A program made the translations under genes and the position numbers. The notes under the pieces were generated by a model that was not told where the DNA came from, made no database searches, and saw nothing but the letters and a program-made list of their open reading frames with translations. From positions 1-45,914 of the IMG/VR virus record IMGVR_UViG_3300008012_003552: DNA of 45,914 nt, one strand, 5' to 3'. Within the stretch, counting starts at the first letter, position 1; every line of letters begins with the position of its first letter. Source of the DNA: a virus. Shown here in pieces: positions 1 to 45,914 of the stretch.

Positions 1-73
1 AGGGACTTGAACCCCCACGCCGTGAAGCACTAGAACCTAAATCTAGCGTGTCTACCAATTTCACCATACTCGC
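1..73 (-). tRNA. tRNA-Leu (anticodon TAG), 3' end cut by window edge
   Basis: The reverse complement begins GCGAGTATGGTGAAA, a Leu-type acceptor and D arm. It has an anticodon stem CTAGA/TCTAG around loop TTTAGGT (anticodon TAG, reads CUA) and a variable arm. The T arm GTTCAAGTCCC is present but the 3' acceptor strand lies outside the window. It is followed 4 nt away by tRNA-Thr in the same direction, so the two are a tRNA cluster. Confidence 0.9.
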
Positions 74-77
74 TTTA

Positions 78-153
78 TGGTGCCCCAAGAGAGACTTGAA
101 CTCCCGACCTACTGATTACAAATCAGTTGCTCTACCAGCTGAGCTATTGGGGC
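78..153 (-). tRNA. tRNA-Thr (anticodon TGT)
   Basis: Complete cloverleaf on the minus strand: acceptor GCCCCAA/TTGGGGC, discriminator A, and an encoded CCA at 78-80. The anticodon stem ACTGA/TCAGT encloses loop TTTGTAA, giving TGT (reads ACA). The 5' end abuts the stop codon of a 27-residue zinc-ribbon gene, so both probably come from one transcript started at the promoter near 252-280. Confidence 0.95.
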
Positions 154-154
154 A

Positions 155-238
155 TTATCTTCTTACTCTACAAGTTGGACAAAAATCTCCGTGTCCTAGT
201 TCTGATTTACATTCTGGACATTTAGGAATTATTTTCAT
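155..238 (-). CDS. 27-residue zinc-ribbon-like peptide
   Basis: A very short reading frame with start at 238 and stop at 155. It encodes a peptide with two CxxC pairs, CPEC (residues 7-10) and CPTC (20-23), the pattern of a minimal zinc ribbon. A ribosome-binding site AAGG lies 8-10 bases upstream of the ATG, and a consensus sigma70-type promoter lies just beyond it, which argues for real expression. It sits directly before tRNA-Thr in the same direction. Function is unknown; metal binding is inferred from the cysteine spacing only. Another short zinc-ribbon gene lies at 2968-3120. Confidence 0.6.
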   Translation of the reverse strand: MKIIPKCPECKSELGHGDFCPTCRVRR

Positions 239-251
239 TTAACTTACCTTT

Positions 252-280
252 ATTATATATTCTTATTACTGTGTTGTCAA
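252..280 (-). promoter_or_regulatory. sigma70-type promoter for the zinc-ribbon peptide and tRNA-Thr/Leu
   Basis: On the minus strand TTGACA (280-275) and TATAAT (257-252) match consensus exactly and are separated by 17 bases. It lies immediately after the stop codon of the 436-residue gene and reads toward the zinc-ribbon gene and tRNAs. Confidence 0.8.
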
Positions 281-1591
281 CTAATTTAACAGATGATTTC
301 CATTATTCCATTGTAGTTTACCGTTTAATCTTTTTTCTCGAAAATCATCAGAATACATATGAGTCATTTTTATTAACTTATTATAATTGTAATTAGTTAC
401 GTCGGCTGTTTTTGCTATTAAAGAATGGAATTCTGCCCAATGCATCTCGTTAAATTCTTCTACCTGTCTGTTTATCTTTCTCATCCTTTCATAAGGATCT
501 ATCTCGTAATCATAACTTTCATCCCAAAAATCGCCAAATGTTTCAAAGCCCATTGCTCTTAATTTTGCTAGAAATGCAACATTTGCATATTGTAAGAATG
601 GCAATTTAAAAAACATTGTGCGTATAGTCTTTTCTGTTAAATGTAAAGTTGCGTGATTGTCGTCATTGTATTGGGTTTCAATAGTTAAACTTAATGCGCT
701 ACTGTTTAGTGCATTGGCTAGAGAATTCATAGTATTTTGATAAACAGCCGGAAAAGTTTTCTTTACAAAATCAGTATAATCTCTTGCAGATAATATTTTA
801 TTTTTTTCTTTAACCTCTCCTGGAATAGTATACGGACTGTTATTGCATATCGTATCAAGATTTTCACTTACATATTTTGTCATTGTCGATGCATATTCTC
901 GATCTGGACATCTGTCTAAACATTCTAGCATTAACCGACCAATCGTATTATTGTGTTCTTCTACTTGACTGTAAGGATCTATTTTACTCCATGTATAGAT
1001 TATGTTACCTGAAGACATTATTCCTCTTCTGCCCAAATCAAAAAAGATTAAATTACGCCAAGGCGTTTGTCTCCGACACAAGAAAATAAAACGCTTTTTG
1101 CAGGTGTTTAAATATTGTAAATAGTCACTTATTGCATTTATTATTTCTCTATCACCTATTTCAAATTTTATACCGTGAATGCCTTCTCCCAACAATAATT
1201 GTTCTATAGCAAATTTATCGTAGGTATTTCCAGTAATAATAGTAATATCTTTATCTTCAAGTCCTAGACCAATTCTTACATTTAGCAATTGTTTAAATAA
1301 CAACGACGGTGACGTACCACTATCGTAGGCATTGAAATAAAAGTTTAATTTCTTAGTTTTTTGTACAACATCTTTAATTGTGTTGATTAAAGGAGATCTA
1401 TCTTCCCAAAAATTATAAATGTTGTATACAAACATTGCAGGCCATAGTATATGTAAATCTTGGTATTCGTCTTCTCGTAGATGACCAGAATCTAAAATTA
1501 CTTTATAGTCTGAATTAGATTTTTTAAGATGGTCAAACGGTGGTTGATCTGGAAATTTTAATGTAATATGAAACGGATCGTAAAATATCAT
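281..1591 (-). CDS. conserved phage protein of unknown function, possible surface-sugar enzyme
   Basis: A 436-residue protein not assigned to a named family. The start at 1591 is chosen because its ATG overlaps the stop of the upstream dehydrogenase as ATGA; a longer TTG-started frame would run into that gene. No signal peptide or membrane segment is evident. The C-terminal third has a motif reading LTEKTIRTMFFKLPFL, then GFETFGDFWDESYD, which I associate with uncharacterised glycan-related proteins in marine phages and bacteria. Coupling to a nucleotide-sugar dehydrogenase fits a role in sugar transfer or modification, but that is inference. A function unrelated to glycans remains possible. 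Confidence 0.6.
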   Translation of the reverse strand: MIFYDPFHITLKFPDQPPFDHLKKSNSDYKVILDSGHLREDEYQDLHILWPAMFVYNIYNFWEDRSPLINTIKDVVQKTKKLNFYFNAYDSGTSPSLLFKQLLNVRIGLGLEDKDITIITGNTYDKFAIEQLLLGEGIHGIKFEIGDREIINAISDYLQYLNTCKKRFIFLCRRQTPWRNLIFFDLGRRGIMSSGNIIYTWSKIDPYSQVEEHNNTIGRLMLECLDRCPDREYASTMTKYVSENLDTICNNSPYTIPGEVKEKNKILSARDYTDFVKKTFPAVYQNTMNSLANALNSSALSLTIETQYNDDNHATLHLTEKTIRTMFFKLPFLQYANVAFLAKLRAMGFETFGDFWDESYDYEIDPYERMRKINRQVEEFNEMHWAEFHSLIAKTADVTNYNYNKLIKMTHMYSDDFREKRLNGKLQWNNGNHLLN

Positions 1592-2712
1592 CTTGTGTCT
1601 CCGTAGTAAACTACGGTATTTGATCCTTGATACGATCTCCAAGGATCAAATACTAATACATCATCTGGTACTGTATCGCCTTCATGTACCATTACTGCAA
1701 CGTCGGCATTTTCTTTTACAAGTATGCCACCTAGTTCTTTTACATAATGTTGTACTAGTAGACTATAAGATCCGTCCACATACTCTACGCCTGGTTTGTA
1801 ACTATCACTTGAGAAGTAGATGTATTTGCCGTGTTTCATTATTTCAATAGCCATGTTTTTTGCTTGTATTTCTCTTGCGTTCATTATGCTGTCAAACAAG
1901 TCATATCCTAGTCCTAACTCAGTAGCCATATAACGTAGTGCAATATTGTCTCTTGGGTGACAAGCACCGCCGTCTCCCATGCCTGCTTTCATATATCCCG
2001 GACCCATAATACGCTGCTTAGACTGCGCTAGAGCGTCTGTAACAACGTCTACATTGATGTTGCCCTGCTTAACTGCAACGTCTTGTATCATGTTTACAAG
2101 ACCTATTTTAGCACTGATAAACGTATTATAAAATACTTTGATGCACTCACACTCGTCCCAAGTGCCGATTACATAACGAGGATCGTTTTCCATTATAGTT
2201 TTATAAAAGTCTACAAGATCTTTTGCATCACCTGTTTCGGTGCCGTCATCTGTGCCAATCATTACCATTTCTGGATTAACCATATCCCAAGCAACTGTGC
2301 CCATTGCTATCAGATAAGGGTTATAAACAAATCGAGTATTTGTTACTAATGGTTCTAGTTCTCTACGGACTGTTCCTGGCAATACAGTGCTTATAAGAAC
2401 AAGCAATTGGTCGTTGTTCATATGCTTGTTACACTCAGTAAGAACTTCTTTGACGATAGAATAGTCAAAATCTTTTGGTTCTAAATGCGCTGTTGGCGCT
2501 CTGCCATCGTATTCAGGATCATGTGGAGTAGGAACAGCAACAAACACAATGTCACATCCGTTAACAGCGTCTTGTACAGTAGGAAACATTGTGACATGTT
2601 CACTAGTGCATTTTACAATATCATATCCTGTTACATGGTGTCCTTTTTGTGCAATAGTTTCTGCACATGGCATTCCTAACTTACCGGTTCCAATAAACGC
2701 AACATTTTTCAT
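1588..2712 (-). CDS. UDP-glucose/GDP-mannose 6-dehydrogenase family protein
   Basis: Predicted NAD-dependent oxidation of a nucleotide sugar to the uronic acid, in the cytoplasm. The 374-residue protein opens with the Rossmann motif GTGKLGMP (about residues 8-15). It has the family segment STVLPGTVRRELEPL, the linker FYNTFISAKIGLVN, and the catalytic-cysteine motif GGACHPRD. It is slightly shorter than typical UGDs (about 390-450 residues). The start at 2712 overlaps the upstream stop as ATGA, and its own stop overlaps the next start the same way, so the three genes are translationally coupled. The substrate (UDP-glucose or GDP-mannose) cannot be told from sequence. Confidence 0.85.
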   Translation of the reverse strand: MKNVAFIGTGKLGMPCAETIAQKGHHVTGYDIVKCTSEHVTMFPTVQDAVNGCDIVFVAVPTPHDPEYDGRAPTAHLEPKDFDYSIVKEVLTECNKHMNNDQLLVLISTVLPGTVRRELEPLVTNTRFVYNPYLIAMGTVAWDMVNPEMVMIGTDDGTETGDAKDLVDFYKTIMENDPRYVIGTWDECECIKVFYNTFISAKIGLVNMIQDVAVKQGNINVDVVTDALAQSKQRIMGPGYMKAGMGDGGACHPRDNIALRYMATELGLGYDLFDSIMNAREIQAKNMAIEIMKHGKYIYFSSDSYKPGVEYVDGSYSLLVQHYVKELGGILVKENADVAVMVHEGDTVPDDVLVFDPWRSYQGSNTVVYYGDTR

Positions 2713-2903
2713 TTTTCTATTTGTACACATATTGCTTGACTGTTAGGTTTATAGTAACCATTTCCTAAGCCAACTACGTCAGAAAGATTTTCTCTAGCAA
2801 AGAAACATTCTGTCATACTTTCAAATTTATGATCAGGTCCTAATGCATTTACTGCTATCGGTGTAGTTCCGTTTATTGTTAGGTATACTAATATCCAATA
2901 CAT
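2709..2903 (-). CDS. small secreted or membrane-anchored protein, unknown
   Basis: A 64-residue protein with a hydrophobic N-terminus (MYWILVYLTING), then a region with two cysteines in the contexts MTECFFA and AICVQIEK. The same layout (hydrophobic start, FxSxxEC, then ICV) occurs in the 94-residue protein at 19553-19837, so the two are probably paralogs. It may be exported with a disulfide between the cysteines; this is inferred. The start at 2903 is preferred to a longer frame because the hydrophobic segment then sits at the N-terminus and a GGAG lies upstream. Its stop overlaps the dehydrogenase start. Confidence 0.55.
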   Translation of the reverse strand: MYWILVYLTINGTTPIAVNALGPDHKFESMTECFFARENLSDVVGLGNGYYKPNSQAICVQIEK

Positions 2904-2967
2904 TTTGTTTGTGTCTCCAATATTACTTAGTGACACCGTTGTAACAAACTACTTAACTTTGGCTAAC

Positions 2968-3120
2968 TTATTTTTTAGCAGAACCTTTTTTGCCACAATG
3001 AGGGCAGTGAAGTTGCATACGTTCTATACATAACTTCTCTTCCATTGTAGCATAGGTAAACCAATTCTTACAGTTAGTACAAGTTAAGTGCCAAATTGTT
3101 TCTTTGACAGCCTTAAACAT
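2968..3120 (-). CDS. 50-residue zinc-ribbon protein
   Basis: A short protein with paired cysteines CTNC (14-17) and CPHC (39-42) separated by an aromatic and charged linker, the pattern of a single zinc ribbon. The C-terminus is basic (KKGSAKK). The start at 3120 is required because an upstream in-frame start would lie inside the tRNA-Ser gene. Similar small zinc ribbons occur in many large phages with no assigned role. It lies between the nucleotide-sugar genes and the tRNA-Ser/tRNA-Asn pair. Confidence 0.6.
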   Translation of the reverse strand: MFKAVKETIWHLTCTNCKNWFTYATMEEKLCIERMQLHCPHCGKKGSAKK

Positions 3121-3136
3121 AATGTTATTTATGTAA

Positions 3137-3227
3137 TGGCAGTGAGACTGGGATTCGAACCCAGGGAACGCTACAAACGCTCGTCCGATTAGTAATCGGG
3201 TGCCTTCAGCCACTCGGCCACCTCACC
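3137..3227 (-). tRNA. tRNA-Ser with unusual anticodon ACT
   Basis: Complete class II tRNA on the minus strand: acceptor GGTGAGG pairing with TCTCACT (two wobble pairs), a D arm GCCGAGTGGC, and a long variable arm. The T arm is CTGGGTTCGAATCCCAG, the discriminator G, and CCA is encoded at 3137-3139. The anticodon loop reads TTACTAA, giving ACT; bacterial Ser tRNAs for AGC/AGU normally carry GCT. The first pair of the anticodon stem is a C-A mismatch. A functional A34 tRNA would need inosine or would read mainly AGU. Confidence 0.85.
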
Positions 3228-3234
3228 TTATATA

Positions 3235-3309
3235 TGGCTCCGCAGGTAGGGGTCGAACCTACGACCAATTGATTAACAGTCAATTGCTCTACCACTGAGC
3301 TACTGCGGA
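3235..3309 (-). tRNA. tRNA-Asn (anticodon GTT)
   Basis: Complete cloverleaf: acceptor TCCGCAG/CTGCGGA, discriminator G and encoded CCA at 3235-3237. The anticodon loop CTGTTAA gives GTT (reads AAC/AAU). It lies 7 nt upstream of tRNA-Ser in the same direction, so the pair is probably processed from one transcript. Confidence 0.95.
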
Positions 3310-3339
3310 ACAACATAGTACTTATAGGTAATAAATACT

Positions 3340-3513
3340 ATGATGGCGGAAAACGAGGGTAAGCCCAAAATCTCTAAAACAGATCTAGTACTCCTAGCAA
3401 TAGTCTTTATTGTTTGGCTAGATATGTCTTGGCTTGATATAACATATAGCACTCACGTGCTTAATGTTAGAGACTTTGTGTTTTCCTTGTTTCCCTTTAT
3501 TAAAGTTTTTTAA
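3340..3513 (+). CDS. 57-residue single-span membrane protein on the plus strand
   Basis: A short frame on the strand opposite most neighbours, with ATGATG at 3340. It encodes a polar N-terminus (MAENEGKPKISK), one hydrophobic segment (DLVLLAIVFIVWL) and a hydrophobic C-terminus. Its TAA stop overlaps the TAA of the convergent glycine-zipper gene in the sequence TTAA. The AGG of a weak ribosome-binding site lies about 12 bases upstream. No family is recognised; the long open frame with a coherent membrane segment is the only support. Confidence 0.45.
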   Translation: MMAENEGKPKISKTDLVLLAIVFIVWLDMSWLDITYSTHVLNVRDFVFSLFPFIKVF

Positions 3514-4016
3514 CGTGCTTTAATGCTTACGTTAATTGGAATTCGATCACCAACTTGATAATTATTATATGTATAACTCTTACCACGTACACCATTCCAC
3601 TCATAAAGAATAGTATAGTTCTTTAAAGTATTAACAGTTTCAACTTGGTAATCAGTTGTACACTGCTGTTGCTGCTGATAACCAACAATACCTTGTTTTT
3701 GCTTGTTTGCATTATCATTTGCAATCAGTCCGCCAATCACTGCGCCTGCTGCTGCACCACTATCTTTACCAGATGCAGTTCCGCCAAGCAGTCCGCCGAT
3801 AATCATACCGCCAAGAATATCACTTGAACTAGCACCACTACCGCCGCCTACGTTACCGTAGATTGGAACATCTACTGTAGAACAGCGTTGAATAGGTGTT
3901 CTAATTTGTTCTGTCCTATAATTAGGTTTTACATTTGTAATAGTTGCATACTGTTCGGCTACTGCCGTTGTTGCTGCCATTGCAAGTGCTGCGGTTGTTA
4001 CTAATAATTTGTTCAT
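3510..4016 (-). CDS. glycine-zipper 2TM envelope protein with signal peptide
   Basis: A 168-residue protein with a clear signal peptide (MNKLLVTTAALAMAATTAVA) cut near AVA-EQ. It then has a glycine-rich two-helix region (about 67-97, GGMIIGGLLGG and GAAAGAVIGGLI), typical of the 17-kDa surface antigen/SlyB-like outer-membrane family. The C-terminal part has two cysteines and a YxW region (YEWNGVRGKSYTYN), as in host outer-membrane lipoproteins of this class, but no lipobox cysteine is seen at the cleavage site. It is a host-type envelope gene with its own sigma70-type promoter, so it may alter the infected cell's outer membrane. That role is inferred. Confidence 0.75.
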   Translation of the reverse strand: MNKLLVTTAALAMAATTAVAEQYATITNVKPNYRTEQIRTPIQRCSTVDVPIYGNVGGGSGASSSDILGGMIIGGLLGGTASGKDSGAAAGAVIGGLIANDNANKQKQGIVGYQQQQQCTTDYQVETVNTLKNYTILYEWNGVRGKSYTYNNYQVGDRIPINVSIKAR

Positions 4017-4046
4017 GTCTTACCTACATTGTTTGTGTGTACTAAT

Positions 4047-4074
4047 ATTATAGCATCAACGATAATGTTGTCAA
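4047..4074 (-). promoter_or_regulatory. sigma70-type promoter for the glycine-zipper gene
   Basis: TTGACA (4074-4069) and TATAAT (4052-4047) with a 16-base spacer read toward the gene starting at 4016. The -35 box overlaps the stop codon of the upstream gene. Confidence 0.75.
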
Positions 4075-4427
4075 CCATTATCGTCGTACCGAAACCATTC
4101 TTCTTTGTATATTTCTAAAATCTCTGCACTATTCATTCTGTCGTATCTAAAACTACGCCAACCTTGAGCGTTTACATCCCAAACACTAACAACAGCATCT
4201 GAAATCTCACGTACCTTCTTTTGACTTAGTGTGTCGTCCTTTGTTGCACGAGGTTTCATGTCATCTCTCAATGTACAAGTCATTACTCGTTTGTCACCGT
4301 TGAGTTTATTAAAGTCTATTACTAAAACATTTTGCTCTAAAAGGAGTTTAAGATCCTCTTTAGTAGGAATACCTTTTAGAGCTGCAACGGTATCAGCGAC
4401 TGTAGACGACTTGGTCTGCGAGTCCAT
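4071..4427 (-). CDS. WYL_2-like (SH3-fold) phage protein
   Basis: A 118-residue protein. The core (about 38-100) reads [18 protein letters not shown], then a charged linker, then [20 protein letters not shown], a pattern I recognise from small Sm/SH3-like barrel proteins of T4-type marine phages (WYL_2 type). Its start lies 35 bases inside the end of the ClpP gene upstream, so it is probably coupled to it. Nucleic-acid binding is plausible for the fold but not shown. The C-terminus ([12 protein letters not shown]) is acidic. Confidence 0.55.
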
Positions 4428-5007
4428 TGTCTACTGCCTCTTGTGCTGTTAAGAAAGTATCAAATTTCATAGTTTCAAAAAGTTCTTCGTATGTTTTACC
4501 TGCTGTGTTGTGGCGCACATACAATTCAGTAAGTCGTTTGTTGATTTTCTTAGACTCTTCAAAATGTCTACGAGCATCTTCAAACTCTAATTCTTGTACG
4601 TGTACACTACCACGTGTTCCAGGTGTACCACTTGATACTCTGTGAATCATTGTTCTACTCTCAGGCAGCACAATACGTTTACCCGGAGCACCAGCTTGTG
4701 CTAAGAATGATCCCATTGAACAAGCTTGGCCCATTACAATAGTTTTAACATCACACTTGATGAATTGCATTGTGTCATAGATAGCAAGTCCTGCTGTAAC
4801 AGCACCACCCGGTGAATTAATGTATAAATTAATATCTTTGGTTGAGTCTGCTTCTAAGAATAACAATTGTGCTACAATTAGATTAGCCATATTATCTTCA
4901 ACTGGACCGTTAAGCATAACAATACGGTCTTTCATAAGACGGCTATAAATGTCGTAGGAGCGTTCGCCTCTACTTTCCTGTTCTACTACCATAGGTACTA
5001 ATGGCAT
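4393..5007 (-). CDS. clpP: ClpP-type serine protease (first copy)
   Basis: A 204-residue ATP-dependent Clp protease proteolytic subunit, close to the usual length (about 200). The substrate-channel segment [12 protein letters not shown] is at 62-73, the catalytic serine is Ser97 in GQACSMGS, the histidine is His122 in TMIHR (usual HQ is HR here), and the aspartate is Asp183 in FDTFLTA. All three triad residues are present, so it should be active. It probably forms heptameric rings and partners a host ClpX/ClpA, since no Clp ATPase lies in this window. A ribosome-binding site AAGGAAG precedes the ATG. A second, different ClpP is at 5707-6309. Confidence 0.93.
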
Positions 5008-5008
5008 A

Positions 5009-5245
5009 TTATCTTCCTTTCTTAATTACAAACTCTTTAGGACCAGAAGAAGTAAACTCTAGTCCTGCTTGATTACCTACATAAAGTTTACCGTTATGTC
5101 GTAATGTTAATTTAATTTGTCTATTGATACTTACTACTAAACTTTTACTAGGATAATATTCAAGCACTTCGCCATTAACAACGTTTCCGTTATTAGTGCA
5201 AAGAAGATCAACTACATCATCAAATCTAGATGTCGTTTTTGACAT
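5009..5245 (-). CDS. conserved small phage protein, unknown
   Basis: A 78-residue protein beginning [15 protein letters not shown] with a beta-rich middle ([34 protein letters not shown]) and a basic end. The start has a strong AAGGAG 4-10 bases upstream. It overlaps the preceding gene by 20 bases and ends one base before ClpP. No family is assigned; the pattern suggests a small beta-barrel. Its place between two ClpP genes makes it a candidate accessory factor, which is inference. Confidence 0.55.
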
Positions 5246-5486
5246 TTTCTGCTCCTTTTAATTGTAGATTCAAACAAAAATTTTCAACTAACATCTTTGT
5301 CATTGTTGCCATACAGACATATAATCTTTGATCATCAGGTACATCTTGTATTTGTTCAATTACATTATTTGCCATCATTAGAAACGCTTGCTCTTCTTTG
5401 ATTGCTAACATTCCCCAGTCTATAGGGTTTTGTGTTTCTGCTTCCATAGCAAGTTCTGCAAGTTCTGCGGACGTAATTTTAATCAA
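5226..5486 (-). CDS. conserved small helical phage protein, unknown
   Basis: An 86-residue, mostly helical protein with segments MANNVIEQIQDVPDDQRLYVCMATMTKMLVENF. It probably starts at a TTG at 5486 that overlaps the upstream stop as TTGA; the next ATG is 13 codons in, with no better ribosome-binding site. I recall similar small proteins in T4-type cyanophages and pelagiphages, all unnamed. It overlaps the next gene by 20 bases, so the cluster is translationally coupled. Confidence 0.5.
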   Translation of the reverse strand: MIKITSAELAELAMEAETQNPIDWGMLAIKEEQAFLMMANNVIEQIQDVPDDQRLYVCMATMTKMLVENFCLNLQLKGAENVKNDI

Positions 5487-5695
5487 TGTAAATATCCATC
5501 ATCGTCATCGAGAATATTGTCCATGTTAGGATCAATACCAAAATAATCTTTGCAAAGTTCAACAATTGATTCAGGAACTTCAGCGTTTTCACTTCCTTCT
5601 GGAACCCAAATGCCTTTTAGACTCCCGTCACTGCCTACTATTAAACCGTAGTCATCTTCTTCTAATGTACTGCTAAACTCTACAAAGTCACTCAT
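5483..5695 (-). CDS. small acidic phage protein, unknown
   Basis: A 70-residue strongly acidic protein with a central segment DYGLIVGSDGSLKGIWVPEG and an Asp-rich end (NILDDDDGYLH). An AAGGAG ribosome-binding site precedes the ATG. It lies 11 bases after the second ClpP gene in the same operon. No family is recognised. An acidic DNA-mimic or adaptor role is possible but nothing beyond composition supports it. Confidence 0.5.
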   Translation of the reverse strand: MSDFVEFSSTLEEDDYGLIVGSDGSLKGIWVPEGSENAEVPESIVELCKDYFGIDPNMDNILDDDDGYLH

Positions 5696-5706
5696 ATGAA
5701 TACTCC

Positions 5707-6309
5707 TTAGTAAACTGTCTGAATCTTATCTGCAATATTATACTTGACTGCTTCTTCTGCGCTTAACCAAACATCTTGCGCAGGTAATAATATGTCACGA
5801 ATTACTTTTTCTTTTAATCCCGTACATTTCTTATAATGTTCTAGCATACGCTCGCTCGACAATTCGAACTCACGCACACGAGCAAAGAGTTCATGTTCCT
5901 TGCCGCCGCTACCCCAACTGTATTGATGTGACAAAATACTTGTGTTGGGAGTAATAATTCTACGTCCTTTTGTACCACTCATAAATGTAAGAATACCACA
6001 ACTTGCAATAAGTCCTAGTCCAACAGTTTTGATTGGTATTGCACTACCTTTCATTACGTCAATAAGTGCAAATGCAGCGTGTACACTGCCGCCTGGTGAG
6101 TTAATAATTAGCGTTAACTCTTTTGGCCGTTCATTTGTCGCCATTAAGTTTTTTTCAATAATCCAGTTTACAACTGGCTTAGTTGTTTCATAATTAAATC
6201 CGTCTGCAAAGTAAAATATACCTGCGTCCCACATCATTTGCCCCGGAGGTGTTGGCTTTGTTCCGCCTCCGCTGCCTTTTGCTTCTTTATCTGCATCTTT
6301 TTTTGTCAT
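5707..6309 (-). CDS. ClpP-type serine protease (second, divergent copy)
   Basis: A 200-residue ClpP-family protein different from the copy at 4393-5007. It has an N-terminal extension of about 25 residues rich in Lys, Gly and Pro. The INSPGGSV segment is at 69-76, the catalytic serine is Ser103 in GLIASCG, the histidine is His128 in SHQY, and the aspartate is Asp179 in QDVWLSA. With an intact triad it should be active and may form mixed rings with the other phage ClpP. Its ATG overlaps the stop of the TilS gene as ATGA. Confidence 0.88.
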   Translation of the reverse strand: MTKKDADKEAKGSGGGTKPTPPGQMMWDAGIFYFADGFNYETTKPVVNWIIEKNLMATNERPKELTLIINSPGGSVHAAFALIDVMKGSAIPIKTVGLGLIASCGILTFMSGTKGRRIITPNTSILSHQYSWGSGGKEHELFARVREFELSSERMLEHYKKCTGLKEKVIRDILLPAQDVWLSAEEAVKYNIADKIQTVY

Positions 6310-6908
6310 ACTACTTCTTCTTCTTTCATTTTTTTTGCTATCACTTTGTGAATACCAGGATTGATACGCAGTACGTGAGGCATCATTTTATGCCTTATAT
6401 AGTTACGATTATAGCATAAATCATTGTTGCTGTCATCCGAAATATAAGGAATATTATTTAAATTCACCCATAATTCAAAATCTCGTTTTCGTGTTAGTCT
6501 AAACGGACGTAACACATTATTTCTTTTTGATGGAATCCATTTGCCTGTTCCGTGCATACTACTAAACAACCAAGTTTCTACACAATCATCTAAGTGATGC
6601 GCTGTAATAACAGGTTTATCATTATAGTTGTCTAAAAAATTATAACGGACATTACGCCAGTGTTCTTCTTGGCTCATTCCTTTAGGCTTATCTACGTCAT
6701 TCTTACCTAATATAAATCCAATATTATTTGTCCTGCAATAATTATGCATCCAAGTAGCAGCATAGTTGCCGTGACCAGTTCCATGATTATAATGTAGAAC
6801 AATAACATTATGCTTACGCCGCAGAAAGTCGAGTGCTGCCATACTGTCAACACCTCCCGAACAGGCTACATAGATATCTTTAGGTAGTTTAGTTTGTAAT
6901 TTAATCAT
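6306..6908 (-). CDS. tilS: short tRNA(Ile)-lysidine synthetase (TilS), N-terminal domain only
   Basis: A 200-residue PP-loop ATPase with SGGVDS at residues 17-22. HYNHGTGHG, the HHLDDCVET motif and the RPF...R segment are typical of TilS, which converts C34 of tRNA-Ile(CAU) to lysidine. Host TilS proteins are usually over 300 residues; this has only the catalytic domain. The start at 6908 overlaps the upstream stop as ATGA, and the end overlaps the ClpP start. No tRNA-Ile(CAU) gene lies in the window, so the substrate could be the host tRNA or a phage tRNA elsewhere. Confidence 0.85.
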   Translation of the reverse strand: MIKLQTKLPKDIYVACSGGVDSMAALDFLRRKHNVIVLHYNHGTGHGNYAATWMHNYCRTNNIGFILGKNDVDKPKGMSQEEHWRNVRYNFLDNYNDKPVITAHHLDDCVETWLFSSMHGTGKWIPSKRNNVLRPFRLTRKRDFELWVNLNNIPYISDDSNNDLCYNRNYIRHKMMPHVLRINPGIHKVIAKKMKEEEVV

Positions 6909-7093
6909 TCTTCCCAATACTTGAGTAGCTCTAAATTATCACCTGTACCTTTGGTTTTAATATAACCGTCGTCAATTAGTTTATCAATCATTGTTTCGGC
7001 AACGTTCTCTACAGTTTTCTCTCTACCTATCCAGTAACCTAACCCTGTAAATGTCACTGCTGTAATAAACAAAAATAATTCACTGATGCCCAT
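6905..7093 (-). CDS. small single-span membrane protein, unknown
   Basis: A 62-residue protein with one N-terminal hydrophobic helix (ELFLFITAVTFTGLGYWIG, about 5-23) followed by a charged helical tail with ETMIDKLIDDGYIKTK. AAGG lies about 9 bases before the ATG. Its stop overlaps the TilS start. Similar one-helix proteins are common in T4-type marine phages with no assigned role. Confidence 0.5.
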   Translation of the reverse strand: MGISELFLFITAVTFTGLGYWIGREKTVENVAETMIDKLIDDGYIKTKGTGDNLELLKYWEE

Positions 7094-7097
7094 TTTT

Positions 7098-7832
7098 TTA
7101 TACCTTGTATAATTTCACATAGTTTAGACGAGTTTCGTTTGCACTAAACAAACGGTTTACAGTATGGTTACGTACCTTGCCTTTAATACGTTTCATAGTA
7201 TCTACTTCGTGTTCAAACCGATTACTAAACGAAATTAAGTTGCCGTCTAAAACTGCTGTGTAGTAATATGTTTCCCATTGAGAACTATAACGCTTGTCGA
7301 GTATCTTACATACGCCTTCCACTGCATCTTTCTCTGTGCCTAAATGAATACTATTACGATACTCTACACGTATTTCTTTAGTAAGATTAGTTTCGTGTTT
7401 ATCACGTTTTACAAACTCTGGAAGATATGCAATACGTCCTAAGTTGTTTATAGGAACTTGCTCGCCTGCGGCTGACGAAATCATATCTCTTTTGAATTCA
7501 TCTAAATCAGCAAGTCCTAACATTACATAACGGCGCATCCATTTTTGCAATTCGTTAGCTTTTTCAAAATCTTCTGCTGTAAGTTTAAACGGAATATAAT
7601 CATGTGGTAGATAATCAGTTTTATCTTCAAAGAAAAAACGTACAAGCTCTTTGTTAGAAAATTGTGTTTTATTTTCTTCTGTGCTAAAACGTCTAGTATC
7701 TTTAATGTATGAACCATTAATTCGATATGCTGCACATGCTACTGCAAGTGCTTCTTGTGTAGATACTGTTTTTAGTGGAAGGGCTCTAGTTGCTAAACTT
7801 GCAACATAACCATTTTTATGTTCTGTAAACAT
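7098..7832 (-). CDS. phage protein of unknown function
   Basis: A 244-residue soluble protein with no recognised motif. It has many charged residues, an early segment STQEALAVACAAYRINGSYIKD and a late one QWETYYYTAVLDGNLISF. No signal peptide or membrane helix is visible. GAGG precedes the ATG. Upstream there are both a TATAAATA late-type box and a weaker sigma70-like promoter, so it may be made in more than one phase. It heads the run tilS-ClpP2-ClpP1. Confidence 0.5.
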   Translation of the reverse strand: MFTEHKNGYVASLATRALPLKTVSTQEALAVACAAYRINGSYIKDTRRFSTEENKTQFSNKELVRFFFEDKTDYLPHDYIPFKLTAEDFEKANELQKWMRRYVMLGLADLDEFKRDMISSAAGEQVPINNLGRIAYLPEFVKRDKHETNLTKEIRVEYRNSIHLGTEKDAVEGVCKILDKRYSSQWETYYYTAVLDGNLISFSNRFEHEVDTMKRIKGKVRNHTVNRLFSANETRLNYVKLYKV

Positions 7833-7851
7833 TGTGCGCCTCTGTGTTGCC

Positions 7852-7859
7852 TATTTATA
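7852..7859 (-). promoter_or_regulatory. T4-late-type promoter box
   Basis: An exact TATAAATA on the minus strand, 20 bases upstream of the start at 7832. TATAAATA is the T4 late promoter consensus read by the phage sigma factor gp55; use of an equivalent factor here is inferred. Confidence 0.6.
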
Positions 7860-7864
7860 GTATT

Positions 7865-7893
7865 ATAATATACTCAGATACACGGCTTGTCAA
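7865..7893 (-). promoter_or_regulatory. weaker sigma70-like promoter
   Basis: TTGACA (7893-7888) with a TATTAT (7870-7865) 17 bases downstream, just before the late-type box, reading toward the gene at 7832. A TATAAT is also present but at a 20-base spacing. Confidence 0.5.
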
Positions 7894-7900
7894 TCTTTTA

Positions 7901-8116
7901 TTATAAGCGGTAAGTAATTCTGCCTTTTTCTAGATCATAAGGTGTCATCTCAATTCTTACCTTATCGCCTAAAACTAATCTAATGCGGTGTTGTTTTAAT
8001 CTACCAGCTGTATAACATGTTATAAGGTGTTTATTTTCTAATTCTACCTTATAAGTTTGGTTTGGTAAAACATCAATTATGTTACCTTCCAGTTCAATAA
8101 TTCCTTCTTTACTCAT
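7901..8116 (-). CDS. infA: translation initiation factor IF-1
   Basis: A 71-residue protein of the same length as bacterial IF-1, with the S1/OB-fold pattern IIELEGNIIDVLPNQTYKVELEN, then RLKQHRIRLVLGDKVRIEMTPYDLEKGRITYR, which follows E. coli IF-1 closely. IF-1 occupies the ribosomal A site during initiation. The start at 8116 is chosen by alignment with known IF-1; a longer frame upstream adds unrelated residues. It overlaps the AbrB-like gene by 8 bases. An IF-1 gene in a phage is unusual. Confidence 0.9.
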   Translation of the reverse strand: MSKEGIIELEGNIIDVLPNQTYKVELENKHLITCYTAGRLKQHRIRLVLGDKVRIEMTPYDLEKGRITYRL

Positions 8117-8294
8117 TTTTTCCTTTTTTTGTAATGCTAACAATTCCGTCAGACACTTCAATTTGCAAAACGTCACCTTCTTTCCAGCCCATTTCTTTTA
8201 ATACTTCGGGGGGAATATTCATTAATATATTCTTGTCATCGCCTTCGATGTCTTCAAATATATCTTCTACTTTATATGATGCGCTAATTGTCAT
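8109..8294 (-). CDS. AbrB/MazE-like small DNA-binding protein
   Basis: A 61-residue protein ending in a swapped-hairpin-type segment: NILMNIPPEVLKEMGWKEGDVLQIEVSDGIVSITKK, with the typical IPxEVLxxxGWxxGDxLxIE pattern of SpoVT-AbrB domains. Such proteins act as dimeric transcription regulators or antitoxins. No toxin gene is adjacent, so a regulatory role is more likely. It lies directly upstream of IF-1 with an 8-base overlap. Confidence 0.75.
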   Translation of the reverse strand: MTISASYKVEDIFEDIEGDDKNILMNIPPEVLKEMGWKEGDVLQIEVSDGIVSITKKGKNE

Positions 8295-9078
8295 GTGAGT
8301 TATTTATTTCAACTGGTTCAGAAAAGGTTGCATCTCTTTCTAATCTATAAAAATGATGCGACTGAAGTAATTGTTTTTCTTTTCTAGCAGGACCTTTAAT
8401 ACACATCCTTGATTTGTTAACAGATTGTTTCCAGTAATTATGTAACTCTGTTCCTATAGTAGCAGTAGCAACACAAAGAACCTTATCAGTTTCTCTAATA
8501 AAATAGAAACTTTCTATTCTACTATCTCTACTACGTCTAAAGGTGCTGCCTTGATATTGGAAGTTGCCTTCTACCATAAGTCTTTTAGTTTTCTTATACA
8601 TTCTAGGAAAAGTTGCACGTTTAAATATATCTGAAGTAAACACATCTTCGTGGTAAAAATCTTCTAACTTAACTAGAGTAGGAATGAGATCGAGATTTAA
8701 TTTTTTGTCATTTTCTAATACTTTAGAAATACTTTTTAAGAAGTCACTAATATCATCGCCTTTGAGTTGTTCAATTATCACTTTATTTCTAAAATGATTA
8801 CGTATTTCTCTTGCTTTAATAATGTCATCAGGTGTAATAAAATCTTGATATGCAGCAACTGACTTTCGATCTTTAACAAACATTGTTAGCATTTCAATCA
8901 GTTGTGTGTTGGTAATTTCTTCAAATGATAATCTTACCTGTGAACAAATAATATACAACGGATCACATGCAATATCTTCTTCTTCATCCTTTGGATTCCA
9001 TATGTCAGTATTTTCCCCAATCTCTTCCCAGCGATCCATAGCAATCGCTGCCGCAATTTTATTTAATGCAGATACCAT
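8284..9078 (-). CDS. phage protein of unknown function
   Basis: A 264-residue soluble protein. The N-terminal half is helical and acidic (RWEEIGENTDIWNPKDEEEDIACDPL). The second half is basic with FRRSRDSRIESFYFIRETDKVLCVATATIG and RMCIKGPARKEKQ. No known motif is recognised. Its start shares a base with the stop of the SbmA-like gene, placing it in the hemF-sbmA operon. Nucleic-acid binding is possible for the basic half, but this is weak inference. Confidence 0.5.
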   Translation of the reverse strand: MVSALNKIAAAIAMDRWEEIGENTDIWNPKDEEEDIACDPLYIICSQVRLSFEEITNTQLIEMLTMFVKDRKSVAAYQDFITPDDIIKAREIRNHFRNKVIIEQLKGDDISDFLKSISKVLENDKKLNLDLIPTLVKLEDFYHEDVFTSDIFKRATFPRMYKKTKRLMVEGNFQYQGSTFRRSRDSRIESFYFIRETDKVLCVATATIGTELHNYWKQSVNKSRMCIKGPARKEKQLLQSHHFYRLERDATFSEPVEINNSHDN

Positions 9079-10049
9079 TATGATTCCTTAATCTGTCTTT
9101 CAAACTCACGCAAACGCTTGTACACACTTGCAAGTTCAATAATAGTTGGCCATGCTTTAAGTAGATACTGCATTGAGCCTTCTACCCTGCCAAACGCTCT
9201 AATAATCTGTTGCATTACACCTAGTGTAACTGCTCCGGCTACAATAGCAGGTGCTAAGAACACATATGCACTTAGTACGTTAGCTTGTAGATATGCAATA
9301 CGTCCAATATTAAAATACAAATAACGTATATACGACTTGAAATGAATGCCGCGAACATCTTCGAACAGTTCTTCCAGTGTCTTTGGTCTTACAGTTTCAT
9401 CGTCTTCTGCAATTACAAGGATCTTACGATACGCTGCTTCTTTCTTTTGTAAGTCATACTCTACACCTACAAGACGCAACAACCAACCTAGTCCAATAAG
9501 AAATATTGTACCACCAATTGACCAAACAAGCGCACCTGTTACGAGTCCATATTGCCAATCGCCAAAGAAGAAGATTGGAATACCAATGCTTAGTCCTAAT
9601 AAGATAGGAACAAACTGCACAAGAACCATAATTGATTCAATAAAACTAGTACCTAAGCCTTCCATGATGCGGCTAAACTTAATTGTATCTTCTTGTACAC
9701 GCTGCGCTGCACCTTCGATAGTACGTGCTCGGTCGTATACACTATGATACCATTCAACCATTGCTGCACGCCAGCGGAATAGGAAGTGTGCTGTAAAGAA
9801 ACTAATAGCCACAGCAATTAGTACATATATTGCTGCTAAGTATATAAAACTAGCAAGACTAGCCCAATACTCTCCTATTGTAATAGCATTTGGTTCTCCC
9901 AATGCTTTTTGGATCATGTCATAGAACTGACCGAACCATTCGTTAATCTTTACATCAATCTGTACTTGTACCCAAAGTGATGAAAGAATGATAGCAGTGC
10001 CTAACCAGCTCCATAGCCACCATTTCTTTTCTGTATAAAATCTAAACAT
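9078..10049 (-). CDS. sbmA: SbmA/BacA-family inner-membrane transporter
   Basis: A 323-residue protein with several membrane segments, including FIYLAAIYVLIAVAISFFTAHF, MVLVQFVPILLGLSIGIPIFFF and LVWSIGGTIFLIGLGWLL. It carries the family signature FRWRAAMVEWYHSVYDRARTIEGAAQRVQEDTIKFSRIMEGLG. SbmA/BacA proteins take up proline-rich peptides and related compounds; distant relatives import cobalamin. It is shorter than E. coli SbmA (about 400) but covers the diagnostic core. It lies one codon after hemF in the same operon, suggesting a joint role in cofactor or peptide supply. The substrate is unknown. Confidence 0.85.
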   Translation of the reverse strand: MFRFYTEKKWWLWSWLGTAIILSSLWVQVQIDVKINEWFGQFYDMIQKALGEPNAITIGEYWASLASFIYLAAIYVLIAVAISFFTAHFLFRWRAAMVEWYHSVYDRARTIEGAAQRVQEDTIKFSRIMEGLGTSFIESIMVLVQFVPILLGLSIGIPIFFFGDWQYGLVTGALVWSIGGTIFLIGLGWLLRLVGVEYDLQKKEAAYRKILVIAEDDETVRPKTLEELFEDVRGIHFKSYIRYLYFNIGRIAYLQANVLSAYVFLAPAIVAGAVTLGVMQQIIRAFGRVEGSMQYLLKAWPTIIELASVYKRLREFERQIKES

Positions 10050-10844
10050 TTATCTCCAATCTGCGGTAGGAGGTAAACTTGCTAGAATAGCCTCCGTGTC
10101 GCCGCCGGTCTTAAGACCAAATCTAGTGCCTCTATCATTAAGAAGATTAAACTCAACATAGCGACCACGCTTTATTTGCTGTGCTGCTTTGTCAGCATCA
10201 GTATATTCCATTGTGTGGAATTTATTAAATGTTTCCATTGCTGTGTCAAAGAAACCTTTGCCAACTGCTTTATGAAAATCAAAACTCATTTCTTGTGGAG
10301 AGAAGTATTCGTAGAATATTCCTCCAATGCCTCTTGTTTCATTACGATGAGGCAAGAAGAAATACTCATCGCACTTCTTTCTAAAATCTTCGTAGTATGA
10401 TTCGTCATATGCATCACATAGTTCTTTTACTTTGTTGTGATACCATGTCTCATACTCTGCATTAGGTAAGCAAGGAGTAAAGTCAAAACCACCGCCAAAC
10501 CATTCCTTGCCTGTAATAATATACCGTGTGTTCATATGCATAGCAGGAACGTGAGGGTTCATTGGGTGAAAGATAACACTAATGCCACTTGCCCAATACT
10601 CTTTGTTATTTTCTGTTCCTGGTATTTCTTTTGCGAATTCTTCTTTGAACTCTCCGCTGACACATGAATACGCAATAACTGCCTTTTCAAATGTATCGCC
10701 GTATATTGTTCTATGACGCTGATGCCAACCCTCACGCTTGTTTTCTTTTTCTACCATCTTAGTAGATTCAAAAGACTCGACACCAGCCGTAATCATATCC
10801 TGTAGTTCCATGAACCATTCAGGAGCTGATTCTTTTAAATTCAT
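10050..10844 (-). CDS. hemF: oxygen-dependent coproporphyrinogen III oxidase (HemF)
   Basis: Predicted to oxidatively decarboxylate coproporphyrinogen III to protoporphyrinogen IX, the late oxygen-dependent step of heme synthesis. The 264-residue protein has the family blocks ISVIFHPMNPHVPAMHMNTRY, WFGGGFDFTPC, KKCDEYFFLPHRNETRGIGGIFYEYF and GRYVEFNLLNDRGTRFGLKTGG. It is a little shorter than E. coli HemF (about 300), mainly at the N-terminus. Its ATG overlaps the upstream stop as ATGA. Driven from the promoter at 11595-11623 with the SbmA-like gene, it links to the ALAS, PBG synthase and bilin reductase genes elsewhere in the window. Confidence 0.95.
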   Translation of the reverse strand: MNLKESAPEWFMELQDMITAGVESFESTKMVEKENKREGWHQRHRTIYGDTFEKAVIAYSCVSGEFKEEFAKEIPGTENNKEYWASGISVIFHPMNPHVPAMHMNTRYIITGKEWFGGGFDFTPCLPNAEYETWYHNKVKELCDAYDESYYEDFRKKCDEYFFLPHRNETRGIGGIFYEYFSPQEMSFDFHKAVGKGFFDTAMETFNKFHTMEYTDADKAAQQIKRGRYVEFNLLNDRGTRFGLKTGGDTEAILASLPPTADWR

Positions 10845-11566
10845 TTATTACTCCAAACATGGACACTATAACCTTTTCCGTTTGTGTCTCCGCCTTCGTT
10901 GTCTACAACTTCATTATCATATTCAACTTCGGTCAAAACATCTTCTCCATTAGGATACTCTGTAGTACGGAACATCAATTTCTTAGGATCAAATGCACCT
11001 GTAGTAGTAATTATACCTTCCCAGAAGCAACCCTTCTCAGAACTGTAAAACTGCATTACATAGTCGCCTTCTTCACCTTCTGAAACACCCATGCTAACAA
11101 TTTCTGTGTCATAGTCCCATTCTTCGTGCAGACCTTCTACATATTCATCTAACGCTTCTCTGTCTATTATTTCTGCAATAGTGTCAGCACCGTAATCTTC
11201 ACTGTCAACTTCTTCAACAATTAAATAGGCACCATTATATGATACTCCGTACTGATGCTCATATTCTGCAGGACTTTCGTACCAAGGATATCGATACCCT
11301 TCTTCATCTACTTGAAAGTCAATACCTTCTGGAAGTTCTTCAATATTTTCAAAATCAAATTCGCCGTCTTCACAGCCTACCATATATGCAATAGCATCAC
11401 AATCGCCATGCTCTTCGATATGCTTGCTCCAAAATTCATATTGCTCTTTAGTTAAATTACAATATGCTGCTTCGCCGCCGTAGCCATTAATAGTTACTTT
11501 ATAATGTCTAATAGGACGCTTAATAGTTTCTACTAGTTCTTGATTTTCTTCTGTTGTATATTCCAT
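10841..11566 (-). CDS. acidic phage protein of unknown function, first in the hemF operon
   Basis: A 241-residue very acidic protein. The N-terminus has KVTINGYGGEAAYCNLTKEQYEFW and the middle YGVSYNGAYLIVEEVDSEDYG. A later part (YVMQFYSSEKGCFWEGIITTTGAFDPKKL) looks like a small beta domain that could appear in uncharacterised phage proteins. It is the first gene after a consensus promoter and is translationally coupled to hemF. No function is assigned. Confidence 0.55.
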   Translation of the reverse strand: MEYTTEENQELVETIKRPIRHYKVTINGYGGEAAYCNLTKEQYEFWSKHIEEHGDCDAIAYMVGCEDGEFDFENIEELPEGIDFQVDEEGYRYPWYESPAEYEHQYGVSYNGAYLIVEEVDSEDYGADTIAEIIDREALDEYVEGLHEEWDYDTEIVSMGVSEGEEGDYVMQFYSSEKGCFWEGIITTTGAFDPKKLMFRTTEYPNGEDVLTEVEYDNEVVDNEGGDTNGKGYSVHVWSNK

Positions 11567-11594
11567 GTATAACTCCGTAAATCTTTGTACTTAT

Positions 11595-11623
11595 ATTATA
11601 TAACAAAAACATAGAGTTGTCAA
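11595..11623 (-). promoter_or_regulatory. consensus sigma70-type promoter for the hemF-sbmA-infA operon
   Basis: TTGACA (11623-11618) and TATAAT (11600-11595), both exact, with a 17-base spacer. It reads into the 241-residue gene starting at 11566, then hemF, sbmA, the 264-residue gene, the AbrB-like gene and IF-1. Confidence 0.85.
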
Positions 11624-11701
11624 GTCATTAAGTGACAAGTTAATGATTTAACCACGGTTACTAAATACTTTTATAGAGCGTGAGGGCGCTTTTTTTAAAT
11701 A

Positions 11702-11730
11702 GGAGCAGTAATAGTAATATTACGCTCCTT
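11702..11730. other. hairpin downstream of the 506-residue gene
   Basis: An inverted repeat AGGAGC/GCTCCT with an inner TAATA/TATTA pairing lies just after the stop of the minus-strand gene ending at 11738. On the plus strand it is followed by TTTTAACTTTT, on the minus strand by ATTTAAAA. It could be a weak terminator or an mRNA-processing or stability element. A second small GCG/CGC hairpin with seven T on the plus strand is at about 11678-11697. Confidence 0.4.
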
Positions 11731-11737
11731 TTAACTT

Positions 11738-13258
11738 TTAAATTGTAGCGTTTGGATCGTTAGTTTTCTTTGTTTTCTCTACTGGAGGTTGTTCTTGATC
11801 ATCTGGTGGCGTTTCGTCTTCAATTTTGTCTTCTACTACTGCAATGGCTTTGAGTAATCCGCCCATTTCAATAATGCTTCTAATATAACCTTTAGCACTA
11901 TCGCCTTTCATATTAGTACGTGCCTGAATAAGCATAGTTGCACCACTTACTTGTTGTAATGCTTCTGTACCAATTGGTCTACCGTGTACTTGTATTTTAG
12001 GCGGATCTGCTTGATAACTTACTTGCAGATCAAACTGATCCATTGCTTCTTTTAGTTCAGGACCAAAACTTAGTTCTGTAAAACCTGGACTGTTAGGTGT
12101 AGCCTTTAAAATTACCATACTTACTTTAGGGTCATTTAAAGACGCATGGTATGAAATACCGTTATACAATCTTTCAACAAACTTTACTTCGTTAACTGTG
12201 TTACCTTTTAATTCGTTTGCTAGTTCATCAGCAACATCAGCATAAATTTTCTTAAAGATAGGATAATTGTGCTGTGCATCACTGCCATTCATTTCATCAA
12301 TATATGAATCTTTAACGTCTACACCAAATATACTCTTGAAGAATGTTTGAATCTTGTCGTAAGAGTTACCTGGAACTTGTCCAAACTGTTTAACATCACC
12401 TGCTTTTGCACTAAGCAAGTTAATAGTACTGTCATCAATTGTTAAAAATAAATCTGCTTTTGTACCTTTCTGATCTGATACACCGTCTGAATTAACAGTA
12501 ATAATATTGGTTTCAGGATCATTCACAGCAACTTCGACTGCTTGTTTTACTGCTTGGCTACCGTTTGCCCACTTAACAGCAGATCTATTTAATCCAATCA
12601 TTTCAGGTGGAAGTTTGCCTTCTCTAACTGATCTATCTAATGCGCCAAAACTTGTTTGATTTAACACAAGAACATATTTTAAAGTATCGTTAGAAACTTT
12701 AGAAGTTAGCAGTCCTCTTTTATTTTTACCTTCTTCTGTTACAGTTAATCGTTTTAACACATCAAGAACATCGTTTTCAGTAATTTCTTCACCAAGTTTT
12801 TCAAACTTTGCAGTACATGCTGCGCCAAGAAATGCTTCGCCCACATCACCTGTGTTGAATGGCTTTTTTTGACCTTTCATTTCTGGAGTTTTAAAAATTT
12901 GCCCAGTTGGAATATAATTGTCTGACCCTTGTACTTTAACTGAAACACTCTTAGGAACATCACCTACTGGTATTAAATAGCCGCGATCATCTACATTTAC
13001 ATTTTCTTTTTCTTCAACTGGAGCATCTTGTCCATAGAATAATTGCGATAAGCGTTTTGCTTCTGCAGGATCAAATTTTATAGTTTTACCATACTTCTTT
13101 TTTGCAGGACCTTCGAGTTCTACATCTTTACCAGTTGCAATCATGTTAATTAGCATGTCAAGGTATTTGCCGCCATACTTTAATAGATTGCCTCTGCTAA
13201 TACCCTCTTCATTAATAATTTTTTTTGATTCTACTAATTTAAAGTCACGATAACGCAT
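11738..13258 (-). CDS. large phage protein with capsid-targeting-like N-terminus
   Basis: A 506-residue protein of unknown function. The N-terminus MRYRDFKLVE-SKK resembles T4 internal-protein capsid-targeting sequences, which end in a cleavage site of type (I/L)xE. The middle has mixed alpha/beta segments, including VSDQKGTKADLFLTIDDSTINLLSAKAG, where the Asp and Lys pattern vaguely recalls a nuclease fold. The C-terminal tail is Pro/Glu/Lys rich. AGGA precedes the ATG, and a late-type box CATAAATA lies 26 bases upstream. A packaged internal protein is plausible, but unproven. Confidence 0.55.
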   Translation of the reverse strand: MRYRDFKLVESKKIINEEGISRGNLLKYGGKYLDMLINMIATGKDVELEGPAKKKYGKTIKFDPAEAKRLSQLFYGQDAPVEEKENVNVDDRGYLIPVGDVPKSVSVKVQGSDNYIPTGQIFKTPEMKGQKKPFNTGDVGEAFLGAACTAKFEKLGEEITENDVLDVLKRLTVTEEGKNKRGLLTSKVSNDTLKYVLVLNQTSFGALDRSVREGKLPPEMIGLNRSAVKWANGSQAVKQAVEVAVNDPETNIITVNSDGVSDQKGTKADLFLTIDDSTINLLSAKAGDVKQFGQVPGNSYDKIQTFFKSIFGVDVKDSYIDEMNGSDAQHNYPIFKKIYADVADELANELKGNTVNEVKFVERLYNGISYHASLNDPKVSMVILKATPNSPGFTELSFGPELKEAMDQFDLQVSYQADPPKIQVHGRPIGTEALQQVSGATMLIQARTNMKGDSAKGYIRSIIEMGGLLKAIAVVEDKIEDETPPDDQEQPPVEKTKKTNDPNATI

Positions 13259-13283
13259 TGATAAGTTCCTAAATTCTTTTTAG

Positions 13284-13291
13284 TATTTATG
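13284..13291 (-). promoter_or_regulatory. late-type promoter box (CATAAATA)
   Basis: CATAAATA on the minus strand, 26 bases upstream of the 506-residue gene and overlapping the last codons of the bilin-reductase gene. It differs from T4 late consensus at the first base only. Confidence 0.5.
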
Positions 13292-13979
13292 CTATTTTAG
13301 GGAACAGCATGTCCTTGCAGAATTTGTCTACTTCAGCTTCTGGTAGTCCTAGGCTTTTCATAGTACGAGGCGTATGTGGATTCTGTTGCTGGTTTTCACA
13401 GTAATAGTTTTGTGCTACTGCACACTCTATTTCATCTGCTGTGTGATTAAAATCTTTTACTTCCCATAGGTATGCATCTAAGTTGTCAAGTGCTAGTCGA
13501 ATAATCTCTGCTGCTTCTTCTTCAGTCTTTACATTGCCTGCTGCTAACATATTACCACTAAAGATATTGCGAGCCCATTCAGGCAGTTCACGTTTCTTTT
13601 TAGGAATAAAGTCTTTTACACTTTCTGCATAACCTTCCATCATAGGATGATTAGGATTAACACTGCGACTATAATCGTGGAATGCACCTGTCATCTTAGT
13701 TGCGCCTGCAATAACATCAAAACCATATATTGGTGCATCGTTGTGTAGTTGCGGGAACACACAAACATGCATCATCCATAAGCCACGTTGCTCACGTGCA
13801 TCTACAACATCAATGTGAGCACGACGAATATGGTCGCTATTCCAAGTCCTGTTAACCCAACCATTCTCAGGTTGGTTATAGTCTCCGAGTCCGTCTTCGT
13901 CATACTCTTCAAGGTGGTATTCGAATTTTTCGATAATCTTTTCTTGGCAGTCAATTAACTTCTCCCATATCATGCTCAT
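13287..13979 (-). CDS. pcyX: ferredoxin-dependent bilin reductase (PcyA/PcyX-like)
   Basis: A 230-residue protein of the HY2/PcyA family, which reduces biliverdin to phycobilins with electrons from ferredoxin. The core reads AHIDVVDAREQRGLWMMHVCVFPQLHNDAPIYGFDVIAG, then KMTGAFHDYS, matching the family. His71 (WMMH) and Asp88 (YGFD) correspond to catalytic His88 and Asp105 of Synechocystis PcyA. Marine phages are known to carry PebS and PcyX enzymes, and the non-cyanobacterial gene setting here fits PcyX best; the product cannot be predicted by eye. It ends an operon clpS - 41-residue protein - reductase joined by ATGA overlaps. ATG 13979 is used; a second ATG lies two codons in. Confidence 0.85.
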   Translation of the reverse strand: MSMIWEKLIDCQEKIIEKFEYHLEEYDEDGLGDYNQPENGWVNRTWNSDHIRRAHIDVVDAREQRGLWMMHVCVFPQLHNDAPIYGFDVIAGATKMTGAFHDYSRSVNPNHPMMEGYAESVKDFIPKKKRELPEWARNIFSGNMLAAGNVKTEEEAAEIIRLALDNLDAYLWEVKDFNHTADEIECAVAQNYYCENQQQNPHTPRTMKSLGLPEAEVDKFCKDMLFPKIA

Positions 13980-14101
13980 AGTCTTGTTCCTGAATTTCCA
14001 AATGGATCATTTGCTTTACGTGTTGCATATTCTGCATACGCAATCATACCTGCACAATAGATCCAAAATGTTGCACAGAGAATTATTCCACCTACGGTCA
14101 T
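13976..14101 (-). CDS. 41-residue membrane peptide between clpS and the bilin reductase
   Basis: A very short frame (ATG at 14101, stop at 13976) with one hydrophobic segment (GGIILCATFWIYCAGMIAYA) and a polar tail. Both ends overlap neighbours as ATGA, which strongly supports translation. The function is unknown; a small inner-membrane peptide is the simplest reading. Confidence 0.6.
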   Translation of the reverse strand: MTVGGIILCATFWIYCAGMIAYAEYATRKANDPFGNSGTRL

Positions 14102-14412
14102 ATTTCTTCTTCTAATCTTACTGACAACGGAAATCCTTGGTCTCTACTTAGTTTTGTAGTTTCAAGTGCTTTCTGTTCGGCAATTTCATAATCATATGTG
14201 CCTACAACAGCAGATCCTTCGTTATGTATTTTCATAGTTAATGTCTCTGATCCTGTATCAGAATGCTTATAGATTTCTTTAAGTATACTTAATACCCAGT
14301 CAATAGGAGTTTCGTTATCGTTAAGCATGATAACATTATATTTACTTGGTAATCTTATTTTATTATCAATTTTTTCATCGATATTTACATCTGTGTCAAT
14401 AGCTGTACTCAT
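14098..14412 (-). CDS. clpS: ClpS adaptor (N-end rule)
   Basis: A 104-residue protein with an N-terminal extension, then the ClpS core: PSKYNVIMLNDNETPIDWVLSILKEIYKHS, IHNEGSAVVGTYDYEIAEQKALET, and SRDQGFPLSVRLEEE. ClpS binds ClpA and delivers substrates with destabilising N-terminal residues. The NDxxTPxxWV and HxxG patterns of the recognition pocket are kept. GGAG precedes the ATG, and late-type boxes lie upstream. With two ClpP subunits on the same genome it suggests phage control over host proteolysis. Confidence 0.9.
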   Translation of the reverse strand: MSTAIDTDVNIDEKIDNKIRLPSKYNVIMLNDNETPIDWVLSILKEIYKHSDTGSETLTMKIHNEGSAVVGTYDYEIAEQKALETTKLSRDQGFPLSVRLEEEI

Positions 14413-14428
14413 TTATTACTCCAATACT

Positions 14429-14436
14429 TATTTATT
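14429..14436 (-). promoter_or_regulatory. late-type promoter box and repeated leader before clpS
   Basis: AATAAATA on the minus strand upstream of clpS. The 12-base segment GGAGTAATAAAT occurs twice in tandem here, the second copy supplying the clpS ribosome-binding site and start. Confidence 0.45.
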
Positions 14437-14446
14437 ACTCCGATAA

Positions 14447-14470
14447 ACAGGGGAGATTGTACTCCCCTGT
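14447..14470 (-). terminator. hairpin after hsp20, probable terminator
   Basis: A 9-bp perfect stem ACAGGGGAG/CTCCCCTGT with a 6-base loop lies after the hsp20 stop. The following bases are only TTTATC on the minus strand, so it is a weak intrinsic terminator or a stability hairpin. Confidence 0.5.
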
Positions 14471-14490
14471 ATTTTAAAGTTAATTACTTT

Positions 14491-14934
14491 TTAATACTGA
14501 TCAACAGTTTTAATGCTGATCTTTTTTGGCTGTAGTTCTTCGGGTACTTCATGTTTTAAATGAACATTTAGCATACCAAGTTCTAACATTGCACCTTCAA
14601 CTTCTACGTGATCTGCAAGTGTAAATTCTCTGCGGAAATTACGTCCGCCAATACCTTTGTGTAAGTAGTTGACGTTTTCATCACCTTTAGGAGCTGTACC
14701 TTCAATACGCAATGTGTTACCATCTTTCGTAATATCTAGGTTATCCATACCAAAGCCAGCGACAGCGATACTAATCATGTATTCATCTTCGTTAATCTGT
14801 GCTATGTTGTATGGTGGGTAACCTGTTGCATTTGGACTATTTTGGAATCTTCTTTCCATATCATTGAATAGTCGATCAAAGCCAATAGTTGCTCTGTGAA
14901 AATGTGGTAGGTCTAGGGTTGTAAGTCTTGTCAT
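14491..14934 (-). CDS. small heat-shock protein (Hsp20/IbpA)
   Basis: A 147-residue holdase chaperone of the alpha-crystallin type. The N-terminus carries the IbpA-like FDRLFNDMERRFQNS. The core runs from PPYNIAQINEDEYMISIAVAGF through DITKDGNTLRIEGTA and YLHKGIGGRNFRREFTLADHVEVEGAMLELGMLNVHLKHEVPEE, ending before a short tail. T4-type marine phages commonly carry this gene. A late-type box GATAAATA lies 58 bases upstream and a hairpin follows the gene, so it is probably its own late transcript. Confidence 0.93.
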   Translation of the reverse strand: MTRLTTLDLPHFHRATIGFDRLFNDMERRFQNSPNATGYPPYNIAQINEDEYMISIAVAGFGMDNLDITKDGNTLRIEGTAPKGDENVNYLHKGIGGRNFRREFTLADHVEVEGAMLELGMLNVHLKHEVPEELQPKKISIKTVDQY

Positions 14935-14991
14935 GTTATTTCTCCTTTATCAAGCAAGAATTATGTATGGACCCATTATGGCGTCCAAGTT

Positions 14992-14999
14992 TATTTATC
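14992..14999 (-). promoter_or_regulatory. late-type promoter box before hsp20
   Basis: GATAAATA on the minus strand, 58 bases upstream of the hsp20 start, at the end of the GMP reductase gene. Confidence 0.55.
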
Positions 15000-15002
15000 A
15001 AC

Positions 15003-16136
15003 TTACGCATAAACAGCGTTAAATTGTTGAGTACAACGAACAAATGTTGTACAACGACTTAAATGCTTGAGCCTTTGTGCTCCAGCATATGTGCAGGTAG
15101 ATCTTAGTCCTCCGAGTAAATCTTGCACGGTTATACCCACAGAGCCTCTGTAAGGAACTAAGACCTCTCTGCCTTCGGAAGAACGATAATCTTTCAATCC
15201 TCCGAAATGCTTTGTGTTTGCTGCGTCACTACTCATACCGTAGAACTGCACAAACTGTTTTTCTTTTACTAGATAGTTAAGACCGTCTTTCATTAGTTCA
15301 TCTGTCTTAAACATCTTTGTTATTACTTCGCCGCCGCCTTCATCGTGTCCTGCAAACATACCGCCTAGCATTACAAAGTCAGCACCGGCAGCAAAGGCTT
15401 TAGCAACATCACCAGGACAAGTACAACCACCATCAGCAATGATATGGCCACCCAATCCATGTGCTGCGTCTGCACATTCGATAACCGCACTAAGTTGCGG
15501 ATATCCCACTCCAGTCTGTATCCTAGTAGTGCATACGCTACCAGGACCAATACCAACTTTAACAATATCAGCGCCACTTAAAATCAACTCCTCTGTCATT
15601 TCGCCTGTAACTACGTTACCTGCAATAATTACTACGTTTGGATAATCATTTCTAAATTTCTTTACAAAACTAGCAAAGCGTTCTGAGTAACCGTTTGCTA
15701 CATCAATACACACAAACTTCATATGATCGCCTGCTTGTGCATATACTTGATGAAACTTTTGTGCATCTGCGTCTGTAATGCCGATACTCATTGCTACATT
15801 TTGTTTGCGGTATTCCGGGCCAAAGTATTCTGTAAGCTCTTCTACACTATATGTTTTTACAAGACATGTAAACATACCCTGTTTAGCAAGTGTGTCAGCC
15901 ATTTCAAATGTACCAACACCATCCATGTTAGCAGCCATGATAGGAATACCGCGGTAGTGTCTAGGTATAGCAGGGTAGCCAGGTTCGGCAGTTGGTTCTG
16001 CGACCATTGGTGCTGTGTAATTACGGAATGTAAATCCTCTATTAAGGTCTACTTCTTTGCGGCTACCCAATGTGCTGCGCTTAGGACGTATGAGAACGTC
16101 TTTATAGTCGTACTTCATGTCTTCTTCAAGACGCAT
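15003..16136 (-). CDS. guaC: GMP reductase / IMP dehydrogenase family
   Basis: Predicted NADPH-dependent conversion of GMP to IMP, in purine salvage. The 377-residue protein starts [29 protein letters not shown], close to bacterial GuaC. It keeps the catalytic-cysteine loop [20 protein letters not shown], the [24 protein letters not shown] phosphate-binding region and a late GRE motif. It lacks the CBS domains of IMP dehydrogenase. About 16 extra residues near 45-60 distinguish it from E. coli GuaC. Together with NrdAB it points to purine-pool management. Confidence 0.9.
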
Positions 16137-16146
16137 GTATCACCTA

Positions 16147-16410
16147 TTAATCTGAGTTAAGTTTTGCTAATTTCTTTAACCAGCGTGATCGTGCTGCTGC
16201 TTTTGCTTTCTTACGCACAAGGCTTGGCTTTTCATAATGTTGACGTTCTCTGTATTCTTGCAGAATACCGTCTTCTTGAATTCTTCTTTTGAACTTACGC
16301 ATTGCTTTGGTAATGTCATTGTTGCGTACTTCAACTTTTGATCCGGGTAAACCGACTTCATCCTTATTGTACCTTGGATTATTATTACTCTTCGATTGAT
16401 GCTTCGACAA
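16147..16410 (-). CDS. rpsU: ribosomal protein bS21
   Basis: An 87-residue protein whose second part matches bS21: VEVRNNDITKAMRKFKRRIQEDGILQEYRERQHYEKPSLVRKKAKAAARSRW. It has an N-terminal extension of about 25 residues compared with E. coli. bS21 sits on the 30S subunit near the anti-Shine-Dalgarno sequence. Phage-encoded S21 is known from several marine phage groups and may bias host ribosomes to phage mRNA. A consensus-like promoter lies inside the upstream coding region. Confidence 0.92.
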   Translation of the reverse strand: MSKHQSKSNNNPRYNKDEVGLPGSKVEVRNNDITKAMRKFKRRIQEDGILQEYRERQHYEKPSLVRKKAKAAARSRWLKKLAKLNSD

Positions 16411-16786
16411 TAGTGCCTCCTATTTTATCAATTGTTTTAAAGTCATAGATTCTTTGTTTACTTATATAATTATACACTACGTCCTGTACATTTGTCAACC
16501 AATAAGTCTTAGATTTTGCTATTAGAAATGATAAAAGATTACGTTCAGGTAAATCAACATTATCAATATCTATTATAATCATGTCAACTATTGCAGCAAC
16601 ATCAAGTAACCAGTCCACTGGTTCACCTGACTCATACGCATAGACATTTAAATCATCTTGTACATTTGCAAGTATAGTGCTTTGGAAGTCAGCCATCACT
16701 GGTTGACTAGGAGAAACTAATAAGACACTATCAGCGTTATTATGTAGTTTATCCGGATATGTAATTAAATTAATCTTTACGTTCAC
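16385..16786 (-). CDS. conserved phage protein of unknown function
   Basis: A 133-residue protein with alternating strands and helices: VKINLITYPDKLHNNADSVLLVSPSQPVM and DMIIIDIDNVDLPERNLLSFLIAKSKTYWLT. This is a layout suggesting a small Rossmann-like fold. No catalytic motif is seen. It overlaps bS21 by 26 bases and the large membrane protein by 17 bases, so it is in a tight operon. Confidence 0.5.
   Translation of the reverse strand: MNVKINLITYPDKLHNNADSVLLVSPSQPVMADFQSTILANVQDDLNVYAYESGEPVDWLLDVAAIVDMIIIDIDNVDLPERNLLSFLIAKSKTYWLTNVQDVVYNYISKQRIYDFKTIDKIGGTIVEASIEE
16469..16498 (-). promoter_or_regulatory. internal sigma70-type promoter for bS21
   Basis: TTGACA (16498-16493) and TATAAT (16474-16469) with an 18-base spacer lie inside the coding region of the 133-residue gene and read toward bS21 (start 16410) and GMP reductase. 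Both boxes are exact although they also encode protein. Confidence 0.65.
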
Positions 16787-19103
16787 TTTTCTTACTCAGC
16801 TTATTGAACAATGATTCTTCTGATTGTTCTTGGTTTTGTATATAACCTTCCCACGGAAGTTTATCTATCTTACCTTCTATATATGCTGCTTTGTATAGTT
16901 TCAGTGTCTCATGTGGATTATCTTTCTTCCACGCTGTAGTATCTTTTGTATAGGTGTTGTCTTCACCTAATGATTCTAAATACTTTTTATTACGTTTTGC
17001 TTTTTCTTCTACTGTAAGTTCTTTTTTAACTTCTAGTTTCGGTGTTGGTTCTGGCTCGTCATCTTCTACTAAGAACTGATCATCTACATCTTCAAACGTT
17101 TCGCCTTTTAAAAGTATTTTCATTTTTTCATCTGGCGAAGTAATTTCATTATCCAACAGTTGTGATTTTAATTCTTCTAATCGTTCGTGGTCTCTTTCCA
17201 TTGGTGTGGAAGAGTCTCTTCCATTATCGTCGGTTCTAGAGGCATGTTCCCTAGTAATCTCTTCAACAACATCTCCGGACTGAGTTCCATCTTCGGTGGT
17301 TCTTTCTGATTCAATTGATTTGTCATTTATGCCCTCTACTGTAAATCCTGGATTATTAGCAATCCTTTGTGCTCGCGCTCTTTCATAATCATTTCTTTTT
17401 TTTAATTCTCTGTTTTTATTATAAATTTCAAATGTTGCTTGGCTTGCTATTAATAATAGAACTGCTAAAGGATCGAACACAAATATAATAATTAATATTA
17501 CCCATCTTACTGCTTCTTCTAATATGTTTTCATTTGCTGTTTCGCCATAAATAAATTCTGCTAGATATTTAACAGGACCTACTTCTGCTTCAAGTTTTCT
17601 GTATTCTGCTTGTAGAGCATACTTTTCCTCTGTTAATGTATCTATTGTGTTGTTTGCTGTAACAATCTTATCCTGTTGTGCGGCGACTAATTTTTCTACG
17701 TCAGCATCTTTGCCTACTGTTAGATTATCTCTTAGTCGTTGTATTAACGTGTTACTAGCAGCGATCTGTGCATCAGCACTTGCACGTAAATCTTTGATCG
17801 CTTGTCTTGCAGCGTTGATTCTAGGATCATCTGCTTGACGAAGGGCCGTAATGGCTTCTTGTGCTGTAGTTCTAGCCTCCCTGTTAGAAGGAATATCTGT
17901 GTTCAAGATTGTATCAATCTTTAATTGTATGTCTGCTCTTGCTGTTTTGTTTTCATTAATAGCACCAGCTCTAATACTATCAATCGCATCAAGTAACGAT
18001 TGCTTTCTCTGTTGTGCTGTCTCTGTCTGTAAGCCACGCAAATCTGTTACTAGATTTGTTAGGCGTGTTCTTTCGTTGTCAAGTGCTGACTGTGCTTGTG
18101 TGCGTAACTGTACTGCTTGATCCTGTAGTGTAGAAATGCGCTCTTGCTGTGCTGTAACCCATGCTGTAAGTGCTCGTTGTGTGTTGCCGCCAAACAAGCC
18201 GTCGCTTGTAACACCGATCACTGCTTGACCTTCTTTGATCTTGTCACGTTCACGGCTTTGTAGTTTATTAGTTGTTAGAACTATATTATCTTCTATAGTT
18301 CTGATCTGTTCTTCTAATGCTGATACTGCACTTGTATCAATATTCAACTCCGATATACGTGCTTCGTATTCGTTTGCCTGTGTATTAATACGTGCTAGGT
18401 CTGCATCTAATTGTTCTATTTGTTTGTTATACGGGTCTACTTGTTCTTCAATACTAGCAACATTGGTTTTTGATAGTTCGTCTCTATAGTCTATTACAAC
18501 ACCCTGCAATCGTTCTAAATCGCTGTCTAGGCTTTTTATCTCATTTTCGTATACTTTAACTCTATCTTCAAGGCTGTTTAGTTGCGCTGTAACGATAGCA
18601 TTTTGTTCTGCAATACCAGGTTGGATACGATCATATGCTGTGTCAATACGTGCTTGTTCTTTGTCAATTTGTGCTTGTATCGCATCGTTGCCTTGTCCTA
18701 TACTTGCTTCAGCTTCAACAATACGTTCTTCAGATCTTTTGATTATTGCAGACTGTCGTGTTAACTCATCGTCTATACGCTCTATTTGAGCAACACCTTC
18801 GTTTGCTGCTGATGTTTGTTCAATATGTGCCTTCGATAAGAAACCAAAGATACCCATGCTTGTAATAAACATAAGAACAACTACAGCTCCAACTAGATAG
18901 TATTTTAACCACCATTTGGCTTGATGCCAGTACTTGTGTAACCAAACTGCTGTAACAAGTTTAGCTATCTCTAAAGTGCCGCCCATAATCATTATCGGGA
19001 CTGCTGCTGCGGCAAAAATTGCAACTAATCCAACTACACTATAATATATTGCCACGGCGCTGATTGCAAGAGCAGTGACTAAAACTAAAATACCTATAAA
19101 CAT
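16770..19103 (-). CDS. large coiled-coil membrane protein
   Basis: A 777-residue protein conserved in T4-type marine phages. The N-terminus has three or four membrane segments (from IGILVLVTALAISAVAIYYS to YLVGAVVVLMFITSMGIFGFL). It is followed by about 450 residues of coiled coil (rich in Gln, Glu, Ala, Arg). Within this is a short peptidoglycan-binding-like motif SDGLFGGNTQRALTAW (about 305-320). A further hydrophobic hairpin, WVILIIIFVFDPLAVLLLIAS, is near 560, and the tail is charged and disordered. No Shine-Dalgarno sequence is visible and a late-type box lies only 8 bases upstream. It probably spans the inner membrane and reaches into the periplasm; the role is unknown. Confidence 0.65.
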   Translation of the reverse strand: MFIGILVLVTALAISAVAIYYSVVGLVAIFAAAAVPIMIMGGTLEIAKLVTAVWLHKYWHQAKWWLKYYLVGAVVVLMFITSMGIFGFLSKAHIEQTSAANEGVAQIERIDDELTRQSAIIKRSEERIVEAEASIGQGNDAIQAQIDKEQARIDTAYDRIQPGIAEQNAIVTAQLNSLEDRVKVYENEIKSLDSDLERLQGVVIDYRDELSKTNVASIEEQVDPYNKQIEQLDADLARINTQANEYEARISELNIDTSAVSALEEQIRTIEDNIVLTTNKLQSRERDKIKEGQAVIGVTSDGLFGGNTQRALTAWVTAQQERISTLQDQAVQLRTQAQSALDNERTRLTNLVTDLRGLQTETAQQRKQSLLDAIDSIRAGAINENKTARADIQLKIDTILNTDIPSNREARTTAQEAITALRQADDPRINAARQAIKDLRASADAQIAASNTLIQRLRDNLTVGKDADVEKLVAAQQDKIVTANNTIDTLTEEKYALQAEYRKLEAEVGPVKYLAEFIYGETANENILEEAVRWVILIIIFVFDPLAVLLLIASQATFEIYNKNRELKKRNDYERARAQRIANNPGFTVEGINDKSIESERTTEDGTQSGDVVEEITREHASRTDDNGRDSSTPMERDHERLEELKSQLLDNEITSPDEKMKILLKGETFEDVDDQFLVEDDEPEPTPKLEVKKELTVEEKAKRNKKYLESLGEDNTYTKDTTAWKKDNPHETLKLYKAAYIEGKIDKLPWEGYIQNQEQSEESLFNKLSKKSERKD

Positions 19104-19110
19104 CGTGAAG

Positions 19111-19118
19111 TATTTATC
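19111..19118 (-). promoter_or_regulatory. late-type promoter box close to the start codon
   Basis: GATAAATA ends 8 bases before the ATG at 19103, so a transcript started about 6 bases downstream would have almost no leader. Confidence 0.5.
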
Positions 19119-19139
19119 GGTATAATTTTCAGAATTAAC

Positions 19140-19490
19140 TTAGTTTCGACGCATTTCAGCAATGTCTTTAGCGTCCTCTTTTCTATCTGCAAAGATAGGA
19201 ACCATGTTAGACTTGTGCATAGTAGCCACACCAATTAATTGACGCTCACCTGAATATACGTTGCGTTTTTTAGCATGTCCATTACCAACCTTATCGCTAG
19301 TTACTCTAGGACCTGTACTGTAGTCAGGTATCTCTGAGCGTACTTCTTTTGCAGAGCCTTTAACTCCTAACTTTTTAAGATAGGCTTCGTGCTCGGCTTG
19401 TGCTTTTGCAAGCCTTTTACTTTTTGATTGCTTTTGTTTGCGATTATACTTAGTTGTGGTCATATAAGGACCGCATAAATGCATCGACAT
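19140..19490 (-). CDS. small basic phage protein, unknown
   Basis: A 116-residue basic protein with an N-terminal Lys/Gln-rich helix (KYNRKQKQSKSKRLAKAQAEHEAYLKKLG) and a conserved-looking stretch RVTSDKVGNGHAKKRNVYSGERQLIGVATMHKSNMVPIF. The start at 19490 has AGGA 6 bases upstream; an internal ATG at 19463 is an alternative. I recall similar proteins in marine myoviruses, unnamed. Nucleic-acid binding is possible from charge alone. Confidence 0.55.
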   Translation of the reverse strand: MSMHLCGPYMTTTKYNRKQKQSKSKRLAKAQAEHEAYLKKLGVKGSAKEVRSEIPDYSTGPRVTSDKVGNGHAKKRNVYSGERQLIGVATMHKSNMVPIFADRKEDAKDIAEMRRN

Positions 19491-19519
19491 ATCATATCCT
19501 AATTTCTGCTAACACTTAC

Positions 19520-19548
19520 ATATTAACATTAATTTAGTTTACTGTCAA
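19520..19548 (-). promoter_or_regulatory. sigma70-type promoter
   Basis: TTGACA (19548-19543) and TAATAT (19525-19520) with a 17-base spacer, reading toward the gene at 19490. The -10 differs from consensus at two positions. Confidence 0.55.
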
Positions 19549-19552
19549 CCAA

Positions 19553-19837
19553 TTATACCGGTATGCCCGGTCCTCCACCTATCTTAAGTTTAGGATCACT
19601 TTTCCTTTGGTATACTGTGTTAGAATCGACACAAATTACATTGTGTATCTTTCTTTCGCCATAATTATAAGTTAAAGTTCCTATAATCGCCGGTGTGTTT
19701 TTAGGATCATACAAATATTCCATACATTCATTATATGATGAGAATTCTGCGCCTACTCCTGTAAAAGCGTGATATTGTTGGTTGGGGTATTCGGCTGATA
19801 CCAGCATACTAGCCAGCATTATCCATATTATGTCCAT
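19553..19837 (-). CDS. small exported protein, unknown
   Basis: A 94-residue protein with a signal-like start (MDIIWIMLASMLVSAEYPN) and two cysteines in FSSYNECMEYLYD and NVICVDS. The layout matches the 64-residue protein at 2709-2903, and the two are likely paralogs exported to the periplasm with a disulfide. The C-terminus is Gly/Pro/Lys rich. Function unknown. Confidence 0.55.
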   Translation of the reverse strand: MDIIWIMLASMLVSAEYPNQQYHAFTGVGAEFSSYNECMEYLYDPKNTPAIIGTLTYNYGERKIHNVICVDSNTVYQRKSDPKLKIGGGPGIPV

Positions 19838-19892
19838 TACGGTCTCCCATAAAGTATTTAGCGAAAGCAGTCCGTTTGTTTCTACCTATCGA

Positions 19893-20339
19893 CTAGGTTG
19901 TTGCTTTTGTGATCATTTCGGCAGTAACTACGCCTGCTTCCATTAGAATACTTCTATTTTCTAAGTGAGCATCTTTAACTGCATTTTTATTTTGTGCATT
20001 GTAAGGAACAGCATGTTTTGCTTCTACGAGTGCATCACATAATGTAGTATGTTCTCTAAATTTAAAATCGCCAAGCACACGTCCGAATTTACCTTTTGCA
20101 TCGTATTTGTGTGTCATCAACACTTGTCTACTACCGACTGGCAAAGCTGCCTGAACATATTCTTTTGCAAGATTACCGAATATTTTTTCTACTTTGTCGC
20201 TTGTTCTTGATTCCGGTGTATCAATACCATAAAGCCTTACTCTTTCTCCAAAAAGCCAAACTCCAAATCCTAAATCAATATCTATGTCAACAGTATCACC
20301 GTCAACGACTTTAATTATTTTGCAACCATATTCGTACAT
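19893..20339 (-). CDS. staphylococcal-nuclease-like thermonuclease
   Basis: A 148-residue SNase-fold protein. The motifs are VVDGDTVDIDIDLGFG (10-25), RVRLYGIDTPESR (33-45) with the catalytic Arg and the acidic metal ligands, LAKEYVQAAL, and DAKGKFGRVLGDF (79-91). It expects calcium and cleaves DNA or RNA. No signal peptide is present, so it acts in the cytoplasm or is packaged. T4-type marine phages may use such a nuclease for host-DNA degradation; this is inferred. Confidence 0.88.
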   Translation of the reverse strand: MYEYGCKIIKVVDGDTVDIDIDLGFGVWLFGERVRLYGIDTPESRTSDKVEKIFGNLAKEYVQAALPVGSRQVLMTHKYDAKGKFGRVLGDFKFREHTTLCDALVEAKHAVPYNAQNKNAVKDAHLENRSILMEAGVVTAEMITKATT

Positions 20340-20357
20340 TGCCCTCTCCCTTATGTA

Positions 20358-20702
20358 TTAGTTTGCTGGTGCTGGTTTCTTTCCGAAGATTCTATCGTAC
20401 CCCGGATCTTCGTCATATGCTCCTGCCCATTTGTTTTCTGTAAACTCTGCAAAGTCAATCAAATCTTCGATGTCTGCATAGTTTTCAGATATCCATTGTT
20501 CGTGTTCTTTAAGTTTAGCCTTCATATCACTTATGTCACGAGCCATGTTGACCTCATCTTCCACTGCCATCTTGCTTGTGAGTTCGCTTACTTGTCCTTT
20601 AAGTGTTTCTATTGTTTGTGCTTGTTGTGCAGTCCACCATACAAATGCGCTTACCTGCATAACGATTGCAACAACTACACCTATTCCAAATTTCATATTC
20701 AT
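20358..20702 (-). CDS. membrane-anchored coiled-coil protein, unknown
   Basis: A 114-residue protein with one N-terminal membrane helix (FGIGVVVAIVMQVSAFVWW) followed by a heptad-like helix (AQTIETLKGQVSELTSKM...) and an acidic tail. GAGG precedes the ATG at 20702. The layout (one membrane anchor plus coiled coil) resembles Rz-type spanins in outline but no lipoprotein partner is seen. No firm assignment. Confidence 0.5.
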   Translation of the reverse strand: MNMKFGIGVVVAIVMQVSAFVWWTAQQAQTIETLKGQVSELTSKMAVEDEVNMARDISDMKAKLKEHEQWISENYADIEDLIDFAEFTENKWAGAYDEDPGYDRIFGKKPAPAN

Positions 20703-20739
20703 TCTACTACCTCATTAAACTATTTAGTTAAATGCCCAT

Positions 20740-20770
20740 AAAAAAAGGCCTACCGAAGTAGACCTTTTAG
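20740..20770 (-). terminator. strong intrinsic terminator of the porin gene
   Basis: On the minus strand AAGGTCTAC, a TTCG tetraloop, GTAGGCCTT and a T run follow the porin stop codon. The stem with tetraloop and the T tract fit a Rho-independent terminator. Confidence 0.9.
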
Positions 20771-20788
20771 TTTAAAAATGTGTATTGT

Positions 20789-21565
20789 TTAGAAGTTGAA
20801 TGAAGCGCCTACACCAATTGTGTCGTCTTCTGCTTCTAGATCATATGCACCTTCTGCATATAATGTTAAGCCACCTGCTACTTCACGTGAGTAACCTAAG
20901 CCAATGTTTTCAGCCATATCATCTTCGTCACCGTTGATGAAACCTGTTATACCCATTGTGCTTAATGACAACTCATATGCCATGTGCTCGTCTGCATATG
21001 TAATAATTGTGTTTGCTGATGCTACACCTAAGTCTGCACCTAGTTCAGCTGCGTATGTGTTTACATCTGTTGTTTCGTTCATGTCTACAACACCTGTTAC
21101 ACTTAGACCAGCGCCTAATTCTGTGCCGTATGAAAACTGAATGTTTTCAATATCAGTTGCATCTGTTGACATATCTAGTACACCAATCATTACACTTGCT
21201 CCGCCCCATGACGCCATTACGCTATCGTGGTCTGCTGGATCTGCTAGTGTGTCATCGCCTACTATTTCTAGTCCGCCACCTGGGAACAAGTCACCTTGAT
21301 CACCAACTGATACAGTTGCTCCGCCGACTTGTACACCTAAAGCATACTCGTCAACTACTAGTGTTGAACTGTCATTAATTTCTAAGCCAATGTTACCAAA
21401 TGCAACACCAGTTCTTGCTAGACCTAGGCCTAGTGTAGTTGTGTTAACTACATCACCTGCTGCATTTTCAGTGACTTCCATTTTGATAGAACCGTTTAGA
21501 TCCGCTGCTGACACTGCGCCAGCAAATGTAAATGCTGCTAATGCAGTCATAAATACGTTACGCAT
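20789..21565 (-). CDS. outer-membrane porin-like beta-barrel protein
   Basis: A 258-residue protein with a clear signal peptide (MRNVFMTALAAFTFAGAVSA) and alternating amphipathic strands rich in Gly, Asp and Thr. It ends in the C-terminal aromatic signature IGVGASFNF that directs insertion by the BAM machinery. The acidic composition and the strand pattern GLGYSREVAGGLTLYAEGAYDLEAEDDTIGVG resemble porins of marine alphaproteobacteria. It has its own sigma70-like promoter, a 5' hairpin and a strong terminator, so it is one abundant monocistronic unit. It could exclude other phages by changing the surface or improve nutrient entry. Both roles are inferred. Confidence 0.8.
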   Translation of the reverse strand: MRNVFMTALAAFTFAGAVSAADLNGSIKMEVTENAAGDVVNTTTLGLGLARTGVAFGNIGLEINDSSTLVVDEYALGVQVGGATVSVGDQGDLFPGGGLEIVGDDTLADPADHDSVMASWGGASVMIGVLDMSTDATDIENIQFSYGTELGAGLSVTGVVDMNETTDVNTYAAELGADLGVASANTIITYADEHMAYELSLSTMGITGFINGDEDDMAENIGLGYSREVAGGLTLYAEGAYDLEAEDDTIGVGASFNF

Positions 21566-21599
21566 AATATATTTCCTTTTTATTTGTTATGTGTATTAC

Positions 21600-21628
21600 G
21601 AAAGGACAAGCGTCGAACTTGTCCTTTC
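21600..21628 (-). promoter_or_regulatory. 5'-leader hairpin of the porin mRNA
   Basis: A perfect 11-bp stem GAAAGGACAAG/CTTGTCCTTTC with a 7-base loop. It sits right at the predicted transcript start and has no T run after it, so it is more like a stabilising leader hairpin than a terminator. Confidence 0.55.
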
Positions 21629-21637
21629 TACATTGTA

Positions 21638-21666
21638 ATTATACAACCTATGTTTAGTATGAGCAA
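21638..21666 (-). promoter_or_regulatory. sigma70-type promoter of the porin gene
   Basis: TATAAT (21643-21638) exact, with TTGCTC (21666-21661) 17 bases upstream, on the minus strand. Confidence 0.65.
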
Positions 21667-21717
21667 CCAAATAGAGTAATAAATGCTGCAACTGCATAAT
21701 AAAGTTACTTTATATGG

Positions 21718-21876
21718 CTATTTTGCAACACCTCTTTTAATCATAGGTTTGATTGCATCTTCTGCTTGTTTCCTAGTCCAATTAAATTTTTTCATTGCAT
21801 CTTTATAGAGTTGTTCTTCTGTTTTAGCAGCTCTAATTAAACCAACTAAAAATTTATCTATTTCAATCCAATTCAT
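21718..21876 (-). CDS. 52-residue helical protein downstream of the tmRNA
   Basis: A short frame with ATG at 21876 and a strong AAGGA 6-10 bases upstream. It encodes a mostly helical protein (MNWIEIDKFLVGLIRAA, then QLYKDAMKKFNWTRKQAEDAIKPMIKRG) with a possible helix-turn-helix-like second half. It lies directly after the tmRNA coding piece in the same direction, so both may share the late-type promoter at 22177-22184. No family is recognised. Confidence 0.6.
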   Translation of the reverse strand: MNWIEIDKFLVGLIRAAKTEEQLYKDAMKKFNWTRKQAEDAIKPMIKRGVAK

Positions 21877-21890
21877 ATTATTCCTTAGTT

Positions 21891-22170
21891 GGAGGCATTC
21901 TGTTGCCCGGGGCCTCCGTAACCGCGAACTGCCCTTAGGCTGCTTCTAAGACTCCGTCGAAGTCAAAAGAAAGTTCAGGTTTGAAATTGTCATTTGCAAT
22001 TATCATTTTTCTTGCGTTACGTAGCTTGCGCACGATTAACTCCACTTCATTTTCACACCTGTCGATCCTATTTCTGCCCCATAAAAAACACACTTGTCTA
22101 AATGTGCTTATGGTGGAGCAGTGCGGTACCGCCCCGCAGTCCAGTATGTGTCCACGTTGCTTCAACGCTA
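21891..22170 (-). ncRNA. ssrA: circularly permuted two-piece tmRNA (alphaproteobacterial type)
   Basis: The acceptor piece comes first on the minus strand: a T arm TGCGG/CCGCA with a 7-base loop at 22138-22122, then CTGCTCC-A-CCA ending at 22111. After a 30-base spacer hairpin the coding piece starts at 22080 with GGGGCAG, which pairs with CTGCTCC over 7 bp, followed by the tmRNA-typical GGATCGACAGG. The tag frame starts with the resume codon GCA at 21997, begins ANDNF, ends VLEAA and stops with TAA at 21935 (20 residues). Then a GC-rich pseudoknot-like segment with hairpin GGAGGC/GCCTCC closes at 21891. The outer ends are approximate. It frees stalled ribosomes and tags their products for Clp proteases. 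No smpB is in the window. Confidence 0.88.
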
Positions 22171-22175
22171 ACAGT

Positions 22176-22742
22176 TTATTTATACAGCCTTTTTTTGATG
22201 ATGTCAACCACTCTTTTAGATAGAACTACTTCATAATGATTACGATCAATATAATCATATTCAATATCGTTTCTACACATCATTGATTGTTTAGTAACTA
22301 TGCCGTCATTCTTTCCAGCAAGCCACGGAACATCACCTGTAGTTGTTACTATCTGCATCCAAGGTATTGTGATAGGTATAAGTCTACTGTATCGAATAAA
22401 GTCACTTGAAGGTTTAATATCTCTAAATAACTGATATGTAGGATTTAACATTGATCCCCATGTAGCAATCTCACTTCCATTAAACGGTGTTGCCAAACTT
22501 ACAACACCGTTTATGTTAAAACGTTCTTGTAAATAAGTTGCATATACTCCGCCGAGGCTATGTGCTACAATAACATATGTATCTTTTTTATCTAGAGTGT
22601 TGCACATATTCTCTAGATTTACAATAGCCTTATCTTCTTTTTCGTAGTTTAAAAAAATAGGGTTTTTTATTTTGATTTTTTGTTGTATGTAAGCAAAACT
22701 TCTTTCACTGGCAGTTGCGCCATGTATGAATATGGTCTTCAT
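22176..22742 (-). CDS. alpha/beta-hydrolase (lipase/esterase-like)
   Basis: A 188-residue serine hydrolase. The start MKTIFIHGATASERSF carries the oxyanion-hole HG motif, the nucleophile elbow is AHSLGGVYA (Ser62), then an Asp in AGKNDGIVT and a final His in RNHYEVV complete a plausible triad. The elbow GHSLGG is changed to AHSLGG. No signal peptide is present. Its ATG overlaps the upstream stop as ATGA. The substrate is unknown; membrane lipids or small esters are possible. Confidence 0.8.
   Translation of the reverse strand: MKTIFIHGATASERSFAYIQQKIKIKNPIFLNYEKEDKAIVNLENMCNTLDKKDTYVIVAHSLGGVYATYLQERFNINGVVSLATPFNGSEIATWGSMLNPTYQLFRDIKPSSDFIRYSRLIPITIPWMQIVTTTGDVPWLAGKNDGIVTKQSMMCRNDIEYDYIDRNHYEVVLSKRVVDIIKKRLYK
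22177..22184 (-). promoter_or_regulatory. late-type promoter for the tmRNA
   Basis: Exact TATAAATA on the minus strand, formed by the last codons and stop of the lipase gene (Leu-Tyr-Lys-stop). It places the tmRNA acceptor piece about 10 bases downstream. Confidence 0.6.
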
Positions 22743-22993
22743 ATCTGTTTCTTAAGAAGTTTTGTTTTTAAATCAAGACTTGATTTTATATCATCTGCTA
22801 GTTCTTTTGCTTCAGGATCACGCCACTTATCCATTACTCGTTTAGTAATGACTCTGTTAGTTGCTACACCACTTACGTTGCCTGCTGATACCTGCGCAGG
22901 GTTGTAGTGAGGAAATTCTGCATAGAATTCCCTAATCTTTTTACGCACTGCTTGCGTTTTTTGTACTATAGTCTCTGCTTCATAATCTTCCAT
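22739..22993 (-). CDS. small phage protein, unknown
   Basis: An 84-residue mostly helical, basic protein with a stretch FYAEFPHYNPAQVSAGNVSGVATNRVITKRVMDKWRDPEAKELADDIKSS. No family is recognised. It is translationally coupled to the lipase by an ATGA overlap. Confidence 0.5.
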   Translation of the reverse strand: MEDYEAETIVQKTQAVRKKIREFYAEFPHYNPAQVSAGNVSGVATNRVITKRVMDKWRDPEAKELADDIKSSLDLKTKLLKKQI

Positions 22994-23001
22994 AAAGATA
23001 T

Positions 23002-23223
23002 TTATGTATTATGATAAGCATTCCATGCTTTAATTCTGTCAGCCCTTGTATAACCTCTATCTAAGTGCCACGGATCGTTGTTTAGTTTAGCAGCTATATC
23101 CTCTGCTGCTTCTGGTGTACGACAGATTGTAACAACATCTCCACGCTTGCCGCCTGTCTTTACTTTCCAAATTGCTTCGCCTTTGACATTTTGATCTTCA
23201 TATACTTTGTGATCATTATTCAT
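23002..23223 (-). CDS. small phage protein, unknown
   Basis: A 73-residue protein with a short beta-rich N-terminal part (VKGEAIWKVKTGGKRGDVVTICRTPEAAEDIAAKLN) and the tail WHLDRGYTRADRIKAWNAYHN. The beta-beta-alpha layout with TPEAAEDIAAKLN resembles small domains seen in many phages. No function is assigned. It overlaps the upstream gene by 8 bases. Confidence 0.5.
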   Translation of the reverse strand: MNNDHKVYEDQNVKGEAIWKVKTGGKRGDVVTICRTPEAAEDIAAKLNNDPWHLDRGYTRADRIKAWNAYHNT

Positions 23224-23401
23224 TATTTTTGTCCTTGATTATTTTTGTTTTTCGCTTGTGATTCTTTTTAAATCTTTGCAATTTATTGTAAGCAACATGA
23301 TTATGTTCATGATGCTTCAATTGCGGCCATTCTTCAATTTTTTTGACAATAGAATCAAAGATTTCTTTGTGTCTATTGTCTGAAGGATTACTTTTGGACA
23401 T
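23216..23401 (-). CDS. small basic phage protein, unknown
   Basis: A 61-residue protein, rich in Lys, His and Asn, ending KRKTKIIKDKNNE. Its start lies 14 bases inside the end of the wall-hydrolase gene. No motif recognised; charge suggests nucleic-acid contact but nothing more can be said. Confidence 0.45.
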   Translation of the reverse strand: MSKSNPSDNRHKEIFDSIVKKIEEWPQLKHHEHNHVAYNKLQRFKKNHKRKTKIIKDKNNE

Positions 23402-23900
23402 TACGTTCCCATCTGTAAAACTTATGTCTACCGATAGTACCAGTAAGAGTAAAATGTCTTGCCCATCTAGGGTTCACATAATCTGCATGATAATGTGTAG
23501 CACCTTCTGTAATACCAGCAAAGTCTCCGAACACTGTCATATTAAACGCTAATGATTTAGCATTGTTCCAAGCATCTTGGTCAGTAGGCCAATCACTTTT
23601 TCCATCACAATACCAAGAGAACTGGCATTTATTACGTATCATTGAGCCGTCTGCATGTTTTTTGCCTTGACGTACTACACCGCATATTGTGTTAGGATAT
23701 CTGTGATCAGCAACTCTGTTTAGCACTACGTCTGCTACGGCTGCTTGGTCTGCTCTACTCGAGCCGCGAGTTTCATAGTAAATATTTTGTGCCAAACAAT
23801 AAAGTTGTGGTCTTTGTTTTTCGTTAAAAAAAGTTTCGCCTGTTACTGTAGTTGCGCTGATTTGAGTTGCTGCTAAAATAGCAAGTACAAGTCGTTTCAT
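23388..23900 (-). CDS. SleB/CwlJ-type cell-wall hydrolase with signal peptide
   Basis: A 170-residue secreted hydrolase. The signal peptide MKRLVLAILAATQISATTVTG is followed by the family blocks LAQNIYYETRGSSRADQAAVADVVLNRV (34-61), RYPNTICGVVRQG, NKCQFSWYCDGK and a late GATHYHADYVNPRWARH. The Glu in YETRG is the expected catalytic acid. The family cleaves peptidoglycan. It may act as an endolysin exported by Sec, which would not need a canonical holin, or help virion entry. Two-cysteine pairs fit a periplasmic location. Confidence 0.87.
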   Translation of the reverse strand: MKRLVLAILAATQISATTVTGETFFNEKQRPQLYCLAQNIYYETRGSSRADQAAVADVVLNRVADHRYPNTICGVVRQGKKHADGSMIRNKCQFSWYCDGKSDWPTDQDAWNNAKSLAFNMTVFGDFAGITEGATHYHADYVNPRWARHFTLTGTIGRHKFYRWERNVQK

Positions 23901-23907
23901 TTCTACC

Positions 23908-24294
23908 TCATTGAATTAGATTGTTATCGTTGTCTTCGTTGTCGTCTTCTTCATTATGCTTGAGATATTCGAATAAAGTTAAATCTAGTAATTCGTCTAA
24001 ATCAAGGTCAGTTCGATCTTCTGATAAAGTTACTTCTTGTTGGCAGTCTAAGTCATCAAGTGTAAAATGTTCATCTTCATCTACACCTAACAATAAATTT
24101 AATTTGTCTTCGGTTAGCGTTTCGTTCCTATGTTTTGCTTCCCAAATAAATGCAACCACGAGGAGCGAGAGTAAACATTCTTCCTCCCACGCCTCGTGGT
24201 CGGCAGCATACGATAGCACATATTCACGGACACTGTCATAAGCAATAGTCCGATCAGCAATGCTTTTTAAGTATTCTACTGCATCTGTTGTCAT
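23908..24294 (-). CDS. acidic phage protein, unknown
   Basis: A 128-residue protein with a helical first half (MTTDAVEYLKSIADRTIAYDSVREYVLSY) and a very acidic C-terminal half (Asp/Glu/Asn rich, ending EEDDNEDNDNNLIQ). It is separated by one codon from the next upstream gene. No family assigned. Confidence 0.45.
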   Translation of the reverse strand: MTTDAVEYLKSIADRTIAYDSVREYVLSYAADHEAWEEECLLSLLVVAFIWEAKHRNETLTEDKLNLLLGVDEDEHFTLDDLDCQQEVTLSEDRTDLDLDELLDLTLFEYLKHNEEDDNEDNDNNLIQ

Positions 24295-24480
24295 TTACAT
24301 ATTGTTCTTGCGTTCTTGGATTTCTTTGCGGCGTTCTTTTGTAAGTTTGCCAAGGTCACCAAGTGCTGAACGAGCACGAGTTGCTGCTGCTTTTACGTTC
24401 TTTGTTTCCCATGATTCATGTTCTTTTAAATATGCGTTAAAAGCTTGAACAATTTGTTCGTGTTGTGTTAAATCACCCAT
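24295..24480 (-). CDS. small basic helical phage protein
   Basis: A 61-residue protein with a helix rich in Ala, Arg and Lys (TKNVKAAATRARSALGDLGKLTKERRKEIQERKN). Similar NVKAAxxRARxAL...KERRKEI helices are found in small basic proteins of marine phages and some bacteria, suggesting nucleic-acid binding. AGGAG precedes the ATG and a consensus promoter lies further upstream. Confidence 0.6.
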   Translation of the reverse strand: MGDLTQHEQIVQAFNAYLKEHESWETKNVKAAATRARSALGDLGKLTKERRKEIQERKNNM

Positions 24481-24509
24481 AGCTATTCTCCTTCTATCGA
24501 GCTAGTTAT

Positions 24510-24538
24510 ATTATACGTTATAAAGTTAAGTTTGTCAA
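24510..24538 (-). promoter_or_regulatory. consensus sigma70-type promoter
   Basis: TTGACA (24538-24533) and TATAAT (24515-24510), both exact, 17-base spacer, reading toward the basic protein at 24480. Confidence 0.85.
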
Positions 24539-24539
24539 C

Positions 24540-24827
24540 CTATAGTTTTAATCCTGATGTGCTTTCGACATATTGTTTTGCCATTTCACTCTCAGTTTTA
24601 TGCACAAATACTATTGCACTTTTGTTTAATGCTAGTTTAGCATCTTGTGCAATAGTAAATGCGAAGGGCGCAAGGCCCATTCCTTGTTGTGATGCTATCA
24701 GTGCCAACGGCTTTGATACTGTCACTGTGTTATTATCTTCTTCAACAAAACGGGCAACAATTTCGTCGCCGCCCGTTGTTTTTAGTGTCACTGTATCGTT
24801 TACCTTATAAGGTGCTTCGATTATCAT
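24540..24827 (-). CDS. conserved small phage protein, SH3/Sm-like
   Basis: A 95-residue protein starting YKVNDTVTLKTTGGDEIVARFVEEDNNTVTVSKPLALI, the pattern of a small Sm/SH3-like barrel also present in T4-type cyanophages. The remainder is helical and ends GLKL. It lies just downstream of glutaredoxin with a 4-base overlap, in the nrdA-nrdB-glutaredoxin operon. Function unknown; RNA contact is a guess from the fold. Confidence 0.55.
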   Translation of the reverse strand: MIIEAPYKVNDTVTLKTTGGDEIVARFVEEDNNTVTVSKPLALIASQQGMGLAPFAFTIAQDAKLALNKSAIVFVHKTESEMAKQYVESTSGLKL

Positions 24828-25075
24828 AATGTGTATCCTGTTCCTGTATAGCCTGTGTTTTCGATATATTGTACAAATTGTTCGTAGCCGCCAACTTTAT
24901 TGCCACTTACTACAATTTGTGGAAACGTTCTTGCTTCTGGAAATTCTGCAAGCACTGCTTCTCGTGTAAAGTCTTTACCTAGTTCTAAATATTCAAACTG
25001 GTAATTGTATTTTTCGCATAACATTTTTGCTTTTGTGCATGATGGACATGCTGGTTTACCCCAAATTTGTATCAT
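24824..25075 (-). CDS. glutaredoxin
   Basis: An 83-residue thioredoxin-fold protein with the active-site motif CPSC at residues 9-12, a TFPQIVVSGNKVGGYEQF segment (cis-Pro and GSH-binding GG) and a short tail. Following NrdB directly with a 4-base overlap, it probably reduces the ribonucleotide reductase disulfide. Confidence 0.93.
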   Translation of the reverse strand: MIQIWGKPACPSCTKAKMLCEKYNYQFEYLELGKDFTREAVLAEFPEARTFPQIVVSGNKVGGYEQFVQYIENTGYTGTGYTL

Positions 25076-26214
25076 AATGAAAATCCTTTAAATGTGTCGT
25101 TCGACACATCCTGTTTCGTGCCGCCGATTACATAACTAGTTATCTCTGTTTCTTGAGGAGCAACCTGTACATCAGCACCTGAAATCCATTTTTGTGTCCA
25201 CGGCAACGGATTAGATTGTGGCACTTTGTATGGTGATTTTAAGTTTACATTTGACATTCTACGGGCACAAATCCATTCAATATAATCACTTAATAGTTCT
25301 GTGTTTAGTCCAATCATTGAACCATCTTTAAACAAATAGTCAGCCCATGCTTTTTCTTGATCAACAGCATCAACAAACATTTGAATACATTCTTGTTCTG
25401 TTTCTTCTGCAATCTTTGCAAAGTCTGGATCATCTGTTTTAAGAATCTTTAGTAGCATCTGTGTAGATGCAAGATGTAAGTTTTCATCGCGGGCAATTAA
25501 TTTAATAATCTTAGCATTACCTTCCATCTTCTTTAGTTCGGCAAATGCCCAACTACATGCAAAGCTTACATAGAAGCGAACACCTTCTAAGATGTTTACG
25601 CTCATTAGTGTAAGCCATAGCAATTTCTTTAGCTCGTACAAGTTTACGGTTACATTACGTGCTTCTCGATTGCTTGTAACTTGATGTGTACCTTCACCTA
25701 ACAAGTTGTACCACATGCTCATCTCAATCAAGTTATCGTAATACTTTGAAATATCACCTGCGCAATCAACAATCTCTTGTATGTCCATTAACTCATCAAA
25801 TACTTTGCTTGGATTGCTGTAAACATTACGAATAATATGTGTGTACGAACGGCTATGAATAGTCTCTGAGAATGTCCATGTTTGAATCCAGTTCTCAATC
25901 TCTGGTAAGCTCACAATAGGAGCAAATGCTTCTACTGGTGCTCTGCCTTGTACTGAGTCTAGCAAGATCTGACGCTTTAGATTTGCTGTAAAGATATGAC
26001 GCTCGTGTTCTGTCAAACTCTTAAAGTCTTTTGCATCTTTATAGATATCAATCTCTTCTGGACGCCAGAAGAACCCTAACTGCTTATCAGTTAGACTATC
26101 AAAAGTTTTATACTTTAGTGTGTCATAACGCTGGATTGTTGGACCACCTGTTGGATCCAAGAATGCCGTAACTTGTGTATGATCGGCACGGTTGCTAGTG
26201 TCAAATACGCTCAT
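25072..26214 (-). CDS. nrdB: ribonucleotide reductase class Ia beta subunit (NrdB)
   Basis: A 380-residue radical-generating subunit. The iron ligands are visible in ILLDSVQGR (Asp), WTFSETIHSRSYTHII (Glu, His, then the radical Tyr in SRSYT), NILEGVRFYVSF (Glu) and IARDENLHLAST (Glu and His). The start at 26214 is preferred to 26220 because AAGGA is then correctly spaced. It makes deoxyribonucleotides with NrdA and glutaredoxin, from a promoter just upstream at 26240-26268. Confidence 0.95.
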   Translation of the reverse strand: MSVFDTSNRADHTQVTAFLDPTGGPTIQRYDTLKYKTFDSLTDKQLGFFWRPEEIDIYKDAKDFKSLTEHERHIFTANLKRQILLDSVQGRAPVEAFAPIVSLPEIENWIQTWTFSETIHSRSYTHIIRNVYSNPSKVFDELMDIQEIVDCAGDISKYYDNLIEMSMWYNLLGEGTHQVTSNREARNVTVNLYELKKLLWLTLMSVNILEGVRFYVSFACSWAFAELKKMEGNAKIIKLIARDENLHLASTQMLLKILKTDDPDFAKIAEETEQECIQMFVDAVDQEKAWADYLFKDGSMIGLNTELLSDYIEWICARRMSNVNLKSPYKVPQSNPLPWTQKWISGADVQVAPQETEITSYVIGGTKQDVSNDTFKGFSL

Positions 26215-26239
26215 GTTCATCCTTCTCTATGTGTATGTA

Positions 26240-26268
26240 AGTATAACAGTATTATATCTATTTGTCAA
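26240..26268 (-). promoter_or_regulatory. sigma70-type promoter for nrdB
   Basis: TTGACA (26268-26263) and TATACT (26245-26240) with a 17-base spacer, starting right at the end of the nrdA gene. Confidence 0.75.
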
Positions 26269-28566
26269 TTAAATTGTGCAGCCTTCGCAATCTTCTTCGT
26301 CAACTTCACTAGGTGCAAGTTCTTGCTCCATAAGTTTGTTCACATCAAGTTCGCCTTGTCCGTCAAATGTATTGAAATAGTACAGTTGCTTACCACCGTA
26401 TTTATAAAACATAAGTAGATGCTGTAGCATAGTACTAAGTGGAATCTTTTCGTCTCCGTAGTGTACTGGATTGTAACTTGTGTTTACACTGATACCTTGA
26501 TCGATATACTTTTGTAACACTGCCATAATCTTTAAGTAACCTTCTGGTGACTCTTGATCCCATAGTAGATCATACTTGTTTTTAAGACGCTTATACTCTG
26601 GTACAACCTGTTTAAGTACACCGTGCTTTGACTGCTTCACACTAATTAAACTGCGTGGAGGCTCAATGCCATTTGTTGCATTAGCAATCTGTGCTGATGT
26701 CTCACTTGGCATTAGTGCCATTAGTGTTGAGTTACGGATGCCTGTTGCTTTTAGTTGCTCACGTAGTCCTTTCCAATCCATACGTTCTACATGTGGAACT
26801 AGTTCGTCAACATCTTTCTTGTATGTTTGGTTAGGTGTAATACCATGTCCGTATTTTGTTTCCATGTTGCCGCTCGGAGCGCCAAATTCTGCTGCTAGGT
26901 CTGCACTTGCTTTAATTAGGTAGTAACTCCATGCTTCGGCATATTCGTCTATCATCTCTAATCCTGCTGTGTCAATATTCTGATAGTTCATATCATGCTT
27001 TGCTAACCAGTATGCAAAATTAATAATGCCAACGCCTAAAGGACGGCGCTTCTCTGTAGATAACTGCGCTGCTAGAATAGGATAGTTTTGATAGCTCAGC
27101 AGTGCATCAAGTCCACGCACTGCTAGACGACACACCTTTTCAAAATCACCTGGATCTTTGATGTTGCCCCAGTTAATTGCGCTAAGTGTACATAGACTAA
27201 TTTCACCTTCTGGGTCGTTTAAATCGTTAAGTGGCTTTGTAGGTAAGTCAATTTCTGCACACAAGTTTGACTGACGAATGGGTGCAACCTCAGGAAGGAA
27301 TGAACCATGCTCGTTTGCATTGTCTACGTTCTGTAAATAAATGCGGCCTGTGTTCTTACGCTCTTCCATAAATGAACTAAACAAGTCAATTGCTTTTACT
27401 ACTTTTTTGCGTATTTTTGTATTACGTTCTGCTGTTTCATACAGTTGTCTAAACAAATCTTGATCAGCAAAGAAACTATCATACAATCCTGGTACATCGC
27501 TAGGCGAGAAAAGAGTTATATCACCGCCCTGTATAAGTCTTTCATACATTAATTTGTTAAACTGCACACCGTAGTCCATATGACGTACACGGTTGTCTTC
27601 TGTGCCTTTGTTGTTTTTTAGCACTAACATTTCTTCTGCTTCTAAGTGCCATACTGGATAATAAATAGTTGCTGCGCCGCCACGTACACCACCTTGGCTA
27701 CATGATTTAACTGCTGCTTGGAACATCTTATAAAAAGGAATAATGCCTGTATGATAAGCATCGCCTTTGCGTATTTGAGAACCAATTGCACGGATGTTTC
27801 CGCCGCCGATACCAATGCCTGCCTTCTGGCTTACATAGTTGACAATAGATGCACTAGTTGCGTTGATACTAGCCAAACTATCGTCAGACTCAATAAGAAC
27901 GCAAGAACTGAACTGACGCTGAGGCGTACGAACGCCGGCCATAACGGGCGTAGGTAGGCTAATATCGTGTAAACTAATAGCGTCATAATATTCTTTGACC
28001 CATCGTAGTCTCTCCTCTTTTGGATAATTTTTAAATAATGTTGCTGCAATAAGAACATAACACATCTGAGGTGTTTCAAATATTTCACCGCTAACTCTAT
28101 TCTGACAAAGGTACTTGCCTCTTAGTTGCTCCATTGCTACATAAGTTAAATCAGTATCACGATCATGTTTTATAAAGTTATTAATCTTATGCCACTCGTC
28201 GTTGTCGTAGTCGTCAAGTAGTTCTGTATCATAGAAACCGTTGTTAATATTTTTTTCAACTAATTCACGTACTGTGCAAGGGTCATAAGATCCGTACACT
28301 TCTTTACGCAATGCATAATTGATAAGTCTGCCACCAACATACTGGTAGTTAGGAGTTTCTTCCGAAATAAGATCAGCTGCTGCTTTAATTAGAGTTTCTT
28401 GAATCTCTTTTGTTGTCATACCGTTAAAAAATTGAATTTGACTTTTTAATTCTACTTCGCTAGGGCTAACTCCTGTAATATTATCACAGGCATAAAAAAC
28501 AACTTTATGTAGTTTTTCAATATCTAATGGCTCACGGCGTCCATCTCTTTTCGTTACTTGAATCAT
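26269..28566 (-). CDS. nrdA: ribonucleotide reductase class Ia alpha subunit (NrdA)
   Basis: A 765-residue catalytic subunit. It begins with an ATP-cone (MIQVTKRDGRREPLDIEKLHKVV, 1-90). The catalytic barrel has ISLPTPVMAGVRTPQRQFSSCVLIE (active-site Cys), GIGIGGGNIRAIGS, RQSNLCAEIDLPT with the second Cys, and LMPSETSAQIANATNGIEPPRSLISVKQS. The tail ends CEGCTI, the redox-active C-terminal pair. The start at 28566 has AAGGA 6 bases before it; an upstream frame would overlap the neighbouring gene. The alpha-beta pair is complete. Confidence 0.96.
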   Translation of the reverse strand: MIQVTKRDGRREPLDIEKLHKVVFYACDNITGVSPSEVELKSQIQFFNGMTTKEIQETLIKAAADLISEETPNYQYVGGRLINYALRKEVYGSYDPCTVRELVEKNINNGFYDTELLDDYDNDEWHKINNFIKHDRDTDLTYVAMEQLRGKYLCQNRVSGEIFETPQMCYVLIAATLFKNYPKEERLRWVKEYYDAISLHDISLPTPVMAGVRTPQRQFSSCVLIESDDSLASINATSASIVNYVSQKAGIGIGGGNIRAIGSQIRKGDAYHTGIIPFYKMFQAAVKSCSQGGVRGGAATIYYPVWHLEAEEMLVLKNNKGTEDNRVRHMDYGVQFNKLMYERLIQGGDITLFSPSDVPGLYDSFFADQDLFRQLYETAERNTKIRKKVVKAIDLFSSFMEERKNTGRIYLQNVDNANEHGSFLPEVAPIRQSNLCAEIDLPTKPLNDLNDPEGEISLCTLSAINWGNIKDPGDFEKVCRLAVRGLDALLSYQNYPILAAQLSTEKRRPLGVGIINFAYWLAKHDMNYQNIDTAGLEMIDEYAEAWSYYLIKASADLAAEFGAPSGNMETKYGHGITPNQTYKKDVDELVPHVERMDWKGLREQLKATGIRNSTLMALMPSETSAQIANATNGIEPPRSLISVKQSKHGVLKQVVPEYKRLKNKYDLLWDQESPEGYLKIMAVLQKYIDQGISVNTSYNPVHYGDEKIPLSTMLQHLLMFYKYGGKQLYYFNTFDGQGELDVNKLMEQELAPSEVDEEDCEGCTI

Positions 28567-28591
28567 CCTCGGTTCCTTGTTAAAAATATAC

Positions 28592-29017
28592 TTAGTGAAT
28601 TTGGGGCATTTCATGACGCATAACGAACTCCAGCCCTAGTGGTAGTTCTGTTGCCGGTATTACTTCATCATAGTTGTATCCTATACATTGATTGTCAACA
28701 AAAAGTAAAAAATATGTTCTAGACTGTTTGTTGTCGTGTACTATGTTTATCTCAAATTTAACCCCTATAAACCGATCACATAACTGTAAGGTGTAGCATA
28801 TTGCAAGTATTTTCACATACTCACAATAAATATTTTCTTTTAATATTTCCCAAGGCGTTGGCCAATTATCTGGATCATACGGATCAGTTGTAAGATTAAC
28901 AATTGGAGCCTGACTATAGAACTTTACTGTATCCTCAAGAGGATTTTCTGCTGTTTCTAAATAGGTACGGAAGTCTCGCCAAAGAAATAGGCGTTCATCG
29001 TATGAGTTGTTAAACAT
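28592..29017 (-). CDS. conserved phage protein of unknown function
   Basis: A 141-residue protein with a Trp/Tyr-rich first half (DNWPTPWEILKENIYCEYVKILAICYTLQL) and a beta-rich second half (VKFEINIVHDNKQSRTYFLLFVDNQCIGYNYDEVIP). It lies between the beta-helix virion gene and nrdA, with little intergenic space. I recall a similar small protein in T4-type marine phages. The YDPDNWPTPWEIL segment may be a diagnostic signature. Function unknown. Confidence 0.5.
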   Translation of the reverse strand: MFNNSYDERLFLWRDFRTYLETAENPLEDTVKFYSQAPIVNLTTDPYDPDNWPTPWEILKENIYCEYVKILAICYTLQLCDRFIGVKFEINIVHDNKQSRTYFLLFVDNQCIGYNYDEVIPATELPLGLEFVMRHEMPQIH

Positions 29018-29018
29018 T

Positions 29019-30683
29019 TTACCTTGCTGTTTTTAATCTATAATGAAACTCTGATTGATCGTTTATAGTTAAGTTTAACACAGATATACCCAAACTGTCA
29101 ACCACTCCGTCTAGATTTTCATCAAAAGATTCTGATCCAAACACAAGATTTTCTTCGTAAAGGCTGTCACCTACATAATCATACTCATCACTTACTGATC
29201 TTATGTTGTTGCTAGGATTACTTACTACTGTAATAACACCTTTTCTAAATGCATTAACTGTAAAGCTCTTATAGGTGTATTCAATTTCTATACATTTTGT
29301 TTCATCTGCAGGTATTTTAAACATTACCGATGGTGATGTTGATTGTGTAAGATTTAGTTCTTGTAGATATCTTACAGTATCAAAACCTGGTCCTTTTATT
29401 TCTGGAATATATGCAATATTAGATAGATAATTTTGATCTGCTGAAAGTTGTGGAGTTCTGTTAAAATAATCATTATCACTACCGTTAGCAAAGGCTTCTG
29501 TACCAAATTCGATTACTGGCCATTGAGGATTATTTTTTTGTATTACACCTGCTGTCCATTGATATCCTACATCTATAAAACTATTACTTTGAGAAATATT
29601 GTACTCACCGTACTTAATATAGATAGCCTGTCTGTCTATATTTTTAAATCTACAGTTGTTTACTTTTGTAGAGCGTGGTCCTGTTGTTGCAGCAGTTGCA
29701 CCTAAAAGTTGGTTAGTACCAAATGCAATTCCATTATAGTGTGTTTCAAATGAGCACTCTGACAATCTATTATCTTCGATGTCGTTATCACTATACACTC
29801 CAACACTCAGTCCTTCAAACTTGATATTTTGAAATGTATTATTTTTTCCAACGCCGGCTGTGGTAACCATTGTCATTTTAATACCATAGTTTGTGTTGTC
29901 GAGTGTTGAACCGTTAGTCCATGTACCTCTAATTTTTATATTTCTAAATTCACTATCTCTTACACTGTTTAGTAAGAACCCTCCTGCACTACCTGCAACA
30001 TCAATAGTCATATCACTTATGTGTATGTTACGAGATTGATTTGTTTCAGTAACTGCTGAACTATTAACATACGCAGCAAGATCAGTTGCATTTAATTGGT
30101 TAATTAACGGGATATCAACATCACTTACAGTTCTAAACACAGGTCCTGGTGTAGTTTTAGTTAACACTGTATTATCAATACCTGATCCAACTATGTTTAC
30201 AAATGAAGGCAATACAATAGTTCTACTGACAACATAATTTCCAGGTAGCATCTGTAAGATAACTCTGTTGCTGTTATTTAAAGGATCGTTTGGGTTCATA
30301 TACAATTGTGTAATTGCACGTTGTATTTGATCTGTCTGATCACTGCCGTCGCCTAATGCATTAAATGATGTAATGCTAACAATATCATCTAGTCTATCCT
30401 GTAGACTACGCTGTATTGGTGTAAGGCCGGGTCCTGTTTGAATACTGTCATTTGTACTCTTATATTCATATGACTTTGCAAAAGCAAGAATGTTATCTTT
30501 TTCAGTAAGAAGTTTAGTATTTCCAACAAACGGTGCTCCTTCGGCAACACTACCGTTACCTATAAACATCTCTTGTGTGTCTACTGCCCAGGCAAGTTCA
30601 CCGCCTGCTAATTGTGGTAATCCGGATCCTTCGTTCTTACGCCCTCTGCGTATTTGAATCCTCGAAATGGAAACAACAGCCAT
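29019..30683 (-). CDS. beta-helix virion protein with MTD-like N-terminus
   Basis: A 554-residue structural protein. The N-terminus (VSISRIQIRRGRKNEGSGLPQLAGGELAWAVDTQEMFIGNG) is the module found at the start of many tail-associated proteins of T4-type marine phages and phage tropism proteins. A pectate-lyase-like right-handed beta-helix follows (about 110-420, with ITSFNALGDGSDQTDQIQRAI and repeated N/D-rich turns). The C-terminus is a separate beta domain. It is likely to bind host surface glycans. AGGAG precedes the ATG and a late-type box lies 24 bases upstream. Confidence 0.8.
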   Translation of the reverse strand: MAVVSISRIQIRRGRKNEGSGLPQLAGGELAWAVDTQEMFIGNGSVAEGAPFVGNTKLLTEKDNILAFAKSYEYKSTNDSIQTGPGLTPIQRSLQDRLDDIVSITSFNALGDGSDQTDQIQRAITQLYMNPNDPLNNSNRVILQMLPGNYVVSRTIVLPSFVNIVGSGIDNTVLTKTTPGPVFRTVSDVDIPLINQLNATDLAAYVNSSAVTETNQSRNIHISDMTIDVAGSAGGFLLNSVRDSEFRNIKIRGTWTNGSTLDNTNYGIKMTMVTTAGVGKNNTFQNIKFEGLSVGVYSDNDIEDNRLSECSFETHYNGIAFGTNQLLGATAATTGPRSTKVNNCRFKNIDRQAIYIKYGEYNISQSNSFIDVGYQWTAGVIQKNNPQWPVIEFGTEAFANGSDNDYFNRTPQLSADQNYLSNIAYIPEIKGPGFDTVRYLQELNLTQSTSPSVMFKIPADETKCIEIEYTYKSFTVNAFRKGVITVVSNPSNNIRSVSDEYDYVGDSLYEENLVFGSESFDENLDGVVDSLGISVLNLTINDQSEFHYRLKTAR

Positions 30684-30706
30684 ATACTACTCCTAATTTG
30701 TAGTAG

Positions 30707-30714
30707 TATTTATC
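30707..30714 (-). promoter_or_regulatory. late-type promoter box for the beta-helix protein
   Basis: GATAAATA on the minus strand, 24 bases before the start at 30683 and overlapping the end of the nuclease gene. Confidence 0.6.
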
Positions 30715-31393
30715 CGTGTTTCTCATAATACTGACGGCACCTATTCCACCATTCTTGTTCCCATTCAGCAAACTCATCTGGCCATAGGTCAAACTGTTGA
30801 TACTCTAAGCCTCGACTGCACATAAAGATATGTCCTTCACGTATGTCTGTGCCATGTACCTCGTTATGTGCAATAGCATAGGCAGTAAGTTGTAGATAGT
30901 AGTCTTCAACCCACTCAGGCTTCTTAGGCTTATTAGTTTGCTTAAAATCAAGGATTGACGGATTGCCTTTATATTGTCCTACTAGATCAGTTGTACCAGC
31001 ATAGATACCAGGAACGTAGAGCGGAACTTCGCTTCCCCATATTTCATCTACATGTACCATTGCTTCGTCGCGGATAATACAAGCCATCTTATAGGCTTGT
31101 TGTGCGTAAGGGTTGCTACCTGCTGACTCTGTCCATACACCATTGTCTACATAATCCTCAAGATACTTGTGCATACGTGTACCTACGCCTGCTGCTTCAG
31201 TTGTAATTTCTTGTGCTTTCTTTTCACCTACTCTACGGCGCCATTCAATAAGATGTGTCATATCTTTTGTGCTGCTAAGGATAGTTGTAACACTTGCTAC
31301 AGGAGCGCCACCGGGTGCTGCGTAACGGCGCTTGCCATCTACTTCTACACGTTTTAGTTTTGCATATTCGTACTTAGGTTTTATTAATGTCAT
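30710..31393 (-). CDS. PD-(D/E)XK nuclease (RecB/Cas4-like exonuclease)
   Basis: A 227-residue nuclease. The expected motifs are in order: GTRMHKYLEDYV (His, 70-81), IYAGTTDLVG (the motif II Asp), ILDFKQTNK (Asp-x-Lys) and YYLQLTAYA (QxxxY). This is the arrangement of RecB-family exonucleases found in T4-type marine phages. It has no ribosome-binding site, and a promoter -10 box lies 6 bases before the ATG, so its mRNA may be leaderless. Confidence 0.85.
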   Translation of the reverse strand: MTLIKPKYEYAKLKRVEVDGKRRYAAPGGAPVASVTTILSSTKDMTHLIEWRRRVGEKKAQEITTEAAGVGTRMHKYLEDYVDNGVWTESAGSNPYAQQAYKMACIIRDEAMVHVDEIWGSEVPLYVPGIYAGTTDLVGQYKGNPSILDFKQTNKPKKPEWVEDYYLQLTAYAIAHNEVHGTDIREGHIFMCSRGLEYQQFDLWPDEFAEWEQEWWNRCRQYYEKHG

Positions 31394-31398
31394 ATGTT

Positions 31399-31426
31399 AT
31401 TATAACATAATATATTATATTGTCAA
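31399..31426 (-). promoter_or_regulatory. sigma70-type promoter for the PD-(D/E)XK nuclease
   Basis: TTGACA (31426-31421) and TATAAT (31404-31399) with a 16-base spacer. The predicted transcript start coincides with the ATG at 31393. The -35 overlaps the end of the 31423 frame. Confidence 0.75.
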
Positions 31427-31653
31427 ATTAAATCGTTAGCACGTTTAGCCATACTTGCTACTGTATCGTCGCTATCGCCGCCATCTGTTGGTGATAGATC
31501 GTCAACTTCGCTTGACTTTAGTTGTATCTTGTCTTTGTCAAAGTTTTTAACTAATTCTTTAAGTCTAGGGTCTGCATCGTATGCAGCCTTAAACACATCA
31601 AAAGTAAACTCGCCGTGCCCCATTTTGCGCATCAGCGAGTCTAATTTATCCAT
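31423..31653 (-). CDS. C-terminal part of a probable frameshifted head-associated protein
   Basis: A 76-residue frame from an ATG at 31653 (MDKLDSLMRKMGHGEFTFDVFKAAYDADPRLKELVKNF...). No ribosome-binding site precedes this ATG, and the same frame stays open upstream to 31731, through NELFQILDHLKSRKK, joining the A-run at the end of the next gene. It is therefore more likely expressed as the C-terminus of a 342-residue -1 frameshift product, or the two frames are one gene broken by a homopolymer indel. Independent translation from 31653 is the alternative. Confidence 0.5.
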   Translation of the reverse strand: MDKLDSLMRKMGHGEFTFDVFKAAYDADPRLKELVKNFDKDKIQLKSSEVDDLSPTDGGDSDDTVASMAKRANDLI

Positions 31654-31727
31654 TGATAAGTTATATTTCTTACGACTTTTTAAGTGATCCAGTATTTGGA
31701 ACAGCTCGTTAGTATCAATAGCTTCGT

Positions 31728-32450
31728 TTACTTTTTTTTTGAGCGCTCTACTGACTCACGCTTTTCACGACCCATATCTAAGTCGCCGCCTGCTGCTGAT
31801 GCGTCTGCATCAAAGTCATCGCCTTCAAGATCACCTAAGTCAGTGTCCATGTCCATGTCAGTTGTTGGTTCCATGGCGTCCATGTCATCACCGCCCATCA
31901 TGTCTGCGTCCATACCGCCGCCTTCGCCAGTTAGGATGCCTACGCCACTTGTTAGTGCTCCGCGGGTGCTTTCCATTGCTGCATACATTGCTTCCAATGC
32001 AGGTTTAACTGTATTAACAAATGATTCACTTTGCTCACTACCCATTTCATCACGGATAGCATCTGCAAGATCTAACATTGACTCAGTTTGCATTTCAGCT
32101 GTGTCTTCCATCCAACCTGTAACTTTGTCTACCATGTCTTTACCAGCCATAACAATCTCTGCTGAGTCTTCTGCACCTTCAGTAATTGCTGAACCAGATT
32201 CATGTCTTTCTTTAATTTCAGCATTTAATACATCAAGAAACATTTTGTTCTTTGCATACTCTGATGTTTGTACTTTATCAAAACTTTCATTAGTTTCAAC
32301 TTGACTTAACTTTGTGCGTAGTTTATTACGAGCATCTTCAAGTTGCTCAAATGTAAATTTCTCAAGGTTAATTTTTTTACCAAATGTTTTTGCTAGTGAC
32401 TCGTTTAACTTTTCTGAAGTTAATGGTCTAGTAAATTCGTTAATGTTCAT
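31728..32450 (-). CDS. head/prohead-core-like phage protein with candidate -1 frameshift
   Basis: A 240-residue protein. The N-terminus MNINEFTRPLTSEKLNESLAKTFGKKINLEKFTFEQLEDARNKL matches a family conserved in T4-type marine phages. A helical middle region follows, then a very acidic Asp/Met/Gly-rich segment (residues about 175-230) as in scaffold or core proteins. The frame ends RSKKK-stop at a nine-A run. AGGA precedes the ATG and a late-type box lies upstream. A prohead core or internal-protein role is inferred from composition and neighbourhood. Confidence 0.6.
   Translation of the reverse strand: MNINEFTRPLTSEKLNESLAKTFGKKINLEKFTFEQLEDARNKLRTKLSQVETNESFDKVQTSEYAKNKMFLDVLNAEIKERHESGSAITEGAEDSAEIVMAGKDMVDKVTGWMEDTAEMQTESMLDLADAIRDEMGSEQSESFVNTVKPALEAMYAAMESTRGALTSGVGILTGEGGGMDADMMGGDDMDAMEPTTDMDMDTDLGDLEGDDFDADASAAGGDLDMGREKRESVERSKKK
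31731..31737 (-). other. candidate -1 frameshift site A AAA AAG
   Basis: The minus-strand heptamer A AAA AAG lies within a nine-A run and is immediately followed by the TAA stop of the 240-residue frame. Shifting back one base continues into the open frame leading to the 76-residue segment. A AAA AAG is the classic slippery heptamer of E. coli dnaX. Confidence 0.5.
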
Positions 32451-32477
32451 TGCTAATTCCTATTAGATCGTTACATG

Positions 32478-32485
32478 TATTTATC
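32478..32485 (-). promoter_or_regulatory. late-type promoter box
   Basis: GATAAATA on the minus strand, 27 bases upstream of the start at 32450. Confidence 0.55.
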
Positions 32486-32909
32486 ATTGATAAATGAAAT
32501 CTTCTATTTGATCAGAGTAATATTTTGCTTTATCCAGGCTCTGACTCAGTCTTGCTTTGCGTGATTCTTTACGTATTTTATCTTTTGTGTTTTTAATTGT
32601 TTCTTTATATGTAATTACGTCATTATAATGTTTAAGAAACTTTTTATCTAATTTTACTATATCGTCTATTGCCGGCTTGCCTTCAACAAGAGTTTTTGCA
32701 ATAGCAAGAGCGGACTTCTTATAATGTGTAAATGCAACAGCTGAGTTTGTTTTACAGTCAAAAATTCTATACATACCTTTTGAGTTTCTAATGATATAAT
32801 TCTTAAGACGTATACTGTTTCCTTTGACTACAGGCACTGCTGAATCCTCAAGGCCAATTGCTATTATTTCTTCTAAATCTTCTATTAATTTATAAGTGTT
32901 CATAGACAT
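32484..32909 (-). CDS. conserved small phage protein with capsid-targeting-like start
   Basis: A 141-residue protein starting MSMNTYKLIEDLEEII, close to the T4 IPIII leader pattern (MKTYQEF-type) with a potential LIE cleavage site. It continues with IRLKNYIIRNSKGMYRIFDCKTNSAVAFTHYKKSALAIAKTL and a basic helical C-terminus. The start at 32909 is chosen for its AGGA spacing. Similar proteins occur in T4-type cyanophages. A virion-internal role is inferred. Confidence 0.55.
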   Translation of the reverse strand: MSMNTYKLIEDLEEIIAIGLEDSAVPVVKGNSIRLKNYIIRNSKGMYRIFDCKTNSAVAFTHYKKSALAIAKTLVEGKPAIDDIVKLDKKFLKHYNDVITYKETIKNTKDKIRKESRKARLSQSLDKAKYYSDQIEDFIYQ

Positions 32910-32916
32910 ACTTATC

Positions 32917-33162
32917 CTAAGAGGTTGTTTTAACAATGTCTCCTGGTCTTATTAGTTTTGCAGGATCTTTCTTCTTCTCTCCAGGCTTTGAAGGTTTGTT
33001 TAATGTTACATTGCCCTCGTCGTCTTTAGATAAAGCACTAGGATTCTTTTTAAGATCAATAGTAGTTTTACGACCGTCGCCATGATCAACTTCTGCACTG
33101 CGTCCAGGTTGTACCTTAGTAATCTTTGCCGGCTGCTGTTCAAGTATTTCTCTTATTTTCAT
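32917..33162 (-). CDS. small phage protein with capsid-targeting-like start
   Basis: An 81-residue, Lys/Pro-rich, probably unstructured protein starting MKIREILEQQ, with a potential ILE cleavage site at residues 6-8, followed by KVQPGRSAEVDHGDGRKTTIDLKK. It overlaps the upstream basic-protein gene by an ATGA and is in a run of similar short genes. No known family. Confidence 0.5.
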   Translation of the reverse strand: MKIREILEQQPAKITKVQPGRSAEVDHGDGRKTTIDLKKNPSALSKDDEGNVTLNKPSKPGEKKKDPAKLIRPGDIVKTTS

Positions 33163-33461
33163 ATCCTTGATCTCCTTTTGCTCTTTTTGTGTCTAGATTT
33201 ATTTGCTTGACGTGTCCTAATACTTGCAGGGTTTGCAGACTTTGTACGTCTAGTCTTTACTGACATTGACGCAGACTTCTTAGCCTTTGTTCGCTTTAAT
33301 GTAGTTGCTGCTTTTACGTTAGTAGGTGCAGAGCATGTTGATGCTTTAGCAACCACACGTCCTTTACGACTGCCCGTAGTGCAACGATATTTACGTGTAG
33401 TCTTATTTCCACTCTTGGCAAAAGTAGGAACTGCTCCTTCTATCAACTCTCTTAAAAACAT
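33159..33461 (-). CDS. very basic internal-protein-like protein (paralog A)
   Basis: A 100-residue protein with pI that must be very high: after MFLRELIE the sequence is full of Lys and Arg, including FAKSGNKTTRKYRCTTG, SRKGRVVAKASTCSAP and a histone-like tail KSRHKKSKRRSRI. The first eight residues resemble a capsid-targeting leader with an LIE cleavage site. It aligns with its neighbour at 33461-33742 (paralog B) through WxxSGxKxxRKYRCxxGxxKGRVVxKxxxC, so the two arose by duplication. A DNA-condensing internal head protein is the leading hypothesis. Confidence 0.6.
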   Translation of the reverse strand: MFLRELIEGAVPTFAKSGNKTTRKYRCTTGSRKGRVVAKASTCSAPTNVKAATTLKRTKAKKSASMSVKTRRTKSANPASIRTRQANKSRHKKSKRRSRI

Positions 33462-33742
33462 TATCTTTTCTTATTCATTGATTGCACTCTACGACTTGCA
33501 ACATTTGTTCTTTTAGTTCTTTTAGATTTACGAGATATTCTTTTACCTAAACGTGCTTTTGTCTTTTTAAGTGTCATACGCTTTTTCATATCAGGCGGCG
33601 CAAAACATTGAGCAATCTTACTTACTACACGACCCTTGCGTTTGCCGCCAGAACAACGATATTTGCGCACAACCTTTTTGCCGGAGCGAGCCCATACCTG
33701 TGTTTCTTCTAATTCTATAGTAAATAGATCTCTTAATAACAT
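33461..33742 (-). CDS. very basic internal-protein-like protein (paralog B)
   Basis: A 93-residue basic protein starting MLLRDLFTIELEETQVWARSGKKVVRKYRCSGGK, then CFAPPDMKKRMTLKKTKARLG and a Lys/Arg-rich end. The N-terminus again has a possible targeting segment ending IELE. It shares its core with paralog A and ends one base into it. T4 internal proteins are basic with such leaders, hence the proposed role. Confidence 0.6.
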   Translation of the reverse strand: MLLRDLFTIELEETQVWARSGKKVVRKYRCSGGKRKGRVVSKIAQCFAPPDMKKRMTLKKTKARLGKRISRKSKRTKRTNVASRRVQSMNKKR

Positions 33743-33759
33743 ATAGTTATTTAGCGGAT

Positions 33760-34005
33760 TTAGCCTTGCATTAATATAACTACGATAGTTGAAAGTAACC
33801 CTGCAATGATAGTTCCTGACGCACCGATTAGTACTTTGACTAAACTTTGATTGCCATCCTTAATATCATTATGGATTTCATTAATTTTTGTTTCTACATC
33901 TGACAGTCTGCTTGACAGATTAGAATATCTAATTGCACATAGATCAACGTGAGCCTCGAGGCTCTCTTTCTCTAGTTTCGTGGTTGACGCTGGATCGGAC
34001 ATCAC
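33760..34005 (-). CDS. small membrane protein, holin- or XhlA-like
   Basis: An 81-residue protein with a heptad-like helix (RLSDVETKINEIHNDIKDGNQS) and a C-terminal membrane segment (LVKVLIGASGTIIAGLLSTIVVILMQG). This layout, soluble coiled coil then one C-terminal membrane span, resembles XhlA-type hemolysins and some holins. The assignment is tentative; no lysis gene is adjacent. Confidence 0.45.
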   Translation of the reverse strand: MMSDPASTTKLEKESLEAHVDLCAIRYSNLSSRLSDVETKINEIHNDIKDGNQSLVKVLIGASGTIIAGLLSTIVVILMQG

Positions 34006-34045
34006 ACACTCCCTCTATAATAAATTGTTAAAAGTATTTAACCAA

Positions 34046-34456
34046 TTACTCGCTAAGGTTATCTGCTACTGTTACAAATACCGTGTTTGTACGACTCTTG
34101 CTTGTAGTTTCAAACATAGATTCTTTTAATTTAACTGTTTCGTCTAGGTTTGATATAACAGGTATCATATCAAAGTCATTAACTAACATCGGAATATCTA
34201 TTGCAGACTCAAAGTCAGTTTCAAACATAAACTCCCAAACTTTTTGTTCACCTTTATAACTTGTGCCAAAGCCGTGTCCTTTAGTTAGTTGTTGTACTGT
34301 ACCTTGTGGACTAGATAAAGGTGTAATGTTCACTCTTAACCCTATAGTTCCGACTACTGTCATAAAATTTTGTTGTTGGTGCCAGGCTGGATCAGACTTA
34401 TTAAATCTAGCTTTAGATTCAGTAATGTCTACAAGTGTTTTCATTAGGAGTTTCAT
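34046..34456 (-). CDS. conserved phage protein of unknown function
   Basis: A 136-residue protein that begins MKLLMKTLVDITESK; the second Met gives a leader MKTLVDITE with an ITE-type cleavage site. The body has GFGTSYKGEQKVWEFMFETDFESAIDIPMLVNDFDMIPVISNLDETVKLKES, which I recall from cyanophage proteins of unknown role. No ribosome-binding site is clear for either Met. It stands between the monocistronic structural gene and the head-protein cluster. Confidence 0.5.
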   Translation of the reverse strand: MKLLMKTLVDITESKARFNKSDPAWHQQQNFMTVVGTIGLRVNITPLSSPQGTVQQLTKGHGFGTSYKGEQKVWEFMFETDFESAIDIPMLVNDFDMIPVISNLDETVKLKESMFETTSKSRTNTVFVTVADNLSE

Positions 34457-34474
34457 ACTGTACTTATAGTCACT

Positions 34475-34506
34475 AAAAAAGCGCCACTAAAAAAGTGACG
34501 CTTTCT
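34475..34506 (-). terminator. strong intrinsic terminator
   Basis: On the minus strand AAAGCGTCACT, a T5 loop, AGTGGCGCTTT and more T follow the stop of the 105-residue gene at 34530. It fits a Rho-independent terminator. Confidence 0.9.
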
Positions 34507-34529
34507 GTTATACCTATTAGGTTATAATA

Positions 34530-34847
34530 TTATGAGTTAGCAATACTGTAGAAACTTGTGATTTCTGTAGTTGTTACTGCTTCACCTAGTACGTGTGTTA
34601 CGCGAGCGTCTACTGTTGCTACGTCTAATGCGTGTCCGTCACCGATGATGATTGCAGTTGTGCCGCTTGCACCGATTTCGATGAATGCGCCAGTTGTACC
34701 AAACTCTTGTGCTAGTGCTTCAGCTGTTCCGCCGATGCCTGCTGTTAGTGCAGTTGTTGGAACCATTTTGAATGCTTTAAGCTGCATTGAGCCGTATAGT
34801 GTACCTAGTGCATGGCCTGTGCCGTTTACTCTTGTGAATTCTGCCAT
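34530..34847 (-). CDS. abundant virion protein candidate (monocistronic late gene)
   Basis: A 105-residue protein with GTLYGSMQLKAFKMVPTTALTAGIGG and AFIEIGASGTTAIIIGDGHALDV, a beta-rich, Ala/Gly/Thr-rich sequence of the type seen in small capsid or tail-surface proteins of T4-type cyanophages. AGGAG precedes the ATG; a late-type box, a 5' leader hairpin (CAAGTTCA/TGAACTTG) and a strong terminator bracket it as one unit. High expression is inferred. The exact virion site is unknown. Confidence 0.6.
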   Translation of the reverse strand: MAEFTRVNGTGHALGTLYGSMQLKAFKMVPTTALTAGIGGTAEALAQEFGTTGAFIEIGASGTTAIIIGDGHALDVATVDARVTHVLGEAVTTTEITSFYSIANS

Positions 34848-34903
34848 TTTCTTCTCCTAATTTCTCTAATGGCAAGTTCATACTCTTGAACTTGTTATGA
34901 TAA

Positions 34904-34911
34904 TATTTATC
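34904..34911 (-). promoter_or_regulatory. late-type promoter box of the 105-residue gene
   Basis: GATAAATA on the minus strand, about 57 bases upstream of the start at 34847, followed by an 8-bp leader hairpin. Confidence 0.6.
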
Positions 34912-34930
34912 ACTTTTAAAGAAAAATTAA

Positions 34931-35866
34931 CTACTTATTGCGTTTTTGCGCTCTCGAACGAAGCACTTGTAGTTGATTTATAAAGCCCGGACCGCCTTGT
35001 ACGATGTCATCTACCATTTGTATAATAGGCGCATATGCTTTTACCATAGGAGCACTAATGCTTCTACCATCTTTAACATGTTCGATAAACTGTTTAGTCA
35101 TTGCAAGATTATTGGCACCAACTAAGTATCTATAAAGTGCTAATGCATCTGGAGTTGTAACAACATCAGGCTGACTTATCTGTGGTTCAGTATCAACTGC
35201 ATAGTAAGTTTCACTCTTAGTAATTACAACCCAACGTTCAAAGTCGTCAATAATGTCCGAACTGCGTAGTTTTGCTCTTACTGCAAACAATAATTTAGTT
35301 GCTACTAGATTTCTATCTTTAAGTTGTAATGTATCCCAACTGGCTAAACTACGTCTAACACTCTTATATTCAGGATTAGTAATCTTTAATCCTTGCTCAA
35401 TTCTAAATAAAAGGTTGTCTACCTTCCTCGGTGCTGTCTTTGCTAGATCAATTATGTAACGGTTAAAATCTCGTAAAGGAAGTTTTGTTTCATCTTTCAT
35501 CTTCAATGCTGATTTAGGATCTTTTAGTTTTGTATGTCCGTTTGCACTTAAAATTAAATGTAGATAGTTATACAAATCTGTACCATTACCTCTGTATAAT
35601 CTATAGTCTTCAAAACCACTTGTTTGTTTTGAATATGCTCTAACCCAAGGAAGGAATTCTTTTGTAGTACGCATCAATTCTATTGCAAGCACAATTAAAT
35701 AGATACGCTCACGGCAATCTGTATAAGATAAGTTTCTTACATTACGTTCGTTACGTGTAAAACGAGCTTCGTTTAAATCTTTAATGAAAGAAAACTTTGG
35801 TTCGGTAAGAGTGACATCGTGCCCGCCTTCCATTGCAGCCCATTCTATTGCCGTGTATTTTTCCAA
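34931..35866 (-). CDS. phage protein of unknown function
   Basis: A 311-residue, mostly helical, basic protein. The middle region contains TDLYNYLHLILSANGHTKLKDPKSAL and RVDNLLFRIEQGLK-like helices, and the end is basic (RSRAQKRNK). Nothing matches a named family. It follows the 122-residue gene with one base between them. A head or packaging-related role is possible because all its neighbours look structural, but this is inference. Confidence 0.5.
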   Translation of the reverse strand: MEKYTAIEWAAMEGGHDVTLTEPKFSFIKDLNEARFTRNERNVRNLSYTDCRERIYLIVLAIELMRTTKEFLPWVRAYSKQTSGFEDYRLYRGNGTDLYNYLHLILSANGHTKLKDPKSALKMKDETKLPLRDFNRYIIDLAKTAPRKVDNLLFRIEQGLKITNPEYKSVRRSLASWDTLQLKDRNLVATKLLFAVRAKLRSSDIIDDFERWVVITKSETYYAVDTEPQISQPDVVTTPDALALYRYLVGANNLAMTKQFIEHVKDGRSISAPMVKAYAPIIQMVDDIVQGGPGFINQLQVLRSRAQKRNK

Positions 35867-35867
35867 T

Positions 35868-36236
35868 TTACTTGCCTAATTTCATAAGCATATTAAAACG
35901 ATTTTTGTCCATTGGCGGTTCATGGTCTTTTGACTTTTTATTAAAAGCAACACCGTCGTCATCAGTTCCTTTATTTCTAATACGAGTGTTGTGAACCATT
36001 TCGTCATATACATCATTAATTGATTTAAATTCATTTACACCAGGACCCATATTGTTTAACAATTGAGCTAAGCGAGATAACTGAACATAAGTACCATCGT
36101 CCATTTTGATTTGTCCTGAATCAACTCTGTCTATTACAGACTTTAACTTATGAGCGTGACGACTTGCTTTCCTTGCAAGTTGTGAAAGTTCAAAGTTACT
36201 GTCTACATCTCTTTCGGTAATCTCATTGATTTTCAT
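35868..36236 (-). CDS. small phage protein with capsid-targeting-like start
   Basis: A 122-residue helical, basic protein starting MKINEITERDVDSNF, with a potential ITE cleavage at residues 6-8. A strong AAGGAAG precedes the ATG, and a late-type box lies further upstream. The sequence has RKASRHAHKLKSVIDRV and KGTDDDGVAFNKKSKDHEPPMDKNR. No family is known. Confidence 0.5.
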   Translation of the reverse strand: MKINEITERDVDSNFELSQLARKASRHAHKLKSVIDRVDSGQIKMDDGTYVQLSRLAQLLNNMGPGVNEFKSINDVYDEMVHNTRIRNKGTDDDGVAFNKKSKDHEPPMDKNRFNMLMKLGK

Positions 36237-36258
36237 TTTACTTCCTTATTTGATGTTG

Positions 36259-36266
36259 TATTTATT
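36259..36266 (-). promoter_or_regulatory. late-type promoter box (AATAAATA)
   Basis: AATAAATA on the minus strand, 22 bases upstream of the start at 36236 and overlapping the stop of the upstream gene. Confidence 0.45.
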
Positions 36267-37086
36267 AACGAACAAGCACACTTGTAAGATTTACAATACG
36301 TGATAGTTGTTTAGATGCTAACGATTCAGGTATTTCTTTACCTGATTTTGCCATTGTATCTTTGAAAGGACCAACTAGTGCATCGTAGTTAGAATCACCT
36401 TTTAATTTTGCTAACATACTTTCTACTGTATGTGTATCGGCTTCCTTAGCACCCTTACCTAATAGTATCTCTGCAATTTCGTCCCAGTTATCAGCAACAA
36501 CAGCATCTCCATTGTTCGGATCAACTATACCTTTGTTTGGACTAAATTTGTATCCTCTACCTCTTGCAAGACTAGAAAGTAGTACAGCTCTGTCAGCACC
36601 TGTGTAATTTTCAGTGCCGCCACGCTTGGCGCCACGCTGTAGATCAGGATTGTCTGTAAGCATAAAGTCTGTTTGTACAAAACCGTTTTCAGGATTACCT
36701 TTTATAGGTGTGCGAAAGTGTATCTGTAACCCGGCATCTTTAATCCAACCTGCTTCGAATGTTCTGCCCTTGTTCATAATCTCTAAATCAGGGATACCTT
36801 GCTTTTGACACCACGCACTAAGTTTTGCAATTATTTCTTCTTTAGGTAACTCTCTAGTATCAGTATTAAGATCTAAGTCACCTGATGAATTCTTTTCAAA
36901 TGTTCCATCTGGATGTGTTTTTGTACCGGTTGTTCCTAAGAATTCTTTTGGAGTAAACTTAAAGCCAAAGGTTTTATTAAGCCAATCAATAGTAGGCTGT
37001 ACATCTGCTGTAGCAATTCGTGATGCAATAAGTTCCTTTTCGGGTTCAGTCTTAAATACGTTGCCACCTTCTTTAATTATTTCCAT
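36265..37086 (-). CDS. nucleotidyltransferase-like phage protein
   Basis: A 273-residue protein. FLGTTGTKTHPDGTFEKNSSGDLDLNTD (about 49-75) resembles the GS...GDLDL metal-binding start of nucleotidyltransferases, with a later acidic patch FVQTDFMLTD (about 140-150) that could be the third acid. No adjacent partner defines the substrate. It overlaps the next upstream gene by 10 bases. The assignment rests on the pattern of acidic residues and I consider it moderate. Confidence 0.55.
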   Translation of the reverse strand: MEIIKEGGNVFKTEPEKELIASRIATADVQPTIDWLNKTFGFKFTPKEFLGTTGTKTHPDGTFEKNSSGDLDLNTDTRELPKEEIIAKLSAWCQKQGIPDLEIMNKGRTFEAGWIKDAGLQIHFRTPIKGNPENGFVQTDFMLTDNPDLQRGAKRGGTENYTGADRAVLLSSLARGRGYKFSPNKGIVDPNNGDAVVADNWDEIAEILLGKGAKEADTHTVESMLAKLKGDSNYDALVGPFKDTMAKSGKEIPESLASKQLSRIVNLTSVLVR

Positions 37087-37340
37087 TTGCGTCCTCGAGA
37101 CTCAATTACTTTTTGCATGTAACGGCGAAACTTCTTTGGATCACCTGAGCGTATACTATTAAGAAATCTACGCTCTAAATCTAATGCTGTATCAGCATCA
37201 TATGTATCATGTATTTTAGACAATAAATTTATAGAACTCTCTATAATATTATTGGCCGCCGAATCTATAGAATGATCGCCATTGCGGCGACCATGTACAT
37301 TATTCAGTTCTTCAAGTATGCTTCTAGTCTTTTTCTTCAT
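37077..37340 (-). CDS. small basic phage protein with leader-like start
   Basis: An 87-residue protein starting MKKKTRSILEELNN (potential ILE site), then a helical body with LERRFLNSIRSGDPKKFRRYMQKVIESRGRKWK. Strongly basic. Overlaps the next gene by 10 bases. No family known; it belongs to the same set of leader-bearing basic proteins. Confidence 0.5.
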   Translation of the reverse strand: MKKKTRSILEELNNVHGRRNGDHSIDSAANNIIESSINLLSKIHDTYDADTALDLERRFLNSIRSGDPKKFRRYMQKVIESRGRKWK

Positions 37341-37369
37341 GTTAATATTTAGTGTATTTTCTGCTTAAT

Positions 37370-37774
37370 TTAAATTACGTTTGATTGTGTCCACTTGAGT
37401 TTATTCAAGTTATTAACATTTATCCATTCTTCAAACAAAACTGTTTCTTGTTGATGCGCTTCGATTTCACTAGGTTTATCCCAATAAGGAATATCTTTCT
37501 CATTAGTTTGAGTAAGTGTACCATGTTCATATTGTTTCATGTGAATCAATTCATGTGCAAGTGTAATGCAAAAATCACGCAAAGGTAAATCACGCTGAAT
37601 ATCTATTTCATACTCGTTGTCGTCAGCTTGAATTATACCGCCCAGCGAGTCGCGATTGGTTCTGCTTATTGCTACATCAATATCTGGAAATACATTATAC
37701 TTGCGACAAACAAATGTCGCTAGATCAAAAGTATAATTACGTTGACCTTTGCTACCGCCGCTCACTGTAATCAT
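37370..37774 (-). CDS. zinc metallopeptidase (SprT-like)
   Basis: A 134-residue protein with the zinc-binding motif ITLAHELIHMKQYEHG (His-Glu-x-x-His at about 74-78) and a downstream Glu-rich segment (PYWDKPSEIEAHQQETVLFEEW) that can supply the third ligand. It has no signal peptide, so it acts in the cytoplasm or inside the virion. A sigma70-type promoter lies upstream. The substrate is unknown. Confidence 0.75.
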   Translation of the reverse strand: MITVSGGSKGQRNYTFDLATFVCRKYNVFPDIDVAISRTNRDSLGGIIQADDNEYEIDIQRDLPLRDFCITLAHELIHMKQYEHGTLTQTNEKDIPYWDKPSEIEAHQQETVLFEEWINVNNLNKLKWTQSNVI

Positions 37775-37801
37775 CGTTGCACCTCTTGTTAATGTCTATA
37801 T

Positions 37802-37830
37802 AGTATAGCACCATTAACAAGAGTTGTCAA
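37802..37830 (-). promoter_or_regulatory. sigma70-type promoter of the metallopeptidase
   Basis: TTGACA (37830-37825) and TATACT (37807-37802) with a 17-base spacer. Confidence 0.75.
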
Positions 37831-37837
37831 CTTTTTT

Positions 37838-38302
37838 TTAGAATCCTTGATGCGTTACTGGTTTCTTAATTACTTTAGGTCCAGTATCAGCAGTTTGCAT
37901 TTTCCACTGATACTCTGCTCTAGAATTTTGAATAAACTGTCCACGTAGATTAGTACCACCTGCACGTTTAAGTGTGTTGCCTACGTGTTGCATCTGTTCT
38001 TTGTTTTCTTCTGTATAAGGAGCAGCATATAGTTTTGCCATCTCCTCACCATCAAGTTTAATTACTAAGTAGATCCAAGGCTTACCTACTTTAAGAGAAA
38101 TCAGTGTTACATCTTCGCCTGTAGGTATATCGTACAACGGCATACCTTTGTACAGATTAGTAATGTAATACATGTAGAAGCTAGTAAACACAAATAACGG
38201 CACTAGAAAAAATGTCAATAGTTTGTGTTTACGTGATATAATAATTGCATATAAACAAAATATAATTGTTATTACGCAGAGTGCTACTCCGATCTCAGTC
38301 AT
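37838..38302 (-). CDS. membrane protein linked to the MotA/MotB-like pair
   Basis: A 154-residue protein with two N-terminal membrane helices (IGVALCVITIIFCLYAIII and LLTFFLVPLFVFTSFYMYYI) followed by a soluble domain with LISLKVGKPWIYLVIKLDGEEMAKLYAAPYTEENKEQMQ. It is the third gene of an operon coupled by ATGA overlap to the ExbD/MotB-like gene. It may be an accessory subunit of that complex; no family is assigned. Confidence 0.5.
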   Translation of the reverse strand: MTEIGVALCVITIIFCLYAIIISRKHKLLTFFLVPLFVFTSFYMYYITNLYKGMPLYDIPTGEDVTLISLKVGKPWIYLVIKLDGEEMAKLYAAPYTEENKEQMQHVGNTLKRAGGTNLRGQFIQNSRAEYQWKMQTADTGPKVIKKPVTHQGF

Positions 38303-38967
38303 GGCTGCTCTCCTTCTATTAAATTTGTGTTTCCGGGCGGGCCAGGTGAATTCTCTAGTTGTGCATTACTACCAACTGGTACTGTTAGTACATCACTAGT
38401 GAATATATTTGTTATTTCACCTTTTTCATTGACTGTAAATGCTGGCATCATTTCAATTTGTCCTTTTGTACCCATTTCAACAGTAAGAACATAATGTTCA
38501 ATGTAAGGATTTACATCTGCTAAAGTCACAGTAACAGTTACAGGACTATCTGATGATGAATAGTTGTTGTATAGATGTAAATTAATAAAGTAGTCACCAG
38601 GTACAATACCTCTTACAGTAACAACCTCTCTATTACTTTTGTTTAGTACAACCTCACCATTAACAATTCTACTATCATTAGGATTACCTAAATCATCTCT
38701 ATCTAAATGTAGTAAGTGATTTTCTCTTCTTCGAAACCCAACCGCATCTCTATCGTCTGGACCTCGTACCCATGTATCGACATCAACATTTATGTCCCAC
38801 GGCCATTCGACTATGATCATAAATTCTGCTTTCGTAGGTATATCGTTTTTCTTGGTAATTGGATTGATCATTAACAAGGCAATTACAAATAGTACTACAA
38901 ATCCTAGCAGTACATTAAACAGCAGATCTAAAAATGCTGTATTACTCGTATATCGTTTGCTTCGCAT
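38299..38967 (-). CDS. ExbD/MotB-like protein with periplasmic beta domain
   Basis: A 222-residue protein with one N-terminal membrane helix, SNTAFLDLLFNVLLGFVVLFVIALLMINP. It carries an acidic residue (Asp14) at the start of the helix, as in ExbD and MotB proton-channel subunits. The rest (WPWDINVDVDTWVRGPDDRDAVGF to YIEHYVLTVEMGTKGQIEMM) looks like a beta-sandwich on the periplasmic side. There is no peptidoglycan-binding OmpA domain, unlike MotB. The ATG at 38967 overlaps the upstream stop as TGATG. Confidence 0.65.
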   Translation of the reverse strand: MRSKRYTSNTAFLDLLFNVLLGFVVLFVIALLMINPITKKNDIPTKAEFMIIVEWPWDINVDVDTWVRGPDDRDAVGFRRRENHLLHLDRDDLGNPNDSRIVNGEVVLNKSNREVVTVRGIVPGDYFINLHLYNNYSSSDSPVTVTVTLADVNPYIEHYVLTVEMGTKGQIEMMPAFTVNEKGEITNIFTSDVLTVPVGSNAQLENSPGPPGNTNLIEGEQP

Positions 38968-39398
38968 CACGCATCCTGGTTCACCAATTGTAGTTTAATT
39001 GCCAAACTACCTAGCAGTCCTGCTAGAGTCGTTAATAGTGCGGTGCTCATACCAGTTGCCATGTTGCTTATCGCATCCTTCATGGATTCGATGTTCGATG
39101 GATCTAAGTTATTAAATGTCGCTACTAGCATAAAGATAAATCCCGTGACAGTTCCGATCATACCTAGGCTCATTTTGCTGTCTGCAATGAACCAATAAGC
39201 ATCAGTAGACTCTTTACCCCAATAGGTGTTGTAACCAGTTCCAAGGCTGGTAAGAAAAAAGAGTGCTAAAATACCAGAACTGATATAGGTTATATCGTTA
39301 TCCCAAAAGAAAAGGTGCGCCTCGTAATAGTAAGCCACACCTAATAGCGCACATTGGATAACAAAAATTAACCACCATATCATAAATTTTCTGTTCAT
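38967..39398 (-). CDS. MotA/TolQ/ExbB-like channel subunit
   Basis: A 143-residue protein with about four membrane segments. The last two read KMSLGMIGTVTGFIFMLVATFNN and ISNMATGMSTALLTTLAGLLGSLAIKLQLV, the same pattern as the MotA/TolQ/ExbB proton-channel domain (GLLGTVxGxxxxF, then GxxxALxxTxxGLxxA). It is shorter than ExbB (about 240) and lacks the cytoplasmic part. Immediately downstream lies the MotB/ExbD-like gene. A late-type box is only 5 bases upstream of the ATG and no ribosome-binding site is visible. Confidence 0.7.
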   Translation of the reverse strand: MNRKFMIWWLIFVIQCALLGVAYYYEAHLFFWDNDITYISSGILALFFLTSLGTGYNTYWGKESTDAYWFIADSKMSLGMIGTVTGFIFMLVATFNNLDPSNIESMKDAISNMATGMSTALLTTLAGLLGSLAIKLQLVNQDA

Positions 39399-39402
39399 GC
39401 TT

Positions 39403-39410
39403 TATTTATA
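39403..39410 (-). promoter_or_regulatory. late-type promoter box next to the channel operon
   Basis: Exact TATAAATA on the minus strand, ending 5 bases before the ATG at 39398. It would start the transcript at or very near the start codon. Confidence 0.55.
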
Positions 39411-39451
39411 TAAAATACGCACTTAATTCTACGTTGTTGGTTAAAGTTGTA

Positions 39452-40423
39452 TTACAATCCGTTTGGTACAATAATATAATGTATCATCAAAACTAATGCG
39501 ACACTTGCGCCTAGTCCTACCATCATCTTACCAAAGTCTTTTGCCACTAGTGGAAACACTGATTTGGTTTTCTTCTTACCAAAGTATGTTGCCATAGCCA
39601 ACTCACGTCCTGCTAACAAGCCTACGAACACCCAAGTTGTACTCATAGGAATATCGTTCAACTCTTTGAAGAAGTACAAGCATAACCAATAGAACAAGTC
39701 AATCAATGTTGCACTACGCACATATCTTGTGTTGTGTTTCTCCAATACAATCTGTTGGATCTTGCCGCCACGTTCTTTAAACATAAAGAACAGGCCGCCT
39801 ACAAACACTGCGCTGACTAGGAACATTAGGTCCAGCGGAACTTCACGTGGAAGGAACACTGCTATGTTTGCCATATCATGTGACAACCAAGTCCACCACA
39901 AGCCGCCTGTGGCTACCCACTGTGCGATGCGCCAGAACTTCTTATTACTTTCAGTAACAGGAGCAGTTTCATCATACCACCTGCCAAAGTATTTGTGTAT
40001 CGCAAACCATACTACATATGCAAAGCCTGCTGCAACACCGTAGCCCATGATTGATTTCATCAGCATCTTCTCAAGCACAAAGGTACTTGCGAACACTGAC
40101 AGCACTAAGAAACTTGTGCTAACTGGCACACCCATCCTTGTAAGTGCTACAAGAATAGCAGGTGCGGCTGCGTGATACCATTGTACCTCTTGCCATGGAA
40201 TCTTATTAAGTCTACCGTAACTGATGTCTCCACCATTTACACTCCAGCCATACCATAATGTAGCCAATAGGACAGCAGATGCCGCAATCCATAATGTTTT
40301 GTAATTGAATCTCTCATTGTTTGATGCCATCCATGTACCGAGAGTCTGTACTGAATCGTTTGCTATAACTGCATAGGCAGCTAATAAGAAGCCGATGAGG
40401 CTCCATACTGTAAGTAGTTCCAT
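39452..40423 (-). CDS. PiT-like (phosphate) transporter homolog
   Basis: A 323-residue protein with about eight to ten membrane helices. It has two repeats resembling the PiT family: VIANDSVQTLGTWMASN (first half) and WLSHDMANIAVFLPREV (second half). The sequences GVPVSTSFLVLS and IPMSTTWVFVGLLAGRE match the P-x-STT segments after each repeat. Such transporters move inorganic phosphate with sodium or protons. The start at 40423 has AAGGAG at proper spacing; an upstream frame is less likely. Substrate is inferred from the repeat pattern. Confidence 0.65.
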   Translation of the reverse strand: MELLTVWSLIGFLLAAYAVIANDSVQTLGTWMASNNERFNYKTLWIAASAVLLATLWYGWSVNGGDISYGRLNKIPWQEVQWYHAAAPAILVALTRMGVPVSTSFLVLSVFASTFVLEKMLMKSIMGYGVAAGFAYVVWFAIHKYFGRWYDETAPVTESNKKFWRIAQWVATGGLWWTWLSHDMANIAVFLPREVPLDLMFLVSAVFVGGLFFMFKERGGKIQQIVLEKHNTRYVRSATLIDLFYWLCLYFFKELNDIPMSTTWVFVGLLAGRELAMATYFGKKKTKSVFPLVAKDFGKMMVGLGASVALVLMIHYIIVPNGL

Positions 40424-40503
40424 TATTTTCTCCTTTACGCTTGACGGCTTTACCCCGTCTCTCACGATGTAATTACATTACACGGTTACTTATAAATGGT
40501 CAA

Positions 40504-40538
40504 GAAAAAAGACGTATAATAATTAAATTATACGCCTT
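40504..40538 (-). terminator. intrinsic terminator of the 82-residue gene
   Basis: On the minus strand AGGCGTATAAT, a TTAATT loop, ATTATACGTCT and a T6 run follow the stop of the gene ending at 40563. Confidence 0.9.
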
Positions 40539-40562
40539 TAAGGTCTGTGTATATCTAAGACA

Positions 40563-40811
40563 CTACTTTCCTTTTGAGTCAGTACCTCTATTCCAGATTA
40601 CATATAATACCCAGATAGCAATCAAGCCCATTAGGCCTTCTGCACCTAGTGTACCAAGCATGCCACTGACATTTCCAATTACGCTTGTTTCTGGAAAGAA
40701 CGGAATGCTGCCTAAGCCTAATACTTCTGCAACAATCATAAGAGCAGCGATACTTACGCCTACTTCTGCAAGAGCGGCTGCCCACCCTTTTACTGTTTTA
40801 ATAATATCCAT
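40563..40811 (-). CDS. small two-span membrane protein, unknown
   Basis: An 82-residue protein with two membrane segments (WAAALAEVGVSIAALMIVAEVLGLG and LGTLGAEGLMGLIAIWVLYVIW) and a short basic tail. The start at 40811 has AAGGAG 5-10 bases before it. Sigma70-type promoter upstream and strong terminator downstream make it a monocistronic unit. A holin-like or channel role is possible from the layout, but unassigned. Confidence 0.55.
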   Translation of the reverse strand: MDIIKTVKGWAAALAEVGVSIAALMIVAEVLGLGSIPFFPETSVIGNVSGMLGTLGAEGLMGLIAIWVLYVIWNRGTDSKGK

Positions 40812-40834
40812 GATATTCTCCTTTTCGTGCTTAT

Positions 40835-40863
40835 ATTTTATACTCATTGCACAAAAATGTCAA
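40835..40863 (-). promoter_or_regulatory. sigma70-type promoter of the 82-residue gene
   Basis: TTGACA (40863-40858) with TAAAAT (40840-40835) at 17 bases; an overlapping TATAAA sits at 15 bases. Confidence 0.65.
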
Positions 40864-40956
40864 CCTTTTTTGGACTCATGCACTAACCGCATAACGTCTT
40901 TGCAGTATTAACATGCAAAAACCGTTGATTTTGGCACCTTAATGCGCTATATTGTA

Positions 40957-40964
40957 TATAAATA
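40957..40964 (+). promoter_or_regulatory. late-type promoter box of the plus-strand small-gene cassette
   Basis: Exact TATAAATA on the plus strand, 136 bases upstream of the first cassette ATG at 41101. Confidence 0.55.
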
Positions 40965-41100
40965 GATATGTTGCAATGCAGCATTTATTTTATACACTTG
41001 GAAAGACAAGTCCGCGGCATCAGCGGGTTACAAGCGATTGAAGGCGGCAAAGAACCGCGGTATTGCTATTCCTCAAGCATCCATAACAAAGGAGACAGAA
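40965..41100 (+). other. GC-rich untranslated leader or unannotated small frame
   Basis: This 136-base leader between the late-type box and the start at 41101 contains the palindrome CCGCGG twice (41012-41017 and 41054-41059) and a partial stem GCGGTT/AACCGC. A frame is open to 41101 in the downstream frame and would give Lys/Ala-rich residues, so either a structured leader or an upstream coding extension is possible. No ribosome-binding site supports the extension. Confidence 0.4.
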
Positions 41101-41259
41101 ATGTTAAAATTTTTATCGTCGTTGTTTGGATCAAAAGCCAAACTCGACAACGACTATCGATTATACGCTAAAACAGAATACGGATCAGATTGGCAGTATG
41201 CCTATGACGAACTGCGCAGAACAGGTACAGCACCTTTTATCAGAGGAGTTTACAGATGA
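41101..41259 (+). CDS. 52-residue host-like small protein, unknown
   Basis: A 52-residue protein (MLKFLSSLFGSKAKLDNDYRLYAKTEYGSDWQYAYDELRRTGTAPFIRG) with a strong AAAGGAG before the ATG. It is the first of four coupled plus-strand genes that look like alphaproteobacterial small-protein families. Its own family is not recognised. Confidence 0.55.
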   Translation: MLKFLSSLFGSKAKLDNDYRLYAKTEYGSDWQYAYDELRRTGTAPFIRGVYR

Positions 41260-41444
41260 ACTTCTTAGTAGATGCAATTACATCTTGGATGTGGAGTAAG
41301 CCCTCCATATCTCATTCACAAGAATACAAATATCTTAGTGAAGCAAATGATCTTGCAGATGTTGAAAGAAGGCAACGCAAACTGCAAAGAGGCGAAGCAC
41401 CATTTCAAGTAAAGGCCAATAACAATTTGAAAGGATGGGTCTAG
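41256..41444 (+). CDS. DUF3563-like small protein
   Basis: A 62-residue protein with a short hydrophobic N-terminus and the core EYKYLSEANDLADVERRQRKLQRGEAPFQ, which follows the YLxxAxDLADxERRxRxLxR pattern of DUF3563. It overlaps the upstream gene by 4 bases. Such short proteins occur in alpha- and betaproteobacteria, with no known activity. Confidence 0.6.
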   Translation: MNFLVDAITSWMWSKPSISHSQEYKYLSEANDLADVERRQRKLQRGEAPFQVKANNNLKGWV

Positions 41445-41617
41445 TGACCGCAGCAGCAATACATACACCAAACACACATATACCATTTTTAAAAAGATTC
41501 GTAAAAGGATTTTTAAGATACACAGAGACAGTCGGCAGAGCAAGAGCTGCCGCTGAACTAACACGTCAAGGTTACCATGAAGAAGCTAAAAGACTAATGT
41601 TAGGAAAAGGCTTATGA
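41444..41617 (+). CDS. small basic helical protein of the plus-strand cassette
   Basis: A 57-residue protein starting at GTG 41444, which is set off AAGGA by 8 bases; an ATG at 41435 is too close to that site. The body FVKGFLRYTETVGRARAAAELTRQGYHEEAKRLMLG is basic and helical. It resembles small proteins next to DUF1127 genes in alphaproteobacteria. Its GTG overlaps the previous stop. Confidence 0.5.
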   Translation: MTAAAIHTPNTHIPFLKRFVKGFLRYTETVGRARAAAELTRQGYHEEAKRLMLGKGL

Positions 41618-41841
41618 ACGCACAAGTCAAAGTTAATCCAGAAACAACACCAATATGGCACTTTGTAAAAGGTTTATATAAAAATATAAGAGATATACTT
41701 ACGCCGAAAATAGATTATTCGGTTTACAGAGAACTTTCGAGACTGACAGACAAAGATTTGTCTGACATGGGCATTTGCCGTGGCGATATAAGACATATCG
41801 CTCGAGGTGAAGCACCACCAAGAGACGGATGGAGACACTAA
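41614..41841 (+). CDS. DUF1127-like small protein
   Basis: A 75-residue protein whose core YRELSRLTDKDLSDMGICRGDIRHIARGEA is the DUF1127 motif (R-x-L-x-x-L-[ST]-D-x-x-L-x-D-[IM]-G-[IL]-x-R-x-[DE]-I). In alphaproteobacteria DUF1127 proteins influence RNA turnover and phosphate or carbon responses. It overlaps the upstream gene by an ATGA. A phage copy may tune host stress or nutrient regulation, which is inferred. Confidence 0.75.
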   Translation: MNAQVKVNPETTPIWHFVKGLYKNIRDILTPKIDYSVYRELSRLTDKDLSDMGICRGDIRHIARGEAPPRDGWRH

Positions 41842-41887
41842 GGTAAGTTACAGTTTGATTGCAAGTTTAAATATTAAAGTATAGTTT

Positions 41888-41895
41888 TATAAATA
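41888..41895 (+). promoter_or_regulatory. late-type promoter box of hemB
   Basis: Exact TATAAATA on the plus strand, 16 bases before the ATG at 41912 with AAGGAG between. Confidence 0.6.
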
Positions 41896-41911
41896 CTCAA
41901 AGGAGTGTGCT

Positions 41912-42712
41912 ATGAAACTAATACAACCTATCTTTATAAATCAAACTGAAACAAAAAATACTGGCTTAGGTAGTGCTAATAAAAGTTACTCACTATCCGA
42001 TGCAGTAGAAAGAATAAAGCTCGATACTGAACATAAGGTGTCGAGCTTTCTCTTATTTTTAGTACCTAATCAAAAAACTTGGGAGCCTGATTGGCTTTGG
42101 CATAACTTTGTAATGCATACTCTAAAAGACGAGTTTCCTGATACAGAATTTTACGTTGATACTTGCATGTGTAGCACCTTGCCTGATGGACATTGCTGTA
42201 TACTAAAGGACAGAGAACTCAGTGAAGAAACATTACAATCGCTTGTAAGAGTAATAGAAGCAAACGGACACAAGATGGCACATTCAGATATGGGTCCTAA
42301 CACTGCAATCAATGCTCGTATAGAATTTCCAGAACTAGAAATAATGAGCTACGTTAAATGGCGCAGTGTGATGTATGAAGGCTTTAGAGATACGGCTAAT
42401 AGTACACCCAGTTCAATTAGATCCTATCAAGTAGAAGTAGAGGATGATGACGGATTTATTAGTATGGCTAACAAATATATCAAAAGCGATTGCAACAGTT
42501 TACTACTTAAACCTGGCATAACAAGTGTTGACATGCTACACCATTTTAGACGAACATCATATCTGCCTATTGGAGGTTATCAAGTATCGGGCGAATGGTT
42601 ACCTATCAAGGATCAAGTTGCATCTATACAAGAACAATACAGAGTATATAAACGTAGTGGATATGACTTTATGGTCACATACGGTGCAAGGATGGCCAAT
42701 ATCCTAAAATAG
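41912..42712 (+). CDS. hemB: divergent porphobilinogen synthase (HemB/ALAD)
   Basis: Predicted to condense two 5-aminolevulinate molecules into porphobilinogen. The 266-residue protein is shorter than E. coli HemB (about 324) and diverged, but keeps the order of motifs. The metal-site segment is VDTCMCSTLPDGHCCIL, with Cys85, Cys87 and Cys95. Lys149 in IMSYVKWRS aligns with the A-site lysine, Lys200 in LLLKPG with the Schiff-base lysine, and IGGYQVSGEW and DFMVTYGAR follow. The HSDM segment replaces the usual SDMMDGR. The N-terminal arm is shortened, which may change oligomer state. AAGGAG and a late-type box precede it. Together with ALAS at 44654 it forms the first two steps of tetrapyrrole synthesis. 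Confidence 0.8.
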   Translation: MKLIQPIFINQTETKNTGLGSANKSYSLSDAVERIKLDTEHKVSSFLLFLVPNQKTWEPDWLWHNFVMHTLKDEFPDTEFYVDTCMCSTLPDGHCCILKDRELSEETLQSLVRVIEANGHKMAHSDMGPNTAINARIEFPELEIMSYVKWRSVMYEGFRDTANSTPSSIRSYQVEVEDDDGFISMANKYIKSDCNSLLLKPGITSVDMLHHFRRTSYLPIGGYQVSGEWLPIKDQVASIQEQYRVYKRSGYDFMVTYGARMANILK

Positions 42713-42716
42713 TTGG

Positions 42717-42745
42717 TTGACATTTAATAAATAGAGTGCTATATT
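42717..42745 (+). promoter_or_regulatory. sigma70-type promoter of the 96-residue gene
   Basis: TTGACA (42717-42722) and TATATT (42740-42745), 17-base spacer, plus strand, with an AATAAATA late-type box inside the spacer. Confidence 0.7.
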
Positions 42746-42791
42746 AATAGATGTGATATAGCCGATCACACATACACACAGGAGAATGAAT

Positions 42792-43082
42792 ATGAACGAC
42801 TTTCAAAAAAACTTTGAGCAATTTGCCGACATGATGAAAAGCTCGATGCCAACTGTAAAGCCAAACAAAAACGGATATGAAATCCGTACAAAGGTCTTGG
42901 AATTTGCACAGAACAATGCTTGGCAGGATTATTATGCTAAGTGGGGACAGTTTGAAACATCTGTTAAAAAAGAACATGATGAAATCGTAACAAAAGTAGA
43001 GATGCCTACTGTGCCGGGAGCCGACGCTGTTCTTGACACTGCCCAAAAGTTTTATGAGTTTGTAAGTGGTAATAAGAAATAA
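42792..43082 (+). CDS. small helical protein, phasin-like in outline
   Basis: A 96-residue all-helical protein (NDFQKNFEQFADMMKSSMP, then KVLEFAQNNAWQDYYAKWGQFETSVKKEHDEIV and DAVLDTAQKFYEFVSGN). The start at 42792 is chosen because AGGAG is then correctly spaced. The helical pattern with FE-x-F and KF-x-FVSG resembles phasins or host small helical proteins, but no domain is certain. Plus strand; followed by a convergent terminator hairpin. Confidence 0.5.
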   Translation: MNDFQKNFEQFADMMKSSMPTVKPNKNGYEIRTKVLEFAQNNAWQDYYAKWGQFETSVKKEHDEIVTKVEMPTVPGADAVLDTAQKFYEFVSGNKK

Positions 43083-43149
43083 ATATGATTAGTAAAACAT
43101 AAAAGTACATTCAAGGCATAGCCTTTAGACAAGTAATAACATTAAGCAG

Positions 43150-43186
43150 CCCCTAGTTATTAATTTAGCTAGGGGTTAATCGTTTT
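43150..43186 (+). terminator. hairpin between convergent genes
   Basis: CCCCTAG/CTAGGGG with a 12-base loop followed by TTAATCGTTTT on the plus strand. It may serve the plus-strand 96-residue gene and, on the other strand, end transcripts of the structural gene at 43185. Confidence 0.6.
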
Positions 43187-44042
43187 ATGGAACGCCTGCT
43201 GTATTATCTACTAGTAGGATATCAAACGTACAAGTATAACGTCCGTTGTTTGACTGTGTGTGCATCCTTGCATCAATGTCTGTCTTCTCTGAGAACGATT
43301 GTGGAATAGGATATTCCAACTGATATGGTCCGCCCACACCATTAACTTCAGCAACGTGTTTGAGTTGAAAACTACCTTCACCGCCTGGACGAGCAAACAG
43401 TTTGAAACTGCCTGTTGCTGTGCCCTGTGCTGTAACATCAAGACGCATCAAATAACCTGTGAAGCCTGCGGGTATGGTATATACACTCATCAGTGTTTGT
43501 CCCAAGTCTTCAAGTATCTTTGCCACTGTGGTTCCACCTGACTGGATTAGTATTCTTTTTGTGTTTGGATCAAAACTTCCACCATTTGTAAATCGTGCTC
43601 TAAACACTCGTTTGAATGTGTTGGTTGTAGTAGCACTTGATCCTGATATGGTCACTGTTTCTACCTGTAGATTGTAGTCGCCATCCAGTCCCTGTATTTC
43701 TACTGTATCGCCATCGTGTGCTGTGCTGGTGTTTGACTCATTGTTTGGCTCTACCACGCTCACAGTCAGCACACCGTTTGCGTCAATAGTTGCCCAAGGA
43801 TAAACTGTATCGTTCTCGTCCCATATGGTTCCGTTGGTGTCTTGACTCATTGACGGAACAGCACCAAACTTGTGTATCTGTCCAAAGCCTGCGGGTAGGT
43901 TGATTGAGTTGTAGATGTCTCCGCCCACAGTTCTAATCACAGGTTGCCCAACACTGTTGTAGTCCATAGCCTGAACCAAGTCGTTAGTGTTCGGCTCTGA
44001 ACTGTGAACGTAGTTAGTTGAGTTTGGATTTAGATTTGGCAT
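43185..44042 (-). CDS. virion structural protein candidate
   Basis: A 285-residue beta-rich protein with Asn/Thr/Ser/Gly abundance, starting MPNLNPNSTNYVHSSEPNTNDLVQAMDYN and with IWDENDTVYPWATIDANGVLTVSVVEPNN. The pattern is typical of tail-fibre or capsid-decoration proteins of T4-type marine phages. Its start follows the 82-residue gene without a gap. Exact position in the virion unknown. Confidence 0.6.
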   Translation of the reverse strand: MPNLNPNSTNYVHSSEPNTNDLVQAMDYNSVGQPVIRTVGGDIYNSINLPAGFGQIHKFGAVPSMSQDTNGTIWDENDTVYPWATIDANGVLTVSVVEPNNESNTSTAHDGDTVEIQGLDGDYNLQVETVTISGSSATTTNTFKRVFRARFTNGGSFDPNTKRILIQSGGTTVAKILEDLGQTLMSVYTIPAGFTGYLMRLDVTAQGTATGSFKLFARPGGEGSFQLKHVAEVNGVGGPYQLEYPIPQSFSEKTDIDARMHTQSNNGRYTCTFDILLVDNTAGVP

Positions 44043-44291
44043 TTATGTTGCCCACGGTCTGCCAGGTTTTAGTCCGCCTGTATTTGCATTGTCAATTAAC
44101 GGATCGTCACCATTGACTTCGTTGCCACTAGTATTATAGCGGGTAGGTAACTGTGTTGCATCTGCTGTGACATCTGCGTAGCGTCCTGGCTCTACTACAT
44201 TACGAGCTGTTCTGTCTGCTTCTGCTAGAGCAAGTTTAGCATCTTGTCTTGCTCTTTTAGTTGCAAGTGTTGATATACCGTTAGCTGCCAT
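44043..44291 (-). CDS. small phage protein, unknown
   Basis: An 82-residue protein with a helical start (NGISTLATKRARQDAKLALAEADRTARN) and a Gly/Asn/Asp-rich end. It overlaps the upstream gene by 11 bases and ends directly before the structural gene, so it probably belongs to the same structural operon. Function unknown. Confidence 0.5.
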   Translation of the reverse strand: MAANGISTLATKRARQDAKLALAEADRTARNVVEPGRYADVTADATQLPTRYNTSGNEVNGDDPLIDNANTGGLKPGRPWAT

Positions 44292-44571
44292 TGTATGCTC
44301 CTGGGTCTTTTACTCTAATGTCTGCAGGATCTTTAGGTCCGTTTACTCCGCCGCCTGCGTCTGTTGTTACTGCACTTACAGGAGCAACTACTTCATTTGG
44401 GCTGTTAGCAAGTGGACCAAAACTATCATTATTCAGCATTGCTAGTATTTGTTTAAATCTATTATCAGATTGATCATTTTGATGTACATGAACATCTGCT
44501 TCAATCTCTTGTGGATCGTCAATTTGATCTAATAAGTCTAATACTTGTCGTACTATATCTGTTGCTCGCAT
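44281..44571 (-). CDS. small acidic phage protein, unknown
   Basis: A 96-residue acidic protein with a helical N-terminus (IVRQVLDLLDQIDDPQEIEADVHVHQ), then a Gly/Pro/Ala/Asp-rich end. AAGGAG precedes the ATG and CTAAATA, a weaker late-like box, lies upstream. First gene of the small structural operon. Function unknown. Confidence 0.5.
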   Translation of the reverse strand: MRATDIVRQVLDLLDQIDDPQEIEADVHVHQNDQSDNRFKQILAMLNNDSFGPLANSPNEVVAPVSAVTTDAGGGVNGPKDPADIRVKDPGAYNGS

Positions 44572-44619
44572 TGTGTTACTCCTTATAGTATTTAGCCTGA
44601 TAACAATTTGTCAGTTTTA

Positions 44620-44627
44620 AATAAATA
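44620..44627 (+). promoter_or_regulatory. late-type promoter box of the ALAS gene
   Basis: AATAAATA on the plus strand, 26 bases upstream of the ALAS ATG at 44654. Confidence 0.5.
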
Positions 44628-44653
44628 ACTACACAGTTAACTAAGGAAAGCCC

Positions 44654-45862
44654 ATGATAGATGTCAACCCTTTCGAGGATAAAATAAACCAATTAAAAGA
44701 AGCAGGCAAATATCGAGTGTTCAACGACATTGTAAGAGAACGTGGAGACTTTCCTAAAGCAATATGGTACGGACCATATTCAATTAAAAATATTGTAAAT
44801 TGGTGTTCAAATGATTATCTAGGTATGGGTCAAAACAAAACTGTAATTGATGCTATGCACACTGCACTTGATCAAACTGGTGCAGGATCAGGAGGTACAC
44901 GTAACATAGGCGGTACTAGTCATTACCATGTTGCCCTAGAACAAGAATTAGCTAATTTACATGATAAACCATCGGCGTTACTTTATAGTAGCGCCTATGT
45001 AGCAAATGAGTGGACTCTTATCGCCCTAAGCACTATTGTTACCGACATTGTGTTTGTAAGTGATTCTAAGAATCACGCAAGTCTCATACAAGGAATCAGA
45101 CACAGTGGTGCCGAGAAAGTAATATTCCAGCACAACAATATGGACGACCTAGAAGAGAAGTTGGCGTATGTTGCCTCCCAGAATAAAACACCTTGTGTTG
45201 TATTCGAATCTGTGTATAGCATGGACGGAGATGTCTCTCCAATTACACACATTTGCGATCTAGCCGAAAAATATAATGCTATTACATATATTGACGAAGT
45301 TCATGCAGTAGGATTGTACGGAGAGAAAGGCGCTGGCTATTGCGAAATGCTCGGCGAAACAAGAATAGACTTTGTAAACGGTACTCTTGGAAAAGCATTT
45401 GGTGTTACTGGTGGATATGTTGTTGGAGAAGAAGTTGTAATAGATGCAATAAGATCAGTTGCATCTGGATTTATATTTACAACATCAATGAGTCCAGTAA
45501 TATGCGCTGGTGCGTTGGCTAGTATAAAGTATCTAAGAGATCATAATGAACTTAGAATACAACACCAAGAGCGTGCTCATAAACTTGTAAAAAGTTTAGA
45601 GAAAGTAGGCATAGAAGTGTTAGAAGATTCTTGTACACACATTGTTCCAGTTATGGTACGAGATGCTAAAGTATGTAAAATAATGAGTGATGAACTTTTA
45701 AACCGTTACGGTATATATGTTCAACCTATTAATTATCCAACAGTTGCAGAAGGCGCTGAAAGACTAAGGTTTGCTCCGACTCCGTTACACACAGACACAA
45801 TGATGGAACATCTTGTCGAATCACTTAAAATTGTTTTTAACAAATATAATATAGGAAAATAA
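44654..45862 (+). CDS. hemA: 5-aminolevulinate synthase (Shemin pathway, HemA)
   Basis: Predicted PLP enzyme that condenses glycine with succinyl-CoA to 5-aminolevulinate. The 402-residue protein matches the length of alphaproteobacterial ALAS. The motifs are [11 protein letters not shown] (49-59), [13 protein letters not shown] (76-88), KNHASLI (139-145, His141), [12 protein letters not shown] with Asp214 and His217, and the PLP lysine Lys247 in NGTLGKAFG. The C-terminal SxVPVMV-type region and the final helix are intact. AGGAA precedes the ATG. The enzyme is used by alphaproteobacteria and not by most other bacteria, which supports that host. Its TAA runs directly into a DUF454-like start. 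Confidence 0.96.
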
Positions 45863-45914
45863 ATGATTAAAAAATACTTGTATATGGCTCTAGGATTTGT
45901 TTGCCTAGGTATGG
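45863..45914 (+). CDS. start of a DUF454-like membrane protein (cut by window end)
   Basis: A partial frame beginning MIKKYLYMALGFVCLGMG, one base after the ALAS stop, with AGGAAAAT before the ATG. The opening (K-x-x-L-x-x-A-L-G-x-x-x-L-x-x-G) is that of DUF454/YbaN inner-membrane proteins. Only 17 codons are visible, so the assignment is a guess from the N-terminus and its coupling to a heme gene. Confidence 0.4.
   Translation, partial: MIKKYLYMALGFVCLGM

Follow-up and report, generated by a model that had tools for sequence, protein, structure and literature searches.

A circularly permuted, two-piece tmRNA gene of alphaproteobacterial type in a probable jumbo-like phage fragment

The DNA analysed here (the window, 45,914 nucleotides) is a virus record in IMG/VR, and it carries on its minus strand a circularly permuted tmRNA gene of alphaproteobacterial type. 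The gene most likely encodes a working two-piece tmRNA that a lineage of large phages of lytic type has retained. A reading made from the sequence alone had described a phage-borne RNA of this kind, and the description is supported by ARAGORN, by Rfam covariance models and by relatives of the gene in other viral contigs.

The exonuclease of the window is closest to those of jumbo phages such as XbC2, CBB, GAP32 and RaK2 (44-46% identity), and tail-spike-like and large-phage metabolic genes are also present. A blastn search with 2.6 kb returned no close relative among named phages, only short matches to the tmRNA. Taken together, these features make it likely that the window is part of the genome of an uncultured, aquatic jumbo-like phage. 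The alpha-type RNA and a 5-aminolevulinate (ALA) synthase (44654-45862, plus strand; TIGR01821, 558.6 bits), which shares 44-57% identity with alphaproteobacterial ones, suggest an alphaproteobacterial host. They are not decisive, because phage ALA synthases have been published (PMC11480375) and because the two-piece tmRNA of the OM43 (Methylophilales) phage Melnitz is of alpha type although that phage infects a gammaproteobacterium (PMC9004378). The RNA does bear on the host class, as the sequence-only reading held, but calling it strong evidence went too far.

In the published case the phage ALA synthase occurs with a bilin reductase, and HemF is absent from that paper (PMC11480375). The window encodes a ferredoxin-dependent bilin reductase (13287-13979, minus strand; PF05996, 62.7 bits) and an oxygen-dependent coproporphyrinogen oxidase (10050-10844, minus; NF003727, 300.3 bits). 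The minus strand also carries a TilS-like tRNA lysidine synthetase N domain (6306-6917; TIGR02432, 115 bits), a GMP reductase (15003-16136; NF003470, 507.4 bits, cut-off 397) and a homologue of the SbmA/BacA peptide transporter (9078-10049; 461.7 bits), which is unusual for a phage.

Anatomy of the gene and its proposed mode of action

All features described in this section lie on the minus strand. ARAGORN called a permuted tmRNA at 21844-22204 with the tag ANDNFKPELSFDFDGVLEAA and a stop. Both Rfam models matched the same strand and the same pieces: alpha_tmRNA (RF01849) over the full model at 21887-22211, with 117.2 bits and an E-value of 1.9e-31 (gathering score 50), and tmRNA_permuted (RF04321) at 21935-22172, with 111 bits (gathering score 47). 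The gene order is that of a permuted tmRNA, in which an acceptor piece with encoded CCA lies 5' of the coding piece and a spacer stands between them. The acceptor piece (22111-22172), delimited by sequence reading and Rfam, comprises the T arm, the acceptor 3' half CTGCTCC, the discriminator A and the CCA; its T arm and acceptor half were read as GGAC-TGCGG-GGCGGTA-CCGCA-CTGCTCC-A-CCA at 22142-22111. The coding piece (21887-22080), recognised from sequence, ARAGORN and Rfam, contains the tag frame and a 3' hairpin and begins with the acceptor 5' half GGGGCAG (22080-22074). This half pairs with CTGCTCC in a 7-bp acceptor stem, and the G3-U70 wobble is seen directly in the window. The tag reading frame (21935-21997) opens at an alanine resume codon, GCA at 21997, and ends in Ala-Ala followed by TAA (21937-21935); ARAGORN and direct reading give the same 20-residue frame. 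The sequence-only reading had placed the CCA end at 22111, the start of GGGGCAG at 22080 and the resume codon at 21997, and all these coordinates are correct, as are its acceptor stem and the length of its tag.

Towards its 3' end the coding piece has a terminal hairpin (21891-21917), formed by GGAGGC...GCCTCC and carrying the alpha-type GGGCAACAGAA loop; the hairpin aligns with RF01849 around positions 330-353. After the tag, the window tmRNA lacks about 42 positions of the model, so that the pseudoknot region is partly reduced. Among the matches listed, phage tmRNAs score lower with RF01849 (64-138 bits) than bacterial ones (195-313 bits). The 30-nt spacer (22081-22110) has a predicted hairpin fold (-8.0 kcal/mol, z -4.2), and among relatives the spacer varies from 12 to 410 nt. 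Upstream of the gene, sequence and conservation mark a putative sigma-70 promoter, TTGACA-N17-TATAAA (22179-22207), which overlaps the 3' end of the preceding ORF. Of 26 related tmRNA loci, 24 have a TTGACA-N17/18-TATAA arrangement 29-38 nt before the T-arm motif. A stricter consensus scan for promoters and terminators found no terminator and did not list the TTGACA/TATAAA pair, since it demands T as the last -10 base. On the other side, a small ORF (MNWIEIDK..., 21736-21876) starts 10 nt past the tmRNA; it has no Pfam match, and a relative of it is present in one of the related contigs, L090 (43% over 55 residues).

From this anatomy a sequence of steps can be proposed. Host RNA polymerase would transcribe a single precursor from the TTGACA/TATAAA promoter, and host tRNA-processing enzymes would remove the hairpin spacer by cutting after the CCA and before GGGGCAG. 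The two pieces would be held together by the acceptor stem and other helices, and alanine would be charged by the host alanyl-tRNA synthetase through G3-U70. In the infected cell, host SmpB would then bring the tmRNA to ribosomes that have stalled on cleaved or degraded mRNAs, after which the 20-residue tag would be added to the stalled protein. Since the tag keeps the terminal Ala-Ala, the tagged fragment would most likely be degraded by ClpXP, possibly aided by phage ClpP and ClpS homologues. No SmpB was detected in the window, in 18 relatives or in the complete 469-kb genome of the Sinorhizobium jumbo phage Phosso (PV764938). A search for ClpX gave none in the window or its relatives; it was found in Phosso only.

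The tag and its possible Clp partners

Relatives of the gene were collected by a search with the tag-start pattern, which gave 19 viral contigs, and by a search for exonuclease relatives, which gave 80 loci. The window tag belongs to a 19-20-residue -VLEAA class, and other relatives carry shorter tags at the same locus, either of 9 residues (ANANYSLAA, ANENFALAA, AKANYSLAA) or of 13-14 residues (ANDNYAPEMALAA, ANDNRAPAMAIAA, ANANRAPEMALAA, ANTNAAPAMAIAA, ANSNFAPSGYALAA, ANDNFAPSEFALAA). The tag had been described as ending like host degradation tags. This is true of the final Ala-Ala but not of the residue before it: an EAA end occurs in none of 78 alphaproteobacterial tags, which end in LAA (46), VAA (12), IAA (8), AAA (7) or otherwise (5). 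Nearly all host tags have a hydrophobic or small residue where the window tag has Glu, although such a residue is not a strictly defining tmRNA feature. Across 84,980 prokaryotic genomes the start pattern ANxNFKPEL gave 7 matches, none of them in a tmRNA. The 19-20-residue -VLEAA class was found only in this viral lineage and seems to be the new element. Unusual long tags, for example ANIKVSNDNTPFEAMKVAA and ANDNALSNVTFVDFSAPVTAVNEDFALAA, were also seen in four other viral contigs that match the general tmRNA pattern (L057, L087, L097 and L114). Two members of the -VLEAA class, L090 and L122, differ by four synonymous changes and yet specify an identical 19-residue tag, which, in small numbers, points to selection on the tag peptide.

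The window encodes a ClpS adaptor homologue (14098-14412, minus strand; PF02617, 78.5 bits) and two ClpP homologues, one at 4393-5007 (minus; PF00574, 212.5 bits; NF001368, 249.3 bits against a cut-off of 249) and a more divergent one at 5707-6309 (minus; PF00574, 105.9 bits). All three are possible partners of the tmRNA. An HSP20 gene (14491-14934, minus) lies on the same phage fragment. ClpS was found in 16 of 20 records, among them Phosso and the window itself, and also in 3 relatives in which no tmRNA was detected; joint action is therefore not required, and a joint module of ClpS/ClpP and tmRNA is possible.

These observations have to be weighed in relation to a different role, in which the phage RNA would compete with host tmRNA as a decoy and its -EAA tag would alter the fate of unfinished proteins. 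Proteins bearing the tag might be degraded more slowly by ClpX/ClpA or be routed to the phage ClpP/ClpS; both this role and its details are unlikely. The restriction of the -EAA class to this lineage, the maintenance of its residues through synonymous change and the presence of ClpS and two ClpP homologues would fit such a device. However, the tag retains the terminal Ala-Ala, on which recognition of the E. coli ssrA tag by ClpX chiefly depends (PMC7652416), relatives at the same locus bear ordinary -LAA/-IAA tags of 9-14 residues, and ClpS is not confined to records with a detected tmRNA. A benchmark of ssrA variants (PMC8512704) holds nothing on Glu at the third-last position. That degradation is tuned by the -EAA change and the greater tag length is speculation. 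If the -EAA tag does alter it, a virus would have modified a central signal of quality control. Tags of 9-20 residues at one locus form a natural series on the roles of the tag during infection.

Conservation and origin of the locus

The reading as a working tmRNA kept by the phage lineage is supported by the relatives. RF04321 scored over its cut-off in 27 of 50 records tested, 5 of which had been picked by tag pattern and 45 by exonuclease; among the latter, 22 were over the cut-off and one more matched less strongly. The tmRNA of each of these 23 shares the strand of the exonuclease and lies 7.6-14.5 kb downstream of it (8.5 kb in the window). Four records extend 14.6 kb or more beyond the exonuclease in the downstream direction and gave no tmRNA match, and three of them, when rechecked, contained no RNA family at E <= 1; the tmRNA gene is therefore dispensable. 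The other 18 negative records picked by exonuclease are too short downstream for judgement. The tmRNA gene is thus usual, not rare, in this phage lineage.

The stems of the RNA have changed in a compensatory manner. Sequence motifs that fix pairs 1-3 (G3-U70 included) and leave pairs 4-7 free were used to locate the acceptor halves, which pair fully in 23 of 23 lineage and Phosso loci. These loci represent 8 stem types, and cross-type combinations of halves gave full pairing in only 2 of 56 cases. Both stems, T and acceptor, are paired in every cell (100%) of 16 distinct sequences, 15 from the lineage and one from Phosso, and their 12 pairs show 42 two-sided changes; here too, acceptor pairs 1-3 were set by the motif that located the halves. 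The covariation score was 0.56 as compared with 0.14 after shuffling, and none of 500 shuffles reached it. Together with the Rfam E-values, this shows that the tmRNA match is not due to chance. The relatives most likely indicate a functional gene that has long been resident in the lineage.

Parts of the RNA look swapped between phages, perhaps by recombination. L231 and L233 have a common spacer and different downstream parts, while L240 and L241 have a common coding piece and different spacers. The tmRNAs of L122, L129, L135 and L136 combine the -VLEAA tag with a T loop of canonical sequence, TTCGAAT, and a spacer of 12 nt; these genes were missed by ARAGORN and found by RF04321 with 96 bits. 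A broader proposal, that a jumbo-phage lineage maintains at a fixed locus a modular tmRNA in which T arm, spacer, pseudoknots and tag are exchanged among phages, with ANxNFKPEL-F-...-VLEAA tags selected for a different protein fate together with phage ClpP/ClpS, is rather improbable on present evidence.

A tree of the T arm and the start of the coding piece places 20 lineage tmRNAs in one group, drawn open with a support of 91/100, apart from 77 bacterial ones. A second group is made up of five further lineage tmRNAs (within L251-L256), and that of Phosso is placed with the bacterial ones. The tree gives weak support, because it rests on 139 columns and many of its forks are open.

The same evidence bears on the possibility that the gene is a non-functional passenger, a piece of host ssrA left by imprecise excision or at an integration (att) site. 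The gene ssrA is a common site of bacterial integration and its fragments occur in prophages (PMC9004378), but here the gene is complete and has a promoter, its stems show compensatory changes, the same locus is occupied across many related phages, and most lineage tmRNAs form their own group in the tree. A passenger is very unlikely, and this reading is largely refuted by covariation and synteny. An att-site ssrA, with an integrase beside a partial copy, was ruled against, as the gene is complete and no integrase domain was found among the genes scanned, which were part of the ORFs. Bacterial contamination or an assembly chimera in a viral bin is barely credible: host-like tags occur in many IMG/VR contigs that match the general tmRNA pattern, and such contigs may be of bacterial origin, but the present arrangement recurs in independent contigs from many metagenomes with jumbo-phage-type genes around it, and the recurrence refutes this reading. 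The fixed locus, the own promoter, the covarying stems and the own tree branch argue that phages can maintain a split tmRNA as a gene of long standing and not as an accidental host fragment.

Comparison with known tmRNAs

The sequence-only reading had considered a phage tmRNA rare and a permuted one rarer still, which is overstated. By 2021, tmRNA was encoded by 402 of 18,146 phage genomes examined, with 133 unique structures, and 53 two-piece phage tmRNAs had been counted, 50 of them aquatic (PMC9004378); in 2025 the tmRNA database contained 79 unique tmRNAs from phages (PMC11915505). In bacteria, RF01849 was over the cut-off in 174 of 190 sampled alphaproteobacterial genomes. The window tmRNA shares all tRNA-like and tag-frame features with the alphaproteobacterial two-piece type (RF01849; Caulobacter type) and differs from it in its lower score, the positions missing after the tag and the 20-residue -EAA tag.

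The tmRNAs of Melnitz and related marine phages are likewise phage-borne, aquatic and permuted, with an alpha-type T arm and acceptor, and the match to the window covers 36% of the gene at 70% identity. However, Melnitz has a 141-kb T4-like genome and a gammaproteobacterial host, and its tmRNA is tied to a glutamine riboswitch (PMC9004378), whereas no Rfam riboswitch was over threshold in the window. Among jumbo phages of Sinorhizobium, AP-J-162 carries a tmRNA (PMC11242549), and Phosso resembles the window in its permuted tmRNA (RF04321, 113 bits), in ClpS and two ClpP and in lacking SmpB. Phosso differs in its host-like tag ANDNV...ALAA, its 410-nt spacer and its own ClpX. Phage-borne permuted tmRNAs of alpha type have therefore been published already, and what seems new in the window is its unusual tag.
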